A stretch of DNA of 64,000 nt from an uncultured Methanomassiliicoccus sp. (GTDB taxonomy: Archaea; Thermoplasmatota; Thermoplasmata; Methanomassiliicoccales; Methanomassiliicoccaceae): contig CALUEU010000003.1 of the NCBI GenBank assembly GCA_944319735.1, positions 124,001 to 188,000 of the forward strand, in the 5' to 3' direction. Both the position numbers and the translations under genes were made by a program. Below the pieces are notes generated by a model. It searched no databases and was not told where the DNA came from. It saw only the letters and a program-made list of their open reading frames with translations. This document shows, piece by piece, positions 1-64,000 of the stretch; position 1 is the first letter of the stretch; every line of letters starts with the position of its first letter.

Positions 1-758
1 CAAATGCAAAGATTCCAGATGCATTCTATGAAACAGGATATGTTATGCAGGCAGGCAATCATCCCTCACGTACTGAACTTCCTTATATTCCAACTGGTGA
101 TGATGCGTATTTAATGGCAGGATGTACTGTAGAATGCAAGCTTCCTTTTTTGAAGTATGCAACCGGCATAGCAATGGATGCTATTGGAATCAAACACTCG
201 GAGCTTCCTAACTCTACATGCTGCACGTTCCCAGTGCCTTTTAGGAGTTTATCTGATTCTGAAAGGGATGAATACAAGATCAAAATGGGAGATCAGGCAA
301 AAGACAGAGAGATCATAACGATCTGCCCAGGATGTGCAGACGAGCTTAAAAATTCAGGAGTCAATGCGAGGCATATTACAAAACTTCTTTATGAGAATAA
401 AGACAAAATTTCAGAATTACCCGGAGTCTCGTTAAAGGTGGCTTTAGAACCTGGATGCGCTCTTGAATACTTTACAAAAGAATTTGAAGATATTGTTCGT
501 GCAACTGGAGCTACACCCATTGGTAATAAAATCGGCTGCTGTGGTAAATCTATCAAAGGGGTTTCAAATCAGCTTATGATTGAAAGACAAGCTGAGATCA
601 AAGGTGCAGATGCAGTAATAGTCGGATGTCCGTTTTGTACATTTAAATACGACAGTACTGTCAATGGTGTTCCAGTACTTCACATCTCAGAGCTTATTGC
701 ATTAGCAGCTGGTAATTCATCAACTCAGAAATATCATCGTCTAAATGTAAAATTTTAA
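1..758 (+). CDS. Heterodisulfide reductase HdrD/HdrB-like subunit, 5' truncated by window edge
   Basis: The reading frame is open to the left window edge, so the true start lies outside; the first ATG (45) is not a credible start. Two CCG cysteine domains are visible: a first with adjacent cysteines (STCC) followed by CPGC, and a second with GCCGK followed by CPFC. These domains bind the noncubane iron-sulfur clusters of HdrB, which reduces the CoM-S-S-CoB heterodisulfide in methanogenesis. At least 40 residues precede the point (YLMAGC) where a normal HdrB begins, so this is probably the C-terminal half of an HdrC-HdrB fusion, that is HdrD-like. A related CCG oxidoreductase is possible. A hairpin plus T-run follows the stop. 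Confidence 0.8.
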   Translation, partial: NAKIPDAFYETGYVMQAGNHPSRTELPYIPTGDDAYLMAGCTVECKLPFLKYATGIAMDAIGIKHSELPNSTCCTFPVPFRSLSDSERDEYKIKMGDQAKDREIITICPGCADELKNSGVNARHITKLLYENKDKISELPGVSLKVALEPGCALEYFTKEFEDIVRATGATPIGNKIGCCGKSIKGVSNQLMIERQAEIKGADAVIVGCPFCTFKYDSTVNGVPVLHISELIALAAGNSSTQKYHRLNVKF

Positions 759-776
759 TTTGTGAAATTTGCATGG

Positions 777-815
777 ACTTACATCAGAAATGTGGTGTAA
801 GTTATGTATTTTTTT
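777..815 (+). terminator. Hairpin plus T-run terminator after the Hdr gene
   Basis: A 7-bp perfect stem (777-783 with 796-802, ACTTACA/TGTAAGT) is followed by a run of seven T at 809-815, directly downstream of the Hdr stop codon. Confidence 0.6.
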
Positions 816-904
816 ACTGTATTTAAAAAAATTATCATTTATATCTCTCTGACATTTTTGAAATAATGTCAAGCTTAATTATTATAAAAACTAAAAAAAT
901 AGTT

Positions 905-928
905 TGATAAGTGATTTATTACTTATCA
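905..928. terminator. Palindromic hairpin between convergent genes
   Basis: TGATAAGT (905-912) and ACTTATCA (921-928) form a perfect 8-bp stem with an 8-base loop in the AT-rich gap between the convergent Hdr and DUF134 genes. It most likely ends the minus-strand transcript; the flanking A/T runs would serve either strand. Confidence 0.5.
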
Positions 929-946
929 CAATAAAATAGAAACATC

Positions 947-1699
947 TCAGTGGCATGTATGGCTGCCGCAGCTGTGAGTTTCTTCATTAGAACCGTGATG
1001 ATTGCAGTGCACATCGGGATTATATCCTAAAGTACCAGAAAGCAATGCTCTGACTGCTTCGTCTGCATCTCCGCTGACACCGCCATATAATTTAATGCCT
1101 GCACTTGATAAAGCGTTCTGTGCACCGCCGCCTATACCGCCACAGATCAGAACATCTACCTGATTATCTTTTAAAAATACAGCTAATGCGCCGTGGCCTG
1201 GTCCGTCGTTACTTATAACCTTCTCTTCAACTATCTTTCCGTCCTGTGTATCATAGATCTTGAACTGTTCTGTGTGTCCAAAATGCTGGAATATTTTTCC
1301 GTTTTCATAAGTAACTGCAATTCTCATACGATCTGCTCCTTTTCTTTGTAAGGTTTCACATTCTGACCTGATTTTTCTGCAGCATTTCTTATAGCAGCAT
1401 TCAGAAGATCCGTTGCAGATGTGATAGTTGCCTCCTGTGATCACAAGAGATTTTCCATTGACAATACTGTCTGCAATCTTGTATCTGGCAGTTTCATATA
1501 TTTCTGTGATCGTTGTTCTAGAGACACCCATCAGCTCTGCACATTGGCTATGGGTCTTTTTTTCAAGATCTATCAGGCGGATAACTTCATACTCATCAAC
1601 TGCCAATGCGATCTGCTCTCCGCAGGATATGCCGTCTGGAATGAATCTGTCATATGCTGGTTCTTTGCATATCCTTCTGCAGCGTGTAGGTCTTGCCGT
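947..1699 (-). CDS. DUF134 DNA-binding domain fused to NifX/NifB-type (dinitrogenase cofactor) domain; ACG at family start
   Basis: The N-terminal part is the DUF134 family: a Cys/Arg-rich opening (ARPTRCRRICKEP), VDEYEVIRLID, and a sigma-70-region-4-like helix-turn-helix (CAELMGVSRTTITEIYETAR). From about residue 125 a dinitrogenase iron-molybdenum cofactor (NifX/NifB/NafY) domain follows (RIAVTYENGKIFQHFGHTEQF ... CGGIGGGA), ending in a His/Cys-rich tail. Only a TTG (1606) is a standard start, but translating upstream continues the conserved DUF134 N-terminus exactly to an ACG codon (1697-1699), five bases after a GAGGTG ribosome-binding sequence; a TGA lies further upstream with no ATG/GTG/TTG between. 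I therefore place the start at ACG. Role: probably an autoregulated regulator sensing a metal or Fe-S cofactor. Function inferred from families only. Confidence 0.8.
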   Translation of the reverse strand, partial: TARPTRCRRICKEPAYDRFIPDGISCGEQIALAVDEYEVIRLIDLEKKTHSQCAELMGVSRTTITEIYETARYKIADSIVNGKSLVITGGNYHICNGSSECCYKKCCRKIRSECETLQRKGADRMRIAVTYENGKIFQHFGHTEQFKIYDTQDGKIVEEKVISNDGPGHGALAVFLKDNQVDVLICGGIGGGAQNALSSAGIKLYGGVSGDADEAVRALLSGTLGYNPDVHCNHHGSNEETHSCGSHTCH

Positions 1700-1717
1700 G
1701 AATACACCTCTTTTTAG

Positions 1718-1737
1718 TTTCCGACATATGTCGGAAA
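1718..1737. promoter_or_regulatory. 20-bp perfect palindrome, likely operator of the DUF134 gene
   Basis: TTTCCGACATATGTCGGAAA is a perfect 20-base palindrome. On the minus strand it lies just after a TATA-like ATATAT (about 1737-1744) and just before the ribosome-binding sequence of the DUF134 gene, so it would cover the transcription start. This position is typical of archaeal repressor sites. Autoregulation by the adjacent DNA-binding protein is inference. Confidence 0.6.
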
Positions 1738-1878
1738 TATATCATATTTGCGGCTGTATTGCAGACATTGAGTATTTTTATACTAATAAGATGCAACAAA
1801 AATGGATATTTACACTTTCAAAAACACACGATTTGCATGATTTACAATAACGCATATCAAAAATGGTGGATTAGAAAA

Positions 1879-1956
1879 TGGTGGGTCTGCCCGAATTCGA
1901 ATCGGGGTCTCGAACTCCCAAAGCTCGAAGGATGGACCAAGCTACCCCACAGACCC
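1879..1956 (-). tRNA. tRNA-Pro (anticodon TGG)
   Basis: On the minus strand a full cloverleaf can be drawn: acceptor GGGTCTG/CAGACCC, anticodon stem CGAGC/GTTCG with loop TTTGGGA (anticodon TGG), T arm CCCGA-TTCGAAT-TCGGG, discriminator A, and an encoded CCA (1879-1881). No intron. A TATA-like TTTATTGATA lies about 30 bases upstream. Confidence 0.95.
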
Positions 1957-1999
1957 TGTGTTGAGACCTGAGATAACGAACTTATCAATAAACTTTGCG

Positions 2000-2956
2000 T
2001 TACTTGGCGATGATTTCTCTAACTGCTTGGCCTATTGCTTCTGCACTTCCCAGCTTAGGCTCCCAGCCAAGATTGGATATTTTATCAATCGAAAGGAGCA
2101 TTCTTTTAACGTCTCCATTCCAGCCTCCGCCTTTCACCCCTCCGCTCCAGATATATTCCACATCACACAGACCCATTTCTTTGACTGTGATGTCTGCTAT
2201 GTCAAGCACCGAAATTGAGTCCTTGGAGCCGATATTATATATCCCGACTAATTCAGTATTTTTCTGAGCGCTGGCAAGCATGGCATCTACGCAGTCGCTT
2301 ACATGTATGTATGACTTCCAGGTTCCCGGCGGAGTTCCCAAGATCTCCAATTTAGCAGAGTTTTCATTCAATTTCCGTATAAAATCATGAAGAACATTGT
2401 GTGTAGAACGGGTGCCCACCACGTTCGCAAATCTCCAGATGATGCCGTTGATATCAAACGTATTGCAGTATGAATCAATCAAAGCTTCACAAGACAGCTT
2501 AGAAGCTCCGTACAGCGAGATGGGAATAAGTGGCCCATAATCTTCTTTGGTCGGAACCACCGTGGTTTCACCATATATTGCAGAGGTAGACGGGAACAAA
2601 ATGCAGCCTACTTTGCAGTTCTTCATGGCTTCCAGAATCCTGTAGGTTACCATGATATTCTGGTCAAAATGTACTGAAGTATTTTCAGAGCCGATTCTGA
2701 CATCTGGATTCGCAGCCATGTGACATACGACGTCTACATCCTGGAACAGGTGATTGAGATCCATTGTTCTCAAGTCGCCTTCCACAAACGTAAACTTCTC
2801 ATTTCCTTCCACGTGCGACATGAATTCTTTTCTGCCGGCAGAAAAATTATCGATGCCTATGACCTCATTGCCCAGATCAATCAGTTTTTCAACCAGATGG
2901 CTGGCAATGAATCCAGAGCATCCCGTTACCACTATCCTCCTGTCTGTGAGTTTCAC
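2000..2956 (-). CDS. NAD-dependent sugar epimerase/dehydratase (extended SDR)
   Basis: An extended short-chain dehydrogenase of 318 residues. The N-terminal Rossmann motif TGCSGFIASHLVEKL and the acidic residue after strand 2 (GIDNFSAG) point to NAD. The catalytic Ser and YGASK (Tyr-xxx-Lys) are present around residues 126-153. Closest family is UDP-glucose 4-epimerase/nucleotide-sugar dehydratase, supplying sugars for glycans; the exact sugar cannot be read from sequence. The start is GTG (2956). The stop is just before a tRNA-Pro promoter. It lies upstream-adjacent to the RdgB gene on the same strand with a 37-base gap and may have its own promoter. Confidence 0.85.
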   Translation of the reverse strand: MKLTDRRIVVTGCSGFIASHLVEKLIDLGNEVIGIDNFSAGRKEFMSHVEGNEKFTFVEGDLRTMDLNHLFQDVDVVCHMAANPDVRIGSENTSVHFDQNIMVTYRILEAMKNCKVGCILFPSTSAIYGETTVVPTKEDYGPLIPISLYGASKLSCEALIDSYCNTFDINGIIWRFANVVGTRSTHNVLHDFIRKLNENSAKLEILGTPPGTWKSYIHVSDCVDAMLASAQKNTELVGIYNIGSKDSISVLDIADITVKEMGLCDVEYIWSGGVKGGGWNGDVKRMLLSIDKISNLGWEPKLGSAEAIGQAVREIIAK

Positions 2957-2993
2957 AATGGTCTATTGTGTGTTCAAGCAATAGATAAAATAT

Positions 2994-3554
2994 TCAGTCA
3001 GATGCTCTGAAAATCTCTTCGAACTGTTTGGCAAATGACCTTATGGCATTCCCGCGGTGGGAGATTTTATTCTTCTCTTCCAAGGGAAGTTCTGCAAAAG
3101 TCTCATCGTATCCGTCTGGAATAAAAACTGGATCGAAACCAAAACCGCCGTTTCCCTTCTGTGCGAAATCAATCTTTCCCTGACATTCGCCGTGCGCGAT
3201 TATAGTATGTGAACCGATGTGCGCCCCGATGCACGATTTGAACCTGGCAGTTCTGTCCGGCACATTTTCCATCAGCTTCAGAAGGCCTTCGTTGCCGATA
3301 GTCCTCAACACGTATGAAGAGTAGACTCCTGGAAATCCATCTAGGCCGTCGACAAATAATCCCGAATCATCCAGTATGAAGTCATTCAGACCTTTTGCCA
3401 GTAACTGGTCTATGCACGAAATGACAACCTCTTCCAAAGTGTCTGCCTGTATCTCGTAGCAGTCCTCGTTGTTGTGGATTATCTCTGTATTCGGCAGAAC
3501 GGCACGAAATTCATTCAGTTTTCCGATGTTGGAAGTTATCACCTGCAGCTTCAT
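2994..3554 (-). CDS. rdgB: XTP/dITP pyrophosphatase (RdgB/HAM1 family)
   Basis: A 186-residue Ham1-family protein that hydrolyses non-canonical purine nucleoside triphosphates (ITP, dITP, XTP) to the monophosphates and so cleans the nucleotide pool. Family marks visible: N-terminal TSNIGKLNEFRAVLP (SxNxxKxxE), LDDSGLFVDGLDGFPGVYSS, GFGFDPVFIP, and SHRGNAIRSF near the C-terminus. The ATG overlaps the stop of the upstream kinase gene (ATGA), indicating translational coupling with Bud32, a pairing common in archaea. Length is normal for the family. Confidence 0.93.
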   Translation of the reverse strand: MKLQVITSNIGKLNEFRAVLPNTEIIHNNEDCYEIQADTLEEVVISCIDQLLAKGLNDFILDDSGLFVDGLDGFPGVYSSYVLRTIGNEGLLKLMENVPDRTARFKSCIGAHIGSHTIIAHGECQGKIDFAQKGNGGFGFDPVFIPDGYDETFAELPLEEKNKISHRGNAIRSFAKQFEEIFRASD

Positions 3555-4165
3555 GTATATCTGCCCCTGCCCTCGATTTCTTTCATCTTCTTTAGCACTT
3601 CTTTGCCGTTTTTAAAGTCAGTGCTGTATTCTTCTAGAATGATGTTAAACAGATCCAGCTTTTCAGAGTGAGCCGACTGAAACGCTTCTTTAAGCAGATG
3701 AAGGTCCACGCCCATTTCTTCTAACTTTGCATTTCTGGATCCCAGTGAAAAGTCAATAAGATACACAATATCATCGCAGACGATCATATTGGATGTGGTA
3801 AGGTCTCCATGCACAATTTCTCCGGCATGAAGTGCAGCGATCATTTTTCCTATCTGGCGGCAGATTTTTTCTGAAGTTTCCTTGTCAGCGGTTTCAAGTA
3901 CATCCTTTACCCGCTCACCTTTGATCTCTTCCATAACCAGCTTGGCTTCATTTTCATCAATTTCATAGATGATCGGTGTAGGAACCCCGAGGATCCTGGC
4001 ATCTCTTATCAGCCTGGCCTCGTTCCTTGTGCGTGATGCTCTTAAGGATATGTCAAGTGCAGGATGCCTGTATGTTTTAGGAACTCTGTTTTTTACAATT
4101 ACTTCTCTTTCCATCCAGATATCTCTACCGATCTCTGCTTCTGCACCGCGCCTTACTATTTCCAC
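3551..4165 (-). CDS. bud32: Bud32-type protein kinase of the KEOPS complex
   Basis: A small RIO/piD261-type kinase of 204 residues. Visible: GAEAEIGRD (Gly-rich start), the lysine in VIVKNRVPKTYR, EARLIRDARILGVPTP, catalytic loop IVHGDLTTSNMIV (HGDxxxxN) and IDFSLG (DFG equivalent). Bud32 supports the Kae1 subunit of KEOPS in making the t6A modification of tRNA position 37. In many methanogens Bud32 is fused to Kae1; here it is a separate protein. Start is GTG at 4165 with no clear ribosome-binding site and an AT-rich TATA-like stretch upstream, so it may be leaderless. Divergent from radB. Confidence 0.93.
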   Translation of the reverse strand: MEIVRRGAEAEIGRDIWMEREVIVKNRVPKTYRHPALDISLRASRTRNEARLIRDARILGVPTPIIYEIDENEAKLVMEEIKGERVKDVLETADKETSEKICRQIGKMIAALHAGEIVHGDLTTSNMIVCDDIVYLIDFSLGSRNAKLEEMGVDLHLLKEAFQSAHSEKLDLFNIILEEYSTDFKNGKEVLKKMKEIEGRGRYT

Positions 4166-4248
4166 GCAGAGGTTAACGCGATGTTAATAATTAATCTGCT
4201 GTTTATTGCATCGAAAATTTATCATATTGGAGGGTGTTTCTGACAATC

Positions 4249-4914
4249 ATGGATAGGCTGCCTCTTGGATGCGCATCTATTGACGAAATGCTGGACGGAG
4301 GAATTGAATCTGGCAGCATGACACTGCTTTACGGGGAGGCAGGCAGCGGCAAAACAACACTCTGTTTAATCCTGGCTAAAGAGGTTATCAAACAGGGAAA
4401 AAAAGTAATTTATATCGACAGCGAAGGAATCTCCATTGACAGGCTGATGCAGATTACCGGTGAAGACTTCGACACGGTGATGCAGAATCTCTTAGTCTTT
4501 GATGTAGTAAACTTCGACAGCCAGGAGCGTGCAGTGGACAAGGCAATCAAAATGGTGCAGAGCGATATCGGCGTAGGAATGATTATCATTGATTCTATTA
4601 CTTCCTTGTACAGGCCTACCGGCAAAGAAGACGAGCGCTCTGAACGAAAGTCTTTAGTCGGGCAGTCTCAAAAATTATCTTCGGTGGCAAGAGAAAAAAA
4701 GATTCCTGTGTTAGTTACCTCGCAGGTCTACACAGACGTAGAAACTGGCATGTTCGAATCGCTCGGCGGAAATGCCCTCATGCATAATTCTAAGTCTATA
4801 TTGAGGTTTGACAGGGCCGGTGTGGGTATGCGCCGTGTTGTGCTGATCAAACACAGGAGCATTCCCGAAGGACTCACGGCCCAGTTTCGTTTAACTTCAG
4901 ACGGGATAGCTTAA
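4249..4914 (+). CDS. radB: DNA repair and recombination protein RadB
   Basis: A RecA/RadA-like ATPase without the N-terminal HhH domain, which defines the euryarchaeal paralogue RadB. Walker A is GEAGSGKTT (residues about 28-36) and Walker B MIIIDSIT; the protein opens with MDRLPLGCASIDEMLDGGIE. RadB is thought to assist RadA filament formation in recombination. An upstream GTG (4234) is in frame, but it overlaps the GGAGGG sequence, so ATG 4249 is chosen. The stop overlaps the convergent IdsA gene by four bases. Confidence 0.92.
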   Translation: MDRLPLGCASIDEMLDGGIESGSMTLLYGEAGSGKTTLCLILAKEVIKQGKKVIYIDSEGISIDRLMQITGEDFDTVMQNLLVFDVVNFDSQERAVDKAIKMVQSDIGVGMIIIDSITSLYRPTGKEDERSERKSLVGQSQKLSSVAREKKIPVLVTSQVYTDVETGMFESLGGNALMHNSKSILRFDRAGVGMRRVVLIKHRSIPEGLTAQFRLTSDGIA

Positions 4915-5900
4915 ACGCTTCTTCCCACTGCGAAGTCTACCAACCCGATCAGGAACTCTTTTTCAGGTCCGTCATTGATGCATGAGAGAGCATCTTTAGC
5001 TTTCTTAGCACATTTTGCGGATTCTTCCTTTGCATACTCAATGCTGTCCTGAATCGCTTCGATTGCAGCCTTTATCTGTTCTTCAGTGGCATCTGCATTT
5101 CCCAGTGCCGCAAGGAGAGTCTTCTTTCTGGGGTCGTCTGCATCCAGCGTATGCAGGGCATGGAGGGCGATGATTGTCCTCTTTCCATTTCTGATGTCAT
5201 TTCCCACAGGCTTTCCCAAACTTTTCTCGTCTCCGGTGAGTGCTAAAACATCATCCCAGATCTGGAATCCGATACCAAGCATGTGAGCGTATTCTTTCAT
5301 CTTTTCTATCTGTTCCGGGCTTCCTTCTCCGATTATTGCCCCGCCTTCTGCAGCGCATTCAAAGAGGACGGCAGTCTTTTTCCAGACCATTTTCAGATAG
5401 TCTTCCTCCTTAAGCTGCTCAGCAGGTATGTTCTCGAAATCCATATCATCCTGCTGACCCTCTGCGACCAGATAGATCGACCTTGCAGCCAGTTTCATGA
5501 GTGTAGGGCATTTTGAAGGATCAACCTCAGTCTCTGCAATTACTTCGAAGGCACGTGCAAAAAGGGCATCTCCGGCGATTATGGCTGTAGGAACATCAAA
5601 CAGAGCATGCACTGCAGGAATTCCCCTTCTGACTAAGTCGTTGTCCATAACGTCATCGTGTACCAATGTAAAATTATGAATCAATTCTATGCCGCATCCA
5701 AACGGTATTGCCTTATCCCCGGCCTTTCCCACCGCTTCAGCGACAACCTGGGCCAGAATGGGGCGCATACGCTTTCCTCCGGCGGAGGGATAATGACGCA
5801 TCGCTTCTCCAAGCTTTTTGTTGTCTACATCGCTCAAATATGATTCTATGTGTTTGTTGATTACTTTAGCTCTGGTAGCTATCTCGTTTGAAACGTCCAT
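4911..5900 (-). CDS. idsA: Short-chain isoprenyl (farnesyl/geranylgeranyl) diphosphate synthase
   Basis: A trans-prenyltransferase of 329 residues. First aspartate-rich motif DDVMDND follows HNFTLVH; the second is WDDVLALTGD followed by KPVGNDIRNGKRT. It condenses IPP with allylic diphosphates to GPP/FPP/GGPP, the precursors of archaeal ether lipids. ATG 5900 is preceded by GGAGG with seven bases spacing, better than the in-frame start 27 bases upstream. It is the last gene of the IPK-Fni-IdsA operon, two bases after the Fni stop. Chain-length specificity is not deduced. Confidence 0.93.
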   Translation of the reverse strand: MDVSNEIATRAKVINKHIESYLSDVDNKKLGEAMRHYPSAGGKRMRPILAQVVAEAVGKAGDKAIPFGCGIELIHNFTLVHDDVMDNDLVRRGIPAVHALFDVPTAIIAGDALFARAFEVIAETEVDPSKCPTLMKLAARSIYLVAEGQQDDMDFENIPAEQLKEEDYLKMVWKKTAVLFECAAEGGAIIGEGSPEQIEKMKEYAHMLGIGFQIWDDVLALTGDEKSLGKPVGNDIRNGKRTIIALHALHTLDADDPRKKTLLAALGNADATEEQIKAAIEAIQDSIEYAKEESAKCAKKAKDALSCINDGPEKEFLIGLVDFAVGRSV

Positions 5901-5902
5901 TT

Positions 5903-6961
5903 TTATTCCTCCAGGTATGATGCCCACTCTCTGACGGCACCAGTCAATATGAATCTTTTCTCTGAAAGTTCCTTTATATTTTTAGATCCAGTTAAAAACA
6001 TTGCCGTCTTGAATTCCCTGATCATCAGGCGCAGGCAGTTTTCTGCTGCTTGCGGCGACTCCATTGCCGATTTCAAGACTGCACGGGCGGAACCTGCACA
6101 TCTGGCACCCATTGCTATGCTGGTTGCTGCATGCAGTCCGTTCATTATTCCGCCGCTTGCTATGATGGGAATCCCTACGTTGGCGGAGAGTACAGACAGC
6201 GGAGCCGGAATTCCCCAGTCTCCGAAAACTCTCCCCAGTTCAGCGCTTTCCTCATCTTTCATATTCTCAGAACGGAACGATTCCACTTTGGAAAAACTGG
6301 TTCCGCTTACTCCTGAGACATCCAAAGCTCTGATGCCGATTCCTTTCAGCCTCAAAGCCGTGCTGTGCGAGATTCCTGCACCAGTTTCTTTTACAATAAT
6401 CGGTAAGTCTCTTGACAATGAACGAATGGCGTCATAGCAGCCGACAGAGCAGACGTCTCCTTCCGGCTGAGCCATTTCCTGTAAGAAATTAAGGTGGACG
6501 GCAAGCACATCGGCACCAATCATTTCAATTGCCTTCTGTGCGTCTTCTTCTGTCAAAGCCCTCTTATCTTTCTGCTTAATCAGCTGAGGAGCTCCGATGT
6601 TGCCGATCTTAAGCGGCACGTCATAGTCTTTTATGACGCTGTAGCTTCTGTCATCTCCCCCTTCCAGAGCAGCTCTCTGGCTTCCCACTCCCAATCCTAT
6701 TCCTAGATTCGAACAAGCGATGGCAAGGTTTCTGTTGACATCTTCCGCCTTAGAAAATCCGCCGGTTATGGCAGTAACAATGAGCGGGCAGGAGAGTTTG
6801 CATCCTAAGAACGTAGTGGAGCAGTCTATATCGTCAAAATCCACTTCCGGCAGCGCTTCATGCACCAGTTTTACCTCGTTCCAGTAATTTTTTGATGCGG
6901 CTATCTCGCGCTCCAGGGAAATTCGTATGTGATCGTCTTTTCTGCTTTCAATTCCTTTCAT
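5903..6961 (-). CDS. fni: Isopentenyl-diphosphate delta-isomerase, type II (FMN)
   Basis: A 352-residue FMN-dependent TIM barrel that interconverts IPP and DMAPP. Family features: N-terminal RKDDHIRISLE, LSCPLIVTAITGG, GLGVGSQRAALE, HLNFLQEMAQPEGD, and the phosphate-binding C-terminal GGIMNGLHAATSIAMGA. Type II is the usual archaeal isomerase. The start overlaps the end of the IPK gene (6948-6961), so the two are translationally coupled; IdsA follows after two bases. The operon supplies DMAPP and longer prenyl chains for membrane lipids. Confidence 0.95.
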   Translation of the reverse strand: MKGIESRKDDHIRISLEREIAASKNYWNEVKLVHEALPEVDFDDIDCSTTFLGCKLSCPLIVTAITGGFSKAEDVNRNLAIACSNLGIGLGVGSQRAALEGGDDRSYSVIKDYDVPLKIGNIGAPQLIKQKDKRALTEEDAQKAIEMIGADVLAVHLNFLQEMAQPEGDVCSVGCYDAIRSLSRDLPIIVKETGAGISHSTALRLKGIGIRALDVSGVSGTSFSKVESFRSENMKDEESAELGRVFGDWGIPAPLSVLSANVGIPIIASGGIMNGLHAATSIAMGARCAGSARAVLKSAMESPQAAENCLRLMIREFKTAMFLTGSKNIKELSEKRFILTGAVREWASYLEE

Positions 6962-7730
6962 TGCAACCCTCCACTCTGGATCCGATTACTTCCTCATCGC
7001 ACAATGCGGCTTTCAGGCGTCCTGGCACCAAGCCGTTGATTACTATTGCTCTGCTGTACTCGGCAATGTTCATCATGTGTTCAATTTTTTTGAAAATACT
7101 TCCGGTCACGTCAGCACAGTGCTGGGTTCTCGGCAGCTCATCCAGAACATTCTGGTTTATTATTTCAATCAATTGTGCATCCTTGTCTGAATACGGATCT
7201 GAAGTGTATACTCCGTCGACATCTGTACAAAAGATAGTAATTTCTGGCTTGAAATGCTCTGCAATTCTTGTCATCAGCTGGTCTCCGGAACATATGCCGA
7301 ATTTTCTTTCTGTGTCAAGGCACACATCTCCGAAAGTTACAGGCATTATGCCGATGTCCAAATAATCTTGAAAAACTCTGCAGTCCAGTTCGTTCAGTTT
7401 TCCAGACTGCAGCTTTGCAATTGCACTCGGCGGGAGCGACACGCACGGCATTCCTGCGCTGTTAAAACATTTAATGACTTCTGCATCCAAGGTCCTGACA
7501 TCTTCCATGACTTGTGAAGCCGCCGGAATCTGTGAATCTCTGAGGAAGCCTTTCTGAAGCTCATTTTCAGCAGCGATTATGTGGCCGTATGAACCGGCGC
7601 CGTGTACTAAGATAACATCTTTTCCTGAAGATTTAATCTCTTTGGCAAGCCTTTCAAGAACGTCGGTCCGAAGCGTTTTGTACTTTGTCTTGTCGGTTAT
7701 TACGCTACCGCCTAGCTTTATTAGCATCAT
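6948..7730 (-). CDS. Isopentenyl phosphate kinase (alternative mevalonate pathway)
   Basis: An amino-acid-kinase fold protein. N-terminal MLIKLGGSVITDK (Lys for phosphate binding), VHGAGSYGH with the family's catalytic histidine, and the C-terminal TDVTGSIFKKIE nucleotide-binding loop. IPK phosphorylates isopentenyl phosphate to IPP in the archaeal alternative mevalonate pathway, and its place before fni and idsA fits. The frame can be read from 7754, but a TATA-like TTTAATAT lies about 30 bases before the ATG pair at 7730/7727 and the family begins at MLIKLGG, so a leaderless start at 7730 or 7727 is preferred. Confidence 0.92.
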   Translation of the reverse strand: MMLIKLGGSVITDKTKYKTLRTDVLERLAKEIKSSGKDVILVHGAGSYGHIIAAENELQKGFLRDSQIPAASQVMEDVRTLDAEVIKCFNSAGMPCVSLPPSAIAKLQSGKLNELDCRVFQDYLDIGIMPVTFGDVCLDTERKFGICSGDQLMTRIAEHFKPEITIFCTDVDGVYTSDPYSDKDAQLIEIINQNVLDELPRTQHCADVTGSIFKKIEHMMNIAEYSRAIVINGLVPGRLKAALCDEEVIGSRVEGCNERN

Positions 7731-7811
7731 CTGAAACAGAATCACGCATGACATTCACGATATTAAATGTTCAGGATGACAAGGTCTCCAAAATAATATG
7801 TAAAAAAGAGT

Positions 7812-7933
7812 GGCTGACAGCGTCTTATGGTTCCCGCGGGCTCGCGCACCGCAGTACAACATAAAACGCAGGCGGGCTTAACTGCCGGGTTCAGATGGGA
7901 CCGGGTGTATCCCCGCCGCTCTGGCCGTCATAC
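7812..7933 (-). rRNA. 5S ribosomal RNA, unlinked
   Basis: The minus strand carries the universal archaeal 5S core: GCGGCGGGGATACACCCGG, then TCCCATCTGAACCCGG and AGTTAAGCCCGCCTGCGTT. Ends pair as helix I (TGACGGC with GCTGTCA), giving about 120 bases; ends are accurate to a few bases. A TATA box (AATATAAATA, about 7957-7966) lies 26-30 bases upstream and a six-T run follows at 7802-7807. No 16S, 23S or tRNA accompanies it, as in Thermoplasmatota where rRNA genes are dispersed. Confidence 0.95.
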
Positions 7934-7973
7934 CAAAATAGACGATGACGACTTTCTATTTATATTTTTCTGA

Positions 7974-8699
7974 TCAGAGCATCCATATCGCCAATGCAAT
8001 CAGCGCTCCGCAGGCCATTGAAAGTATGTTGGTTTCAAGCTTGCCGACTATGCCACGCCTTTCTAGTGTGGCTCCGATGACGCTGTCAATCATGCAGCCG
8101 ATGATTCCTATTGCCCCTAGAATTATGAATGCAGTTCCCCAGAGTTCTGAGAATATCAAGGAGCATCCGAAATATGCCGCCGCCATGCCTCCCACTATGC
8201 ATGCGATGGTGCCTTCAACAGAGATTCCTCCGTCTATGCCTGCCTTGACTTTTTTGCCGCTGGTAATCATATAGACCTTAGAGGACAGGCTGCCCACTTC
8301 GCTTGCCACTGTATCTGAAGCCGCCACAGAGATCGAAGCGATGTATGCCACAGCCATCAAGGTGTAGTACTCATCTCCAAGAACAAATGCGCCTATTGCT
8401 GCAAGCAGCGGTACCAGGCTGTTGGCGATGACATTCTGGTATGTCCTTTCGCCTTTCTTTCCTTCCTGTACTCCGAGCTCCTGTTTCAGGTTCATTCTGA
8501 ATTTAGTGACTACAAATCCTAGCAGTGCAAATAATATGAGTAAGATTAACCAGCTGGGAGCACCCAAGACTCCTATGGCTAGCCCTACAAAAAATGAGGC
8601 TATTGATCCACTTTTAGTGAGCAGTCCAAAATAAAACGAGAGTGCTGAAAGCACTGTACATAGTATCAGGACCACAAGTAGGCTTGCTAGTGTGATCAC
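7974..8699 (-). CDS. DUF92 (TIGR00297) integral membrane protein
   Basis: A 241-residue, highly hydrophobic protein with about six or seven membrane helices and the DUF92 marks KSGSIASFFVGLAIG, GKKGERTYQNVIANS, ADTVASEVGSLS and a Gly/Ser-rich C-terminal half (GGISVEGTIA). The family is related to plant phytyl-phosphate kinase (VTE6) and the CTP-dependent dolichol kinases, so a role in prenyl-phosphate metabolism is plausible and would fit the nearby IPK-Fni-IdsA operon. Function in archaea is not established. The stop lies in front of the 5S promoter. Confidence 0.8.
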   Translation of the reverse strand: MITLASLLVVLILCTVLSALSFYFGLLTKSGSIASFFVGLAIGVLGAPSWLILLILFALLGFVVTKFRMNLKQELGVQEGKKGERTYQNVIANSLVPLLAAIGAFVLGDEYYTLMAVAYIASISVAASDTVASEVGSLSSKVYMITSGKKVKAGIDGGISVEGTIACIVGGMAAAYFGCSLIFSELWGTAFIILGAIGIIGCMIDSVIGATLERRGIVGKLETNILSMACGALIALAIWML

Positions 8700-8766
8700 G
8701 CCACCGAATCGACTCTATGATATAAAACTAGGCTGTAATTGTTTTTATTCTCTGGAAGTGTAAAAG

Positions 8767-9030
8767 TTATTGTATAGAATAAATGTCGCGGCCTATCTCA
8801 TCTGCCTTTTCCTTTGAGGTTGTGCCGCTTATCAGAATTCTGCCGTTTTTGTAAATGGAAATCCCGATGCCATCCTTCGATGCAGTGACCATGACTCCTT
8901 CATTTTCTGCTGAAAATTCATTTTTAATAAGATGTTCAGCTGTTTTTTCCATATCTATTGCGATCCTTTCGGTTGGAATGATCGAAAGTGCATCCTGTTG
9001 GCAGAGCTGGACAACTTTGTATTTAATCAT
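8767..9030 (-). CDS. Small conserved protein with TBP-like half repeat
   Basis: An 87-residue protein of unknown function. Its C-terminal half (GIGISIYKNGRILISGTTSKEKADEI) resembles one strand-turn-strand repeat of TATA-binding protein (F/Y-x-x-G-x-x-x-x-G), so a TBP-like fold is possible. ATG 9030 overlaps the stop of the upstream kinase gene and is preceded by GAAAGGAAA, so it is preferred to the in-frame ATG at 9069. It is the last gene of the pyrB-pyrI-kinase operon. No catalytic residues can be named. Confidence 0.65.
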   Translation of the reverse strand: MIKYKVVQLCQQDALSIIPTERIAIDMEKTAEHLIKNEFSAENEGVMVTASKDGIGISIYKNGRILISGTTSKEKADEIGRDIYSIQ

Positions 9031-9556
9031 GGCTGATTTCCTTTCTGACTTTCTCGTGAAAAGACTCAAGGGAATCGTCGTTGACGATGGTCCGGTCTGC
9101 AGATTTTATCAAGTCTGACAGGCCCCAGCTGATTTCGCGCAGATCTCTTTCTCTAAACTCTTCAAAAGTTTTGGGAGCATCGGATCTGCCACGTTTCTGA
9201 AGTCTCTCGAATCTGATAGATTCCGGTGCTTCTATTGCTATCAGCACAGAATCATTTCCGAACTTCTCCCTGAAAAGTCTCATTTCAGCAAGGCTGCGGC
9301 AGCCGTCAATGACTGAATTATTTTCAATGCGCTGAATACAGCGTTTAGCCCAGATGTCAGCACCATGCTTCTGCCGCTCATCAGAGGCAAAGCCTCCGAC
9401 TCCGCGGTCATCCATTTTTATTCCCTGTCTGACAGCTTCCTCGCGTACCACATCCCCCATTCTTATCAGGGAGTATCCGGCAGCTACCGCTGTCTGAGCA
9501 AACTCTTCTTTGCCGGCCCCCGGCATTCCTGTAACCACGTAGACTTTCGACGCCAT
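9023..9556 (-). CDS. UPF0200 family adenylate-kinase-like P-loop kinase
   Basis: A 177-residue P-loop NTPase: MASKVYVVTGMPGAGKEEF with Walker A GMPGAGKE, then RMGDVVREEAVRQGI, VIDGCRSLAEM and a lid-like ERLQKRGRSDAPKTFEEF. This matches the archaeal UPF0200 family, related to dephospho-CoA and adenylate kinases; the substrate is not certain. ATG 9556 shares bases with the pyrI stop (TGATG), giving tight coupling; the frame is open further upstream but that part is shadowed by pyrI. The C-terminus overlaps the next small gene. Confidence 0.85.
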   Translation of the reverse strand: MASKVYVVTGMPGAGKEEFAQTAVAAGYSLIRMGDVVREEAVRQGIKMDDRGVGGFASDERQKHGADIWAKRCIQRIENNSVIDGCRSLAEMRLFREKFGNDSVLIAIEAPESIRFERLQKRGRSDAPKTFEEFRERDLREISWGLSDLIKSADRTIVNDDSLESFHEKVRKEISHD

Positions 9557-10011
9557 CAGATTAAGCGCTCCGTGAAGTCTCCCTGAATGCGGTCGCAGTA
9601 TAAGCATCTCAATACCACGGGCGACTTGGATTCGACTATGAACTCAGTGTCTACAGGTTCCCTCTGCACATTGGTGATGCAGTTGGGATTGTCGCACTTT
9701 ACGATGCCCTTTACAACTTCCGGCATTTTCACCTTGTACTTTTCAGCCACGTTGAAGTCGCGGATGATGTTGATCGTAGCATTCGGTGCCAGCAGTGATA
9801 TCTTATCGACTTCTCTGGGGTCAAGTTCACGGTCTTCCACTTTGACGACGTCTTTCCATCCGCCGTCTTTGGAAGGAACATGCATCAGCACGGATATTGT
9901 GGACCTTACTTCTCCCACGCCCATGATATGCAGCACTTTCAGCGCCTGTCCGCATTCAATGTGATCAATAACTGTACCATTACGGATCGGAGTCACTCTG
10001 AAGTCTCTCAT
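9556..10011 (-). CDS. pyrI: Aspartate carbamoyltransferase regulatory chain
   Basis: A 151-residue PyrI. The N-terminal allosteric domain begins RVTPIRNGTVIDHIECGQAL; the C-terminal zinc domain has four cysteines (C106, C111, C136, C139; CDNPNC ... CLYC) that link regulatory to catalytic chains. It binds CTP/ATP and controls flux into pyrimidine synthesis. ATG overlaps the pyrB stop (ATGA), and its own stop overlaps the next gene, so pyrB, pyrI, the kinase and the small protein form one coupled transcript. Confidence 0.96.
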   Translation of the reverse strand: MRDFRVTPIRNGTVIDHIECGQALKVLHIMGVGEVRSTISVLMHVPSKDGGWKDVVKVEDRELDPREVDKISLLAPNATINIIRDFNVAEKYKVKMPEVVKGIVKCDNPNCITNVQREPVDTEFIVESKSPVVLRCLYCDRIQGDFTERLI

Positions 10012-10946
10012 ACTTGCCCCCCTATGATCAGTGAAAGAATAGCCATCCTGATGGGAACGGCGTTAAATGTTTGCTTAAAGTATTTTGCATTCTCGGTGTA
10101 ATCAACTTCCGGTGCGATTTCATCGACTCTCGGCAGCGGGTGCATGATTGTCAGGCTCTTCTTGGCTTCCCTCAGCACTGTGTTGTCCACCTTGTAGCTG
10201 CCGGCGACCTTCTCATACTCACTCTGATCCGGGAATCTTTCTTTCTGGATTCTTGTAACATATAGAACATCCGCATCGGCGATAGCATTCTCCAGGTTGC
10301 TTTCCAGATTGGTGGATACCCCTGCTTTTTCTAAGATCTTGACACTTTCCTGAGGTATCTGCAGGATATCAGGCGCCACGAATGTCAGGTTGGCTCCGAA
10401 AAGGGCTAAAGCTTCGACGAGAGAGTGGACAGTGCGGCCATACTTCAGATCGCCGACAAGCACTACATTCTTGTCTTTCATGCTTCCCTGCTCTCTCCTC
10501 ATGGTGAATAGATCCACCAATGTCTGGGTCGGATGCTGGCCGGGACCGTCCCCGCAGTTGATAACTGGCTTTTCAGAGAATTTAGCGGCAAGTCTTGCAG
10601 CTCCTTCCTTTGGATGTCTCAGCACTATCGCATCAGCATAGCATTCCACTGTACGAATCGTGTCGGCGAGAGTCTCTCCCTTGGCTACTGATGAGTTCTG
10701 CTGATCAGTTATTCCTATGTTGCTTCCGCCGAGTCTGATCATGGCACTCTCAAAGGAGAGCCTGGTCCTGGTGGAAGGTTCAAAGAAAAGATTTGCTAAA
10801 ATTTTCCCCTCCAATGCCTTAGTGGTCTTTTCCCCCTTGGCATATGGGATCATCTTGTTAGCCAGATTCAGTATTTCTTCTATCTGATCTTTCGTGAGGT
10901 CAGAAACAGAAATTATGTCCATACCTTTGAAGCTCATGCTGGTCAT
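10008..10946 (-). CDS. pyrB: Aspartate carbamoyltransferase catalytic chain
   Basis: Catalyses carbamoyl phosphate plus aspartate to carbamoyl aspartate, the first committed pyrimidine step. Signature PSTRTRLSFESAM binds carbamoyl phosphate; GDGPGQHPTQTLVDL (HPxQ), DLKYGRTVHSL and the aspartate loop VTRIQKERF and MHPLPRVDEI are all intact. The frame is open to 10997, but family length (about 305-310) and the conserved opening MSFKGMDIISVSDL favour ATG at 10946 or 10937; a TATA-like AATATATGC lies about 36 bases before 10946. Overlaps pyrI by four bases. Confidence 0.95.
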   Translation of the reverse strand: MTSMSFKGMDIISVSDLTKDQIEEILNLANKMIPYAKGEKTTKALEGKILANLFFEPSTRTRLSFESAMIRLGGSNIGITDQQNSSVAKGETLADTIRTVECYADAIVLRHPKEGAARLAAKFSEKPVINCGDGPGQHPTQTLVDLFTMRREQGSMKDKNVVLVGDLKYGRTVHSLVEALALFGANLTFVAPDILQIPQESVKILEKAGVSTNLESNLENAIADADVLYVTRIQKERFPDQSEYEKVAGSYKVDNTVLREAKKSLTIMHPLPRVDEIAPEVDYTENAKYFKQTFNAVPIRMAILSLIIGGQV

Positions 10947-11028
10947 CTGAGAATAATCTCTCTCCCTATTAAGCTCTCGCATATATTCTCTGAGCATTGT
11001 TTTAAATCTAGAATCTCATAATCTCGGC

Positions 11029-12690
11029 ATGATTGAGGTCACTGACCGTAGTGGATTGGCGCGTGCAGGAAAATGGATGACAGAACAGACGGTCATTAAA
11101 TTTCCAAATGTTGTATATTCTGATACTGCCAGCTTTTCCGCTCCTCCGGCAGCCGACCTCAGGGCATCGTGGAATGAAGGCCTGGTGATATCAAACTCTG
11201 GCTTACAGCTTTCTAAATTCTGCGGTGACATCCACACTCCCTTTGACAGGAAATCTGAGGGTGAACCGATTTTAGACGGAGACGTCGCAATACTTGACAA
11301 CTCATTTGAGCTGAAAAGAGATGCAAGGGCTTTTTCAGATTCTATTGTCTCATTAAGATCTAAGATCGGCTACAACAAGCTCATCTTTGCCCCGGGACTG
11401 ATGGAACCTTCAAACCTGGCCCTCTTAGCATACTGCGGAATAGACCTCTTTGACAATTCAAGAGTGCTTTATGAAACGGCGAAAGGCTTTGCCCTGCTGA
11501 CCTCTGGAACTTATAAGGCTTCAGACCTGGGCATTGCTCAGGAAGACCTTCTTGAGAGAAACATGACTGAAGTTCTCAATGAGCTTGCTCTTGTCAGGCA
11601 TATGATCAGCCTCGGCAGGCTGAGGGAACTTGTGGAAACAAGAGTCAACGCTTCTGCCTGGGCTGTTGCCTCCCTGAGACTGCTTGACTTAGAGCATTAC
11701 GCATTTCAGGAGCGTTTCACTTCCGTCACGGGACCAAACTTCTGCTGCAATTCCAAAGCGTCTCTCATGAGGCCGGATGTCAGAAGATTCAGGGAGAGGG
11801 TGATGGAAAGATGGGAGCCTCCAAAGCACAAGAAGATTCTTTTGATGATCCCCTGCTCTGCCAAGAAGCCTTATTACACCTCCAAGAGCCACAGGCTGTT
11901 TGAGGAAGTCCTGCTTTCAGTTCCCAACTCCTGCGCTATCCAGGAATTAATCATAACTTCCCCTCTGGGAACTGTTCCCAGAGAGTTTGAGACATTTTAC
12001 CCTGCTTCCCAGTACGACATCCCGGTTACAGGAAACTGGGATCTTGAGGAGATCGACATGATTCAGAAGCTGGTTAGGCACGCTGCGTCATTCGGCTTTG
12101 AAAAAGTTATCTGCAACCTAGGATCTGAAAGTGAGTTTGTTCAGGAAGTTGTGGACTGCATAGACACTTCCGAGGGGAATTCTGCTACTTCTCCTGAAGC
12201 TCTTTCCAGACTGAGGGAGGTTCTGATGGAAGAATGTCAGAACGTGGAGAAAGTGCCGCGGGCTCTGGACCGCATTGAGATGGTCCGTTCCATGTGCAAG
12301 TATCAGTTCGGAAAAGAAGGTTCAGCCCTGCTGGACAACGCTTCCGTGGTTGGAAAGTACCCTTATCTCAAAATCATGAGAGACGGCGTCCAGCTTGGTA
12401 TGCTCACTCCCGAGCGCGGAATGATCTCTTTGACCCTTGAAGGGGCGGAGGTACTTTCACAATTAAATCTCAATGTGATAGAAATTGGTGATTTTGACCT
12501 TACTGGCAGCCTCTTTTCTGTGGGTATTGTCTCTGCAGACGAGCGCATCCGCCCCGGAGACGAAGTCGTCATCAGGAGAAACGGCGAATTAGCAGGTGCT
12601 GGCGTATCCCTGATGTCCGGTTCGGAAATGGCCGATAGCAGGCGCGGAGAGGCTGTAAAAGTACGTCATAAAATTAAGAAAAAACAATGA
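11029..12690 (+). CDS. arcS: Archaeosine synthase ArcS (TgtA2) with C-terminal PUA domain
   Basis: A 553-residue paralogue of archaeal tRNA-guanine transglycosylase. The family-specific motif PCSAKKPYYTSKSH lies at residues 275-288, and a C-terminal PUA RNA-binding domain spans about 478-553 (YPYLKIMRDGVQLGMLTPERGMISLT ... GEAVKVRH). ArcS converts preQ0 at position 15 of archaeal tRNAs towards archaeosine, using lysine with the RaSEA partner. The N-terminal half keeps a degenerate TGT-like barrel. ATG 11029 lies in the short divergent gap to pyrB with no ribosome-binding site, so it may be leaderless. The stop immediately precedes the conserved promoter element at 12691. Confidence 0.9.
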   Translation: MIEVTDRSGLARAGKWMTEQTVIKFPNVVYSDTASFSAPPAADLRASWNEGLVISNSGLQLSKFCGDIHTPFDRKSEGEPILDGDVAILDNSFELKRDARAFSDSIVSLRSKIGYNKLIFAPGLMEPSNLALLAYCGIDLFDNSRVLYETAKGFALLTSGTYKASDLGIAQEDLLERNMTEVLNELALVRHMISLGRLRELVETRVNASAWAVASLRLLDLEHYAFQERFTSVTGPNFCCNSKASLMRPDVRRFRERVMERWEPPKHKKILLMIPCSAKKPYYTSKSHRLFEEVLLSVPNSCAIQELIITSPLGTVPREFETFYPASQYDIPVTGNWDLEEIDMIQKLVRHAASFGFEKVICNLGSESEFVQEVVDCIDTSEGNSATSPEALSRLREVLMEECQNVEKVPRALDRIEMVRSMCKYQFGKEGSALLDNASVVGKYPYLKIMRDGVQLGMLTPERGMISLTLEGAEVLSQLNLNVIEIGDFDLTGSLFSVGIVSADERIRPGDEVVIRRNGELAGAGVSLMSGSEMADSRRGEAVKVRHKIKKKQ

Positions 12691-12727
12691 GGTACTTTCA
12701 CCGACCCCTCCCCAAATCGGTTATATA
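12691..12727 (+). promoter_or_regulatory. Conserved 18-base upstream element plus TATA box driving the ncRNA
   Basis: GGTACTTTCACCGACCCC (12691-12708) is followed by CCCAAAT and a TATA box TTATATA (12721-12727). The identical 18 bases occur at 58143-58160 in front of the radA TATA box. The predicted transcription start, about 26 bases after the TATA centre, falls on G12750, the first base of the closing stem of the downstream RNA. Confidence 0.6.
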
Positions 12728-12749
12728 CGGAAGGCTGTGATTAAGTTAC

Positions 12750-12835
12750 GGAGGTTGTGAGATATGTTCTCACAATAAGTCATCCCGAGGTTTGAGATTG
12801 ATGCCCGTCTTTCTCAAACACCTCCATGTTTTTTT
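12750..12835 (+). ncRNA. Structured small RNA candidate, three-way junction with T-run terminator
   Basis: The stretch has no convincing ORF but folds well: a closing stem GGAGGT/ACCTCC (from 12750, ending at 12825) encloses a hairpin TTGTGAGA-TATGT-TCTCACAA (12755-12775) and a hairpin GTTTGAGA ... TCTCAAAC (12790-12797 with 12812-12819), joined by an unpaired linker 12776-12789 and with a 14-base apical loop 12798-12811. The first T of hairpin 1 competes with the closing stem. A run of nine T (12829-12837) follows. A TATA box sits 26 bases before the first base. About 76 bases of RNA; I do not recognise the family, and it is too short for SRP RNA or RNase P RNA. Confidence 0.65.
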
Positions 12836-12902
12836 TTATTTTAATGAGGCACATATATTCTTTTTGATGATTTAGAAATACTTCTAAGTCTATTTACCAC
12901 TC

Positions 12903-13382
12903 ATGTCGAAGACTCTTGAAGTTGGAGATCTGGTGCCAGATTTTGAGCTTCCTGAAGCCAATACCACTATGATCAGGCTCAGCGACGTCTATGCTTCATA
13001 CAATACGGTTCTCGCCTTTTACCAGTCTGACTTCGGCATGATGTGCACGGTTGAATTCATGAAGCTCAGTGAGATGTATCCTCAGTTTCAGGAGCTCGGC
13101 GTACAGATCTTAGGGATTTCCACCAATAGCACCTTTACACATGTGGGATGGAAGACAAGGATCACAATTCCCTTTCCCCTCCTTGCTGATTTTGATGCTG
13201 CTGTTACAGAACTCTACGGCGTACTTGAAGGAGACATCGGCTACTTGGAAGGAAGGTCAAAAAGAGCTGTATTTATCATAAATAAAGAAGGCGTCCTAGT
13301 CTACAAGTGGGTTACCGACAACCCTGCCTTGGAACCCGACTATGATGAAATTCTCAGCGTCTGTAAGAAAATCTCAGAATGA
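12903..13382 (+). CDS. Peroxiredoxin-like (AhpC/TSA) thiol peroxidase
   Basis: A 159-residue thioredoxin-fold peroxiredoxin. The start GDLVPDFELPEANTTMIRLSD is typical; the peroxidatic cysteine is C48 in SDFGMMCTVEF, where the usual Pro/Thr of the PxxxTxxC motif is altered. A second cysteine (C154) near the C-terminus could act as resolving cysteine. Probable role: reduction of peroxides, important for a strict anaerobe. ATG 12903 has no ribosome-binding site and lies about 30 bases after an AT-rich TATA-like stretch, suggesting a leaderless message. The last nine bases overlap the convergent Dph6-like gene. Confidence 0.85.
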   Translation: MSKTLEVGDLVPDFELPEANTTMIRLSDVYASYNTVLAFYQSDFGMMCTVEFMKLSEMYPQFQELGVQILGISTNSTFTHVGWKTRITIPFPLLADFDAAVTELYGVLEGDIGYLEGRSKRAVFIINKEGVLVYKWVTDNPALEPDYDEILSVCKKISE

Positions 13383-14060
13383 TGGTGTTGGTTTGTCCCT
13401 GAATACAACTTCTTTCACCTGCATTCTTGAATTGTCCCTTGACTCAATAATTTCGAACGATCTGATTTCCATTGATTTTTTATGAAGCGGAGAATCCAGC
13501 GTCAGTGATTCGTATTCTCCGCCTTCTCCCGACACGCTAACCTTATATTTTTCATTGAGAACCTTCAGGTCTTCCAGTGTCTTGAAGTCCAGCTCCCTGC
13601 CGAGCCATTTTTCATTAAGTCCTTCTGCGGCTACGGTAGCTATTACAGCCTTGATTCCGCTCTCAATCATATTTTCCATGATGGTCAACGGATCTTTTCT
13701 CCACAGCGGTGAGAACACTTTCAAGCCTAGGTCTTCGCAGATGTGGTTTATCCTGTCCCATTGATAGTCAGAAGCGATCGCTCCCGTGATTATCCCCTCG
13801 ACTTCTAAGTTTTCTAAAACAGACTTCAGCGCTGCCAGCTCCCCCTTCTCTTCTCCATGGCTTTCCACGCTGACATGCTTCTTATCCATTGCATCTGCCA
13901 TGGCGGGAATTAAATTGAGGTTGGGGGTATGGAACATCCATGAATACAGGTTGTCCGGAACTACGCTTACTAAAAAATCCACCTCGTGCCCCTGCTGCTC
14001 CATCAGGTATGCCGCAAAGGTTGAGTCTTTTCCGCCGGAATACAGCGCTGCTAACTTCAC
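13374..14060 (-). CDS. Dph6-like diphthine-ammonia ligase / ATP pyrophosphatase (MJ0570 family)
   Basis: A PP-loop ATP pyrophosphatase of 228 residues: N-terminal ALYSGGKDSTFAAYL (SGGKDS, residues 8-13), followed by family-specific SGEGGEYESLTLDSPL near the C-terminus and EGIITGAIASDYQWDRIN in the middle. In eukaryotes Dph6 amidates diphthine to diphthamide on elongation factor 2; archaeal members are taken to do the same on aEF2. Length fits the archaeal family. Convergent, slightly overlapping with the peroxiredoxin gene. Confidence 0.88.
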   Translation of the reverse strand: MKLAALYSGGKDSTFAAYLMEQQGHEVDFLVSVVPDNLYSWMFHTPNLNLIPAMADAMDKKHVSVESHGEEKGELAALKSVLENLEVEGIITGAIASDYQWDRINHICEDLGLKVFSPLWRKDPLTIMENMIESGIKAVIATVAAEGLNEKWLGRELDFKTLEDLKVLNEKYKVSVSGEGGEYESLTLDSPLHKKSMEIRSFEIIESRDNSRMQVKEVVFRDKPTPSF

Positions 14061-14152
14061 ACCGCTCTATTATTCCATTATAATATGATACTTGCGAAAA
14101 GTGATCTGAGTTTTTGAATAGAGTTATATTTGAGAATTGATGTTCTTGACAT

Positions 14153-14302
14153 GTGTATTGCCCTCAATGTAACCGGAATTTAGACAATGACCAGCTCGAA
14201 ACTAAGAACAAAGAGCTCAAGGAAAAATTCGGTCTTGACGCTCTTGAGAAAGGAGTATGCCCTGTCTGCGGTACAAAACTCATTGATGTCCAGAGAAAGT
14301 GA
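14153..14302 (+). CDS. Small two-CxxC zinc protein, GTG start
   Basis: A 49-residue protein opening VYCPQCNRNL, then a charged predicted helix (ETKNKELKEKF), then CPVCGTKL. The two CxxC pairs could bind one zinc, as in a zinc ribbon or zinc hook. GTG 14153 lies 27 bases after the centre of a TATA box (TTATATTT, 14123-14130), so the mRNA should be leaderless. Its stop overlaps the start of the creatininase-family gene (TGATG), and RpiA follows, so it opens a three-gene operon. Function unknown. Confidence 0.7.
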   Translation: MYCPQCNRNLDNDQLETKNKELKEKFGLDALEKGVCPVCGTKLIDVQRK

Positions 14303-15018
14303 TGCTCATGAGATTAGACTCCTTATCTTCTGTTCAGTTCAAAGAGGCGATGGCCAAGAAACCGGTAATCCTTTTGCCTATCGGAGCGACTGAAGCCCAT
14401 GGGGGGCATCTGCCGTTATCTACCGACTCCGTGCAGCCGGAGTATGTTGCAGACAAAGTTGCTGAATTGATCGGCGGACTCGTTGCTCCTCCGGTCAGGT
14501 ATGCGCATCATTCTTCTACAAAGAACATGCCGGGGACAATTTCCATTTCTTTTCTTACAACAATGCATCTTGCCATTGATATCCTTAATTCTCTGATTGA
14601 TAACGGTGCAGATAAGATCGTCATTATCAGTGGTCATGCAGGCTCCTCACATCTCAATGCCTTGAGGCAGGGCTGTGCAGAAGTTGCTGAAAAGAGGGAT
14701 GTAAAACTCATGCTGCTTTCCGACTATGATCTTGTAGACGAGTTTCCAATTGATCAGACCGGGGATGGACACGGCGGAAAGGTTGAGACTTCAAGGGTTA
14801 TGCACATATGTCCTGATCTGGCGAGAAAGGCTCCCTGCCGTGGAGACTATGTCAGCTGCGGTTATCTCATTGTCTCAGACCCGGAGAGATGTATGCCCAA
14901 AGGCTACGTCGGCGATGCACAGGACGCGACTAAAGAATTAGGCGAGCAGATAAATGAGTTCGTAGTTAGCAGACTGGTCGAAGAGATCAAAAAGTCATTT
15001 GGTGGTTTTTATGAGTGA
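14302..15018 (+). CDS. Creatininase-family amidohydrolase (possibly ArfB-like)
   Basis: A 238-residue creatininase-fold metalloenzyme. The metal site is seen in LLPIGATEAHGGHLPLSTDS (Glu, His, Asp), later SGHAGSSHLNALRQG and GDGHGGKVETSRVM. In methanogens this superfamily includes ArfB, the FAPy deformylase of riboflavin/F420 synthesis, which is a good candidate; other members are creatininase and MftE. Starts at ATG 14302 (overlapping the upstream stop) or 14308. The neighbour RpiA supplies pentose phosphates, compatible with a ribityl-compound pathway, but the link is not decisive. Confidence 0.75.
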   Translation: MLMRLDSLSSVQFKEAMAKKPVILLPIGATEAHGGHLPLSTDSVQPEYVADKVAELIGGLVAPPVRYAHHSSTKNMPGTISISFLTTMHLAIDILNSLIDNGADKIVIISGHAGSSHLNALRQGCAEVAEKRDVKLMLLSDYDLVDEFPIDQTGDGHGGKVETSRVMHICPDLARKAPCRGDYVSCGYLIVSDPERCMPKGYVGDAQDATKELGEQINEFVVSRLVEEIKKSFGGFYE

Positions 15019-15688
15019 ACTGAAGATCAAGGCAGCTAAGAGAGCCGTAGAGTATGTGAAAGACGGAATGATTTTGGGACTCGGCACCGGTTCAACTACC
15101 AAATTTGCCGTTGATGAGATCGGAAAGCTTGTGGCAGCTGGATATGACCTCGTAGGTATTCCGACCTCTATTGAAACTGAAAAGCAGGCAAAGTCTCTCA
15201 ACATCCCGCTGACTGAACTCGAATGCGTTGACAGGATAGATCTGACAATTGACGGCGCCGATGAGGTAGATCCCAACTTCGATTTGATAAAAGGTCTCGG
15301 CGGTGCTCTGCTGAGGGAGAAAATTGTTGCGTATTACTCTAAAAAAGAAATCATCATTGTTGACGAGTCTAAAATCGTCAATCAGCTGGGAACCCGCGTC
15401 TCACTGCCTGTGGAAGTAACGAAGTTCAGTCATAAGAAGACAAAAGAATCTATTGAAAAATTAGGATGTGTTGCTCAGCTCAGAGGAGCCGCTTCTCCCT
15501 TTGTTACTGATAACGGCAACCTCATCTATGACTGTAAATTTGAAGGAATTTCAGACCCGCACAGTTTAGAGTTAAAACTAAACTCCATTCCTGGGGTGGT
15601 TGAAAATGGGTTGTTCCTTGACCTCGCATCGCACGTGGTCATAGGGACAGAAAATGAAACAAAGGTTTTGGAGAAGAAAGCTTACTGA
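15011..15688 (+). CDS. rpiA: Ribose-5-phosphate isomerase A
   Basis: A 225-residue RpiA interconverting ribose 5-phosphate and ribulose 5-phosphate. Family motifs: GLGTGSTTKFAVDEIG, GIPTSIETEKQA, TIDGADEVDPNFDLIKGLGGALLREKIVA (catalytic Asp/Glu/Lys region) and DESKIVNQLG. ATG 15011 is chosen over in-frame GTG 14999 because RpiA proteins start just before this point (SELKIKAAKRAVEYV); it overlaps the stop of the upstream gene by eight bases. The stop overlaps the convergent regulator by seven bases. Confidence 0.95.
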   Translation: MSELKIKAAKRAVEYVKDGMILGLGTGSTTKFAVDEIGKLVAAGYDLVGIPTSIETEKQAKSLNIPLTELECVDRIDLTIDGADEVDPNFDLIKGLGGALLREKIVAYYSKKEIIIVDESKIVNQLGTRVSLPVEVTKFSHKKTKESIEKLGCVAQLRGAASPFVTDNGNLIYDCKFEGISDPHSLELKLNSIPGVVENGLFLDLASHVVIGTENETKVLEKKAY

Positions 15689-16053
15689 GTGTCAGTAGCT
15701 TTTTTGAGGGCCTGAATGTTGCTCTCAATATCATCTATTTTTGCCCGTTCTTCCTTCTCTATGACCTCCACTATTTTTTCAAATGGAATAGCCAATCTGT
15801 AGGAGTGCACTGGTCTTCCCTTACCTTCTTTCTTGATGTCTTTCTTCACAACCCACTTTTTGTGGCGCAGCTCTTGCATCGCAATAGATACTTCTGGCTG
15901 TCTCAGGGCGGTAGATATCTCTATCTCAACTGAGGTAGTTTCTTCTTTTTTGTTGAGAAATACCAGTGTCTTTGCAACATTTTTCGCCATGCCTGTGCGC
16001 ATGAGAAGCTTTACAAGAGTCTCATCTTTTTTGCTGAAACCTCTTTCGTTCAT
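15682..16053 (-). CDS. Winged helix-turn-helix transcriptional regulator
   Basis: A 123-residue archaeal regulator. A winged HTH runs from about residue 22 to 95: AKNVAKTLVFLNKKEETTSVEIEI, recognition helix RQPEVSIAMQELRHKKWV and a basic wing KKEGKGRPVHSYRL. The last 25 residues (VIEKEERAKIDDIESNIQALKKA) form a coiled coil likely used for dimerisation. It resembles the TrmB/ArsR-like predicted regulators common in Thermoplasmatota. Target unknown. Upstream is a 360-base AT-rich gap. Confidence 0.75.
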   Translation of the reverse strand: MNERGFSKKDETLVKLLMRTGMAKNVAKTLVFLNKKEETTSVEIEISTALRQPEVSIAMQELRHKKWVVKKDIKKEGKGRPVHSYRLAIPFEKIVEVIEKEERAKIDDIESNIQALKKATDTQ

Positions 16054-16413
16054 AAATTATCTAGTTCAACTATTTATCCTGCATTATATATCCTTTTCTA
16101 TTGCATCACACCTTTACAAGTGTAAAATATGCTACCATAGAGTATTATATACGTAAATTTGAGTTGGATATTTTGGAAACATTGGCATGTTGTGAATCGT
16201 TTTTCTAACTGTTTATAAAAATTGAAATTTAATTATATATCCAATATGACAATTTTTTTCCTAATTTTTCAAAATTGTCCATATTTTTTCAAAATCTTAT
16301 CTTCAACTTGCTTAATATTTTCTCAGTAATCTCTAATGGTGATTACTATGTCCGCATTCTGACTATTCTTTTCAGATACGGACGAATAATTATATTGCAG
16401 ACTCCTTAGAATC
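16054..16413. other. Intergenic region with one strong hairpin
   Basis: A 360-base AT-rich gap between the HTH regulator and a methyltransferase gene. The only structure I see is a hairpin at 16350-16383: GTCCG pairs CGGAC, and internally TCTGA (16358-16362) pairs TCAGA (16372-16376). It lies 31 bases after the end of the minus-strand methyltransferase gene and may be its terminator. TATA-like ATTATATA (16143-16150) and TTATATAT (16234-16241) stretches are present. No ORF is convincing. Confidence 0.4.
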
Positions 16414-16989
16414 TCATTTTTTCAAATTCTTATTGTTCTTCAGATCAATCTGATAATATATGTCAAATACATTTTTCTGAGTTAGTTCCATCGGACTGTA
16501 AAGTCTGACCATATCTTCGAGAGGTATTTTCTCTTCAAACGGAGGTCCGAAGGGCAATGGTACTTTGTTAAAATCCACGATTGTCAGAACCCCGTCTTCT
16601 TTCAGGCATCTTATTATCTCAGACACCATTCTTTCTGTATTCTGGATCTCATGAGCTACGTTGACCATGACCGCCTTGTCTAGTGAAGATTCTTCAAAAG
16701 GAAGTTCTGGAAGCTCGCTCAGAACCGGTGTAATTCTGCCCTTAAGGTCCTCAGGAGTTCTGGCGATCAGATCATCCAGCATCATTTGCTGTCCGTCTAA
16801 TGCCATCACGTGTTTTACTTCTTTTGATAAAGGTATTGTTACATAACCGATGCCGCAGCCCAGGTCTGCTACGATATCATCTCTGCTCAGCTTCATTCGG
16901 CTGATGATCCCTTCTGCCGGCTGTAATTTCATTCTCTCTTCGCTGATCAGAGTCTGTCGGTTATTAACTGAAAATCTTTTGGAACTCAT
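16414..16989 (-). CDS. Class I SAM-dependent methyltransferase
   Basis: A 191-residue Rossmann-fold methyltransferase. The SAM-binding motif I is VADLGCGIGYVTIPLS; the acidic loop after strand 2 (VMALDGQQMML) and a post-I region (LPFEESSLDKAVMVNVAHEI) are standard. Substrate unknown. The frame runs on upstream to 17085, but ATG 16989 (MSSKRFS) sits about 26 bases after a TATA box (GAATATATTA), so a leaderless start there is preferred, and the extra residues look random. Confidence 0.8.
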   Translation of the reverse strand: MSSKRFSVNNRQTLISEERMKLQPAEGIISRMKLSRDDIVADLGCGIGYVTIPLSKEVKHVMALDGQQMMLDDLIARTPEDLKGRITPVLSELPELPFEESSLDKAVMVNVAHEIQNTERMVSEIIRCLKEDGVLTIVDFNKVPLPFGPPFEEKIPLEDMVRLYSPMELTQKNVFDIYYQIDLKNNKNLKK

Positions 16990-17322
16990 TCGATCCCTGC
17001 CGCATAATATATTCACTGTATTGTTTACTTTATTATTACTATTAATGGGACTGCAATCTGCTTTATTGTATAATTTCAAAATCATCTTGACAGCAGAAAA
17101 ATCATCTAGTGGATTGCGTATTTACGCTGCAAACTATATACCCGCTCTTTGTAAGTATTCTGTTTTTCCCAGCGTCTCACGACTTGGAAAAATGCTTAAG
17201 TAGTAGGATATGTTCACATAGAAGAAGCAGACATTATGCTCTGCTATGACAGCCTTTCACGTCTCTTAACTGAGAATCAATGGTGAGGATGTCGCATAAG
17301 ATTACATTAACAAGGTGTTTGC
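16990..17322. promoter_or_regulatory. Divergent promoter region with long leader before rpl44e
   Basis: This 333-base gap carries the TATA box of the minus-strand methyltransferase and, on the plus strand, a leader of about 100 bases before rpl44e that follows a TATA-like GCTTAAGTAG (about 17192-17201). Inside the leader AGCAGA (17226-17231) pairs with TCTGCT (17240-17245) as a small hairpin. A ribosomal-protein operon with a structured leader could be autoregulated, but this is inference. Confidence 0.35.
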
Positions 17323-17601
17323 ATGAAGATGCCTCACACGATTAAAACCTACTGTCCCAACTGCAAGGTCCATACAGACCACGAAGTAGAGAGAGTGAAG
17401 AAAAAGAAAGCCAGTGAGCGAAAATGGGGTCAGAGGAGATTCAGAAAGGTTACATCAGGATATGGTGGATTCCCAAGGCCTAAGCCGGAAGGAAGAGAAA
17501 AACCAACAAAGAGAATCTCCCTGCGTTACAGATGCAAAGTCTGCAAGAAAGCTCACCAGAGACCATGCTTCAGATCAAAGAAATTTGAACTTCAGGAGTG
17601 A
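17323..17601 (+). CDS. rpl44e: Ribosomal protein L44e
   Basis: A 92-residue zinc-ribbon protein of the archaeal/eukaryotic 50S subunit. Starts [23 protein letters not shown]; the second Cys pair is [15 protein letters not shown], and the basic middle contains [21 protein letters not shown]. It lies at the E site. First gene of an operon L44e-S27e-aIF2alpha-Nop10-PAC2, which is a conserved archaeal order. ATG 17323 and 17329 are both possible; the first fits the family. Confidence 0.97.
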
Positions 17602-17606
17602 AAGAT

Positions 17607-17786
17607 ATGGCTGACGTACATACTGGAAAATTTATTAAAGTTAGATGCGCAGACTGCAGCAACGAGCAGATCGTTTTCAAAAACCCTGCAATGAACGTAA
17701 GCTGCAACGTGTGCGGTTCCACCCTTGTAAAATCAAAAGGTGGCGCTGGTGAATTGCGCGGAGAATTAATTGAGGTAGTTGATTAA
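17607..17786 (+). CDS. rps27e: Ribosomal protein S27e
   Basis: A 59-residue zinc-finger protein of the 30S subunit. The four cysteines are in VRCADCSNEQ and VSCNVCGSTLVKSKGG, as in the family. ATG 17607 (MADVHTGKFIKVRC) is preferred to the in-frame GTG 17598, which overlaps the L44e stop. The next gene, aIF2-alpha, starts two bases after its stop. Confidence 0.95.
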   Translation: MADVHTGKFIKVRCADCSNEQIVFKNPAMNVSCNVCGSTLVKSKGGAGELRGELIEVVD

Positions 17787-17788
17787 GA

Positions 17789-18574
17789 ATGGCCGCCCGT
17801 ACTAGCGAATTCCCTGAAGAAAGCGAATTAGTCGTTTGCACAGTTCAAAGCGTTAAGAACTTCGGTGCTTTCGTATCACTTGATGAATACGATAACAAAG
17901 AAGGTTTCATTCACATCAGGGATGTCGCTACTGGCTGGGTAAAATACATACGTGATTATGTCCGCGAAGGACAGAAAATTGTATGTAAAGTTCTTGGAGT
18001 AGACTCCTCGAAAGGCCACATCGATCTTTCACTCAAATCCGTCAATGAACATCAGAAAAGAGAAAAGATCCAGCAATGGAAAAATGAAAACAAGGCAGAC
18101 AAGCTTCTTGAGATTGTCGCCGAGCGTCTGGGAAAGACTAAAGAATCCTGCTATGACGATTTCGGCTACGACTTGATTGAAGTCTTCGGGACACTGTATG
18201 GCTCATTTGAGCAGATCGCAGTACATCCAGAATCTCTTACCGAAGAAGGCTTCGAAGGAGACTGGATGGATGTATTCGTAGAAGTTGCTAAAGAAAATGT
18301 AACTCCTTCGCTCGTTCAGATCAGCGGCACTCTGGAATTGGTTTGCCCCTTGCCTGATGGTGTGGAGTTCATCAAGAAGGCTTTAATAGCAGGCATCGAA
18401 GCATCCACAGAGCAAGTCAAGATTCAATATATCGGCGCTCCTAGGTACCGCGTTGTTGTTGAAGCAGTTGATTATAAGACTGCAGAAGAAGACATGAAAC
18501 TCGTAACTGCAGCTGTTGTGGATACGCTCAACTCTTCTGGAGGAAAAGCAGTATTCCACCGTGATGCTAAGTAA
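17789..18574 (+). CDS. Translation initiation factor aIF2 subunit alpha
   Basis: A 261-residue subunit of the heterotrimer that brings initiator Met-tRNA to the ribosome. The N-terminal S1/OB domain covers about residues 12-85 (VCTVQSVKNFGAFVSLDEYDNKEG ... VCKVLGVDSSKGHIDLSLK), the helical domain follows (ERLGKTKESCYDDFGYDLIEVFG), and the C-terminal alpha-beta domain that binds the gamma subunit ends the protein (YRVVVEAVDYKTAEEDM). Length and domain order are normal. Confidence 0.96.
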   Translation: MAARTSEFPEESELVVCTVQSVKNFGAFVSLDEYDNKEGFIHIRDVATGWVKYIRDYVREGQKIVCKVLGVDSSKGHIDLSLKSVNEHQKREKIQQWKNENKADKLLEIVAERLGKTKESCYDDFGYDLIEVFGTLYGSFEQIAVHPESLTEEGFEGDWMDVFVEVAKENVTPSLVQISGTLELVCPLPDGVEFIKKALIAGIEASTEQVKIQYIGAPRYRVVVEAVDYKTAEEDMKLVTAAVVDTLNSSGGKAVFHRDAK

Positions 18575-18589
18575 TTTTTTTGGTGGAAC

Positions 18590-18766
18590 ATGAAAACGCA
18601 ATTGAGGAAATGTCAGGATTGTTCTGAATACACGCTTTATGATATATGCCCTCGATGCGGGAAAAAGACAGACGTTCCAATTCCTCCCAGATACTCACCA
18701 GAGGACAGATACGGTGAGTACCGCAGAAGACTGAGAAAAGAGTGTGGTATTTATGGAAAAAATTAA
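18590..18766 (+). CDS. nop10: H/ACA ribonucleoprotein protein Nop10
   Basis: A 58-residue protein too short for routine ORF calling. It reads MKTQLRKCQDC, then YTLYDICPRCGKKTDVPIP and PPRYSPEDRYGEYRRRLR: two CxxC pairs forming the zinc ribbon, followed by the conserved PxRxSPxDxxxxYRR segment. Nop10 binds Cbf5 in the archaeal H/ACA RNP that guides pseudouridylation. It sits between aIF2-alpha and a PAC2 protein exactly as in many archaea, and its 3' end overlaps the PAC2 start. Confidence 0.96.
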   Translation: MKTQLRKCQDCSEYTLYDICPRCGKKTDVPIPPRYSPEDRYGEYRRRLRKECGIYGKN

Positions 18767-19520
18767 ATCAGTTATCCACGAAGAGCCAAATCTTACCGAT
18801 CCAATCCTTGTTGAAGGATTGCCCGGTGTTGGCAATGTAGGAAAATTAGCTGCGGAGCATTTATTGGATCAGCTTAAGGCTGTAAAATTCGCTGATATTT
18901 ATTCTGTTCATTTTCCTCCACAAGTAGTTCTTGATGATGACGGTGTTGCTAAATTAGTGAACAATGAGGTTTACTATTCAAAATCAGAAGACAACAGCCG
19001 TCCTGATCTGCTGATCGTTGTTGGAGACTTCCAGGGTCTAACCCCAGAAGGGCAGTATGACATTTCTGACTATCTTCTCCAGATGGCTATAAAGTACAAG
19101 GCCAAAAGAATCTACACTCTCGGAGGCTACGGCGTCGGTAAAATTCTTGACGATCCCAGAGTTCTCGGAGCTGCAACTTCTTTGGAATTAGTTGAAGAAA
19201 TGAAAGAGAAGGGCGTTGTATTCTCCAAGGGAGAACCAGGTTCTGGAATAGTTGGTGCAAGCGGATTGCTGCTTGGACTGGGAAAAATCTACGGTATGGA
19301 AGCGGTCTGCCTGATGGGAGAGACCTCTGGTTACTTTGTAGATCCAAAAGGAGCCGAAGCCGTTCTTAGAATCTTAGCTTCCCTGCTCAATATTGAAATT
19401 GATTTCACCGATCTTGAAAGCAAAGCAGAGCAGATTGATGAGATTGCTTCTAAACTTAAAGAAATGGAGACTCCTCAGCTCGATGAAACACCTCAGGAAG
19501 ATCTCCGTTACATCGGATAA
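18753..19520 (+). CDS. PAC2-family proteasome assembly chaperone homologue
   Basis: A 255-residue PAC2 family protein (COG2047). Marks: ILVEGLPGVGNVGKLAAEHL at the N-terminus, LLIVVGDFQGLTPEGQYDISDYLL, YTLGGYGVGK, GIVGASGLLLGLGK and a LMGETSGYFVDPKGAE segment. Archaeal members (PbaB-like) are implicated in proteasome assembly. ATG 18753 lies inside the nop10 gene (14-base overlap), with GTG 18744 an alternative. The acidic C-terminal tail (LDETPQEDLRYIG) resembles proteasome-activator-like ends; functional meaning is inference. Confidence 0.88.
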   Translation: MEKIKSVIHEEPNLTDPILVEGLPGVGNVGKLAAEHLLDQLKAVKFADIYSVHFPPQVVLDDDGVAKLVNNEVYYSKSEDNSRPDLLIVVGDFQGLTPEGQYDISDYLLQMAIKYKAKRIYTLGGYGVGKILDDPRVLGAATSLELVEEMKEKGVVFSKGEPGSGIVGASGLLLGLGKIYGMEAVCLMGETSGYFVDPKGAEAVLRILASLLNIEIDFTDLESKAEQIDEIASKLKEMETPQLDETPQEDLRYIG

Positions 19521-19560
19521 ACAAGTTTTGTAGTGCGGTCATCCGCACTATGTAATTCTT

Positions 19561-20310
19561 TTATTCTGCTGGTTCCCAGTAGATTAATTTCATTTCATTG
19601 ACATGGTCGAAACGCACCATTCCATTTTTTGTACACGGTTCAAGCAGCTTTCTAACGATGTCCTCAACATCTCCCTGCCCGTATGCCCTAAATGCAGACT
19701 TTTCACGAGCAATCATTTCATCAAGGGAAACATCTTGAATGATGTGAGTGCTGAACATTTCTAATTTAAAATCACGTCCATGTTCTTTGAGCCAGTCCTG
19801 AACCCCTGTGCTTTTTCTAATGTCATATGAGTAATCGCGTCCCAGCTCTTTCCATATTTTTTCGTTTAAGTCGTCTCCATGGTTAGTATACCACGATACA
19901 ATTATGCAGCTTCTGCGGGCAGATCTTTCCATTCTTAGCAATGATTCTTTAGATCCTGAACCTGGACATAAGGTTGCAATGCAGGCGTCATATCCCTTTT
20001 TAGGAGTATATTTATTCCAGTCTGCTAAAAATCTCTCAACGTTGGTATATCCTCTGTCATTTACAGATTTAAAAAGGATATCCAGCATATTTTCAGACGA
20101 ATCCATGCAGGTCAAGATCCTGACTTTCGGTGCCAGTTTCAGCGAGTATGTTCCAGGTCCTGATCCTATCTCTAAAACAGAGTAGTCTGATTTCAATACT
20201 CCCGCTTCAAACAAGCGATTGACTATCCTTTCAGGCATATCTCCCTGCTGAAGTGATGTATAATTGTCAGCGTAATCATTCCAGAATTCTATTACCTGCT
20301 GGGGAGACAT
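19561..20310 (-). CDS. SAM-dependent methyltransferase linked to ABC importer
   Basis: A 249-residue class I methyltransferase: N-terminal FWNDYADNYTSLQQGDMPERIV, SAM motif VLEIGSGPGTYSLKLA, then CMDSSENMLDIL and ACIATLCPGSGSKESLLRME. Start ATG 20310 is preceded by GGGGAG and lies 25 bases after the ABC ATPase stop; upstream in-frame codons lie inside the ATPase gene and are ignored. It is the last gene of the substrate-binding protein-permease-ATPase operon, so the substrate may be the imported metal chelate or corrinoid, but sequence alone does not show this. Confidence 0.8.
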   Translation of the reverse strand: MSPQQVIEFWNDYADNYTSLQQGDMPERIVNRLFEAGVLKSDYSVLEIGSGPGTYSLKLAPKVRILTCMDSSENMLDILFKSVNDRGYTNVERFLADWNKYTPKKGYDACIATLCPGSGSKESLLRMERSARRSCIIVSWYTNHGDDLNEKIWKELGRDYSYDIRKSTGVQDWLKEHGRDFKLEMFSTHIIQDVSLDEMIAREKSAFRAYGQGDVEDIVRKLLEPCTKNGMVRFDHVNEMKLIYWEPAE

Positions 20311-20335
20311 ATTCTCCCCTTGAAACGGTGCCTGC

Positions 20336-21151
20336 TTAGTCACTATAGCCACCAATTCCAGCTGGAACCAACCCGTCATACTGGGGCTGGTCTTTCTTCG
20401 GGACAACTAGCGGCTGTCCGTTATAGTCAAGCACATCAACCTCTATGCCATACACAGACTGTATAATTTCGGGATTAATCACTTCCTTGCCTCCGTAGGC
20501 GATCATCTCTCCGTCTTTGATAAAGAGAAATTTGTCTGAATAATATGTTGCCAGATTGATGTCGTGCATAGTCATTATCGTACACAGGCCGTGTTCTCTG
20601 ACCACGTGATTAATCATTCTCATCGTGATGTGTTGATTAGCAATATCTAGATTGTTTGAAGGCTCATCAAGAATCAGTAGTTTTGGTTCTTGGGTGATTG
20701 CTCTTCCTATCTGCACTTTTTGAAACTCTCCGCCGCTGATTTCATCCACATACTTAAGTGAAAGATCGCTCAGCCCCAGTGATTCAATAATGCTCCATGC
20801 AATCTCCACATCTTTCTGCGTCGTTGCCCATTCTATGTGCGGACGTCTTCCGATTAGTATGGAATCAAAGACTGTTATTCTGGAGGTGTACGTTTTCTGA
20901 GGAACATATGCAACTCTCTTAGCCAACTCTCTTGAGGAAAGGCTCAGAATGTCTGTTCCATCAATGTATATTTCACCAGCTGTCGGTCTGTGAATATTGC
21001 AGATGCACTTCAGCAGAGTTGTTTTGCCTGTGCCGTTAGGTCCCAGTATTGAGATTATATTGTTATGATCTGCATCAAAGCTCACGTCTTTGAGAATCTC
21101 CCTTTCATCATCGTAAGAGAATCTTACTGATTTTACTTCAAGCAGACTCAT
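20336..21151 (-). CDS. ABC transporter ATPase, iron-chelate/cobalamin (FecE/BtuD) type
   Basis: A 271-residue ATPase: Walker A LGPNGTGKTTLLKC, Q-loop YVPQKTYTSRIT, signature ISGGEFQKVQIGRAI, Walker B LLILDEPSNNLD and the H-loop TMHDINLA. This subfamily drives uptake of ferric siderophores, haem or cobalamin. For a methanogen that depends on corrinoid methyltransferases cobalamin is an attractive substrate. Its ATG overlaps the permease stop by four bases. Confidence 0.9.
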   Translation of the reverse strand: MSLLEVKSVRFSYDDEREILKDVSFDADHNNIISILGPNGTGKTTLLKCICNIHRPTAGEIYIDGTDILSLSSRELAKRVAYVPQKTYTSRITVFDSILIGRRPHIEWATTQKDVEIAWSIIESLGLSDLSLKYVDEISGGEFQKVQIGRAITQEPKLLILDEPSNNLDIANQHITMRMINHVVREHGLCTIMTMHDINLATYYSDKFLFIKDGEMIAYGGKEVINPEIIQSVYGIEVDVLDYNGQPLVVPKKDQPQYDGLVPAGIGGYSD

Positions 21152-22263
21152 TTAGAACCTCCCCTCGAAGAGATCAGTTTGCGGATATCGATCTTCTTTT
21201 TTCTGTATCCTCTGATCAGCAGGTACAGGAACAGCGGTCCGCCTAAGAATGAAGTGATAATTCCTACCGGTAAAGTAAAGTCCATCAGATTTTGTCCGAT
21301 GCAGTCTGAAACCAAGAGGATTAGAGCACCCATAAACATCGAGCCTGGCAGCAGGTACCGATGGTCATTTCCTATCAGCCTCCTGACAATGTGAGGACCC
21401 AACAAACCGATGAATGCAACTATGCCCATGAATGATACGATTATTGCAGTTAACAAGGCAGCGGCAAACAGAGACACCAATCTGAGTCTGTTTACATTAA
21501 CACCCAACGAAGATGCAACATCGTCTCCGACATCAAGCGCATTGTAATCCAATCTGTTGTAAAGGAAATAGAGTATAACAATTAATGTAATTATAAAAAT
21601 TAATGCCAGTTCTTCCCATGTGGCCTTTCCCATCGATCCGAACTGCCAGAAGACGATTGTAGAGAGTGCATACTCATTGTACATGTATTGAAGAAAGCTT
21701 ATTCCTGCAGAGAAAATGGAGCTCAGGGCAACTCCTGCCAGAACCATAGTTTCAGGACTTACTTTTGTAACTTTAACCAGCAGAATTATGATGCCGGTTG
21801 CTACCATTGACCATATGAATGCGCTTATTGCAACAATGTATGGATTGTTGATAGTAATTGTAACACCACTCTGTCCGGTGATGATTCCTCCACCCAGGAT
21901 TACTATCCCTATCGATGCTCCGAATGCAGCTGCGTTCGACACTCCTAAGGTATATGGAGAACCAAGAGGGTTCTTGAGCACGCACTGCATAACTGCTCCG
22001 GCTATGCCGAGTGCAAAACCAGCTAAAATTGCTGATAATATTCTTGGTATGCCCAAATCCCATACAAGAATACGGTCTAAATTGTCATTAGACGGATCAT
22101 TTTTATTAAATAAAATATTAAACAGGTTTGAGAAGGAGTTCAAGTCTGCATTGATATATAAGACTATCAAAGACACTATGATAATGGCTAGAGCTAAAAC
22201 TATTAGCACCAGCAGTTTTTTTCTATTGTGTTCTTTAAACTTCTCAATCCCTGATTTTTCCAT
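21148..22263 (-). CDS. ABC transporter permease, FecCD/BtuC family
   Basis: A 371-residue permease with about ten membrane helices and the FecCD marks RILSAILAGFALGIAGAVMQCVLKNPLGSP, VGDDVASSLGVNV (cytoplasmic coupling helix) and GIVAFIGLLGPHIVRRLIG. ATG 22263 (MEKSGIEKFKEH) is chosen over the upstream TTG 22290. It lies 48 bases downstream of the substrate-binding protein gene, and its stop overlaps the ATPase start. Confidence 0.92.
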   Translation of the reverse strand: MEKSGIEKFKEHNRKKLLVLIVLALAIIIVSLIVLYINADLNSFSNLFNILFNKNDPSNDNLDRILVWDLGIPRILSAILAGFALGIAGAVMQCVLKNPLGSPYTLGVSNAAAFGASIGIVILGGGIITGQSGVTITINNPYIVAISAFIWSMVATGIIILLVKVTKVSPETMVLAGVALSSIFSAGISFLQYMYNEYALSTIVFWQFGSMGKATWEELALIFIITLIVILYFLYNRLDYNALDVGDDVASSLGVNVNRLRLVSLFAAALLTAIIVSFMGIVAFIGLLGPHIVRRLIGNDHRYLLPGSMFMGALILLVSDCIGQNLMDFTLPVGIITSFLGGPLFLYLLIRGYRKKKIDIRKLISSRGGSK

Positions 22264-22310
22264 GCTATAACCTGTTGTGGATCCCCTCAAGCGAGGAGAT
22301 CATTTTGGGG

Positions 22311-23600
22311 TTATTCGGTAACGCTCATCTTCCCATTTGAATCTATGGAGATTTCCCCACGGATGGGATTGCCTTTTGCATCTTTGTAGAATTCACTCAT
22401 GTCATTAAAGATGCTGGTTCCTTTTTCTGGAAGCGGGGAGCTAAACTTAGTAAATTCAGAAATGTTACGATTAGATTCGTGAGTTCCAAAGAATAAATCA
22501 TAGACATGATTTATCTTCTCGTCCATCTGATCCTCAGTAATCACAGAGTCACCGTAAGCGTACCTTAGTATCTGATATGCATCAATGAATACACTCTCAT
22601 AATTAATCCCAGTCCAGATATATGGGGCGATGAGATATGCTTCATGACCCTCGAACATTTTTATAATTCCTTGAGCGTTGTTATTGCTATTGACTGAATA
22701 CCCAGATGCATCTACAAATAGAATAGTATCTTCTTTAATGCCATTTTTAATGTCTGAAGCTGAGTATTCTTTGACTCCTGATCCAGTATAATCTGCAGAA
22801 CCGCTAAGGATATTGGTTACATTAGCAAGTTCAAAAGGCAGATAGTATGCAAGAGATGTGCTAATATCGTGCGGTCCGCTGTAAGAAACCGATCCGACAA
22901 ATGCAGTTCTTTTTTCAGTGACTTTTCCAGAGATGCTTTTAATATCATTTACGATCTCTTCAAAAGCAGCTTTTAATTCATTTCCTCTTTTTTCCTGTCC
23001 AAGCGCTTTAGAAAGAATATCTATCTGTTTTTCTAAATTATTAGTAATTGCAAATGTCTTTGAGTCAAGGAATGTATAGATTTCACCTATCGCTAGTGTA
23101 TTGATGCCAGCATTATCAATGGCCTTCATCTCATTAGGGTGCTTTTCATAAACTCCAATTGGAACAATCATAATTGATGGTTTTAGCTCAATTATAGTTC
23201 TAACATCATCTGAGGTAATGCCTCCATTGGTATGTGTGAAATATTTCCTTGCTGGGTCAGAATTGGTCAGTGTTGCAGAATCGCCACCTTCTATGTCAAC
23301 CTGTGCACGGCCAACATACATGAATGATTTTCCGAGATAGTTGGACATATCGTTCATATCAACCATGACACATTTGTCAGCCAGACCGAAGTATGTCATC
23401 CACCTGAAGCTGTCCTGGCCTATGGCAACGATGCCGTTATCCAAATTGTCTACAGGCACAATCTCCTGTCCGACAAAATCAGTGTTTGCAGCATTAGTCT
23501 TATCATCGCCGGAGGCTGAAGTAAAAAAATACACTCCAACACCTGCAACCACGATGACTGCAACAAGGATAATTGCTGCAATACTCTTCTGTACTTGCAT
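22311..23600 (-). CDS. ABC transporter substrate-binding protein (iron-complex/cobalamin type)
   Basis: A 429-residue extracytoplasmic binding protein. The N-terminus (QKSIAAIILVAVIVVAGVGVYFF) is a signal anchor that tethers it to the membrane; no lipobox cysteine is seen. The body has the class III periplasmic-binding features IVPVDNLDNGIVAIGQDSFRWMTYFGL and IIELKPSIMIVPIG. ATG 23600 starts right at the hydrophobic segment; the frame reads on to 23633. The operon continues with permease, ATPase and methyltransferase. Ligand is not deducible. Confidence 0.87.
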   Translation of the reverse strand: MQVQKSIAAIILVAVIVVAGVGVYFFTSASGDDKTNAANTDFVGQEIVPVDNLDNGIVAIGQDSFRWMTYFGLADKCVMVDMNDMSNYLGKSFMYVGRAQVDIEGGDSATLTNSDPARKYFTHTNGGITSDDVRTIIELKPSIMIVPIGVYEKHPNEMKAIDNAGINTLAIGEIYTFLDSKTFAITNNLEKQIDILSKALGQEKRGNELKAAFEEIVNDIKSISGKVTEKRTAFVGSVSYSGPHDISTSLAYYLPFELANVTNILSGSADYTGSGVKEYSASDIKNGIKEDTILFVDASGYSVNSNNNAQGIIKMFEGHEAYLIAPYIWTGINYESVFIDAYQILRYAYGDSVITEDQMDEKINHVYDLFFGTHESNRNISEFTKFSSPLPEKGTSIFNDMSEFYKDAKGNPIRGEISIDSNGKMSVTE

Positions 23601-23809
23601 AAATTCGACAATACCTTCAGGTAGATAACACATATCTTAAAATCATAATAAATCGAGAAAGATAGATGACAGATTTTGACAACTATGAATATTTTTAGAC
23701 ATCATTTTTCAATGCTACTATCTGCTATCAGAGCACTAAATGCAGCAATCAAAACACCTCTGCCTAATGGAAACGAATTTATATCAATTCACAGATGGGG
23801 GAGACAACT

Positions 23810-23923
23810 CCCGACTTAGCTCAGTCTGGCTAGAGCGGCTGACTGTAGTGGGTTCCCGGTACATCCGGTTCCTCAGCCGCTGATATCAGCAGGTCCCCGG
23901 TTCAAATCCGGGAGTCGGGACCA
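23810..23923 (+). tRNA. tRNA-Tyr (GTA) with 36-base intron
   Basis: Acceptor CCCGACT/AGTCGGG, D arm starting TAGCTCAGTCTGGCTAGAGC, anticodon stem GCTGA/TCAGC with anticodon GTA (23845-23847), T arm CCCGG-TTCAAAT-CCGGG, discriminator A and encoded CCA. The loop is interrupted after position 37 by an intron 23849-23884, the canonical archaeal 37/38 site, removed by the splicing endonuclease. TATA box at 23777-23784. Confidence 0.95.
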
Positions 23924-23969
23924 TTTTTTCACAATAATCTTAATTAATCCAGTCTTGTTGTCCCCCCTG

Positions 23970-25409
23970 ATGACAATCGGTGTACTCCTAGCTCTGATTG
24001 TTTTCTTCGCGGATATCCTCCTCATTCTTGTGTTGATTACCCTAGAAGGAAACCGAAAATCAGCGTTAATATGGATTGCAGTGCTAGCATTCATGCCGCT
24101 TGCCGGATTCATACTTTATATGCTGTTCGGTCAGACATTCTATCGTAAAAAATGGTTTGAAGTAAAGGGAATGCCTGAAGATGAGATCAAAGAGCTCAAT
24201 GAAAAAGTTATATCTCTTATTGATGAAGGAAAGAAGTATGTTGACGATCCGCTCGATAAAGAGTACCTCGATGTTGCAGCTACGATGATGCGTGCAAACG
24301 CTAGTTTTTACATCGATGATAATGATATCAAACTTTATCTGGATGGCAATGAAAAGTTCAAAGATCTTTTTGAGGATATAAGGAATGCAAAGACATTCAT
24401 TCATCTTGAATATTATATCGTAAGGGATGATGCCCTCGTCAATGAGCTGATGGATCTCCTGATTAAAAAGCTGAACGAAGGCGTTGAAGTGAGATTAATG
24501 ATTGACGCCATCGGCATGAACAGCGGTCCAAAGACAAGAATCAAAGAACTTGAAAAAGCAGGCGGAGAATTCTCTCTGTTTCATAGCCTGCCGACTGTCT
24601 TATTCAGTCCTAGGAAGAACAACAGAAATCATCGTAAAATTGCCGTTATTGATGGAAAAGTCGGGTACGTTGGAGGATTTAACATTGGAGACGAGTACCT
24701 TGGAAAAGGTCCTTTCGGCTTTTGGAGAGACACCGGCATACGCGTAGTTGGAAACTCCGTCGCAGTAATGAATATGAGATTCTTCATGGATTGGAAGTAT
24801 GCCACTAAGAAAAATATTGATGTCAGCGTCAAATACTTCCCGCCCTGCGGAAGCTGCGGTTCTGACAAGATGCAGCTGGTTTCGGGAGGCCCCGATACTA
24901 AAAACAATCCCATTCAGAAAGAATATCTCAAACTGGTGATGCTGGCTAAGGAGACGATTTACATACACACTCCTTATCTTGTTCCAGACCAGACGCTGAA
25001 AGACACTCTTGAACTGGCTGCACTTTCAGGCATAGATGTGAGAATCATCATTCCTGACAGGGTGGATCATGCCTTTGTGTATTGGAGCAGTCTCTATAAT
25101 GCCCATCTGATGATGAGGAATAATGTGAAGATCTACCAGTACCACAGGGGATTCGTTCATTCCAAGACTCTTGTCGTGGATGGCAAATACTGTTCAATCG
25201 GGTCTGCAAATCTTGATGAGAGAAGTCTCAAGCTGAATTTTGAAACCAATGCCATGATCTACTCTGAAAAGATAGGCGAACAGATGAAACAGGCGTTCTT
25301 AGACGATCTTCAGTACTGCACCCTGTATACTGAAGAGCAATACAAATCTAGGACTCTGAAAGAAAAATTCAAAACCTGTGTCTCAACAATGATGGAAAGT
25401 CTTCAGTGA
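23970..25409 (+). CDS. cls: Cardiolipin synthase-like phospholipase D family enzyme
   Basis: A 479-residue membrane enzyme: two N-terminal membrane helices (residues about 3-50), then two HKD motifs, HRKIAVIDGKVGYVGGFNIGDEY and HSKTLVVDGKYCSIGSANLDERS, which make the phosphohistidine active site. Bacterial-type Cls joins two phosphatidylglycerols; archaeal homologues make glycerol-linked dimeric ether lipids (cardiolipin analogues). Length is typical. ATG 23970 has no ribosome-binding site; a TTG lies five codons upstream. The gene starts 47 bases after tRNA-Tyr. Confidence 0.9.
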   Translation: MTIGVLLALIVFFADILLILVLITLEGNRKSALIWIAVLAFMPLAGFILYMLFGQTFYRKKWFEVKGMPEDEIKELNEKVISLIDEGKKYVDDPLDKEYLDVAATMMRANASFYIDDNDIKLYLDGNEKFKDLFEDIRNAKTFIHLEYYIVRDDALVNELMDLLIKKLNEGVEVRLMIDAIGMNSGPKTRIKELEKAGGEFSLFHSLPTVLFSPRKNNRNHRKIAVIDGKVGYVGGFNIGDEYLGKGPFGFWRDTGIRVVGNSVAVMNMRFFMDWKYATKKNIDVSVKYFPPCGSCGSDKMQLVSGGPDTKNNPIQKEYLKLVMLAKETIYIHTPYLVPDQTLKDTLELAALSGIDVRIIIPDRVDHAFVYWSSLYNAHLMMRNNVKIYQYHRGFVHSKTLVVDGKYCSIGSANLDERSLKLNFETNAMIYSEKIGEQMKQAFLDDLQYCTLYTEEQYKSRTLKEKFKTCVSTMMESLQ

Positions 25410-25417
25410 CTTTCTGT

Positions 25418-26329
25418 CTAATCTATTTTTTTGAAACTGTCAATGTAATGTTTTACTCTGACCACGTTTTGTTTGTAATGAATCTCCAGCGATGAAGGAA
25501 TGTGCTGGAAATAATATGGCGACATAGATGCGCCCATCGCTATCTTCATTTTAGTGTCTTTTTCAATTCCTATGACCTCATTCTTTCCTTTTTTTATATT
25601 GTCTAAGAACTCATCGATATCGTCTGCCTTGGATGAGGTCACGACATTTCCGACTTCACAGAGCATATGCCCGTCAGTCCCTCCAGTGCAGCCGATATTG
25701 TATTTTCTTGAATACTGCAGAGCTTCTAAATTGGACTTGCGATTCATGCCGCTGCAGATGACTTCATAAGCATCGATTCGTGAGGCCGTGTCTTCTGTCA
25801 GATACGCTCTGTTTATGCATTTTTGCATTCCCTTGTTAAACATAAAATAACCCATTGGATGAGCAGCAGAGATCACGCAGTTCTCTTTTTCCAAGGAGTC
25901 TAAAATTTCCAGAGTACTCATCCTTATTGCAAGGCAGGGATTGCTTTGTATTTTATCTCTAATATTTTTTTCCCAATATGCGTATAAATCCTTTGCCTCG
26001 TAGAAGTATACAAGAATGTGCGGACCGTCCCACGCACTAATCTCTATTCCGGGAATCACAAACGTTGAACATCTGCTGTGAAATGCTTCTTTGACTCCGC
26101 CGATCAGGTTGTGGTCGGTGATTGCTAAACCTACTTTCCTCTCTCCGGCCAGCTTCAAAGCTTCCTTGACATCCGTCATGGAGTCTGAGTGACGCGTATG
26201 GAAATGCATATCTGCAGACATCATTCCCATATCATTCAATGAGTCCCAGTCTGGGATTTCAAATCTGACTTCAGGTTCACTTACAATCTGCAAACTCTTT
26301 CCCTCTAAGTAGATTAGATTGCATACCAA
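25418..26329 (-). CDS. PHP-domain metal-dependent phosphoesterase
   Basis: A 303-residue PHP protein. Metal ligands are visible in SADMHFHTRHSDS (HxH), AITDHNLIGG, PGIEISAW and GGTDGHM. Members of this family hydrolyse phosphoesters such as histidinol phosphate or nucleoside 3',5'-bisphosphates; the exact substrate is unknown. The longest frame starts at TTG 26329; a shorter start is possible because the PHP domain begins near residue 36. Convergent with the cardiolipin-synthase-like gene, eight bases apart. Confidence 0.8.
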   Translation of the reverse strand: MVCNLIYLEGKSLQIVSEPEVRFEIPDWDSLNDMGMMSADMHFHTRHSDSMTDVKEALKLAGERKVGLAITDHNLIGGVKEAFHSRCSTFVIPGIEISAWDGPHILVYFYEAKDLYAYWEKNIRDKIQSNPCLAIRMSTLEILDSLEKENCVISAAHPMGYFMFNKGMQKCINRAYLTEDTASRIDAYEVICSGMNRKSNLEALQYSRKYNIGCTGGTDGHMLCEVGNVVTSSKADDIDEFLDNIKKGKNEVIGIEKDTKMKIAMGASMSPYYFQHIPSSLEIHYKQNVVRVKHYIDSFKKID

Positions 26330-26474
26330 CTCTTTCTAAATATTAACGCTTTTCTTCAAGTTTTTTCACTATTCTTCTAAGCTGTCATGTTCATCTACAC
26401 GACAGCGCTGAAAATTCTCATAATCTGCTTAAGTTATACCTAAGATTATAACCTATTTCTGACATACAAGTGTT

Positions 26475-27059
26475 ATGGATATGACCGACATCTCGAATGT
26501 GGTTAACGATTATATTCTGGAAATAGTCCTCATTTTAGGGGGTCTTCTGGCAGTTATAATCGCAATTCAGTATGTTAGGAAAAAGGAGTCCTTTTCATAC
26601 AAGGCTTTGACCGCATTGGGATTTATTTTTGGAATATTGATGGTTATTGTCGCGCTGGTTAATTATCAGGATTGGATTCTCAGTACGGCATTGATAGTTG
26701 CCATTGCAGGGTTTGCTCTGATTATACGGCCGATCAGGAATGTTCACATATCCCCCTTATTCGCACTTCTGGTAATGGCTATAGTTTACATTTCCTTGGG
26801 AACGCTGACTACTGTAGGCAGCATAGACGTATCATTCCTGGCTGAAGGATGGCCGAGGATAATCGTATCGTTCGTAATCGGTGCTATCTTCTACATGCTG
26901 TTCAATTTTGCTGAGTCGATCATCAAGATATTTGGTAAAGTCCTGAACTGGTGGCCTTTACTTTTCATACTAGGTTTAGTGTGCATTGCAGAAGGAGTAT
27001 GCATCTATTTCGGATACGGCTCTGTGTATGATCTGATTCTGCCTTACCTGCAGAACTAA
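26475..27059 (+). CDS. Multi-pass membrane protein of unknown function
   Basis: A 194-residue very hydrophobic protein with about six membrane helices (for example EIVLILGGLLAVIIAIQYV, AVIYISLGTLTT-type segments and LLFILGLVCIAEGVCIYF) and almost no polar catalytic residues. I do not recognise the family. It stands alone between the PHP gene and the large accessory nuclease gene, and its composition looks like the host core rather than the AT-rich neighbour. Confidence 0.65.
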   Translation: MDMTDISNVVNDYILEIVLILGGLLAVIIAIQYVRKKESFSYKALTALGFIFGILMVIVALVNYQDWILSTALIVAIAGFALIIRPIRNVHISPLFALLVMAIVYISLGTLTTVGSIDVSFLAEGWPRIIVSFVIGAIFYMLFNFAESIIKIFGKVLNWWPLLFILGLVCIAEGVCIYFGYGSVYDLILPYLQN

Positions 27060-27194
27060 AACTCTTTTTTCTTTTTCACTCATGATCGTTGGTTATATCT
27101 TAAGGTAAGATTATCTATAGAATTCAATTCAATAAATTGAAAAAAATCATGCCCTGAAACACCATTTTTATAAATATTTTCTGCATATACCAAA

Positions 27195-30100
27195 TCAATC
27201 ATTATTTAGTTTTAGAATTTTTTCAAGCTCATCATATGTAATAATAGAAAATTCTATCTCCTTGTATCTGCACACAAAAAGCTTATTTGTAACCATGTAT
27301 GAAACAACAACATACTCTGAATCGTTGATGCCAAACGACATAAGAATCTTATTTTTGTTTTTCATCATGTAGTTGATTCTTCTTTGAAATTTTTCATCAT
27401 CTTTATGCTGGTAAAAGAAACTTTTTTGTTGCATTTGATCTTCATAGATGGATCCAACTTTATGTAGCACTTTACTCTCGATTATCCAAACTTCATGCCT
27501 TGTTTTACTTATTGCAATAATATCATAATCTCCGAGCTCTGCTGGATAATCTTCTTGAGGGAAACGAGATTTAAGATCTACTTCTGTAACAACAGTATCA
27601 AAGCCTACTGTGCGGAATATCTGTGCAATATCTTGCACCATGCAATCCTCATATCGTTTTTTCCATTGATCTAAGACAGATTTCAACTTACTTAGGCCTA
27701 TTTCATACGGTAAATACCAATTTAACATCCCATTCTTCCATGATTCTAATGCACCATTTATAGTGACTGGAGAAAAGATACATCTATTGTCATGTATGAT
27801 AATCGGTTTCATGTCAAATCTATTATCTCTTTTTTCACGTTCCCAAATAGGCAAAACATCGTGCTGTTTTCCATTAACTCTTTTGAGTGCAGTGGTATCA
27901 AGTGTAAGAAAATCAATAATGGTCATAACCATATTGTAATCAGGCATGTCTTTAGAATATTCCTTATATTTCTGAATCAATTCTGATTTTTCAATCTCAA
28001 ATACATTTGGATATGTTCTGAGACTGGTAGCATCTTGTATAATGTCTGATTGCATATATTCCATAAACAATATTAATTGCCTTATGTTGATACCTGTATC
28101 TTGATTAAACGCCTCAAATGCACTTTTTAAAAATTCTACATCTATGGCATCATCTTTGATTGAATATTCCTTTATATCATATTTTCTTAAGATCACCGAA
28201 TCATACATTTTACCTGCAACTTCATTTAAAATAGTGTCTACTTTGTACTCAGAACTTATGGACACTGTTATCTCGGAATCTGAATAATAACATATGTCTG
28301 CACAATCCTGAAGAACGACAAGCCAATCTGCAAAAGCAAGAATAAACTCAAAATCTTCCATTGAACATTTTTTTGGTTCTTTTTGATGTTCAATCGCTAA
28401 ATTACTCTCTAGTAAGTATCCCGCCATCCTAATATTTCTACGACATTCTTCTCTGATTTTTATAGTCTCTTTTTCAAAGTTGTCTTTAACTTCATCACTT
28501 AATTCTGATAGTGCAGAGTATTTTTTAATACAGAGTGTAATCTCATGTCGTTGTATTGAATAATACTCTAATATCTCATTATGCAAATCATATTTATCAT
28601 AATATGATATATATTTTTCAAATATTTCAACCATATATTTTTGCATTTTCCTAATTATTGCGGTAGCTTCTTTTCCATGATACTCTCCAGGTTTAATGCC
28701 CGATTCAAAACATATCTTTGCAATTTTTTTCCTAACTCTGGTAAAACTAATTGCCGATATCTGAGTAGGAATACTTTCATCTGAAAAATAGTATTTCTGA
28801 TCAATCTGAAACACGCCCACTGTTTTCTTAAGTGAAGAACGTTCTGCTAATTTTTTTTCTAGATGACTATATTTTTCCGGTGAATACTTGCATAGTGGTT
28901 GTAGCAGTTCCAGGAAGTATGTATGCTCTGCTTGTCGATCCGTTCCATTTTGAAATATGGTTGTGATTACTAGGGGATCAAGACTATATCTAATTATTAT
29001 GCGATCTGGTTCAACATGTTCATCACCAAATACAATTTCTCGAGACGAGTCATGTAAGAATCGATACGAATGATTTATAGCATATTGCCAAGGCATGAAT
29101 AATATCTGGAGTGTTTTTCCAGTTAATATGTCGATATCACATACCAAATCAGCATATTGTGCAAATAAGCGTTGGTTTAATTCATCGATAATTCCAGTAA
29201 GGCTCTCTCCATATTGTATAAAATCTTCTTTTGTAAAGAAATCTACATTGTGTGACATGAACACGTAAGTGTCACGGCCTAATGCTTTAATTTCACCTCC
29301 AAAGCCGTGGCAGCCTTTGTGAATTATTCTGATATTTTTTTGAAGATTAACTTCCGCAACCCAATTTAAAGGATCATTAAGTATGCCAGCATTATTTCTA
29401 GGAAACTCATGTAGCATATTTTTAAAATATGAATAAACATATTCTTCTGTTTCATTACGATCAATGATTATTTTATCATACTCAATCGCACCAGATGGAA
29501 TAACGTGATTCAAATCTTTCCAAGCAAAAAAGTATCCACTCAATCCGCTCCTAGATGAAACTAACACTTGGTTAGTTATACTGTATTGTATAAACTCAAC
29601 AACTTCATTTAAGTTATTTGCGAAACCTATTAAATAGATAGCATCAATTGCACTGCACTCAAACTCTTTTATAGATGATTCACGAAACTTCCAGTTAGCA
29701 GTAATATCTGTAAACGGATCGATAATCATGTAGATTATATTGCAATCGCAATCAAAATCTATCAAGTATACGCCATTAATGTCTTCCCTATATACTCCTT
29801 CAGCTAGGCGTAGACCTTTTGTATGATTTAAGTCTGCAATCTGTTGGATGGTTGCACGTATCTGATCATCATCATACGAGTTCTTATCAATAACTATTAA
29901 GATGCAATTTTCATTACAACGTGTTGCAAATAATAAACCCTTTACTATAACTTCTTTAGATTTACGATCTATGATTGCAGGTTTTATTAATGCTCTATTG
30001 GGCGTATTTGGAGACATATTAAACGAATTTTCAACCAATGATAAGATTGTTTGAGTGATATGCTCTTTTTTCTCTTTTGGTGTTGCATTTAATAGAAGAA

Positions 30101-30920
30101 TCTTGTAACAATCAACTAATATTGATTCATTGAATAGTGGATACATCTTTGACTCTTTTTTAATGAAATGTCTCATTTCAATGGGGCTTAATTGTTGCCA
30201 CATAATCTGAGATGTTGCTGTAGCTTGTTTTTGGAATATTGGGTTATTGAACATTCTAGTTATTGTATTCCAATATTCTTCCGGTGGTATCTCAAACGTG
30301 ATACTGTGATCTGAATTGGGGATGTTAGTTTCTTTTGTGAGATTAATAATCGTATTTACGTATTCTAAAATTGTGCTTAATTCTTCATTGCGATTACAAA
30401 TTGATGCTAATGTTTGCATATGGCGAATTGCACCATACACTTGTTGGTAACCAGTTCCAGTGATAGTTGAATATGTTTTCCCAAAATGGTTGATAAACAC
30501 TTCACCATAATCATCCATAATGTACTCTTCTTGGTTAGTGATAGTTAGAAACTTGGAGACTTCATAATAAAACATTTCAAATTCAGAATAACTTATTATG
30601 TGCTGTGTTCCAGAATTACCACACTCTGATAAAGCCATATTCAATGACAACCTTTGAGTTAATGCAGATCGATTTTTTCTCCATGAATTGAGACAAAATA
30701 TGGCAGTTGTCAAATCACTAAACTCATATTTGGATATGACATCAAGGAGACTATCTGCAATTGGTCGAATATTATCAAATGCCGAATGAAATTCTTTCAA
30801 ATGCTCAGTGTCAATTTTTATCTGAACATCGGTGTTTTTGTCTAAACAACACCCCTCACATTTTTTATCATGGTCTGGATCATTTTTTTCTAGTTTCATA
30901 CGTCTCATCTTTCTTTTCAT
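27195..30920 (-). CDS. Orphan 1241-residue protein with C-terminal PD-(D/E)xK nuclease signature
   Basis: A very large protein without recognisable family over most of its length. The N-terminus has a CEGCC cysteine cluster (about residues 21-25). Near the C-terminus AELGDYDIIAIS ... EVWIIESK reads as a PD-(D/E)xK active site: D1133, then E1148-x-K1150 on the following strand, with E1128 upstream. This fold is shared by restriction enzymes, Mrr and NERD nucleases. No membrane helices and no Walker motifs are obvious. The gene is clearly more AT-rich than its neighbours and uses many AT-ending codons, suggesting transfer. It has no partner genes in an operon. A defence or mobile-element nuclease is plausible but unproven. 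Confidence 0.7.
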   Translation of the reverse strand: MKRKMRRMKLEKNDPDHDKKCEGCCLDKNTDVQIKIDTEHLKEFHSAFDNIRPIADSLLDVISKYEFSDLTTAIFCLNSWRKNRSALTQRLSLNMALSECGNSGTQHIISYSEFEMFYYEVSKFLTITNQEEYIMDDYGEVFINHFGKTYSTITGTGYQQVYGAIRHMQTLASICNRNEELSTILEYVNTIINLTKETNIPNSDHSITFEIPPEEYWNTITRMFNNPIFQKQATATSQIMWQQLSPIEMRHFIKKESKMYPLFNESILVDCYKILLLNATPKEKKEHITQTILSLVENSFNMSPNTPNRALIKPAIIDRKSKEVIVKGLLFATRCNENCILIVIDKNSYDDDQIRATIQQIADLNHTKGLRLAEGVYREDINGVYLIDFDCDCNIIYMIIDPFTDITANWKFRESSIKEFECSAIDAIYLIGFANNLNEVVEFIQYSITNQVLVSSRSGLSGYFFAWKDLNHVIPSGAIEYDKIIIDRNETEEYVYSYFKNMLHEFPRNNAGILNDPLNWVAEVNLQKNIRIIHKGCHGFGGEIKALGRDTYVFMSHNVDFFTKEDFIQYGESLTGIIDELNQRLFAQYADLVCDIDILTGKTLQILFMPWQYAINHSYRFLHDSSREIVFGDEHVEPDRIIIRYSLDPLVITTIFQNGTDRQAEHTYFLELLQPLCKYSPEKYSHLEKKLAERSSLKKTVGVFQIDQKYYFSDESIPTQISAISFTRVRKKIAKICFESGIKPGEYHGKEATAIIRKMQKYMVEIFEKYISYYDKYDLHNEILEYYSIQRHEITLCIKKYSALSELSDEVKDNFEKETIKIREECRRNIRMAGYLLESNLAIEHQKEPKKCSMEDFEFILAFADWLVVLQDCADICYYSDSEITVSISSEYKVDTILNEVAGKMYDSVILRKYDIKEYSIKDDAIDVEFLKSAFEAFNQDTGINIRQLILFMEYMQSDIIQDATSLRTYPNVFEIEKSELIQKYKEYSKDMPDYNMVMTIIDFLTLDTTALKRVNGKQHDVLPIWEREKRDNRFDMKPIIIHDNRCIFSPVTINGALESWKNGMLNWYLPYEIGLSKLKSVLDQWKKRYEDCMVQDIAQIFRTVGFDTVVTEVDLKSRFPQEDYPAELGDYDIIAISKTRHEVWIIESKVLHKVGSIYEDQMQQKSFFYQHKDDEKFQRRINYMMKNKNKILMSFGINDSEYVVVSYMVTNKLFVCRYKEIEFSIITYDELEKILKLNND

Positions 30921-31140
30921 CTAATACATTATTGATTCTTTTATTCTCTCGTGATATGCTATATTATTTAAAAGATAAAAAATTAACATGATTTTATGCT
31001 AACTATCTTTCATGAAAATTTAAACTTTATGGGTCGCGTGAAAACAACTCACACTCTTGACAAACACATCATATGTAGTATGATATGTCATATTTTGAAC
31101 TGAAGAAATTATAAAGGATGTATAGATTATCTTAAGGTCA
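30921..31140. other. AT-rich upstream region of the giant nuclease gene
   Basis: This gap holds TATA-like sequence for the minus-strand gene (ATATTATTTAAAAG around 30961) and a short inverted repeat around 31072-31095 (CATATG ... ATATGTCATAT). Nothing else is evident until the decayed ABC ATPase fragment that follows. Confidence 0.3.
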
Positions 31141-31329
31141 TATGAACTGATCAATGATACGAATCTTGCGATGAGGTTTTGTAACCGTATTGTGATGATG
31201 TGTAACGACAATATTGTTGCTGCAGGTTCTCCAGATGAAGTATTGACCCCAGAAAATATAAAAGCAGTTTATGGAGTTGATGCCGTGATAGAACATTCTT
31301 ACGGACGGGACAGAGTGATAATTTTGTAA
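31141..31329 (+). pseudogene. Decayed 3' end of an ABC importer ATPase (FecE-like)
   Basis: The frame reads ELINDTNLAMRFCNRIVMM then NDNIVAAGSPDEVLTPENI and KAVYGVDAVIEH, ending with TAA at 31327. This is the H-loop-to-C-terminus part of an iron-chelate-type ABC ATPase, about 60 of 250 residues; no Walker A, signature or start remains upstream, and the H-loop histidine is replaced (NDTN for HDxN). It is not a copy of the intact ATPase at 20336. It marks a deletion or insertion junction next to the nuclease gene. Confidence 0.75.
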
Positions 31330-31345
31330 ATTATTTAATTAAATA

Positions 31346-31861
31346 TTAAAATTTTAAATCTGTTTTTTTATTAATGAAATCCTTAGTCTTTCTCATAATT
31401 TCAATCAGTATGTCAAGCTCTTCTTGTGATAGGTTTGAGAAGAGACTGTCTATAGATGATTCAAACTCATGTTTTGATTTTATAACCAGTTTCCTTCCCT
31501 CATCTGTTAAAAAAACATTGTATTTTTTGCTGTTCTTGCTTTTGCGGTCGTCAGCCACAATTCCTTTTTCTCTGAGTTCCGAGATTATTCTGGTAGTGTT
31601 TGATTTATCAGTACCGGTCTGTTCAGTCAGCTCTTTCATGGTTGCTTTTCCTTTCTGGAACAGGGTAACAAGATATGGCAGATAACAGGCCTTCAAATTA
31701 TACTGATTAAGAATCTCAGCAGATCTCTGTGTAATGTCTTTGGATATTGCATGCACGTATGACGGGAGAAACATCTTCCATTCCGGCATCTCTTCATCGG
31801 GCAATATCATCACCTTCGGGCTGTATCTCAGGAAGGAAACCAGGGCTTGCGCCCTGATCAA
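31346..31861 (-). CDS. MarR-family transcriptional regulator
   Basis: A MarR regulator of up to 171 residues. The winged HTH is clear: ACYLPYLVTLFQKGKATMKELTEQTGTDKSNTTRIISELREKGIV followed by the wing DDRKSKNSKKYNVFLTDEGRKL; helices at both ends form the dimer interface. The longest frame starts at TTG 31861; ATG 31810 (MILPDEEMPEW) is a good alternative. It is cotranscribed behind the MFS exporter gene, 26 bases apart, and two TGTTGAG-NN-CTCAACA palindromes upstream of that gene are its likely operators. Ligand probably a toxic organic compound. Confidence 0.88.
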   Translation of the reverse strand: MIRAQALVSFLRYSPKVMILPDEEMPEWKMFLPSYVHAISKDITQRSAEILNQYNLKACYLPYLVTLFQKGKATMKELTEQTGTDKSNTTRIISELREKGIVADDRKSKNSKKYNVFLTDEGRKLVIKSKHEFESSIDSLFSNLSQEELDILIEIMRKTKDFINKKTDLKF

Positions 31862-31887
31862 TTGAGAGGTAAACTCCCTGTAACGGT

Positions 31888-33450
31888 TTATTGTTTTTCT
31901 TTTTCGATATTCTCAGGACTTCCATCCTCCTTGATACTGACGATCGGCTGGGTTTTCATAAACACTGCAATCAATGCCACCAGTACTATGAGAATTGCAG
32001 CAACCAGAAATGTAAGAGCAATTGCATCCCCGTAATCGCTTATGATCGTCTGCACATAACCAGGTCCGAACTGTGTCAGAATTTCTCCGATATGATTGAG
32101 AATTGAAGTATTCATCGGGAGACCTGATTCCGAGAGCCCGGGAATTGCATTCAGCTTCTGCACAAATACTGTTGAAATTATTGTAGCGAACAGCCCGGTA
32201 GCTATTGTGCCCCCTATATTCCTGAATAAGTTGATTGTGGAGGTTGCCATCCCCATTTCAGTTTTTGAAGAGTTGTTCTGCACCAGTATCATGATTACAG
32301 ACATTACACAGCCGAATCCGAAGCCGCAGATGAACAGCGAAAGCAGGAGAAACCACAAGTCGCTGCCGTTGTGCAGAAAGCTCATCATAACCAGGCCGAT
32401 GAAGGAAAACACCGGACCGGCTACAAGCCATGGTCTGTAGCCTGTGCGGTTCAGCAGAGCACCGCTTGAGATGGAAGTAATCATCATGCCAGCTACAAGC
32501 GCCAACGTAACGTAGCCTGATTCAGTAGGAGTATAACCCATAATCATTTGCAGGAAGACGGTGATGAAAGTCAACACACCCATCATCGTCATTCCGAAGA
32601 CGAAGATCATCACACTGCTGTTGATCATCACTTTATTTTTGAAGATCTGAGGATTCATCACCGGATCCTTCACCCTGTGTTCTATCTTCACAAATATGAA
32701 TAACAGAACAGCTGCAACCGCTACCATGATCAGCGTCTCGACACTGATCCATGCAAAGTCATTCCCTGCCCAGGTGAAGAGAAGCAGTATATCAGCAATG
32801 AATACGCTCAGAACGCCGATTCCAGTGTAGTCGATGTACGGCTTTTCCTGAACATTGATTGAAGGGAACTTTGCAGCTGTGAGTGCGATCATCACTATGC
32901 CGATGGGTACGTTGATAAAGAAGCACCAGTGCCAGCCGACGCTGTCAGTTATAAGCCCGCCCAGCAGCGGTCCGATTGCAGAACCGATGGCAAAAATCGC
33001 CCCCAGCATTCCCTGGACCTTTCCTCTTTTATCGGGAGGGTATAAATCTGCCACTGTCGCAGTGGCTACCGGGATTAACGTTCCTCCGCCCAGACCCTGC
33101 AGAGCCCGGAAGGCAATGAGTTCAACCATGCTTGTAGACAATCCTGCCAGTACAGAGCCGGCTAAGAAAAGTACAATTCCTACTAGTAGGAGAGGCTTCC
33201 TTCCATAGATATCAGATAATTTTCCTGAGATGGGGATAAGGATAGTCTCGCAGAGCATGTATGCAGTTATGGCCCATGAGTAAAGATCCATCCCGTTAAG
33301 ATCCTGGGCAATGGTCTTCAGCGCAGTTGATACAATGGTGCCGTCCAAACAGGCGACGATCATTCCCAGCGCCAAGCCTATCATGATCATATTGCGGGTT
33401 TTAGGGTCGATATTCGAGCTGTCGACTGATGTTCTCACATTTTGAGTCAT
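31888..33450 (-). CDS. MFS multidrug exporter, DHA2 (EmrB/QacA) family
   Basis: A 520-residue transporter with 14 predicted membrane helices. Family motifs: LDGTIVSTALKTIAQDL in helix 1 (motif D1), GKLSDIYGRKPLLLVG (motif A) and GAIFAIGSAIGPLLGGLI (motif C, antiporter). It would export lipophilic drugs using the ion gradient. ATG 33450 lies about 20 bases after the predicted transcription start, inside a promoter covered by two palindromic operators; MarR follows in the same transcript, a classic autoregulated efflux unit. Possibly of bacterial origin. Confidence 0.92.
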   Translation of the reverse strand: MTQNVRTSVDSSNIDPKTRNMIMIGLALGMIVACLDGTIVSTALKTIAQDLNGMDLYSWAITAYMLCETILIPISGKLSDIYGRKPLLLVGIVLFLAGSVLAGLSTSMVELIAFRALQGLGGGTLIPVATATVADLYPPDKRGKVQGMLGAIFAIGSAIGPLLGGLITDSVGWHWCFFINVPIGIVMIALTAAKFPSINVQEKPYIDYTGIGVLSVFIADILLLFTWAGNDFAWISVETLIMVAVAAVLLFIFVKIEHRVKDPVMNPQIFKNKVMINSSVMIFVFGMTMMGVLTFITVFLQMIMGYTPTESGYVTLALVAGMMITSISSGALLNRTGYRPWLVAGPVFSFIGLVMMSFLHNGSDLWFLLLSLFICGFGFGCVMSVIMILVQNNSSKTEMGMATSTINLFRNIGGTIATGLFATIISTVFVQKLNAIPGLSESGLPMNTSILNHIGEILTQFGPGYVQTIISDYGDAIALTFLVAAILIVLVALIAVFMKTQPIVSIKEDGSPENIEKEKQ

Positions 33451-33468
33451 TCAGCATCTCCAACAATA

Positions 33469-33518
33469 TGTTGAGGTCTCAACAAATCTTAGTATATAAA
33501 TATGTTGAGAACTCAACA
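33469..33518. promoter_or_regulatory. Divergent promoter with two MarR-type operators around one TATA box
   Basis: TGTTGAGGTCTCAACA (33469-33484) and TGTTGAGAACTCAACA (33503-33518) share perfect seven-base arms. Between them lies GTATATAAATA (33492-33502), a TATA box readable in both directions. A start about 26 bases away falls within the first operator on the minus strand (MFS-MarR) and just beyond the second on the plus strand (ligase and following block). MarR binding would block both transcripts. Binding by this MarR is inference. Confidence 0.75.
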
Positions 33519-33622
33519 AACACTATTTGGTTAAACGCCTTATTTTCCTTACAGGCAGCAAATATAAAGTAAACACAGACTTATTGCAGCTCCAGAATTC
33601 TGATGGATATAGCGTGGTGTCT

Positions 33623-34972
33623 ATGATAGAAATCTCAATGGAAGAGGCTGTCCAGCTGTGCAGGGAAGGAGAAAAACTTCTGCCGGAAGAGAAAAAAGCC
33701 ATAGTTAATGAAAGGCTGAAGATGCTGGTATCCTACGCTAAGAAGCACTCGGCTTACTTCAGAAAGCTGTATTCTGACATTGATGAAAATAACTTCTCAC
33801 TGGAGGACCTTCCGCCAGTTACAAAATCAGAACTGATGAAATGCTACGAAGACTGGGTTACCGATCCAGACATTACTTATGACGGCGTCATCGAATATGT
33901 TAACACCCCGATCGAGACACGCAGTTCGTATCTTGGAAAATATTCTGCGCTGATGACCTCTGGGACATCTGGAAATCCGATGCCGATGGTCAGGGACTCT
34001 TACCACAACATCATTCACGGCACCCTCATACAGACCAGGTTTCTTAAGAATGTAGATGAACACATACTTGATCCGAAATACAATAAACTGGCAACTATCA
34101 TCTTTACAGATCCGAGCGTCTCGTCTTATTCCTCATTTTTGAAGGTAAAGGCCTTAAATCCTGATTATAGCGATAACATGCTGGCCATTTCTCTGCAGGA
34201 AGGGAGCGAGAGCATAATCAAGAAACTCAATGACTTTCAGCCAGATCTGCTCACCGCCTATCCTTCAACCATCGGACCCCTGATCAGTGCGGCAGAGGAG
34301 GGAAGGTTGTCAATCCACCTCAAGGCCATTGGTTTTTCTGCAGAAGTCTTGTCTCCTGAAACACGCTGCAGAGCCGAGGCGGCTTTTAACTGTCCAGTTT
34401 TGAATAATTACTGCAGCACAGAGGGCGGAGAGGCAGCCATGGCCTGCAAACTGGGAAATCTGCACATAAATGACGACTGGGTCATAATCGAGCCGATAGA
34501 CAAAGATGGTAATCCGGTCAAAGACGGAGAATGGTCTGAAGGCATATATGTCACAGACCTCACAAACTATGTGCAGCCTGTAATCCGCTACTACATGAAT
34601 GACAGCGTAAAGATCACCAGGACATGCGGATGCGGAATGAATCTTCCCATCATGGAAATAAACGGAAGGGTTCTGGAAGAAATCCAGGTTGAAGGGAAGA
34701 GGCTGTCAGGCCTTGTTATTCTGCACAGTCTTCACGAAGTGAAAGATCTTTACACATACCAGGTGGCTCATGTCTCTGAAGGATGCTTTGAACTGAGGGC
34801 GGAGTTTGCCAATGGCGCAGATAAAGAAAAAATACTCAATGATTTCAGCAGAGAACTTAATGAGTACCTACTCAACAACGGATGCAGGGAAGTTACCGTT
34901 AAGTTAAGCTCAGAACCACCCAGGCACAACGCGAAAGGCGGTAAAATCAAGGAGTTTGTGAAGGGGTTTTAA
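33623..34972 (+). CDS. PaaK/LuxE-type adenylate-forming acyl ligase
   Basis: A 449-residue member of the phenylacetate-CoA ligase (PaaK) group. ATP-binding P-loop TSGTSGNPMPM, adenylate motif NYCSTEGGE, IRYYMNDSVKI and a CGCG-containing hinge before INGR are intact; the C-terminal small domain ends with GGKIKEF containing the catalytic-type lysine. It should activate a carboxylic acid as acyl adenylate. The frame is open to TTG 33527; ATG 33623 (MIEISMEEAVQL) starts the recognisable domain. First gene of the block that continues with the Rsb genes, and it shares the MarR-type promoter. Confidence 0.82.
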   Translation: MIEISMEEAVQLCREGEKLLPEEKKAIVNERLKMLVSYAKKHSAYFRKLYSDIDENNFSLEDLPPVTKSELMKCYEDWVTDPDITYDGVIEYVNTPIETRSSYLGKYSALMTSGTSGNPMPMVRDSYHNIIHGTLIQTRFLKNVDEHILDPKYNKLATIIFTDPSVSSYSSFLKVKALNPDYSDNMLAISLQEGSESIIKKLNDFQPDLLTAYPSTIGPLISAAEEGRLSIHLKAIGFSAEVLSPETRCRAEAAFNCPVLNNYCSTEGGEAAMACKLGNLHINDDWVIIEPIDKDGNPVKDGEWSEGIYVTDLTNYVQPVIRYYMNDSVKITRTCGCGMNLPIMEINGRVLEEIQVEGKRLSGLVILHSLHEVKDLYTYQVAHVSEGCFELRAEFANGADKEKILNDFSRELNEYLLNNGCREVTVKLSSEPPRHNAKGGKIKEFVKGF

Positions 34973-35000
34973 CTTTAAATAACAATAAACTGTGATATTC

Positions 35001-36881
35001 ATGGATGCGATTCTGGCCTCTGCTGCATTGGAAGCCTTTTCCATACTGCTGTTCGGCATCTTTTCTCTGCTGATTGTAGATGTAACATTGAAAAGAAAAT
35101 ATTCTGTAGAGAAATCTTTGTCCTTTTTTATCATATTGTTTATTGTTTCGTATATATTACTAATACCGCTGAGGCTGTATGCAAATCAATTTCCTGCAGA
35201 TCTGGAACTTAATCTCTTCAGCCGGCAAATCAACATGACCAGCATAGTCAACATGCTGGCAGAATTATCAGCGATTTTAATCACTACTTTCTTCGTGTAC
35301 CTGATGGTTGTGAAGTGTTACGAAGGCAAAAACTCTGCTAAGATCTTCGTGGCGTCTTTTGCAGTGCTCATCTCCATGATCATCTGTACATTTTTCAGCG
35401 ACTATGCAATGCTTGCCTACAATAATCTGACAGGTGAGACAGATGCATTAATGCAAAAGATAATTTATGCAATTCTGCAGGCCGTTCTCTTAATAATCAT
35501 CACTCTGGCATATAATTTCTTAATTAAAGACAAAGTCAGAAAGCTGATCTCCGACACAAACGGGGAAATGTCCCATTTCATCGTTGTTCCGATTCTCAGC
35601 TACATTACTTTCATCGTGGTCTACTGTGCCTGGTACATCGGCGACTATACGATCAAAGAGACTATGAATATTCAGTATCTCGTCACGTCTCTTGCTCTGC
35701 CGATCATCTATATCTTGATATTCAGGCTCATTTTTACCGAGATATCCGCTACAGCAGAGTCAATGAAGACTGAGACAGAGCTCAACGCCGCGAAGCTGAT
35801 CCAGACTTCAATTCTTCCGCAGTCGCAGTTCAACGGCAAGAAGGGCATAAGCATTTCATCCCTGATGGTTCCTGCAAAAGAGGTCGGAGGAGACTTCTAT
35901 GACTTCTTCGAGCTGGACTCAGGAAAGGTAGCTGTCATGATCGCCGACGTGTCTGGAAAAGGCATACCGGCGGCTCTGTTCATGATGCATGCGCACTCGA
36001 TCATCAAACACAACCTCATTCTTACAAACTCTCCCGCAGAGGCATTATCAAAATCAAACCTCCAGCTGCTGGAAAACAATGATGCTTGCATGTTTGTGAC
36101 AGTCTTCATCGGCATTTTGGACTTAAAGTCAGGAACATTCACCTATGCCAACGCCGGCCACAACCCGCCCCTTATAAAAAACGAATCTTTAGAATATCTG
36201 AGTGTTAAAAAGCAGCCCGTGCTGGGCATAGTCCCTACGACCTACGAAAATTCTGAAGTAACTTTATCTGACGGCGCCGTTATCTTACTGTATACTGACG
36301 GTGTAACCGAGGCCATGAATGATGCCGGGGAGGAATACGGCACCGAAAGACTGCTGAATCTGCTGAAAACCTCCAGCATGATGGACATGAAAGAGCTGGT
36401 CGAGCTGGTCAATTCCGAAGTAAACTCCTTCTCCAGACAAGCTCATGATGACATTACGATGGTGGCGCTGGAATACACAGGATCATCTACAAAAATAACC
36501 GTTCCTGCAGAAAAAGAGTCACTTGTACCTGTGCAGAAACTCATCTCCTCCGCATTAAGAACAGATGATGAAAAATTACGCTCATTGATATTGATGTCTG
36601 TAGAGGAGATATTCATCAACATTGTTAACTATGCTTATCCTGACTCAAAAGGTGCAATCTGTATAATGTTTGATGCAGCTGACGAGCTCAAGATACAGTT
36701 TAAAGACCGCGGCATTCCCTTCAATCCTTTGGAATCGGATGATCCAGATCCGACTCTGGCTCTTGAAGAGCGGTCCGAAGGGGGATACGGGATCTATCTG
36801 GTTAAAAAGTTCATGGATTCTGTCTCTTACTCGAACGAAGGCGGCGAGAACATATTAATTCTAAAGAAAAATCTACACTAA
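35001..36881 (+). CDS. Membrane SpoIIE/RsbU phosphatase with C-terminal RsbW-like ATPase domain
   Basis: A 626-residue sensor-type protein. About six or seven membrane helices fill residues 1-245 (no known ligand domain). A linker helix leads to a PP2C-type SpoIIE phosphatase domain (about 260-490): ILPQSQFNGKKG, AKEVGGDFYDFFEL, MIADVSGKGIPAALFMM, LYTDGVTEAMN and AHDDITMVAL, all metal aspartates present. The C-terminus (about 500-626) is a GHKL/HATPase of the anti-sigma kinase type (SVEEIFINIVNYAYPD, KDRGIPFNP, GGYGIYLVKKFMD). One protein thus carries opposed phosphatase and kinase domains for a STAS partner, encoded next. ATG 35001 follows a TATA-like CTTTAAATA at leaderless spacing. Confidence 0.9.
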   Translation: MDAILASAALEAFSILLFGIFSLLIVDVTLKRKYSVEKSLSFFIILFIVSYILLIPLRLYANQFPADLELNLFSRQINMTSIVNMLAELSAILITTFFVYLMVVKCYEGKNSAKIFVASFAVLISMIICTFFSDYAMLAYNNLTGETDALMQKIIYAILQAVLLIIITLAYNFLIKDKVRKLISDTNGEMSHFIVVPILSYITFIVVYCAWYIGDYTIKETMNIQYLVTSLALPIIYILIFRLIFTEISATAESMKTETELNAAKLIQTSILPQSQFNGKKGISISSLMVPAKEVGGDFYDFFELDSGKVAVMIADVSGKGIPAALFMMHAHSIIKHNLILTNSPAEALSKSNLQLLENNDACMFVTVFIGILDLKSGTFTYANAGHNPPLIKNESLEYLSVKKQPVLGIVPTTYENSEVTLSDGAVILLYTDGVTEAMNDAGEEYGTERLLNLLKTSSMMDMKELVELVNSEVNSFSRQAHDDITMVALEYTGSSTKITVPAEKESLVPVQKLISSALRTDDEKLRSLILMSVEEIFINIVNYAYPDSKGAICIMFDAADELKIQFKDRGIPFNPLESDDPDPTLALEERSEGGYGIYLVKKFMDSVSYSNEGGENILILKKNLH

Positions 36882-36915
36882 GTTCATATTGTTCTAAAGT
36901 TATCTTGGCCTGCTT

Positions 36916-37233
36916 ATGAATATCGCCAAGTTATCCAAAGGAGACAGCCTGCTGGTTTCTGTAGGTGGCAGATTGGATACCATTACCCATCTGGATTTTG
37001 AAAAAGAGTTAGATGCAATCCTGTCCAGCGGAGACATAGCCGGTGTTACCAATATGGTCCTTGACTTTGCTGCTCTTGAGTATATATCCAGTGCAGGCCT
37101 CAGATCCCTGCTGAAGCTTCAGAAGGATCTAAACAGCAGAAATATTGCTCTGATAATCTCAAATCCGAACGATCTTGTCATCGATGTGCTGAGCATCACA
37201 GGCATCGACCAGCTGATTAAGGTGGATACATAA
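36916..37233 (+). CDS. STAS-domain protein (RsbV/SpoIIAA-type antagonist)
   Basis: A 105-residue single STAS domain. The conserved segment VLDFAALEYISSAGLRSLLKLQ places Ser58 where RsbV and SpoIIAA carry the serine phosphorylated by RsbW and dephosphorylated by RsbU. In bacteria the unphosphorylated form binds the anti-sigma kinase. Archaea lack sigma factors, so here the released or bound partner must be something else, perhaps one of the HATPase fusion proteins encoded in the block. The next gene starts two bases after its stop. Confidence 0.92.
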   Translation: MNIAKLSKGDSLLVSVGGRLDTITHLDFEKELDAILSSGDIAGVTNMVLDFAALEYISSAGLRSLLKLQKDLNSRNIALIISNPNDLVIDVLSITGIDQLIKVDT

Positions 37234-37234
37234 T

Positions 37235-38659
37235 ATGGAATTCATAAATATGCGTGTTTTGTCTGATCCGCATTCCATTCCTGTGGCCCAGGCTGCGGTA
37301 GCCAGTGTGGCAGAACTGTGCGGCATATCCAGGAAAGACATCAGCAAACTAGAGATCGCACTTGAAGAAGCGATGATCAACATCATAACTTTTGGATTTC
37401 CTGATCAAAAAGACGCATATTTTAACGTCTCTGTAGACATTTCCGGCATGGATTTTGAGATAATCATCCATGACAAAGGAAAACCCTATGATTTTGAAAA
37501 TGTCGGCGATGACTTGTCATCTTCGGCGGGAATCAAGCTCATGAGGGGTCTGACAGACGGCATCATTTTCAAAAATCTTGGTGGAAAAGGCAGGGAGCAG
37601 CATTTAATCAAGCATCTGACCGCCCTGCCTTCCTATACCAAAAGCCCCCAGGAAGAAGAAGTCTGCGAACTTGAGAATCTGGAATTCGACATTCATCCTC
37701 TGCGCAAGAATGAAGCCATTGAAATGTCGCAGTGTGTGTATGATGAGTTCGGATACACGTATCCTTCGGAACTGGTGTATTATCCGGAGCAGTATTATGA
37801 AGCATGCCAGAGGCATGATTACTTTTCTTTGGTCGCTACAGCCCCAAACGGCGAGATCGCCGGACACCTGGCGCTGATATTCTCTCCCCATTTTCCTGGA
37901 ATTGCAGAAATGGGCATCGGAGTGGTGAAAAAGAAATTCAGAAACTATTCCCTGATGAGCAAACTTACCAACGAGATCATTAAAATTGCAGAGAACGACT
38001 TCAAGCTCAATGCGCTGACTGCGCAGCCTGTCGTTTATCATCCATATACGCAGAAGATCTGCAACAAAACAAACTTCACCGCCTGCGGCTTTGTCCTGCA
38101 TTATCTCAACTATGATCTGGTAACCACATATGACGACGTGGGGGACAGAGGCAATGTGGCTGTGGCTTTTCGTTTATTCAATGATGAATTAAAAGAAATT
38201 TATGTTCCAGACGAGATAAGGGAACTGGTCTCATTCATCATTTCGCTTTCAAACCTGAAACGAAATATCTCCGACGGTTCTCTTCCGCCGGAAGGCTCTT
38301 TGAGTGAAGTCATCACCGATATCAATCAAAGAATGAAAATCGGAAAGGTATTCATTGAACATGCAGGCAGTGACATCCATTCCGCATTAAAAAATTCTCT
38401 TTTAGCAACTAAACGGGAAAAGTGTGCAGTTGTGGAGCTGTTCATAAACATGTCTGACGCGTGTGCTCCCTATGCATATGAGAAGGCAAAAGAGTTTGAC
38501 TACTTCTGCACAGGGATTCTTCCCTGCACTCAAAACGGAGATTATCTGACTATGCAGTGTCTCCTGAGCGACATAGTTGATTACGACTCTCTCCACACAA
38601 TCGAACCGTTTACGACGTTAATCAGTCATGTACGCAAATTAGACCCTAACGAAGGTTGA
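37235..38659 (+). CDS. RsbW-like ATPase domain fused to GNAT acetyltransferase-like domain
   Basis: A 474-residue fusion. Residues 1-135 are an RsbW-type GHKL domain: SKLEIALEEAMINIITFGFPDQ (N box), IIIHDKGKPYDFE (G1) and GIKLMRGLTDGI (G2). Residues about 145-330 resemble a GNAT fold (FDIHPLRKNEAIEMSQCVYDEFGYTYPSE ... GHLALIFSP ... EMGIGVVKKKFRNYSLMSKLTNEII), and the last 140 residues are an unassigned alpha/beta domain. It could bind the STAS protein and couple that to acyl or acetyl transfer. Located between the STAS and LuxE-like genes, with gaps of two and four bases. Confidence 0.85.
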   Translation: MEFINMRVLSDPHSIPVAQAAVASVAELCGISRKDISKLEIALEEAMINIITFGFPDQKDAYFNVSVDISGMDFEIIIHDKGKPYDFENVGDDLSSSAGIKLMRGLTDGIIFKNLGGKGREQHLIKHLTALPSYTKSPQEEEVCELENLEFDIHPLRKNEAIEMSQCVYDEFGYTYPSELVYYPEQYYEACQRHDYFSLVATAPNGEIAGHLALIFSPHFPGIAEMGIGVVKKKFRNYSLMSKLTNEIIKIAENDFKLNALTAQPVVYHPYTQKICNKTNFTACGFVLHYLNYDLVTTYDDVGDRGNVAVAFRLFNDELKEIYVPDEIRELVSFIISLSNLKRNISDGSLPPEGSLSEVITDINQRMKIGKVFIEHAGSDIHSALKNSLLATKREKCAVVELFINMSDACAPYAYEKAKEFDYFCTGILPCTQNGDYLTMQCLLSDIVDYDSLHTIEPFTTLISHVRKLDPNEG

Positions 38660-38663
38660 TAAC

Positions 38664-39830
38664 ATGGACTATTGTATTAGAAATCTCACTGATCCAGATG
38701 TTTTACCGCCTGGTAAGAATCTTTCAGCTCTCAGTGATTTGTGGGCATCTCCAGATCCTTATGAGTATGATGATGAACTGTTTGTCAAAGCTGTTAAGCA
38801 GTGCCTTTCCAGGCATATTGAGAAGAATGATTTCTACCGAGACTGGATGTCAAGAAATAAGTTTTCAGCTGATGATCTGAACAACATTGACGACATTGCC
38901 AGGATTCCATTTCTCCATGCTAATTTTTACAAGACCCACGTCATAAAAACTGCACGGGATGAGGACATAGCCATCACCCTGACTTCATCTGGTACCACAG
39001 GACAAAAGAGCCAGATGTTCTTTGACAATTGGACGATCTTCGCTTCTGACAAGTCGGCAGACATGGAGGCCGGCAGACTGGGAATGATTACTGACGAGCC
39101 TACAAACTTTCTGCTTTATTCCTACGAACCGGCAGAAGGGGTGAATGTGGGAACCCTGAGAACAAGGCAGATGATGCGCAGATATGCGAAAGAGAATGAG
39201 CTGGTGTATGCCCTGAAGTACACTGGAAAAGGCCATGAGTTCGATCTCTTCGGCTGCATTGACGCCCTGCTCAGGTTTGAGCAGAAGGGTCTGCCCGTAA
39301 GACTTCTGGGATTCCCGGCATTTCTTTACTTTACCTTGGAAAAAATGAAAGATATGGGCTACCCGCCGCTGAAGCTCAACCCAAAGTCACTGGTCATGAT
39401 GGGAGGAGGATGGAAAGGCTTTGTCGATAAGCAGCTGAGCCCCCAGGAGTTCCGCGCCTACATCAAAGAGAGGCTGGGTCTGGACGAATCCCGCTGCCAT
39501 GAGAGCTACGGAGCTGTAGAGCACGGGGTTGCATACATGGACTGCGACAGACACCACTTTCACGTCCCGACTTACAGCCGTGTTCTGATTAGGGATGTCA
39601 GGACTCTGGAGGTTCTCCCCTACGGCAAACCCGGGTTTTTGAATGTTATCAGTCCGATAAATACCGGCGTGCCGGTAGTCAGCCTCCTGCTGGGTGATCT
39701 GGCCGTTCTGCATGAGGGAGGCAGCTGCGGATGCGGGATAGACGCCCCCTGGTTTGAGATTCTGGGAAGGGCAGGAACGACCAAAAACCGCAGCTGCGCC
39801 ATTGCTGCTGCAGAGCTCTTAAGGAAGTGA
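38664..39830 (+). CDS. LuxE-family acyl-protein synthetase
   Basis: A 388-residue LuxE family member. Visible: ITLTSSGTTGQKSQMFFDNW (ATP P-loop), GFPAFLYFTLEKMKDMG, LVMMGGGWKGF, ESYGAVEHGVAYMDC and CGCGIDAPWFEILGRAG near the end. LuxE activates fatty acids as acyl-AMP and passes the acyl group to its own cysteine and then to LuxC. A LuxC homologue is encoded next, one base after this stop, so the two probably work together in reducing an acyl group to an aldehyde. No luciferase genes are present, so light emission is not implied. Confidence 0.88.
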   Translation: MDYCIRNLTDPDVLPPGKNLSALSDLWASPDPYEYDDELFVKAVKQCLSRHIEKNDFYRDWMSRNKFSADDLNNIDDIARIPFLHANFYKTHVIKTARDEDIAITLTSSGTTGQKSQMFFDNWTIFASDKSADMEAGRLGMITDEPTNFLLYSYEPAEGVNVGTLRTRQMMRRYAKENELVYALKYTGKGHEFDLFGCIDALLRFEQKGLPVRLLGFPAFLYFTLEKMKDMGYPPLKLNPKSLVMMGGGWKGFVDKQLSPQEFRAYIKERLGLDESRCHESYGAVEHGVAYMDCDRHHFHVPTYSRVLIRDVRTLEVLPYGKPGFLNVISPINTGVPVVSLLLGDLAVLHEGGSCGCGIDAPWFEILGRAGTTKNRSCAIAAAELLRK

Positions 39831-39831
39831 T

Positions 39832-42285
39832 ATGATGAAGCACATATGGAGAGGTTCACTGATTGAAGATAAGGACTTATTAAACAGTCTTCGTAAACTT
39901 CCTGAGGAGATCAACGAGACGCTTCAGGAATCTTTGAAAACTGAAGACGTTCTCAATGCCTGCGAGAGTCTGGCAGCAGTGATGCTGGAGTATAAAGATG
40001 AACGCATGAAGTCTGCTCTGGCTGAAGACGGATGTGAAAATCCTAAAGAGTTCTTAACTGAGCTGGCTCACAACATTTCCAGAGAATCGCTGACAACCAA
40101 GCTTTATGCTGAACTGGGTACAAACAGGCCTTTTGAAATCAGGAGAATCAATTATAAAACCCAGAACTTCGAGGCCTGGAGTCCAATGGGCGTTCTTGTA
40201 CACATCACCGCCGGCAATTCCATAATCGTGGCGCCGATGGCTGCAGTGGAAGGACTTCTGACCGGAAACATCAACATCATCAAGGTGGCGAGCAACATAG
40301 GCTCCTTTGCCGCCTGGTTCTTTTCTGAGCTGAGCATGTATGCCAACATTTCAAAGTTCCTTTACATGCTCAGGGTGTCTTCCAAGCACAAGGAGATTAT
40401 CTCGGAGATAATCTCCAACGCTGACTGTGTGAGCGTATGGGGAGGAGAAGATGCAGTTTCAGCCATCAGGGAGATGACTCCCAAGGGAATTCCGATCGTC
40501 ACCTGGGGCCACAGAATAAGCTTTGCATACATCACGCCTGATGCAATGGAGTCTGCAGTAAGCGGATTGGTGCAGAGCATCTGCCGCAATGAACAGCAGT
40601 CCTGTTCCAGCCCGCAGTGCGTTCTTATCGATACAGATAACAAAACTGATGTTGACCGCTTTGCCAAGATGCTCAGTGAGGCACTGGATTCCTGCGGTAT
40701 ACCTCAGAAAATGCCAGATCTTGCGCAGAGTGCAGAGATTACCACAGTTACTGAGCTTCACAAATCTGACATATATTTCAACGGCGGAGACATAATCGAG
40801 GCGGAAGACCGCACATACAGGCTGTTAATCTGCTATACACCTAAATTCATGCCCTCTCCGCTTTTCCGTACAGTCTGGATTTCACCGATGCCTCATAATG
40901 AGGTAATAAAGCGCCTCAGGGGCATGAGGCAGTATCTGCAGACCGCCGGTCTCGCCTGCACGCTCGATGAGCTTGCTATGCTTACAGACATCATGTACAG
41001 GGCAGGAGTTACCCGTGTGACTCCGGTTGGGTCCATGAGTGCAAGCTATACCGGAGAGCCGCATGACGGTGTGTTTGCTTTACCGAGATTCCTGAAAAGA
41101 GTCTCTATGCGCACCGAGCTGCCTTTGACGGGAATTCTGAACTTTTCAGAGCTGAGGGAACCGGAGGAGATGCGCTTCAGAGGAAAAATTCAGGGCAAGG
41201 CAGATTATCCGCCTGTGCCGGAAAACGGCACCAGGGTGCTCATGAAAAGCGGCGGAACTACTGGGGATCCAGTATTCTGCAGCTACACCCAGAATGACTT
41301 TGACAGATACATAATCGAACCCTCCATTGAGGCGCTGCTGTCCCGCGGTCTTGATCCTGAAACGGATGTTCTTGCCGATCTCCTCAAATGCGGAAATCTC
41401 TACGGCGGAATGAACTGCTTTGTTTCCATCTTTGATAAAATGAATGCACCGCATCTGAGCATAAGCGGTTTGGATGATTTTGGCATGGTCGCAGACTTCA
41501 TGATTAAAGGCAGAGCCACTGCCATTCTCGGAGCTCCGAGCTATATACTCAGGCTGTTTGAGGAGAATGCCGAGAAGTTTAAAAAATATGGGAGAATTAA
41601 AAAGATATTCTTTGCCGGAGAGCACATGTCTGATGGACAGAAGGAATATCTAAAATCTTTTGGGATTGAGATCATCGCACCTGTGCTTTACGGTGCAAAC
41701 GAAACCGGCACCATGGGCATATCATGCAGCCACTGTCCTCCGGGAGTATATCACGTCTGTTCCGATATCCAGCATCTCGAGATTCTCAAGATGGATGAAG
41801 ACAAGCCTGTGGAAAAAGATGAAGTCGGCAGACTCATTTTTACAGGATACAGGAGAGAAAACGGTCATACTGAAAGATATGAAATCGGAGACACCGGACG
41901 CTGGGTAGAAGGCCAGTGCCAATGCGGCAGAAAGCAGCCGAGGTTTGAGCTGCTGGGAAGATATGGAGACATCATCCGCATGGGAGGGACTTTCTTTAAT
42001 TATCAGAAAATAGGAAAGATCCTCTCTGACGAGTTAAATTACAGCGGCAGGCTGCAGCTCATCCTGGAAAGAAAAGATCTCAATGAGAAGATGATCTTCT
42101 GCATGGAAAACATATCCATATCTTCTGAAGAGCTCACAAAAGTCCTGTTAAACAGCGGATATGACTCATTTACGAAGACTGTTCCCACCGGACTGGTGGA
42201 AATCGAAGCCAGAATACTTTCTCCAGATGAATTTGTTATCAACAATGTAAGCATCAAGCTCAAGTCGGTGATAGACAGGCGCTGA
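39832..42285 (+). CDS. LuxC-type acyl reductase fused to PaaK-type adenylating domain
   Basis: An 817-residue fusion. The N-terminal part (to about 440) is a LuxC/acyl-CoA reductase: FEAWSPMGVLVHITAGNSIIVAPMAAVEGLLTG-type cofactor region, VWGGEDAVSAIREMTPKGI, and NEQQSCSSPQCVLID with the probable acyl-binding cysteine. The C-terminal part (about 460-817) is a PaaK-like ligase: MKSGGTTGDPVFC (P-loop), YGANETGTMGI, GYRRENGHTERYEIGDTG, CQCGRKQPRFELLGRYGD and GGTFFNYQKIG. It could activate and reduce the same acid. Start ATG 39832 or 39835. I know LuxC and PaaK as separate proteins; the fusion is unusual. Confidence 0.87.
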   Translation: MMKHIWRGSLIEDKDLLNSLRKLPEEINETLQESLKTEDVLNACESLAAVMLEYKDERMKSALAEDGCENPKEFLTELAHNISRESLTTKLYAELGTNRPFEIRRINYKTQNFEAWSPMGVLVHITAGNSIIVAPMAAVEGLLTGNINIIKVASNIGSFAAWFFSELSMYANISKFLYMLRVSSKHKEIISEIISNADCVSVWGGEDAVSAIREMTPKGIPIVTWGHRISFAYITPDAMESAVSGLVQSICRNEQQSCSSPQCVLIDTDNKTDVDRFAKMLSEALDSCGIPQKMPDLAQSAEITTVTELHKSDIYFNGGDIIEAEDRTYRLLICYTPKFMPSPLFRTVWISPMPHNEVIKRLRGMRQYLQTAGLACTLDELAMLTDIMYRAGVTRVTPVGSMSASYTGEPHDGVFALPRFLKRVSMRTELPLTGILNFSELREPEEMRFRGKIQGKADYPPVPENGTRVLMKSGGTTGDPVFCSYTQNDFDRYIIEPSIEALLSRGLDPETDVLADLLKCGNLYGGMNCFVSIFDKMNAPHLSISGLDDFGMVADFMIKGRATAILGAPSYILRLFEENAEKFKKYGRIKKIFFAGEHMSDGQKEYLKSFGIEIIAPVLYGANETGTMGISCSHCPPGVYHVCSDIQHLEILKMDEDKPVEKDEVGRLIFTGYRRENGHTERYEIGDTGRWVEGQCQCGRKQPRFELLGRYGDIIRMGGTFFNYQKIGKILSDELNYSGRLQLILERKDLNEKMIFCMENISISSEELTKVLLNSGYDSFTKTVPTGLVEIEARILSPDEFVINNVSIKLKSVIDRR

Positions 42286-42289
42286 TAAA

Positions 42290-44011
42290 ATGTTAGAACG
42301 CAACCCCTATCTGGTCAACAAAGCATTCCGCACTTATCTGGTAGCTACAGTGTTAGCCTCAATGGCTTTGTCGCTGGGGGTTGTGATTGACGGCGTAATA
42401 GTCGGAAATCTTCTTGGTCCTGAGTCTCTATCCGCCATCAATCTGACATCACCGCTCATACAGCTGCTGAGCGCCATCACCATCCTGATCAACGTGGGAG
42501 GGGCGACACTGGCTGCGATCTTCATAGGCCGCAGCAAAACTGAAGAAGCTTCAAAGATTTTTACAACATCAGTAATAATTAATTTTATTGTAGGAATCAT
42601 TATAACAATTATCGGGACAGTATTCATTGATGAAATTGTCTCAGTGCTCTGTTCAGATGCTTCTCTAGCCCCCTTAGTAAAAGATTATGCATCAGTAGTA
42701 TTGTTGAGCAGCCTTCTGTATATGCTGCTGCCGGGAATCTGTGTTTTTGTAAGGACAGACAGCAACCCGAGGCTAGCCACTGCAGCTCTGGTCATTGCAA
42801 ACATTGTCAATTTGTGTCTAGATGTGGTCTTCATAGAGTACATGAATCTGCAGGTGGGAAGTTCTGCCCTTGCCACTGCTTTAGGGTATCTGGTGGGAGT
42901 CTGCATTCTTCTTCTCCATGTCAGGAAAAAGGAAAGAGTCTTCAAATTCAAAACTGCAGATTTCAAATTCACAGCATCGATATTTGCAATGGGGGCCCCG
43001 GTGGCTCTGGCGTCTGCTCTCATGACAGTCCGCCTTTTTGGAATGAACTCAATCGTTCTTCAGTACTTCGGTGCAGATGGTGTAAGCGTCATGGCCGTTT
43101 GTCTGAACCTGATGATGATTGCTTCAATGTTTATCGGCGGAACTGCCCAGACTATGCAGCCTATCGGGGGAGTTCTGCATGGTTCTGAAGATTACAAAGG
43201 TATGAATCTGGTCATCAAGGCTGCTACTAAGGTTCTCATACTCTGTCTGGCGGTTTTAGTCTCACTCATCTTCCTGTTTCCGGGTGCATTCGCCTCGTTC
43301 TTCGGCTTAACTGATCCGCAACTTGTGAGCTTTGCAGAGCCTGCATTGAGGATATTCGCCCTATGTCTGCCCATATACGGCATAAATTACATGCTGATGA
43401 TTATCTACCAGATACAGGGGCACAAGAAGTTAGCTTCAGCAGTATCTTCCGCACAGGCACTGATGGTGGTAGTAGTCGCTCTTATTCTGGTTCCCATGGA
43501 TAACGATCTTATCTGGGCTTCATTCGCATTTGGAGAACTGATAGTATTTGCTGGAACTGTGGTAGCCGCCTACATCGTTCATAAGAAGCGCGGCCTTACA
43601 GCTCTTACTCTGCAGAAGACTGCTCCAGAAGGTGCTCTTCTGTTTGATGTTTCCATGAAAGGAGACGGAAGCGATATGAAATCAATGATGGATGAGCTCC
43701 ACTCATACCTGGTTTCAAGCGGTCTTCCGCCTTCCATGACAAACCGCATAGAGCTGTGCTGTGAAGAGCTGACACTGAATGTCATTGAACATGGATTAAA
43801 CGAGTCAAAAAATCACTATTTAGATATTAATATCAGAGAAAATGAAGACAGCATTGTGATCACAATAAAAGACGATGGACCGATATTTGATCCGATCAAG
43901 TATGACGGGGATGGAAAAGGTCTTCTTCTCGTCAAAGGGATCTGTTCATCAATCAACTATTCCCGTGCAATGAATCAGAATCTGGTTACTGTTAAAATTC
44001 TGCGTTCCTGA
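42290..44011 (+). CDS. MATE-family exporter fused to C-terminal RsbW-like ATPase domain
   Basis: A 573-residue fusion. Residues 1-430 are a 12-helix MATE transporter (GVVIDGVIVGNLLGPESLSAINL, GGATLAAIFIGR, TDSNPRLATAALVIANIVN), normally an Na+- or H+-driven exporter. Residues about 445-573 are a GHKL anti-sigma-kinase domain: MTNRIELCCEELTLNVIEHGLN (N box), ITIKDDGPIFDP (G1) and GKGLLLVKGIC (G2). The domain could bind the STAS protein 5 kb upstream and gate transport. Last gene of the block, four bases after the LuxC fusion stop. Confidence 0.9.
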   Translation: MLERNPYLVNKAFRTYLVATVLASMALSLGVVIDGVIVGNLLGPESLSAINLTSPLIQLLSAITILINVGGATLAAIFIGRSKTEEASKIFTTSVIINFIVGIIITIIGTVFIDEIVSVLCSDASLAPLVKDYASVVLLSSLLYMLLPGICVFVRTDSNPRLATAALVIANIVNLCLDVVFIEYMNLQVGSSALATALGYLVGVCILLLHVRKKERVFKFKTADFKFTASIFAMGAPVALASALMTVRLFGMNSIVLQYFGADGVSVMAVCLNLMMIASMFIGGTAQTMQPIGGVLHGSEDYKGMNLVIKAATKVLILCLAVLVSLIFLFPGAFASFFGLTDPQLVSFAEPALRIFALCLPIYGINYMLMIIYQIQGHKKLASAVSSAQALMVVVVALILVPMDNDLIWASFAFGELIVFAGTVVAAYIVHKKRGLTALTLQKTAPEGALLFDVSMKGDGSDMKSMMDELHSYLVSSGLPPSMTNRIELCCEELTLNVIEHGLNESKNHYLDINIRENEDSIVITIKDDGPIFDPIKYDGDGKGLLLVKGICSSINYSRAMNQNLVTVKILRS

Positions 44012-44103
44012 ATACCTTTGAATGCAGTATGTAATAAAATTCAAATTTAACTAAATTGGAAGAGCAATCTACAGAGGCAAAATGCTGCATAGACAACAAT
44101 ACA

Positions 44104-44128
44104 AAATTGACAGATAGCATGTCAATTT
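44104..44128. repeat. Inverted repeat after the MATE gene
   Basis: AAATTGACA (44104-44112) and TGTCAATTT (44120-44128) form a perfect nine-base inverted repeat with a seven-base spacer, 93 bases after the MATE stop and 74 before the next small gene. It could be an operator or a terminator; no T-run follows directly. Confidence 0.4.
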
Positions 44129-44201
44129 GGAGAAATGTTTATGGCAAGGAAGACGATTATTTTTATCAAGATTATTTATTAGAAATTGTGGAGATTAGAA
44201 A

Positions 44202-44402
44202 ATGGACAATCAAAATACAACTACAACCTTGTTAATCATTGCAAGTGCAGGACTAGCCATAGCAGGAATCATTTTTTTGTTAGTAGGAATTTTTGATGAA
44301 GATAAGAATAACTGGATGCTTATCTCAGCACTCGTATGTATTCTTCTTTCAAATTTGTTTAACCTAATAAGGACTCAATTCAACAATACAAAAAATCAGT
44401 GA
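44202..44402 (+). CDS. Small two-helix membrane protein
   Basis: A 66-residue protein with two predicted membrane helices (LLIIASAGLAIAGIIFLLVGIF and WMLISALVCILLSNLFNLI) joined by a charged DEDKNN turn. I do not recognise it. Preceded by GTGGAG at suitable spacing and by a TATA-like TTATTTATT, so it is likely expressed. Function unknown. Confidence 0.55.
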   Translation: MDNQNTTTTLLIIASAGLAIAGIIFLLVGIFDEDKNNWMLISALVCILLSNLFNLIRTQFNNTKNQ

Positions 44403-44495
44403 TAAATTTCAGTTTATTGCTGTTTGTTTGCACATTATTGATAATAATATGCAGATGACAAAATTGGGATAAGCAAACTCATCTCACATCTGCTG

Positions 44496-44711
44496 TTACT
44501 TTTTCTCTCGCTTTTTGCGGTCTTCTAAGATTTCATGTTCTTTATCAATCGTCTTTTTATGATCACGTTCTGCAAGATCCCGCCTAATTAAAAACAATGC
44601 ATACTCACCTCTGCCATTGTATTTTTCTTGCTGGATTACTTCATCAATTCTGTCCATGAGGTCTTCATCAGCAAATACTTTAAAAGACGGCTTGTTCGAT
44701 CTTTTTTGCAT
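44496..44711 (-). CDS. Ribbon-helix-helix-like small protein
   Basis: A 71-residue protein: SFKVFADEDLMDRIDEVIQQEKYNGRGEYALFLIRRDLAERD resembles a ribbon-helix-helix (CopG/MetJ) DNA-binding unit, a strand followed by two helices with a G-x-S/G turn, and ends in a very charged tail. ATG 44711 is a few bases after the predicted start from the shared TATA box (about 44737-44744), so the message is near leaderless. Divergent from a second RHH gene. Could be a repressor or antitoxin; no toxin is recognisable nearby. Confidence 0.6.
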   Translation of the reverse strand: MQKRSNKPSFKVFADEDLMDRIDEVIQQEKYNGRGEYALFLIRRDLAERDHKKTIDKEHEILEDRKKREKK

Positions 44712-44754
44712 TAGCACTATTCATCCGATGCGATAATTTATAATATCTATGGAA

Positions 44755-44772
44755 ACATATGGCGTCATATGT
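44755..44772. promoter_or_regulatory. Inverted repeat at the divergent RHH promoter
   Basis: ACATATG (44755-44761), four bases, CATATGT (44766-44772): a perfect seven-base inverted repeat at the predicted start site of the plus-strand RHH gene, 11 bases after the shared TATA box TTTATAAT. A likely operator for one or both RHH proteins (inference). Confidence 0.5.
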
Positions 44773-44779
44773 GGGGTTT

Positions 44780-44977
44780 ATGGTGAAAATTAAACAAGAA
44801 GAACTGAAAATCATGCTTCCAACAGCACTGCTTGAATATGCAGATAAAATAGTTGAATCTAAATCATTCAAAGATAGAAACGACCTGATTTGTTATGCTC
44901 TGAGGCTATATATTGACAAAGTAATGCAAGTAGATGAGCTGAAAAAAGAAGTAGAGATTGCAGAAAAAAACCTATAA
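44780..44977 (+). CDS. Ribbon-helix-helix-like small DNA-binding protein
   Basis: A 65-residue protein: VKIKQEELKIMLPTALLEYADKIVESKSFKDRNDLICYALRLYI fits the ribbon-helix-helix fold (strand, helix A, turn with N/D, helix B), then a coiled tail KVMQVDELKKEVEIAEKNL. ATG 44780 follows GTGGGG; the in-frame ATG 44759 lies upstream of the predicted transcription start and is less likely. Divergent from the other RHH gene with a shared TATA box. Target unknown. Confidence 0.6.
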   Translation: MVKIKQEELKIMLPTALLEYADKIVESKSFKDRNDLICYALRLYIDKVMQVDELKKEVEIAEKNL

Positions 44978-45010
44978 TGCATTTATGCTGGGGGATGTGA
45001 ATCATTCAAA

Positions 45011-45472
45011 TCAAAAATTCTGTTTTTCAATATTGGCTATGACTTCTTCTAGATCGAATCTATCAACATCTTCATCAGCTTTGTCAATGTCAAAGTTTCC
45101 TTTCTCATTGACGGCAACCTTTCTTTGAATTCTGAACGATGCTATTGCAGCTATCAAGTCCTTACTGTTAATTTCAGTCCAGACGCTTTGATATTTGATC
45201 TCTCCAAATGGTACTGCACTGATTATCCGCTGCACCCAGCACGGATGTGCATAGAACCCTTCTTTGTCAGCAGGCATTTCAGACAGCTTGTTATCATCCC
45301 AGCTTTCGTACTCTTCTCCGTTTGCTATTGACTCCAGTTTGGATATGTAAGCTCTGATGCCATTTTCTGTAAGCTCATAACAATTGTAATAATCAGGCCT
45401 GCCGCGTGAGTTAATGATAATGTTTACTTTATCTGGGTATATGTATGACTGAAAATCATATTTTGATATCAT
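45011..45472 (-). CDS. Uncharacterised 153-residue protein
   Basis: I do not recognise this protein. It is soluble, acidic and has no membrane segments or metal motifs; it opens ISKYDFQSYIYPDKVNIIINSRGRP and ends in an acidic stretch (DKADEDVDRFDLEEVIANIE). The start ATG 45472 has a strong ribosome-binding site (AGGAGG, 9-base spacing), so it is a real gene with a leader. It faces the RHH gene convergently and stands in the accessory region. Confidence 0.6.
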   Translation of the reverse strand: MISKYDFQSYIYPDKVNIIINSRGRPDYYNCYELTENGIRAYISKLESIANGEEYESWDDNKLSEMPADKEGFYAHPCWVQRIISAVPFGEIKYQSVWTEINSKDLIAAIASFRIQRKVAVNEKGNFDIDKADEDVDRFDLEEVIANIEKQNF

Positions 45473-45618
45473 CCGGCCGCCTCCTGGTTTCAGAAACAGA
45501 GTTTGTATGTCATTTACCCTATAACTGTTAACGCTGTTATGCTAACTATTTCTTATATGGTTTTTCTCATGATTTTGAAATTTGAGGATGATCTGAAAAC
45601 AAATCATCCTGTGTATGT

Positions 45619-46908
45619 TTAGATTGATTCGTGAAGCTCCTGAGCAGCCGCATTGGCTTCTTCAAGCTCTTTCCACTCATCCATGGTTTTGATGACGTTG
45701 TCTTCCATAACAACTCTTCCATCGCAGAGAACAGTCTTGACATTGAGGCCATATGACGAGTAAACAATGTTGGAAACAAGAGTCTCTGGGAAAATGGGTC
45801 TCAGGTTGGGAGCCTTTCCATCAAGAATGATGATATCTGCTTTCTTGCCTGCCTCTATCGATCCTATCTCCGAATCCATCCTCAGGGCTTTGGCTGCATT
45901 AATGGTAGTGAAGTCAAGCACCTGCTGAGCCGGAAGTATTGTCGGATCCCATCTGGAAGATTTCTGCAAAAGAGATACAAACTTCATCTCTCCGAATAAG
46001 TCAAGAGAGTTGTTGGTCGTGGAACCGTCGGTACCAAGGGATACAGTCATGCCTGCATCAATCATCTCTGGTATTGGGGCAACTCCGCCGGTAGCGAGTT
46101 TCATATTTGAGACAGGACAGGAAGACACCTTCACGCCCGCTGCAGCCATGGCCCTGACTTCATTCATCGTCAGCCAGGCTGAATGTGCAGCTACGCAGTG
46201 GTCATTAAAGAAACCGATGTTGGCCAGGTAGTCTCCTGGTCTGAAACCCTCTTTCTTCTTGCAGTCTGATACCTCTTTCCTTGTCTCTGATAAATGGAAT
46301 GTGAGTATCAGATCCTCTGCCAGGGCAAATTCCTTAGCTCTCATAAAGGTCTCAGTGGAGCAGACGTAGACTCCTTGCAGTCCTACAGCAGGATAGATTC
46401 TCTCCTTGTCCTTGAACTCATTGTAAAATCTCTTGCAGTTGTCAAGAGGATCTCCTTTCTGAGTAGTAAACTGCTGATCAAGCACGGCCCACCCGAGAAC
46501 TCCCCTGATTCCGGACCTCTCAACTGCTTTAGCGATCACATCTTCTGAGTAGTAAAGATCTAAAAATGTAGTAGTGCCGGAGCGGATCATTTCGATGCAG
46601 CCCTGCGCAGCCCCGGCCTCCAGATCTCTGGGAGTTCTTAGATCATCAAGATGGAAGACCTTGTCAAGGAATGCAGGAAATGTAACATCATCCACCAGTC
46701 CCTTGAGGGAGGTCATTGAAACATGAGTATGCGTATTAATCAGGCCGGGGAGAATTATGTCTCCAGAAGCGTCTATGATTTTGTCTGCAGACTCATCGCA
46801 CTTGCCGATGGAAACAATCCTGTCATTTTCAATCAGGATGTCTCCGTCTACAATCTCCCTTTTGCTGTTCTGAGTCACAATCTTTCCGTTTTTTATTAGA
46901 GTGCGCAT
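45619..46908 (-). CDS. S-adenosylhomocysteine / 5'-deoxyadenosine deaminase (MtaD/DadD family)
   Basis: A 429-residue amidohydrolase. Metal ligands: LINTHTHVSM (HxH), FHLSETRKEV, AAHSAWL and SLGTDGSTTNNSLDLF. Methanogen members deaminate SAH, MTA and 5'-deoxyadenosine to the inosine derivatives, recycling SAM products. ATG 46908 lies 26-28 bases after a TATA box (GTATATATC, about 46932-46940), so the transcript should be leaderless. Divergent from the FMN-protein operon. The choice among MTA, SAH and 5'-deoxyadenosine cannot be made from sequence. Confidence 0.9.
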   Translation of the reverse strand: MRTLIKNGKIVTQNSKREIVDGDILIENDRIVSIGKCDESADKIIDASGDIILPGLINTHTHVSMTSLKGLVDDVTFPAFLDKVFHLDDLRTPRDLEAGAAQGCIEMIRSGTTTFLDLYYSEDVIAKAVERSGIRGVLGWAVLDQQFTTQKGDPLDNCKRFYNEFKDKERIYPAVGLQGVYVCSTETFMRAKEFALAEDLILTFHLSETRKEVSDCKKKEGFRPGDYLANIGFFNDHCVAAHSAWLTMNEVRAMAAAGVKVSSCPVSNMKLATGGVAPIPEMIDAGMTVSLGTDGSTTNNSLDLFGEMKFVSLLQKSSRWDPTILPAQQVLDFTTINAAKALRMDSEIGSIEAGKKADIIILDGKAPNLRPIFPETLVSNIVYSSYGLNVKTVLCDGRVVMEDNVIKTMDEWKELEEANAAAQELHESI

Positions 46909-46993
46909 GATAACAACGATTGATTGAATTCAACAAGATATATACTCTGCGGGGGAACCAACTCTATATCATAGTAGGTAATAGGGTTGAGTT

Positions 46994-47392
46994 ATGCAGA
47001 GGGTTCTAGAATTCCTGAATAACAATCCTGTTTTTTATTATGCGACGGTTGATGGCAACGAGCCTCGTGTGAGACCATTCGGTTTTTTCATGGAATACAA
47101 CGGCAGGCTGTATATCGGCATGGGCAAGAAGAAAGAATCCTATCTGCAGACTATCGCCAATCCAAACATAGAGATATGCACCTCCAGCCCTGATGGAAAA
47201 TGGATCAGAATCAGGGGTAAAGCTGTTGAAGATAAAAGTCCTGAGGTTCTGCAGAGAGCCAAAGAATCAAACCCGACAGTTGCCAAGCTTTACAATGAAA
47301 AAACAGGTGCTGAATTCGCCTGCTTCTACATTGAAAACGGCACTGCTGAATTGGCAGATATGTCAGGAAACTTTGAAAAGATAATGTTTTGA
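46994..47392 (+). CDS. FMN-binding split-barrel (pyridoxamine oxidase-like) protein
   Basis: A 132-residue pyridoxamine 5'-phosphate oxidase-fold protein: MQRVLEFLNNNPVFYYATVDGNEPRVRPFGFFMEYNGRLYIGMGKKKESYLQTI is typical of the flavin/F420-binding split barrel, followed by NIEICTSSPDGKWIRIRG. It may reduce small quinones or xenobiotics; real substrate unknown. The ATG is about 27 bases after TATATC (46965-46970), so leaderless. It is followed by an MBL protein whose start is six bases after its stop. Confidence 0.8.
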   Translation: MQRVLEFLNNNPVFYYATVDGNEPRVRPFGFFMEYNGRLYIGMGKKKESYLQTIANPNIEICTSSPDGKWIRIRGKAVEDKSPEVLQRAKESNPTVAKLYNEKTGAEFACFYIENGTAELADMSGNFEKIMF

Positions 47393-47397
47393 GGATT

Positions 47398-48222
47398 ATG
47401 CCGGAAAGTCAGTCCACAAGATTAACGTTCTTAGGAACGGGCGGAGGCCGCTTTGCCACTATGTATCAGACCAGGGCAACCGGCGGCATTTATCTTGTTG
47501 ACAGTCTGAAGCTTCACATCGATCCGGGGCCGTCTGCCCTGTACAACATGAAGCGGGCTTCCATCGATCCCATAAAAACAGACGGGATTCTTTTATCGCA
47601 CTGCCATCCAGACCATTATTCGGATGCTGAAGTCCTTGTTGAAGGAATGAGCAAAGGCGGCATGGTTAAGAGAGGAGCCCTCATCGGCAGTAAAAGCATC
47701 ATCATGGGTGAAGGAGACTTCAATTCACCGATTTCTGATTACCACAAATCAATTTGTGCCAGAGTGTCTGCGGTTTCTGCCGGGGACCGTTTCAGAATCG
47801 GAAACACTGTGATTGATGCGGCACCGACACAGCATTCAGACCCTTATGGTGTAGGTTTCAGGATACATACCAGAAACGGCATCGTTTCATATGTGAGTGA
47901 CAGCGAAATAACTGACAAGGTCATAGCTGCACACCGAGGCGCCCGCATTTTGATTTTAAACCTCACAAGGCCTTTGGGCTCTAAAGTTCCTTACCATCTG
48001 TGTACAGAAGAGGCAGCCATATTTGCCAGGGAGATAGTTCCGGAAATGGTGCTTTTAACCCACTTTGGAATGAAGCTGCTGCGGGAAGGCGTGAATAAGC
48101 AGGTTAAGTACATTAAAGAGAACTCAGGCACAAGAGTCGTGGCTGGTGAAGACTTAATGAAGGTGTCAGTGGGTAAGGACATCACAGTCAAACGGTTTCA
48201 GGACAGCAGCACCTGCCGTTGA
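47398..48222 (+). CDS. Metallo-beta-lactamase fold hydrolase
   Basis: A 274-residue MBL-fold enzyme: LTFLGTGGGRF, LHIDPGPSAL, LLSHCHPDHYSDAEVLVEG (HxHxDH zinc motif), TQHSDPYGVGF, YVSDSE and LTHFGMKLL. This looks like the RNase Z / PhnP-like branch that cleaves phosphodiesters or cyclic phosphates. Start ATG 47398 rather than TTG 47389. It lies in the run FMN protein-MBL-CobW-unknown-RamA, so a link to corrinoid methyl transfer is possible but unproven. Confidence 0.82.
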   Translation: MPESQSTRLTFLGTGGGRFATMYQTRATGGIYLVDSLKLHIDPGPSALYNMKRASIDPIKTDGILLSHCHPDHYSDAEVLVEGMSKGGMVKRGALIGSKSIIMGEGDFNSPISDYHKSICARVSAVSAGDRFRIGNTVIDAAPTQHSDPYGVGFRIHTRNGIVSYVSDSEITDKVIAAHRGARILILNLTRPLGSKVPYHLCTEEAAIFAREIVPEMVLLTHFGMKLLREGVNKQVKYIKENSGTRVVAGEDLMKVSVGKDITVKRFQDSSTCR

Positions 48223-48318
48223 TATTTTTATGAATCGGTGCAAACTTTTTACATTATTGCAGATATATTACTACAAATTCGGGAAAATGTTAAGAATCCC
48301 AAACACGGTGAAATATCG

Positions 48319-48915
48319 ATGATAATCTGCCAGATAGCCGGTTTTTTAGGCAGTGGGAAAACAACCCTGCTGATTAAGCTAGGTACCACACTCAGCGCCA
48401 ATGGAAAGCGTGTAGCTATAATTGTCAATGAAGTAGGGGAAGTAGGTGTAGACGGCTCCGTAATCAATTCCAGCGGACTGAAATCTGTTGAACTGGCGGA
48501 AGGTTGCATCTGCTGCTCCTTGTCAGGCAGCCTGCAGCACACTCTCAAACAGATCAAAAACGATTACGATCCAGACCTGATAATTATTGAACCTACGGGA
48601 ATTGCCTTCCCTACCAAGATTGTGCAGCTGGTGAGAACCGCTATGGTCGGCGAAGAAAAGATGATCACCATCTCTCTGATTGATGCCTTCCGCGCTGTTA
48701 GTCTGTTCAAAGAGGCTGAACTGTTTGTAAGCAGGCAGATAGCCGGTGCAGACATCGTTGCGGTGAATAAGATTGATGCAGTCGATGAAAACACGATCAA
48801 AGAGACTGAGAAAATCGTCAAAAAAGTGAACAGGGAAGCGCAGATTGTATTCATATCAGCCAAAAACGGAGACGGTGTAGACAGCCTGGTTAAAATTCTG
48901 GAGGAATCAGCATGA
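48319..48915 (+). CDS. CobW/HypB-like metal-chaperone GTPase
   Basis: A 198-residue G3E-type GTPase: Walker A GFLGSGKTTLLIKLG, EVGEVGVDG, EGCICCSLSGSLQ (metal-binding CxCC), IIEPTGIAFP and NKIDAV as base-recognition motif. The family inserts cobalt, nickel or zinc into proteins. Start ATG 48319 is chosen because upstream in-frame residues do not belong to the domain. Its stop overlaps the next gene (ATGA), and RamA follows, so it may serve the corrinoid activation system or deliver metal to a methyltransferase. It lacks the usual C-terminal CobW domain. Confidence 0.85.
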   Translation: MIICQIAGFLGSGKTTLLIKLGTTLSANGKRVAIIVNEVGEVGVDGSVINSSGLKSVELAEGCICCSLSGSLQHTLKQIKNDYDPDLIIIEPTGIAFPTKIVQLVRTAMVGEEKMITISLIDAFRAVSLFKEAELFVSRQIAGADIVAVNKIDAVDENTIKETEKIVKKVNREAQIVFISAKNGDGVDSLVKILEESA

Positions 48916-49334
48916 CTGAAAACTCCAAAGAGGCTGCAGACGCCGGCTCTTTCGGTACTGAAGCTCATTTTCACGGCAGTGTTTCAAAGAAAGAACTGGT
49001 GGAGGCTGCCAGAGCCACGGTGATTTCCACAGCAGATGAGATTGTTAAGAAAAGAGGCATTCTGCTTGGACACGTCAAGCTTTTTATCTCTGCCAACGGC
49101 ACTCTCAAGCTCAACATGGTCGATCCTAAGATGGGCATCGACATGGAAGACAATCTGAATGATCCAGTTGTTGACGGTGAAATAAAGTTTATGGCTGCGA
49201 CTATGGGAGTTTCAGACAAAGAACTTGAAACGATCATGACACACTGTCTGAAAGACATCGATAATATTGTCAAACTAAATTTTAAAAAGCATGAACATGA
49301 GCACGCTCACAACGTAATTTTTGAAGGTGTATAA
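48912..49334 (+). CDS. Unknown protein with His-rich tail in the CobW-RamA operon
   Basis: A 140-residue protein with no family I recognise. It opens with a disordered acidic stretch and a GTEAHFHGSVSKKELVEAAR segment, has an LLGHVKLFISANGTLKLNM strand region, and ends KKHEHEHAHN, a probable metal-binding tail. Translationally coupled: the ATG overlaps the CobW stop, and RamA begins one base after its stop. Context suggests a metal carrier or partner protein in corrinoid methyltransferase maturation (inference). Confidence 0.75.
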   Translation: MTENSKEAADAGSFGTEAHFHGSVSKKELVEAARATVISTADEIVKKRGILLGHVKLFISANGTLKLNMVDPKMGIDMEDNLNDPVVDGEIKFMAATMGVSDKELETIMTHCLKDIDNIVKLNFKKHEHEHAHNVIFEGV

Positions 49335-49335
49335 T

Positions 49336-50970
49336 ATGTATGGAGTCTCAATAGATGTGGGAACCAGCGGTATGAGGATGCATGCCGTGGATTTGGACAG
49401 CAAGAAGATACATTCTACAGCAATAACAGTCCGCCACCCGGTGCCCGGCGCAAACGTCGTCGATCATCTTACATTCTGCATTGAAATTGATCAGAATCTG
49501 GCTAACAGACTTTTAATCGATACCGCTAACCGTTTAATGCAGGAACTCGACATTGATCTTAATAAAGTTGAGAGGGTAGCCATCTGCGGAAATCCAATCC
49601 AGCTCTCCATGTTCCAGAATATGGAAGTCAGGGATCTTGCATATGTGGGAGAAAACACTCTTAAATCTAAGGGGGTAGAGCCTCAGAAAAGGGATGCTAA
49701 GGTTATACCTGCTGTTGATCTCGGTCTGAATCTTCGTGAAGGTGTTCCAGTATACATTCCTCCGGCCATCAGGCATGAAATCGGAGCAGACGCTCTTGCT
49801 ATGATGTATAATACCGGGCTTCTGGAACGCGAGGACAATGTTTTAGTTACGGATTACGGAACAAATGCAGAAATGGCTTTGAAGGTAGGTGATGAGATCC
49901 TTACAGGTTCTGCTGCCGCTGGTCCTGCCATTGAAGGACAGCAGATCAAGGCCGGTATGCTTGCCTCACCCGGTGCCATCTCTGACGTGGAATCTGGATT
50001 CTATTGGAAATGCAGAGTTCTGGGAGACGACATGCTTGTTGGAGAAGGAGACACGATTGAGGTCAATACCGGAACAGTAATTGAAGAAGGGCCGATGCAC
50101 GGCATGGCAAAAGGTATCACCGGAACAGGTGTGATCGCCGCAATCGCCACTGCTCTCGACAATGGAGAGATCGTAAAATCCAAGATTACCACTACCGACG
50201 GCTGCCTGCACCTGCAAGATGGAATCATCCTCACTCAAAATGATTTCTTAGAGGCTGCCAAAACTTTCGGTGCTATGAGAGCCGGTCACTTCACTCTGCT
50301 GGAAACTGCTGGAATTAAGTTTGACGAGCTTGACACAATGTTCATGAGTGGAGCATCTGGTACCTATGTGGATGCTTTGAAGGCTCAGAGAGTTGGTCTG
50401 CTGCCTCCGTCTGTTGACAAGATCTATCAGTTTGGTAATACATCTCTTTCCACGGCTACAGATATTGTCAAAGATCCGGAAATGATGGACAAACTGCAGT
50501 CTTTAGCCAACTCCATCAGAGCCAACCACATCATGTTTGCCACAGACAAGATCTTTGAGGCTGTGTTCATTCAGGAACTAGCTTACTGGCAGGAAGGTAT
50601 GCCCATGGAGACGTACAACATGATGCTTGAGCTGTCTGACATTCAGCCTCTGCCTACTACCATCAAGCCTGCTGAAGTCATCAGAGTCGTGCAGAGAGAT
50701 ATTCCTGATCTGGGAGACAGTGGTCTCAAGGTGCTCCGTGAAATCGGTATCGGCCTGAAAAGATCTTTCAGCGGCTGTACCGGCTGTCAGAAATGCGTCA
50801 AAGACTGTCCTGAGGATGCAATCTCTGTCAGTGAGGCTGCGGAAGGTTATGAAATTCAGGTACTTTCAGACCGCTGCAATGGAACAGCCTGTCTGAGGTG
50901 TGAACGCGCCTGCCCGCAGAAATGCTTCCAGATCAAAGAACTGCAGAGAAGTTCGGTAAGTGTTGAATAA
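49336..50970 (+). CDS. ramA: RamA-type reductive activase of corrinoid methyltransferase proteins
   Basis: A 544-residue protein. The body is an ASKHA-type ATPase (GVSIDVGTSGMRMHAVDLD; VTDYGTNAEMALKVGDEILTGSAAAGPAIEG; GASGTYVDALKA) and the C-terminus carries two [4Fe-4S] binding sets, CTGCQKCVKDCP and CNGTACLRCERACP. RamA of Methanosarcina reduces inactive Co(II) corrinoid to Co(I) on methylamine corrinoid proteins with ATP; homologues serve methanol corrinoid protein MtaC. ATG 49336 is chosen because it starts at the conserved MYGVSID. mtaC and mtaB lie 5 kb downstream on the other strand. Confidence 0.93.
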   Translation: MYGVSIDVGTSGMRMHAVDLDSKKIHSTAITVRHPVPGANVVDHLTFCIEIDQNLANRLLIDTANRLMQELDIDLNKVERVAICGNPIQLSMFQNMEVRDLAYVGENTLKSKGVEPQKRDAKVIPAVDLGLNLREGVPVYIPPAIRHEIGADALAMMYNTGLLEREDNVLVTDYGTNAEMALKVGDEILTGSAAAGPAIEGQQIKAGMLASPGAISDVESGFYWKCRVLGDDMLVGEGDTIEVNTGTVIEEGPMHGMAKGITGTGVIAAIATALDNGEIVKSKITTTDGCLHLQDGIILTQNDFLEAAKTFGAMRAGHFTLLETAGIKFDELDTMFMSGASGTYVDALKAQRVGLLPPSVDKIYQFGNTSLSTATDIVKDPEMMDKLQSLANSIRANHIMFATDKIFEAVFIQELAYWQEGMPMETYNMMLELSDIQPLPTTIKPAEVIRVVQRDIPDLGDSGLKVLREIGIGLKRSFSGCTGCQKCVKDCPEDAISVSEAAEGYEIQVLSDRCNGTACLRCERACPQKCFQIKELQRSSVSVE

Positions 50971-51180
50971 ACACTAACCAAACCTCTTCATTTTAATTTT
51001 TTAAATAAAATTCGATTATCTTTCTCATATATGAGAATCCCAACCTCACTAGCATATATATTTTTCAAATATGCCGATTCGTAATATTTGCAATTGTGGA
51101 TTAAGGAGACATAAATACTGTGAAAAATAACTGATCCAGTGTTTCTTTGAATCTACATTATGTAATTTAATGGTGAGCAA

Positions 51181-54100
51181 ATGAAAAATAAGGCTAAGTT
51201 AATACTAGCGTCAGCTGTTTTTGTTGCAGCTTTGATGCTTCTTGTGTCCTTGGCCCAGACTGACATGTCTGGGGGGGGGGGGGATCGGAAATTCCGACTC
51301 TGATCCAATTGTTTTGAGTGACGCAACAAACTCTAATCTAGTTCCTGTTAGTGATGGAGCTAGTTTAAAGAGCAATTTAGAAGATGGAAAAAGTGTTCAA
51401 CTGTCAAAAGATATTGTTCTAAATTTGTCTGGTGACAATCCATTTATTAGTATCAAGAGTAATAGTAATGAAACAACAATACTTGATCTCAATGGTAAAA
51501 CTCTAACAATCAACACCATAAACGACAATAACTCTAACAGACTCGTTGTTGCAGAGGGTGCAACAGTAACTATTAAGAATGGTACGATCGTCTACAAAGG
51601 TGACGATAGCTCTGCAGCCGGTAAATCTCCGATCAGAGTGGGATCAATGAAAGCTGCAAATTCTACACCTTCTGCATCGGAATCCAAACTAACTTTGAAT
51701 AATGTAAACATCACAAGTGCAGATTACGGTGTAGCAGTATTCGGTAAAGCAAATCTTACTGTTAATGGTTCAAACATAACAGCAGTTAGTTCTGCAATTT
51801 CTACAAATGGAAATACTGCTAATGTCGGCAGCAATTCATGCGGTTCTAAGATAACAATAACCGGAGGACAATATACTTCAACTAACACTGCAGCGATTTA
51901 TTTCCCTGGCGGTGATACTTTAACAGTAACTGGTGGGACATTTACAGGAAAAACAGGATTTGACATAAGGTCAGGTACTGTAACCATTGATGATGCAACA
52001 ATCAACGTCTTTGGAATTCCCAGTGAATCTAAATTAAATGCTGAAGGCAAGATGGAAGACGGACCTACAAGCTGGGGTATGGGAATTGCTGTATTCAACA
52101 TGGGTTCATATGGTCAGGATGTAAAAGGTGATTATACTGAACTTAATATCAAAATTGCTAATACACCGATAAACAATGCAGTTTACAATGTATATGTTGG
52201 AGATTACTATATCGACACAAATGGAACATTAAAAACTTCCGATTTAGGCAATCATACTTATTCACGGATTCATACAGTAAAATTAAATGATGACCCTAAA
52301 ACAGATATTGTTTTAGTTGATGGAACTCGTAGTGCAGATAGTGAAGTGCCATTAACTATTGATATAAATAACCGTATATTTGCCAATGGAAATGCAATAA
52401 CAATTTCAAAAGGATCCGATCCTACCCAGACTACAAATTCTAAGATAACTTATGGAAATAATATAACATTTATTGATAATTTCGATCTTTCAAAATTCAC
52501 AATCTTTGGAGGATCAAAGAATGCTCCTGTTGATTCTACAAGTATCACTATGAATGATGGAATGGTAGCATATATCTATGGCGGGGGTTACGGAACCTCT
52601 GAGTCGACCAAAGCAGATGTAACTGGAACTGCAAACATATCAATCGCTGGTGGAAAACTTTCAACAATTTATGGGGGAGGACTTCTTTATTCAACCGTAG
52701 CCAATTCTAACATCAGCATGACTGGTGGTACTACCACTTTCATAATGGGCGGTGGAGCATGCTCTGTTAAAGGAATGCCGTCTCCAGGTACAATTGATAA
52801 TCCATACACTACAATTTCAGGAACAGCTTCGATAAATGTCTCTGGTGGAACAGCGATATATGTAATGGGCGGAGGTCAAGGTTACTCTCAGGTGAACAAC
52901 GCAGAAATCACAATTTCTGGAAATGCCAATATAACAGAACTCATTGCAGGTGGATCAAACGGATCTACAAAACCAACAGCTTCCATTAATATTAATGGAG
53001 GAACCATTGAAATGGTATTTTCTGTTAATAGAGGTTCATTAGAAAATCCAACAATAATAGTCACTGATGGAAATATCAACAATCTGTATGTGGGAGCTTC
53101 TCAAAATTCTGATGATACAACAGGAGTTGTAACTGGAACGGCCACATTGAAAGTTACTGGTGGAACCATAGCCAACATGTATCTTGGAACTGGATTGGAT
53201 GATGCTAGTATTGATTTAACTCTCAGAGATGGAGATAAAATCATTGCAGCAGGAGGGCATGAATTTTCTGAAGGTGAAGAATTCACAGAATATAATGGAA
53301 GTACAACTCATACCCTAGTAAAAGCTTACACAATTGCTTCTGATAAAACATGGACTATTAAGGGAGGAATGTTAGATCTTTCTGATGCTACATTAACTAA
53401 TAATGGTAAATTAATCTTTGATGACTTATCAGTTGGAGAAAACGGATTAGTTATAAAAAATATTAAAGGAACTGGAGACCTTAAAGTTAAAAACACAAAT
53501 TTCACAACAAAAGGTCTTATTTTAGATGCAGTAGAGAACAATATATTCATCACTGGCTGTAATTTCAACTCAATTTCAGGAGAGCAACGCACTTACTCTG
53601 AAAAATATCCTGGTTATTATGTAAATGCAATTTTGATCAACAAATGCACTGGAAATGTAACCATCGGTGGTGATGATGTTGCAGATAAAAATACTATGTC
53701 TGGCGTATCTAAAGAAGATAGTAAATCCAATCCAGGAAGAGGAATTTATGTTGAATCAAGCGGTGCAGATGGAAAATCACTTATTATAAAAAACAATTAT
53801 ATTTCAGATATAGCATATAATGCAATACAGATCATAAATCTGAAATATTCTGAAATAATAGTTTCAAACAACGTAATTGATAACTGGGACTCAGACAAAG
53901 ACTGTGTTTCTGAGGCACAATTTGAATCTGGTAAAGTGCTTCAAGCAGGAGGTCGCGCCATTCGGTTATCTCTTTCCGCTAATATTGATTCAAACATTTC
54001 AATAGAGAACAATACATTTGTTATGAATTACTCATCTAATACATTCTCATCTAACATTGGTGAACAGGATGGAATTGGCTATGACAATGGAAACATTCTG

Positions 54101-55228
54101 AAAGCTAATGCAGATATAGAATTTAAAAACAATATTCTGGCCTTATCTGGTATTGACAGCTACAGTTATGCAGATTTGTTTATAATTGGATCAGATGAAA
54201 ATAAGAAGATAGTTACTTTTGATCCCAATGGTGGATACTACTACACTTCTTCCGAACCAGGAATATTGTGTTCAATAATTACTGCTGATAGCACAGTTTC
54301 TGAACCAGTTAATCCTTTAAGATCTGGCTCATACTCATTCGACGGATGGTATGATGCAGCAACAGGCGGAGAAAAACAGACATTCCCATTAAGTATAACC
54401 GCAGACACAGCTCTCTACGCTAAATGGACATACACAGGCGGATCAGGAATTCCTGTAACACCTCCAACAGACGATCCTGAACCAGAGCCAATCATTCCTG
54501 ATGAAAACAATAACGTCACTGTTCCATCAATTGATGATAAAAAAGCAGATGAGTTAGTTCATAAAGCAGTTTCATCCGGCTCCGACTCAATATCAATCAT
54601 TGACACAAGCGATGTAAAAGGAGAATACACAGAAGTTACTGTTTCTAAATCAGACTTAGAAACAATTTCTAAGAAGATCGAGAACAATAACAACATCAAT
54701 TCTGTCTCAATCGAAACTTCAGAAGGAGATATCATCATAGAAAAAGAAGTTCTCAACTCAATCTTAGAAACAACTGATGCAGATTCGATCTCATTCGAAA
54801 TAGAAGATGCTAAAGACAAACTGACAGAAGAACAGAAAGAAACTGTAGGAGACAGGCCTGTTTATGACATTAACATCAAAGCAGGAAATGAGAATATAAC
54901 ATCCTTTGATGGAAAGACAATTACAATCTCATTACCTTACACATTAAAACCAGGCGAGGATCCTGAAAACATTGTAGTATATTACGTCAAAGAAGACGGT
55001 TCATTAGAAAAAGTGAACTGCACTTACAAAGACGGTAAGGTAATATTCGAAACTGATCACCTTTCAAAATATGTCATAGGCTACGAGGAATCGGACAAAC
55101 CGGTAACTCCTGATACACCAGACGACAAGAAAGATGATAACAACACAATATACTATGCTGTTGCAGCAGTAATCGTCATTCTGATCATCATCGCTTTAGC
55201 ATATTACTTCATGAAGAAGAAGCAGTGA
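51181..55228 (+). CDS. Adhesin-like surface protein, interrupted by a poly-G frameshift (phase-off or assembly error)
   Basis: ATG 51181 begins a signal peptide (MKNKAKLILASAVFVAALML) followed by LLVSLAQTDMSGGGG; in the assembled sequence the frame then ends at TGA 51301. The main body (about 1310 residues) is open in another frame from the 13-G tract. Removing one G (12) or having 15 joins the two. The body is Ser/Thr/Gly/Asn-rich with right-handed beta-helix-type repeats (GTATLKVTGG-like), one InlB/Flg_new repeat (VTFDPNGGYYY ... FDGWYDAATGG ... LYAKWTY), an acidic linker, and a C-terminal membrane helix YYAVAAVIVILIIIALAYYF with KKKQ tail. Adhesin-like proteins are known in gut methanogens. 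A TATA-like TAAATACT and leader precede it. Confidence 0.85.
51271..51283 (+). repeat. Poly-G tract (13 G) at the signal peptide/body junction
   Basis: Thirteen consecutive G between TCT and ATCGG. It is the only homopolymer of this length I noticed in a coding context here, and it lies exactly where the frame of the signal peptide and that of the adhesin body disagree, as in slipped-strand contingency loci of bacteria. Confidence 0.9.
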
Positions 55229-55280
55229 TGATAACAAACAAAACAAATTACTGAACGCGAAAGCGTCAGTAAACTCCTTT
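55127..55280 (+). repeat. Direct repeat copy 1 (adhesin 3' end and terminator)
   Basis: This 154-base stretch, covering the last 33 codons (membrane helix and KKKQ), the stop and the terminator hairpin, recurs nearly unchanged at 63727-63880. Most differences lie in codon third positions; the 3' untranslated part is identical up to the T-run. Confidence 0.9.
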
Positions 55281-55283
55281 TTA
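55250..55283 (+). terminator. GNRA-capped hairpin terminator of the adhesin gene
   Basis: ACTGA-A-CGC, GAAA tetraloop, GCG-TCAGT (55250-55270) with one bulged A, followed shortly by a T-rich run. The same hairpin is present at 63850-63870 in the repeat copy. Confidence 0.75.
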
Positions 55284-55397
55284 TTTTATTTCTCACATCA
55301 ACATTATTTAGACGGTTCAAAGTGGATTATTTTAGTTTTTATTAGTATCAATCTAATATTCTAAATAAATAAAGAAAATATGCAACACCATCTAAAC

Positions 55398-55811
55398 TCA
55401 TCTCATTTTTTCCTGACACTCGCTGCATTCTTTGTCATGAATGGAGATGATGCCACCGCATTCGGAACAGGTGTATTTTTCTTTCTGTTTCTTCATGAAC
55501 ACTTCTAAACCATGCAGCCTAACAAACTCGCTATTTTCCATAAGGCTTGTCTGATATCTTATGTTATAACTTTTTTCAAGATTTTTTATCAGCTTGCAAG
55601 GATAATCAGAGCATTCAAAACAATAAGACAGTCCTTTATTATTGACACAATCTTTTATTTTGCACTTACGACAATGTTCTGGCTTTTCAGTGTCACTATT
55701 CAAACAACCGCTACAAGGCTTTCTGTGATAACAGTGCTTGTAGCAGACTTTGCAGTTCATCCCACACGGAGCAAACATGATCGTTTCGATGTTTCCTTCC
55801 GGCATCTTCAT
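55398..55811 (-). CDS. DUF3795 cysteine-rich zinc protein
   Basis: A 137-residue protein packed with cysteines: MFAPCGMNCKVCYKHCYHRKPCSGC, HCRKCKIKDC, YCFECSDYPC, and a C-terminal zinc ribbon CSECGG ... CSECQEK. The first part is DUF3795, whose role is unknown; several zinc or Fe-S sites are likely. ATG 55811 or the third-codon ATG (55805). It sits behind mtaB in the same direction, 20 bases apart, so it might be cotranscribed with mtaCB. Confidence 0.8.
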   Translation of the reverse strand: MKMPEGNIETIMFAPCGMNCKVCYKHCYHRKPCSGCLNSDTEKPEHCRKCKIKDCVNNKGLSYCFECSDYPCKLIKNLEKSYNIRYQTSLMENSEFVRLHGLEVFMKKQKEKYTCSECGGIISIHDKECSECQEKMR

Positions 55812-55831
55812 TGATTATTTCTCCGTGTGTA

Positions 55832-57241
55832 TCAATAGTAAAGATCATAGTTCTTAGGGTTGAATTTAGGCACGTCCTTGTAAACAGAAAGACATTGATC
55901 TACAAACTTTCCTTCTTCATCGGGAAGAGCACTCAGGTCAGTAATGATCTTTCTCAGCATGTCTTGCTCATGCTTAGACAGTTTCAGTCTTCCAAATTTA
56001 CTCTCATCCTCAATCAGCTTAGCGGCAGTCATGGCGGCAGCCTTAGCTCTCATGTATATGTCCCCGCCGTACTCAACGATCGCCTGCCCAATCTTGTAAG
56101 CGTTGTCATAAGCCAAGATAAACGCTTCAGGGCTTCTGTATCTGTCAGTTGCCATATACAGATCGCGGAGCAGGCGGTCCTGCTTGAGCTGCTTCGCTGT
56201 GTTCATAAGTGCAGCTTCATAGCCGATGTTTCCTAACCAGCATTGAACTGAAGATCCGCCAAATTCGGGGTGATACTCCACAGACTCGTTAGACCATAGA
56301 TCGCAGACCTGAGCAATCAGGTTGCCCATTAGATCCATGTGGGCGCAGTGGGAGTTCTTTCCCTCCTGAGAAGTAGGCTTGCCCGAAATAGCTTTAACAA
56401 TCGGACCTTCATAACCGCAGTCCTTATCAGGTCCGGTAGCACCTGCTTCCCATGCTACTAAAGTACGGGCGGCAGCGATGGCACGCGTGACAGCAGAAAA
56501 TGTTCTCGGTATTTCCTTGTCCATATATCCACCGGCCAGAAACATTGCTGTGTTGGCACCGGCGCAGCAGGTATCTCCACCAGCCCTGATTCTGTTCTTC
56601 TTGGCAATGTGAATAATCTGAGGCCACAGCCATTCCATATCTATCGAGCCCAGATAACCGATACCGAACAGCCATCCCCTGATGTCCTGCCTTAATAGAG
56701 AATAATCGGCAAGTTCCTTTCCACCAACGGACTCGATGGACAGCAGATCAGCGCCGTTTTCAGCAGCTACATGGCAAGATTCGATAATCTTCTGAGGATA
56801 GGAGTGTTTGTTATCCATTTCATCCCTCAGGCCAAGTTCGGCCATCCTCGGATCTGCAATGGTGTGTCTGATTGAAAGTGCGATGTCATACTGGTCGTGA
56901 TACTTCTGCATTAATTCTTTCTGGCCGGAAACGATCGGCTTGGCATAATGCTCTGCATCATTGGTCATGTGTGAAATATGCTCATTTTCCAGCTGCACGG
57001 CAGGAAATCCCAAAGTTACAGCTCTGTCAAGAATATCTCTAGTGATGTAATCAACAAATTCCTTTCTCAGACTTTCAGGAGACTTTTCACTTCCAACCCT
57101 GGGAGCGAATTTAATCTCAGGAACAACTATGCCTGCTCCGATGACCTGTCCCAGGCCGTAGGATACAGGATATTTAGACTCTCCGAAAACCATGTCGTCC
57201 GGAGAAGTGTATTCCATTCTTGTGTAGCGCTTCAAGGACAT
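55832..57241 (-). CDS. mtaB: Methanol:corrinoid methyltransferase MtaB
   Basis: A 469-residue zinc methyltransferase that moves the methyl group of methanol to the corrinoid of MtaC. Motifs: KYPVSYGLGQVIGAGIVVPEIKFAPR, IVKAISGKPTSQEGKNSHCAHMD (zinc ligands His/Cys region), AGGDTCCAGANTAMFLAGG and DRYRSPEAFILAYDNAYKIG. ATG 57241 has a strong AGGGGTGA site; GTG 57250 overlaps mtaC. It directly follows mtaC on the minus strand. No amber codon interrupts the gene, unlike methylamine methyltransferases. Key enzyme for methanol-dependent methanogenesis. Confidence 0.96.
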   Translation of the reverse strand: MSLKRYTRMEYTSPDDMVFGESKYPVSYGLGQVIGAGIVVPEIKFAPRVGSEKSPESLRKEFVDYITRDILDRAVTLGFPAVQLENEHISHMTNDAEHYAKPIVSGQKELMQKYHDQYDIALSIRHTIADPRMAELGLRDEMDNKHSYPQKIIESCHVAAENGADLLSIESVGGKELADYSLLRQDIRGWLFGIGYLGSIDMEWLWPQIIHIAKKNRIRAGGDTCCAGANTAMFLAGGYMDKEIPRTFSAVTRAIAAARTLVAWEAGATGPDKDCGYEGPIVKAISGKPTSQEGKNSHCAHMDLMGNLIAQVCDLWSNESVEYHPEFGGSSVQCWLGNIGYEAALMNTAKQLKQDRLLRDLYMATDRYRSPEAFILAYDNAYKIGQAIVEYGGDIYMRAKAAAMTAAKLIEDESKFGRLKLSKHEQDMLRKIITDLSALPDEEGKFVDQCLSVYKDVPKFNPKNYDLYY

Positions 57242-57242
57242 T

Positions 57243-58046
57243 TCACTCACCCCTCATTTTGTTGTTCTTGGCAATGATGCGGTCCCAGTTGGATCTGATC
57301 TTCTTCCAGTCCCATCCTTCAGTCACGATCCTGTTAGCCAAGTCCGGGCCGTCAGCGGCTTTGACACAGTATATGCCCATCGGGAAAGACTCAACATAAT
57401 CTCTGTTGACTGCTCCGCCTGCACACATGAAAGGAATCTCCACTCCTTTTTCATAAAGCCTTGAGGCGATCTTGGGGAAAGCAGACATGGTGGTAGTCAT
57501 GAGGGCCGTGCCGGTGACGATATCAGGTTTTTCTTTTTCCACTGTATTAACAACATCCTGCATCAGCACGTCTCTTCCCATATCTATGATGGTATAACCA
57601 TTTGATTTCAGAAGCACAGCGGCAATGTTTTTGCCGATATCATGCGGGTCTCCTTCAGCCACATGCATCACGATTTTGCCCTTTGTCTCTCTTTCCTTAG
57701 TTAGATGAGACTCGCACATCTTCAGCCCGCGGTCCATGAGGTCTGCGGCCATCATCACATGCGGAAAGTAGTATATTCCGCGGCCATAAAGCTCGCTGAC
57801 AATCTCCATGCCTTTAATCAGACCCTGTTCAATAACCTCTTCAGGGCTGAATGCCCCCATAGCTGAGGTAACATCCTCTGAAATGTCTTTGTAACGCATG
57901 AACACGATATCTTCGCTTACTTTTCTGAGGTGTCCGTCTTCAGGAACCATTCTGTAAACGAGCTCCTCCGGATCTTCCTGTGATTCCAAATCAAGGTCAT
58001 ACCTTTTGAAAATCCTGTTGTAATTGATATTTTTAAGATCTATCGT
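57243..58046 (-). CDS. mtaC: Methanol corrinoid protein MtaC, ACG at the family start position
   Basis: A B12-binding protein: helical N-terminal domain, then GDPHDIGKNIAAVLLKSNGYTII with the DxHxxG cobalt-ligand histidine, TGTALMTTTM, and PFMCAGGAVNRDYV. It carries the methyl group from MtaB to coenzyme M methyltransferase. Standard calling gives TTG 57989, but translation upstream continues the conserved N-terminus (IDLKNINYNRIFKRYDLDLE), aligning residue by residue with Methanosarcina MtaC so that its Met1 corresponds to ACG 58044-58046; a TGA lies 21 bases further up with no ATG, GTG or TTG between. GGGGGA precedes by 7 bases. An inverted repeat GCACAT ... ATGTGC (58112-58135) lies upstream. 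Confidence 0.9.
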   Translation of the reverse strand, partial: TIDLKNINYNRIFKRYDLDLESQEDPEELVYRMVPEDGHLRKVSEDIVFMRYKDISEDVTSAMGAFSPEEVIEQGLIKGMEIVSELYGRGIYYFPHVMMAADLMDRGLKMCESHLTKERETKGKIVMHVAEGDPHDIGKNIAAVLLKSNGYTIIDMGRDVLMQDVVNTVEKEKPDIVTGTALMTTTMSAFPKIASRLYEKGVEIPFMCAGGAVNRDYVESFPMGIYCVKAADGPDLANRIVTEGWDWKKIRSNWDRIIAKNNKMRGE

Positions 58047-58142
58047 GTCAAGTCCCCCATGCCGTCATGTGTCGAATGGGAGACGGATACGTTTCGAAAA
58101 TTTCAATCTTCGCACATGATTGTAAGATAATGTGCAGAAGGG

Positions 58143-58176
58143 GGTACTTTCACCGACCCCCAAAATAAGTATATAA
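58143..58176 (+). promoter_or_regulatory. radA promoter with the conserved 18-base element
   Basis: GGTACTTTCACCGACCCC (58143-58160), identical to 12691-12708, is followed by CCAAAAT and TATA box TATATAA (58170-58176). Predicted transcription start about 58198, giving a leader of about 12 bases with GAGGT before the radA ATG. Spacing from element to TATA is 9-12 bases in both copies. Confidence 0.65.
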
Positions 58177-58209
58177 GCTAACGCGGAGCTTACAAACCTG
58201 AGGTATAAA

Positions 58210-59151
58210 ATGACCGGAAACACCATAGAAGAGTTGCCTGGAGTTGGACCTGCAACTGCGGAAAAATTGCGTGACGCCGGATATAGCGATTTAATGGCTA
58301 TCGCGGTAGAATCCCCGAAGGTCCTGGCAGAATTGGTAGAGATCGGAGAAAGCACGGCTACAAAGATCATCGCATCTGCAAAACAGATGGCTGATGTAGG
58401 CGGATTTGAAACCGGAGATATCATTCTGGAACGCAGAAAGGGAATTAATAGATTGAGCTCAGGCTCCAAAGCGTTTGACGACCTTATGGGAGGAGGGCTT
58501 GAAAGTCAGTCTATCATTGAATTCTTTGGAGAATTCGGAAGCGGAAAAACACAGATCTGCTTCCAGCTGGCCGTAAATGCTACAAGGCCTGTTGAAGAGG
58601 GCGGACTGAACGGAGACGTTTTCATCATCGATACTGAAAACACCTTCAGGCCGGAGCGTATCGTGCAGATGGCCGTTGCTTTGGATTTAGACCCGGAGGA
58701 AGTACTGAAGAAGATTCACGTAGCACGTGCATTCAACTCCCACCACCAGATGCTTTTGGTAGAAAAAGCTAATGAACTGGCTCATGAGATGAATGTTAAA
58801 CTGCTGATTGTAGACTCTCTGACCGCTCACTTCCGTGCAGAATATGTAGGCCGTGGATCCCTGGCTGAAAGACAGCAGAACCTGAACAAGCACATGCATG
58901 ATCTGTTGAGATTTGCAGATCTCCACAATGCCGTGATTGCTGTTACAAACCAGGTGTCTTCAAAGCCAGATGCTTTCTTTGGAGATCCTACGAGGCCTAT
59001 CGGAGGTCATATTGTCGGACATGCTGCTACTTACCGTCTCTATCTGCGCAAGAGCAAAGGCGGCAAACGTATCGCAAGATTGATAGACTCTCCGAACCTC
59101 CCCGAAGCGGAGGCAGTTATAACTGTTAGCGAAGAAGGAGTTAGAGACTAA
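58210..59151 (+). CDS. radA: DNA repair and recombination protein RadA
   Basis: A 313-residue archaeal RecA/Rad51. The N-terminal helix-hairpin-helix domain ([19 protein letters not shown]) precedes the ATPase core: Walker [15 protein letters not shown], Walker [24 protein letters not shown]-binding loops around [25 protein letters not shown]. It forms filaments on single-stranded DNA and does strand exchange. Its promoter contains the 18-base element shared with the ncRNA at 12750. Trm-G10 follows after four bases. Confidence 0.97.
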
Positions 59152-59155
59152 ACCA

Positions 59156-60166
59156 ATGGAGCCTCACAGAGGCCTCATTCCTTATTTTTTTGAACTATCG
59201 GGAGAGCACGACACCTTTCCCGCAGCAGAGGCTGTCGCCCTCTGCAGTTCTGAAACCGACGAGTCACACGTAGTTGCTTCTGGAGAAGGCTACGTAGTGA
59301 TCTCATTCAGACCTGAATTTTTAAAGAATATTTGTGAAAGGATATCACTGACCAGACGCATCGGTAGATATCTGGGATCCTGCAGACTGGAGGAAGCCGA
59401 AGAATTCGCTTCATCTCTGAATCTTCCTGAAGGGACTTTTGCTGTGAGGGCTAAAAAGTTCGGACAGTCCATGTGCGAGGTGAATGCCGCGGCTCTGAGT
59501 GCTTCCATCGGGGCCAAGGTGAAAAAAGGATGCAAAGTAGATCTGAAAAATCCTGATGTGGAATTAAGAGTGCTGCTGTCATTCGGCCTCCATTTTTATA
59601 TTTCTGAATGCGAGATGGACAGAGCAGTCTTTGAAGACCGGCGAGTGGCGAAAAGACCTTTCTTTTCTCCTATTTCTCTTCATCCCCGTTATGCCAGAGC
59701 ACTTATCAATCTAACAGGAGTAAAGAAAGGAGAGACTCTTCTGGATCCCTTCTGCGGCACCGGTGGGATTCTTCTTGAAGCAGCCTCTATGGGCATAAAG
59801 GCCTCCGGTTCAGACATTGATCCCTTTATGGTAGACGGCTGCAGAGAGAATCTTCAGTATTTTGGATACGATGCCGATGTGGAAGTCTCAGACATCGGAA
59901 GTGTTCCCGAGATATTTTCCAACATCACGACAATAGTTACAGACCCCCCGTACGGCCGTTCCACCAGCACCAGGAATGAAGAGCTAACATCTCTTTACGA
60001 CAGGGCTTTAAAGGCAGTGTCTGAAGTTCTTTCAGAGGGACAAGTCTGCGGCATCGTGCTGCCTAGGGAGTGCCCGCAAGACAGATATTCTTTGGAGATA
60101 CGCGAAAGTCATTTTCAAAGGGTGCACAGGTCTCTGACGAGGCATTACTATCTTCTCAGGAAGTGA
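59156..60166 (+). CDS. tRNA (guanine-10 N2) dimethyltransferase, Trm-G10 type
   Basis: A 336-residue protein: THUMP RNA-binding domain in the N-terminal half (FAVRAKKFGQSMCEVNAAALSASIGA), then a methyltransferase with FSPISLHPRYARALINLTGVKKGETLLDPFCGTGGILLEA (SAM site) and catalytic TDPPYGRSTSTRNEEL. Homologous to archaeal Trm-G10 and yeast Trm11, which methylate G10 of tRNA. ATG 59156 lies four bases after the radA stop; the end overlaps the convergent protease gene by 11 bases. Confidence 0.92.
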   Translation: MEPHRGLIPYFFELSGEHDTFPAAEAVALCSSETDESHVVASGEGYVVISFRPEFLKNICERISLTRRIGRYLGSCRLEEAEEFASSLNLPEGTFAVRAKKFGQSMCEVNAAALSASIGAKVKKGCKVDLKNPDVELRVLLSFGLHFYISECEMDRAVFEDRRVAKRPFFSPISLHPRYARALINLTGVKKGETLLDPFCGTGGILLEAASMGIKASGSDIDPFMVDGCRENLQYFGYDADVEVSDIGSVPEIFSNITTIVTDPPYGRSTSTRNEELTSLYDRALKAVSEVLSEGQVCGIVLPRECPQDRYSLEIRESHFQRVHRSLTRHYYLLRK

Positions 60167-61556
60167 GACTGAAGGTCTGAATGTCCTCATCTCCAGGAGA
60201 GCGTAAGTAAGCAGTAGCGCTCGTTAGATCAGGGTTATCTGAGTAGACCTCTATCTTTATCTCTTTGGAACTTCCGCTGTCGAGATGCACCTTCCCTTCG
60301 AAGGCCTCTCCATCTGCCCACATTTTATACTCTACCTTTTCTGCCAGAGAGATCTCTACGTCGTATCCTGTGTTTCCAGTATTCACTAGTTCAAATATGA
60401 TTGAGTTTTCAGGATACTGTATATTTTCAACATTGAATGAGTAATCAGCTTCAGCTATGTGCAGCGGTTGCGGTACAAATGTTATCAGAATCAGCAGCAG
60501 CGTGATTGCCCCGAACGCTTTGGTTTTGTTATCTATCTTAGAGGTATTGTCTAAAGGTGCAGGATGTGTTATGCCAAGCAGAATAATGAGCAGGGCAAAG
60601 AGAAACCATCCGTCGTAAAGCAGAGCACAGGCGATCAGTACTAGAAATGCTGCATATCCGAGGTATTTCGCCTTATCTCCAAAAAGACCTCTGGCAATAT
60701 GACCTCCGTCTAACTGTCCTACCGGCAGCAGGTTGATGGCGGTAACAAAGAAACCCACCCAGGCAGCGAAGGCCGTCGGGTGCATTACCAGACCGTCTAT
60801 AGACGGAAAGAGGTAAGTCATAAGTTCATAAATTGGCTGGATTGTAATGTACACCGCTCCTGCAGTAATATCTCCGGCTACAATCCCTCCCTGTCCTGTA
60901 AGATACAGACCTAAAAGTGCCACAGGTATGGTCACAAGGAAGCCGCATATCGGTCCTGCCGCTCCTATATCCACGAGAGTCTTTCGATTCGGCATCGGTT
61001 CTCTGAGGGATATGAAGGCTCCGAATGTTCCAAACGGCGGGATCGAGGGAATGAAATACGGCAGCGAAGCACTGATGCCGTGTCTTTTGGCAGCGAAATA
61101 ATGTCCCAGTTCATGTATGCCGAGAATCGCCATCAAAGGAACTGCAAAAGTCACAGCGCCCATCAATGCAGTATGCAGGGTCCACATGCCTGATGAAGTA
61201 TCATAGCCGGACCACAGCACCATTCCCGCTACGGTTGTGGTGGCAAATGTCAAAATTAGAAGGAGCTTATTCAGCAGCGTATTCTTCTTAGCTGTCTGCT
61301 GCTGCACGCGGCTTCTAAAGATCAGCAGTATGTATTCGCCGCCAGTGTAGTCAAAGGCAGCCATAAATCCCTTATCTTTAAGCTCTTTCTGAATCTCGCT
61401 GAATTCTGCGCTTACTGTGCTTCTGTCTTTTGGATTGACATAGAGCCTGATGCTGTTTGCATCTACTTTCGACTCATATATGGGAAAGTGGCTCTCCACG
61501 AGCGAGTAGATCCATTTCAGCTCATCGTTTGCATCAGCGGGCATCCTTTCACTCAC
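60156..61556 (-). CDS. Site-2-type M50 membrane metalloprotease
   Basis: A 466-residue protein. A cytoplasmic N-terminal domain (1-95, MFS/RNP-like alpha-beta) is followed by a membrane core with LGIHELGHYFAAKRHG (HExxH zinc site), a second motif NLLPVGQLDGGHIARG supplying the aspartate ligand, and other helices; the C-terminus (about 370-466) is an extracytoplasmic beta domain (NTGYDVEISLAEKVEY). S2P enzymes cut membrane-bound regulators within the membrane; the target is unknown. TATA-like sequence and the divergent lipid gene are just upstream. Confidence 0.9.
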   Translation of the reverse strand: MSERMPADANDELKWIYSLVESHFPIYESKVDANSIRLYVNPKDRSTVSAEFSEIQKELKDKGFMAAFDYTGGEYILLIFRSRVQQQTAKKNTLLNKLLLILTFATTTVAGMVLWSGYDTSSGMWTLHTALMGAVTFAVPLMAILGIHELGHYFAAKRHGISASLPYFIPSIPPFGTFGAFISLREPMPNRKTLVDIGAAGPICGFLVTIPVALLGLYLTGQGGIVAGDITAGAVYITIQPIYELMTYLFPSIDGLVMHPTAFAAWVGFFVTAINLLPVGQLDGGHIARGLFGDKAKYLGYAAFLVLIACALLYDGWFLFALLIILLGITHPAPLDNTSKIDNKTKAFGAITLLLILITFVPQPLHIAEADYSFNVENIQYPENSIIFELVNTGNTGYDVEISLAEKVEYKMWADGEAFEGKVHLDSGSSKEIKIEVYSDNPDLTSATAYLRSPGDEDIQTFSLTS

Positions 61557-61628
61557 CAGCCCGGTTCCTTATAATAATTGCGAAGCAAGCAGTGGAAGAG
61601 ATTATATCTCAATTGTAGATTGACCACC

Positions 61629-62444
61629 GTGAATAGATATCTGCAGCTATTCCGCATTGGAAACTGCATCATGGGAGCATTTGGTGTAGTTCTCGGGATG
61701 TTAATTGCCGTCGGCGGGGATATAGTAGACTATCCGCTTGAGTTAATTCTGGGATGTGTCACTGTAATTTTCTTCATCATCGGTGGAAACTCCCTGAATG
61801 ATTATCTGGACAGCGACTTGGATAAGTTCGCACATCCGGAACGCCCTCTGCCTTCCGGCAAGATAAAGCCGCAGACTGCTAAAAACATCTCAACTGCTAC
61901 ATTCATCATTGCCTGTGCAGTCTCCGTGTTTTTAGGTCTGGTTCCGTTTATCATTACCATTGTAGCAGCTGCAGTAATGATCGCCTATGAGCTGAAGACT
62001 AAAAAGTTAGGTCTCATCGGCAATCTATCCATCGCATGGCTGACCTCAGCCTTGTTCTTCTTGGGAGGGGCCATCACCGGGCACATTGAAGTCACAGTTC
62101 CCATGGGCTTAATGGCTTTCTTAGCTACACTTGGAAGAGAGATCATAAAAGACGTGCAGGATATGGATGCAGACTTTAACCGTACAACTCTTCCGAAGCA
62201 GATCGGAAAGAAGAATGCTTCAATTATTTCCTCAATTTTATTCATTGTCGCAGTTATCCTGTCCTTTGAACCCTATCTGTCAGGAAGGTTTGAATTAGCA
62301 TATCTGGCGGTAGTTCTGGTTGCAGATGCAATATTCATATACTCTGCTGCAGTTCTCCATCAGAGTCCTAAAAATGGACAAAAGTTTGCAAAATACGGTA
62401 TGTTTGTTGCGTTGATCGCATTTTTACTGGGTGGGTTACTATGA
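61629..62444 (+). CDS. Digeranylgeranylglyceryl phosphate synthase (UbiA family)
   Basis: A UbiA-type membrane prenyltransferase of 271 residues: IRSNCIMG-like opening (FRIGNCIMGAFG), first aspartate motif GGNSLNDYLDSDLDKFAHPERPLPSG and second LGREIIKDVQDMDADF, with about eight membrane helices. It attaches the second geranylgeranyl chain to GGGP, completing the archaeal lipid backbone. GTG 61629 (VNRYLQLF) starts the family domain; the upstream extension is not conserved. The stop overlaps the GGGP synthase start (ATGA), and the neighbour catalyses the preceding step. Confidence 0.93.
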   Translation: MNRYLQLFRIGNCIMGAFGVVLGMLIAVGGDIVDYPLELILGCVTVIFFIIGGNSLNDYLDSDLDKFAHPERPLPSGKIKPQTAKNISTATFIIACAVSVFLGLVPFIITIVAAAVMIAYELKTKKLGLIGNLSIAWLTSALFFLGGAITGHIEVTVPMGLMAFLATLGREIIKDVQDMDADFNRTTLPKQIGKKNASIISSILFIVAVILSFEPYLSGRFELAYLAVVLVADAIFIYSAAVLHQSPKNGQKFAKYGMFVALIAFLLGGLL

Positions 62445-63175
62445 GTGTTGAAGATTATATTTTGCAGAAGTTGAAAACCGGCGCTTTACACATGACTCTT
62501 ATCGATCCTGCGTCTCAAGACCCTTCCGAGGCAGGAAAAATCGCCAAAGATGCCTGCGCTCTTGGAACCGATGCCATCATGATCGGTGGTTCCACAGGAG
62601 TTACACAAGATAATCTTGACAAAACCGCTTTGGAAATAAAAAACAACTCAAACATACCTTCCATCTATTTCCCTTCAGGCGCCAGCGCGATGTCTGCAAA
62701 CTGTGATGCTATTTATTTTATGAGCATGCTTAACTCCAGAAGCCTGGACTGGGTCATAAGAGAACAGGTTGCAGGTGCTCCTGCCGTTAAGAAGCTCGGC
62801 CTGGAGCCGCTTTCAATGGGGTATATCATCGTAGAGCCGGGAATGAAAGTCGGCGAAGTAGGTCAAGCAGACGCGATTCCAAGGGATAATCCCAAGCTTG
62901 CTGCTTCTTATGCTATGGCCGGAGAGCTTTTAGGTATGCGTTCAATCTATCTTGAGGCCGGCAGCGGGGCTCCAGCACACGTTCCTTCTGACATGATTTA
63001 CTATGTAAAGAAATCAATATCTGTGCCTTTGATTGTAGGCGGAGGTATCCGCGATGCAGATGCGGCAAAAGAAGTGAAGGATGCAGGAGCAGACGTTATC
63101 GTTACAGGTACAATTGTAGAAGAAAACGGATATCTTTCACGCTTAGAGAGTATAATTAACGCCATCAAAGAATAA
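62441..63175 (+). CDS. Geranylgeranylglyceryl phosphate synthase
   Basis: A 244-residue TIM-barrel enzyme that joins geranylgeranyl diphosphate to sn-glycerol-1-phosphate, the first ether-bond step of archaeal lipids. Marks: HMTLIDPASQDPSEAGKIA, GTDAIMIGGSTGVTQDNLD, IYFPSGASAMSANCDAIYFMSMLNS, YLEAGSGAPAHVP and VPLIVGGGIRDADAAKEVKDAGADVIVTGT. Coupled to the preceding DGGGP synthase by ATGA overlap. The prenyl donors come from the IPK-Fni-IdsA operon at 5-7.7 kb. Confidence 0.96.
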   Translation: MSVEDYILQKLKTGALHMTLIDPASQDPSEAGKIAKDACALGTDAIMIGGSTGVTQDNLDKTALEIKNNSNIPSIYFPSGASAMSANCDAIYFMSMLNSRSLDWVIREQVAGAPAVKKLGLEPLSMGYIIVEPGMKVGEVGQADAIPRDNPKLAASYAMAGELLGMRSIYLEAGSGAPAHVPSDMIYYVKKSISVPLIVGGGIRDADAAKEVKDAGADVIVTGTIVEENGYLSRLESIINAIKE

Positions 63176-63726
63176 ATAATCAGGATCGGCAGTTATAATC
63201 CGTTAGGGAAGTGCCTACTTAGTTAATTATTTATTGTAATTATAAATAATTTGCAATTGACTAATCTGGAAATATAGTAATGAACTCGATCTAAGATCTT
63301 TTGTAATCAATGGTAGCATGTTTGCACTCTCATCGGTACCTCCGCACGATTTAATAATATGGCAAAATATTCACACATGCTGGCTAGTTACAGCTCATAG
63401 ATATTTTTAAGTGTAGACCATATTATTAATTGTAACATCCAGTTAGAATTGTACTGAATTTTATTGCAGAGTTATCATTCATGATTTTAAAGAAGCTGGA
63501 ACTATGAAAATATAGAATAAATCAAACAATAGCCTAATAAATAAGTTCAATATCTAAAAAAATCTAATTTAATAGAAAAATTTGCAAAGAATGTTTTAGC
63601 CAGTAATGATTTCTGCCTTGAATATAAGGCGTTATAACGCACAACTACACTCTGTACTATGTTATTAAATCAATGCGGAGGTTTCGTCTCATATGTTTGC
63701 TGTAAAATACAGCAGTCTCCTACTTA
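63176..63726. other. 551-base AT-rich intergenic stretch
   Basis: After the GGGP synthase stop I find no gene, tRNA or clear repeat. There are several TATA-like stretches and stops in all frames. Together with the adhesin remnant that follows, it looks like eroded DNA, possibly the site of a lost surface-protein gene. Confidence 0.4.
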
Positions 63727-63828
63727 AAGAAAGATGATAACAATATAATATACTACGCTGTTGCAGCAGTAATTGTCATTCTGATCATCATCGCTTTAGC
63801 ATATTACTTCATGAAGAAAAAGCAGTGA
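63727..63828 (+). pseudogene. Orphan 3' end of a second adhesin-like gene
   Basis: Reads KKDDNNIIYYAVAAVIVILI then IIALAYYFMKKKQ and TGA, the same membrane anchor as the adhesin at 51181. The frame meets a TAA a few codons upstream, so only the tail remains. Against copy 1 nearly all differences are synonymous third-position changes, showing that it diverged while still coding. Confidence 0.8.
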
Positions 63829-63880
63829 TGATAACAAACAAAACAAATTACTGAACGCGAAAGCGTCAGTAAACTCCTTT
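63727..63880 (+). repeat. Direct repeat copy 2 (adhesin tail and terminator)
   Basis: Near-copy of 55127-55280 at constant offset 8600, same orientation, including the GNRA-capped terminator hairpin (63850-63870). Homologous recombination between the copies would delete mtaCB, radA and the lipid genes, or move the tail between adhesin genes. Confidence 0.9.
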
Positions 63881-64000
63881 ATATTTTTTTCTTTTATAAA
63901 CTTTTGAATTCAAATACTTTTTTCACTCACATACTCAATTCATTAAATCATTTGGCAGTTAAGACTTCATTAGACAACAATGACTTTTCATCATCAGCCA

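Follow-up and report, generated by a model that had tools for sequence, protein, structure and literature searches.

Organization of the locus

Seven co-oriented genes occupy 33527/33623-44011 on the + strand of the window (the whole stretch of DNA analysed, 64,000 nt), as mapped with the ORF list and Pfam/NCBIfam. In order, they encode a PaaK-like ligase, a 7TM-PP2C(SpoIIE)-HATPase protein, a STAS protein, a HATPase-GNAT fusion, LuxE, a LuxC-PaaK fusion and a MATE-HATPase fusion, with intergenic gaps of 19, 34, 1, 4, 1 and 4 nt. A preliminary description had listed this same-strand row, its domains and a spacing of 1-5 bases from STAS to MATE; all seven ORFs are present, Pfam/NCBIfam recovered every domain, and the last four gaps agree with the spacing. 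Its left boundary, 33469, is not a gene start, being the first position of one of two 16-bp palindromes. The features are:

33469..33484, perfect 16-bp palindrome TGTTGAGGTCTCAACA, upstream of the PaaK gene
33493-33502, archaeal TATA-like element TATATAAATA, between the two palindromes
33503..33518, second copy of the palindrome, TGTTGAGAACTCAACA
33623..34972, +, PaaK-like adenylating ligase; the ORF opens at TTG 33527, while ATG 33623 fits homolog length
34973..34982, +, TATA-like element CTTTAAATAA, 24 nt ahead of ATG 35001
34992..36881, +, 7TM segment, PP2C/SpoIIE (about aa 310-495) and canonical full-lid HATPase (about aa 504-626)
36916..37233, +, STAS switch protein, 105 aa, likely phosphosite Ser59 in Ser58-Ser59-Ala-Gly
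37235..38659, +, HATPase (aa 1-130) fused to GNAT-fold acyltransferase (about aa 150-474)
38664..39830, +, LuxE-type acyl-protein synthetase, Cys378 at 39795-39797
39832..42285, +, LuxC acyl reductase (about aa 35-422) and PaaK-type adenylating domain (about aa 434-817), Cys258 at 40603-40605
42290..44011, +, MATE exporter with C-terminal HATPase (about aa 463-568), ATP lid shortened

MarR and MFS genes neighbour the PaaK end as a divergent unit, for which the palindrome at 33469-33484 is a probable operator; CTTTAAATAA is a possible promoter of the SpoIIE operon's own.

The first PaaK gene scores weakly in Pfam (AMP-binding/PaaK-like, E 5.5e-4) and matches the DVU_1553/F390-synthetase-related NCBIfam models at E 3e-24. 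Because its length then fits homologs, the start is more likely ATG 33623 than TTG 33527. No such gene lies beside any of the five other archaeal loci described below, nor is there an ortholog in those five genomes, whose best matches share about 27-38% identity over part of the length. The gene had been counted as a member of the unit; not being conserved, it is ruled out as a core part.

Components of the switch

The features expected of a partner-switching system are present, namely a PP2C phosphatase domain, a STAS protein with a conserved Ser, and a HATPase with full motifs. The SpoIIE protein (Pfam PF07228, E 8.5e-48; HATPase_c_2, E 9e-19) begins with seven predicted transmembrane segments in a simple hydropathy scan, and the STAS protein matches both PF01740 (E 2e-15) and TIGR00377. 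The other two HATPase_c_2 domains belong to the GNAT fusion (E 1e-13) and to the MATE fusion (E 7e-13, with MatE at E 2e-34). Foldseek aligned the HATPase domain model with RsbW of the RsbV/RsbW complex (6m37) at TM 0.82, and SpoIIAB was matched too. In the AlphaFold model of a natural STAS-HATPase-GNAT fusion, the STAS part had pLDDT below 55, mostly 30-52, and its interface was not used.

Ser58 had been put forward as the phosphosite. Among 27 aligned STAS proteins, the Ser59 position is always Ser and the Ser58 position is Ala in four bacterial members; since only Ser59 is invariant, it is the more likely phosphorylatable residue.

The three HATPases differ in their nucleotide sites. As judged from sequence patterns, the expectation that they retain ATP-binding residues holds for the SpoIIE-fused copy, which in the window has the N-box Glu/Asn (ExxxN), DxG (G1), GGxG (G2) and a full ATP lid, whereas the GNAT- and MATE-fused copies are incomplete. 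Relatives that have a SpoIIE-fused HATPase keep these motifs with small departures. In the MATE-fused copies, ExxxN and a GxGL-like motif are retained, and the lid is shorter by about 12-14 residues. GNAT-fused copies of the archaea have lost more: the N-box Asn is replaced by Gln in G037, Gly in G063 and G075 and Ser in G065, and the first G2 glycines and part of the lid are gone in the window and G041. Their bacterial counterparts are mostly intact. With such degenerate sites in the archaeal GNAT-fused copies, not every HATPase can be counted as a kinase, as had been supposed.

Because the GNAT copies are degenerate and the MATE copies lack most of the ATP lid, we propose receiver roles for both: the pattern suggests that the archaeal GNAT-fused HATPase is a STAS-docking receiver and no kinase, the MATE-fused HATPase is probably a STAS-docking receiver as well, and the SpoIIE-fused HATPase would be the kinase. 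In G037, SpoIIE has no HATPase, and the G065 locus has no SpoIIE; a SpoIIE-fused kinase is therefore not universal, and in these two the kinase role would fall to the MATE-fused HATPase or to one working in trans. Neither locus fits simply into a division of labour between kinase and receivers.

The switch parts form a closed set. Inside the locus lie the only SpoIIE of the genome (completeness 99.55%), its three HATPase_c_2 domains and its sole free STAS; the second STAS domain of the genome is the tail of a SulP sulfate permease. Sigma70_r2 (sigma-70 region 2) had no match in the genome, so that no cognate sigma factor was found. With all the switch parts in the locus and sigma-70 not found, the HATPase-fused proteins are the most obvious place to look for the output, which probably consists of the enzyme and exporter themselves. 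The earlier proposal of control over enzymes and export rather than transcription is supported by the closed set of parts and the genome without sigma-70.

Acyl enzymes

The GNAT domain is marginal in Pfam (E 3.5e-4), and its fold was confirmed by a structure model and Foldseek: the HATPase-GNAT model (mean pLDDT 85.8) shows a GHKL ATPase followed by apparently two GNAT-like halves, and it matched GNAT acetyltransferases. The CoA-binding loop of the archaeal GNATs reads RxxSxM instead of RxxGxG/A. With the loop glycines lost, use of acyl-CoA is uncertain, and the acyl donor may be something other than CoA.

LuxE (Pfam E 7e-35) bears the adenylation motif TSSGTTGQK, and its Cys378 corresponds in the alignment to the C-terminal Cys of the LuxE chain of PDB 7xc6 (7xc6_E). 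The fusion protein matches LuxC at E 4e-79 and AMP-binding at E 2e-7 (Pfam); LuxC Cys258 aligns with the QQAC Cys of LuxC in the same structure (7xc6_A) and is invariant in our LuxC alignment (A1). We take the aligned cysteines of 7xc6 to be the acylated residues, as established for the family. The closest known LuxE/LuxC proteins use long-chain acid substrates. Conservation of both active cysteines favors the aldehyde-type product proposed earlier: LuxE and LuxC would activate an acid with ATP and then reduce it to the aldehyde, and the PaaK domain and GNAT might activate another acyl group and transfer it to an amine or alcohol. An economical scheme would be to N-acylate an amino acid and then reduce it, giving an N-acyl amino aldehyde.

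Two other identities were considered and rejected: a bioluminescence lux operon, since Pfam/NCBIfam show no luciferase among the seven proteins, and anti-phage defence, for which PADLOC gave no match.

Conservation within Methanomassiliicoccales

Of 100 relatives, five have a full-length LuxC-PaaK fusion (53-57% identity). In all five of these other genomes of Methanomassiliicoccales, STAS, HATPase-GNAT, LuxE, LuxC-PaaK and MATE-HATPase lie in the same order; synteny, which had been suggested as a check, thus holds for six archaeal genomes including the window, and in bacteria the parts co-occur in other gene orders. SpoIIE adjoins the block in four of the five: it lies upstream in three (G075, G037, G063), whereas in G041 it is found downstream and on the opposite strand. 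G065 encodes STAS and HATPase-GNAT as a single protein of 590 aa. The window belongs to a different family (f1) from these relatives (f2), and the cassette was not found in any other sampled member of f1.

Eight of the 147 genomes of the order have a strong MATE-HATPase match (E below about 1e-49), namely the six cassette genomes plus G109 and G100. In all eight, it adjoins STAS or shares one block with STAS, and seven have SpoIIE in the locus. G109 and G100 carry it without the LuxC cassette, beside STAS and SpoIIE-HATPase, and in G109 the block adjoins a GH3 ligase. The more distant Thermoplasmata G366 and G369 have GNAT, LuxE and LuxC-PaaK without any switch.

Bacterial relatives

A single-sequence search of genome contigs and viral contigs with the window LuxC-PaaK found no match, and an alignment query was used instead; it recovered 440 relatives, of which the top 80 were retained. 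The enzymes at the core form a cassette that is widespread in bacteria. A version with GNAT, LuxE, LuxC-PaaK and PaaK, often accompanied by an MFS exporter (MFS_1/MFS_3) but lacking HATPase, is present in Streptomyces, Massilia, Bacteriovorax and others. In this core, GNAT-LuxE-LuxC/PaaK-PaaK, the enzymes are adjacent and homologous along their length; the archaeal loci are without a homolog of the third, free PaaK. No paper describing the LuxE/LuxC/PaaK/GNAT cassette was found in the open-access literature, where absence is weak evidence, and the biosynthetic cassette appears undescribed in the literature searched.

The HATPase-GNAT fusion is found in the six archaeal loci and at least 10 bacterial ones, among them Azonexus, Dokdonella, Lysobacterales, Azorhizobium, Aequorivita, Contendobacter, one Syntrophorhabdaceae and one Bacteroidota MAG. 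In Azonexus, Dokdonella, Lysobacterales and Aequorivita, it is accompanied by SpoIIE, a separate HATPase (RsbW) and, where the contig reaches, STAS; the bacterial SpoIIE carries a dCache/HAMP sensor in the three loci scanned (L063, L082, L117).

In a LuxC-PaaK tree made with a quick method, every labelled HATPase-GNAT locus (16 of 16) belongs to a single clade of 22 rows (SH-aLRT 94), the other six rows being contigs that end before GNAT or its N-terminus. Because all such loci are in one clade, the fusion probably had a single origin. The rows of the archaeal group (8, with support 100) branch from within this clade, in line with the horizontal gain proposed earlier; most simply, the archaeal version came from bacteria, and transfer out of archaea would be the less simple direction. 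Also inside the archaeal group are two short contigs with Eubacteriales and Bacteroidales as their bins; they could be genuine bacterial carriers or binning errors.

Other partner-switch loci in the order

Of the 147 genomes of Methanomassiliicoccales, 37 have SpoIIE and 41 have STAS, so the remark that "archaea have none" does not hold. We read 20 such loci. (i) In eight (L173-L176, L178-L180, L182), a two-module NRPS ending in an NAD-binding thioester reductase lies near SpoIIE-HATPase and STAS, the STAS of L174 being seen in the genome-wide profile count only; since most are from one genus, these are not independent events. (ii) C39-type ABC exporters were found in two (L177, tested, and L187, by similar sequence). 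(iii) GH3 ligases were found in two (L183, L184), in L184 alongside MATE-HATPase. The remaining loci include SpoIIE-HATPase-STAS triads.

Mechanism and alternatives

The locus is a real, conserved partner switch that is physically built into an enzyme and an exporter. The reading we favor, with somewhat better than even confidence, is a self-contained partner-switching cassette, sigma-free and bacterial in ancestry, that controls the manufacture and export of a small acyl-aldehyde-type metabolite. Building on what the sequence itself gives (gene set, conservation, catalytic residues, fusions, and a genome with no other partners), we infer the signal, the direction of the switch and the product as follows. 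The membrane 7TM-PP2C protein would sense a signal and dephosphorylate STAS, and a HATPase, most likely the canonical SpoIIE-fused one, would re-phosphorylate STAS Ser59 with ATP. Unphosphorylated STAS would dock on the HATPase domains of the GNAT acyltransferase and the MATE exporter, altering their activity or co-localizing both at the membrane; production and export would thereby be switched together, and quickly. LuxE would activate a carboxylic acid and pass the thioester (Cys378) to LuxC (Cys258) for reduction to the aldehyde, and the PaaK domain and GNAT would activate and attach a second acyl group, for example in amino acid N-acylation before reduction.

Partner switching classically controls transcription factors, and the switch could have an indirect effect, reaching transcription or some other cell function by way of a further factor, with the HATPase fusions merely tethering enzyme and pump near the membrane SpoIIE. 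Degenerate HATPases could be pure scaffolds, and expression control was proposed by Leahy et al. (2010; PMC2812497) for similar genes beside the NRPS of an archaeon, Methanobrevibacter ruminantium. We nevertheless consider this unlikely: the genome has no sigma-70 match and no HATPase_c_2 outside the locus, and HATPase is fused directly to two different output proteins, with MATE-HATPase reused beside GH3 in L184. Direct control is favored because HATPase is fused to both the enzyme and the exporter.

Some MATE relatives can flip lipid-linked molecules, which would suit an acyl-modification pathway for lipid, glycan or envelope, with MATE as flippase, rather than a factory for a diffusible metabolite. 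LuxE/LuxC pairs are indeed known from flagellar glycosylation islands of Aeromonas (PMC7874193). The unit, however, contains no glycosyltransferases or sugar-nucleotide enzymes, the bacterial versions have MFS exporters, and other partner-switch loci of the order serve NRPS and C39 exporters, making such a pathway improbable. Chance adjacency of an Rsb-type module and an acyl cassette would accommodate the varying position and strand of SpoIIE and the unconserved first PaaK, and is dismissed given six-fold synteny and the HATPase-GNAT, MATE-HATPase and STAS-HATPase-GNAT fusions (six archaeal and at least 10 bacterial loci, eight genomes, and G065, respectively).

Comparison with known systems

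With RsbU-RsbV-RsbW and SpoIIE-SpoIIAA-SpoIIAB of Bacillus, the locus shares a PP2C phosphatase, a STAS protein with conserved Ser and a GHKL HATPase; unlike them, it has no sigma factor and has three HATPases, two of them with reduced nucleotide sites and fused to an acyltransferase and an exporter. BtrUVW of Bordetella is a non-sigma partner switch. So is SypE-SypA of Vibrio (PMC10120452), and in SiaABCD of Pseudomonas, SiaC binds and activates the enzyme SiaD (PMC8457831). These three share with our locus a STAS output beyond sigma release, but their STAS acts on a separate effector, whereas here the HATPase domains are within the biosynthetic enzyme and the pump. The LuxC-LuxE fatty-acid reductase of bioluminescence (7xc6) is made up of homologs of LuxE and LuxC, whose catalytic cysteines both align with those of the window; in the window, LuxC is fused to a PaaK domain, GNAT and an exporter are added, and luciferase is absent from the locus.

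Also comparable are the NRPS clusters mru0066-0071 and mru0513-0516 of M. ruminantium M1, another gut methanogen, where a biosynthetic enzyme is likewise combined with Ser phosphatases, an anti-sigma antagonist and a MatE exporter (PMC2812497). They have NRPS in place of LuxE/LuxC/PaaK/GNAT, and HATPase fusions are not described in that paper; the window locus carries this pattern over to another set of enzymes, with the fusions as an addition. Tentatively, and with a little less than even confidence, we suggest a general mode in gut methanogens, in which sigma-free phospho-partner-switching would gate specialised-metabolite cassettes post-translationally through built-in HATPase receivers, with aldehyde-forming enzymes (LuxE/LuxC, reductase-terminated NRPS) as recurrent clients.

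If the favored reading of the window locus is true, a partner switch would have the enzyme and pump of its own operon as outputs in an organism without sigma factors, a clean test case for partner switching without transcription. The locus also indicates a family of small-molecule cassettes under switch control, carried by animal-gut methanogens and by several bacteria that can be cultured; the products, if reactive aldehydes, could affect neighbours or host.

Related loci

Several archaeal partner-switch loci of the order carry other neighbors. (i) Consecutive genes for STAS, MATE-HATPase and SpoIIE-HATPase occur in two Methanomassiliicoccales genomes (L184, at G109:C90, and G100:C65), preceded in G109 by a GH3-family ligase; this arrangement is a second client for the cassette's exporter-switch module. 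(ii) In Methanomassiliicoccales loci L173-L176, L178-L180 and L182, SpoIIE-HATPase and STAS lie near a two-module NRPS ending in an NAD_binding_4 reductase, whose products are predicted to be of the dipeptide-aldehyde type, under partner-switch control. (iii) A pair of C39-peptidase ABC exporter genes precedes STAS and SpoIIE-HATPase in L177 and L187, which suggests peptide export under switch control. (iv) An ORF of roughly 550-600 aa adjoins a SpoIIE-HATPase-STAS triad in L169, L170, L171 and L186; a metallo-beta-lactamase fold was detected in L169 and L171.

The nearest LuxC-PaaK relatives (59-60% identity) are on two short contigs (L055, L056), binned as Eubacteriales and Bacteroidales, reflecting either recent transfer or misbinning. 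Conjugative IncF plasmids of Salmonella enterica (L006, L007) carry a LuxE/LuxC-PaaK/PaaK cassette without the switch, with an additional annotated GNAT in L006.

Other features of the window

23810-23920, 111-nt match to tRNA in Rfam
27195-30920, 1241-aa ORF
31346-33518, genes for a MarR regulator and an MFS exporter that diverge from the cassette; a TATA-like box lies between two perfect 16-bp palindromes

ARAGORN reported no tRNA at the Rfam match, which possibly contains an intron. The stretch around the 1241-aa ORF is low in GC (0.33, vs 0.43 for the window), and by eye the protein's C-terminus looks nuclease-like.
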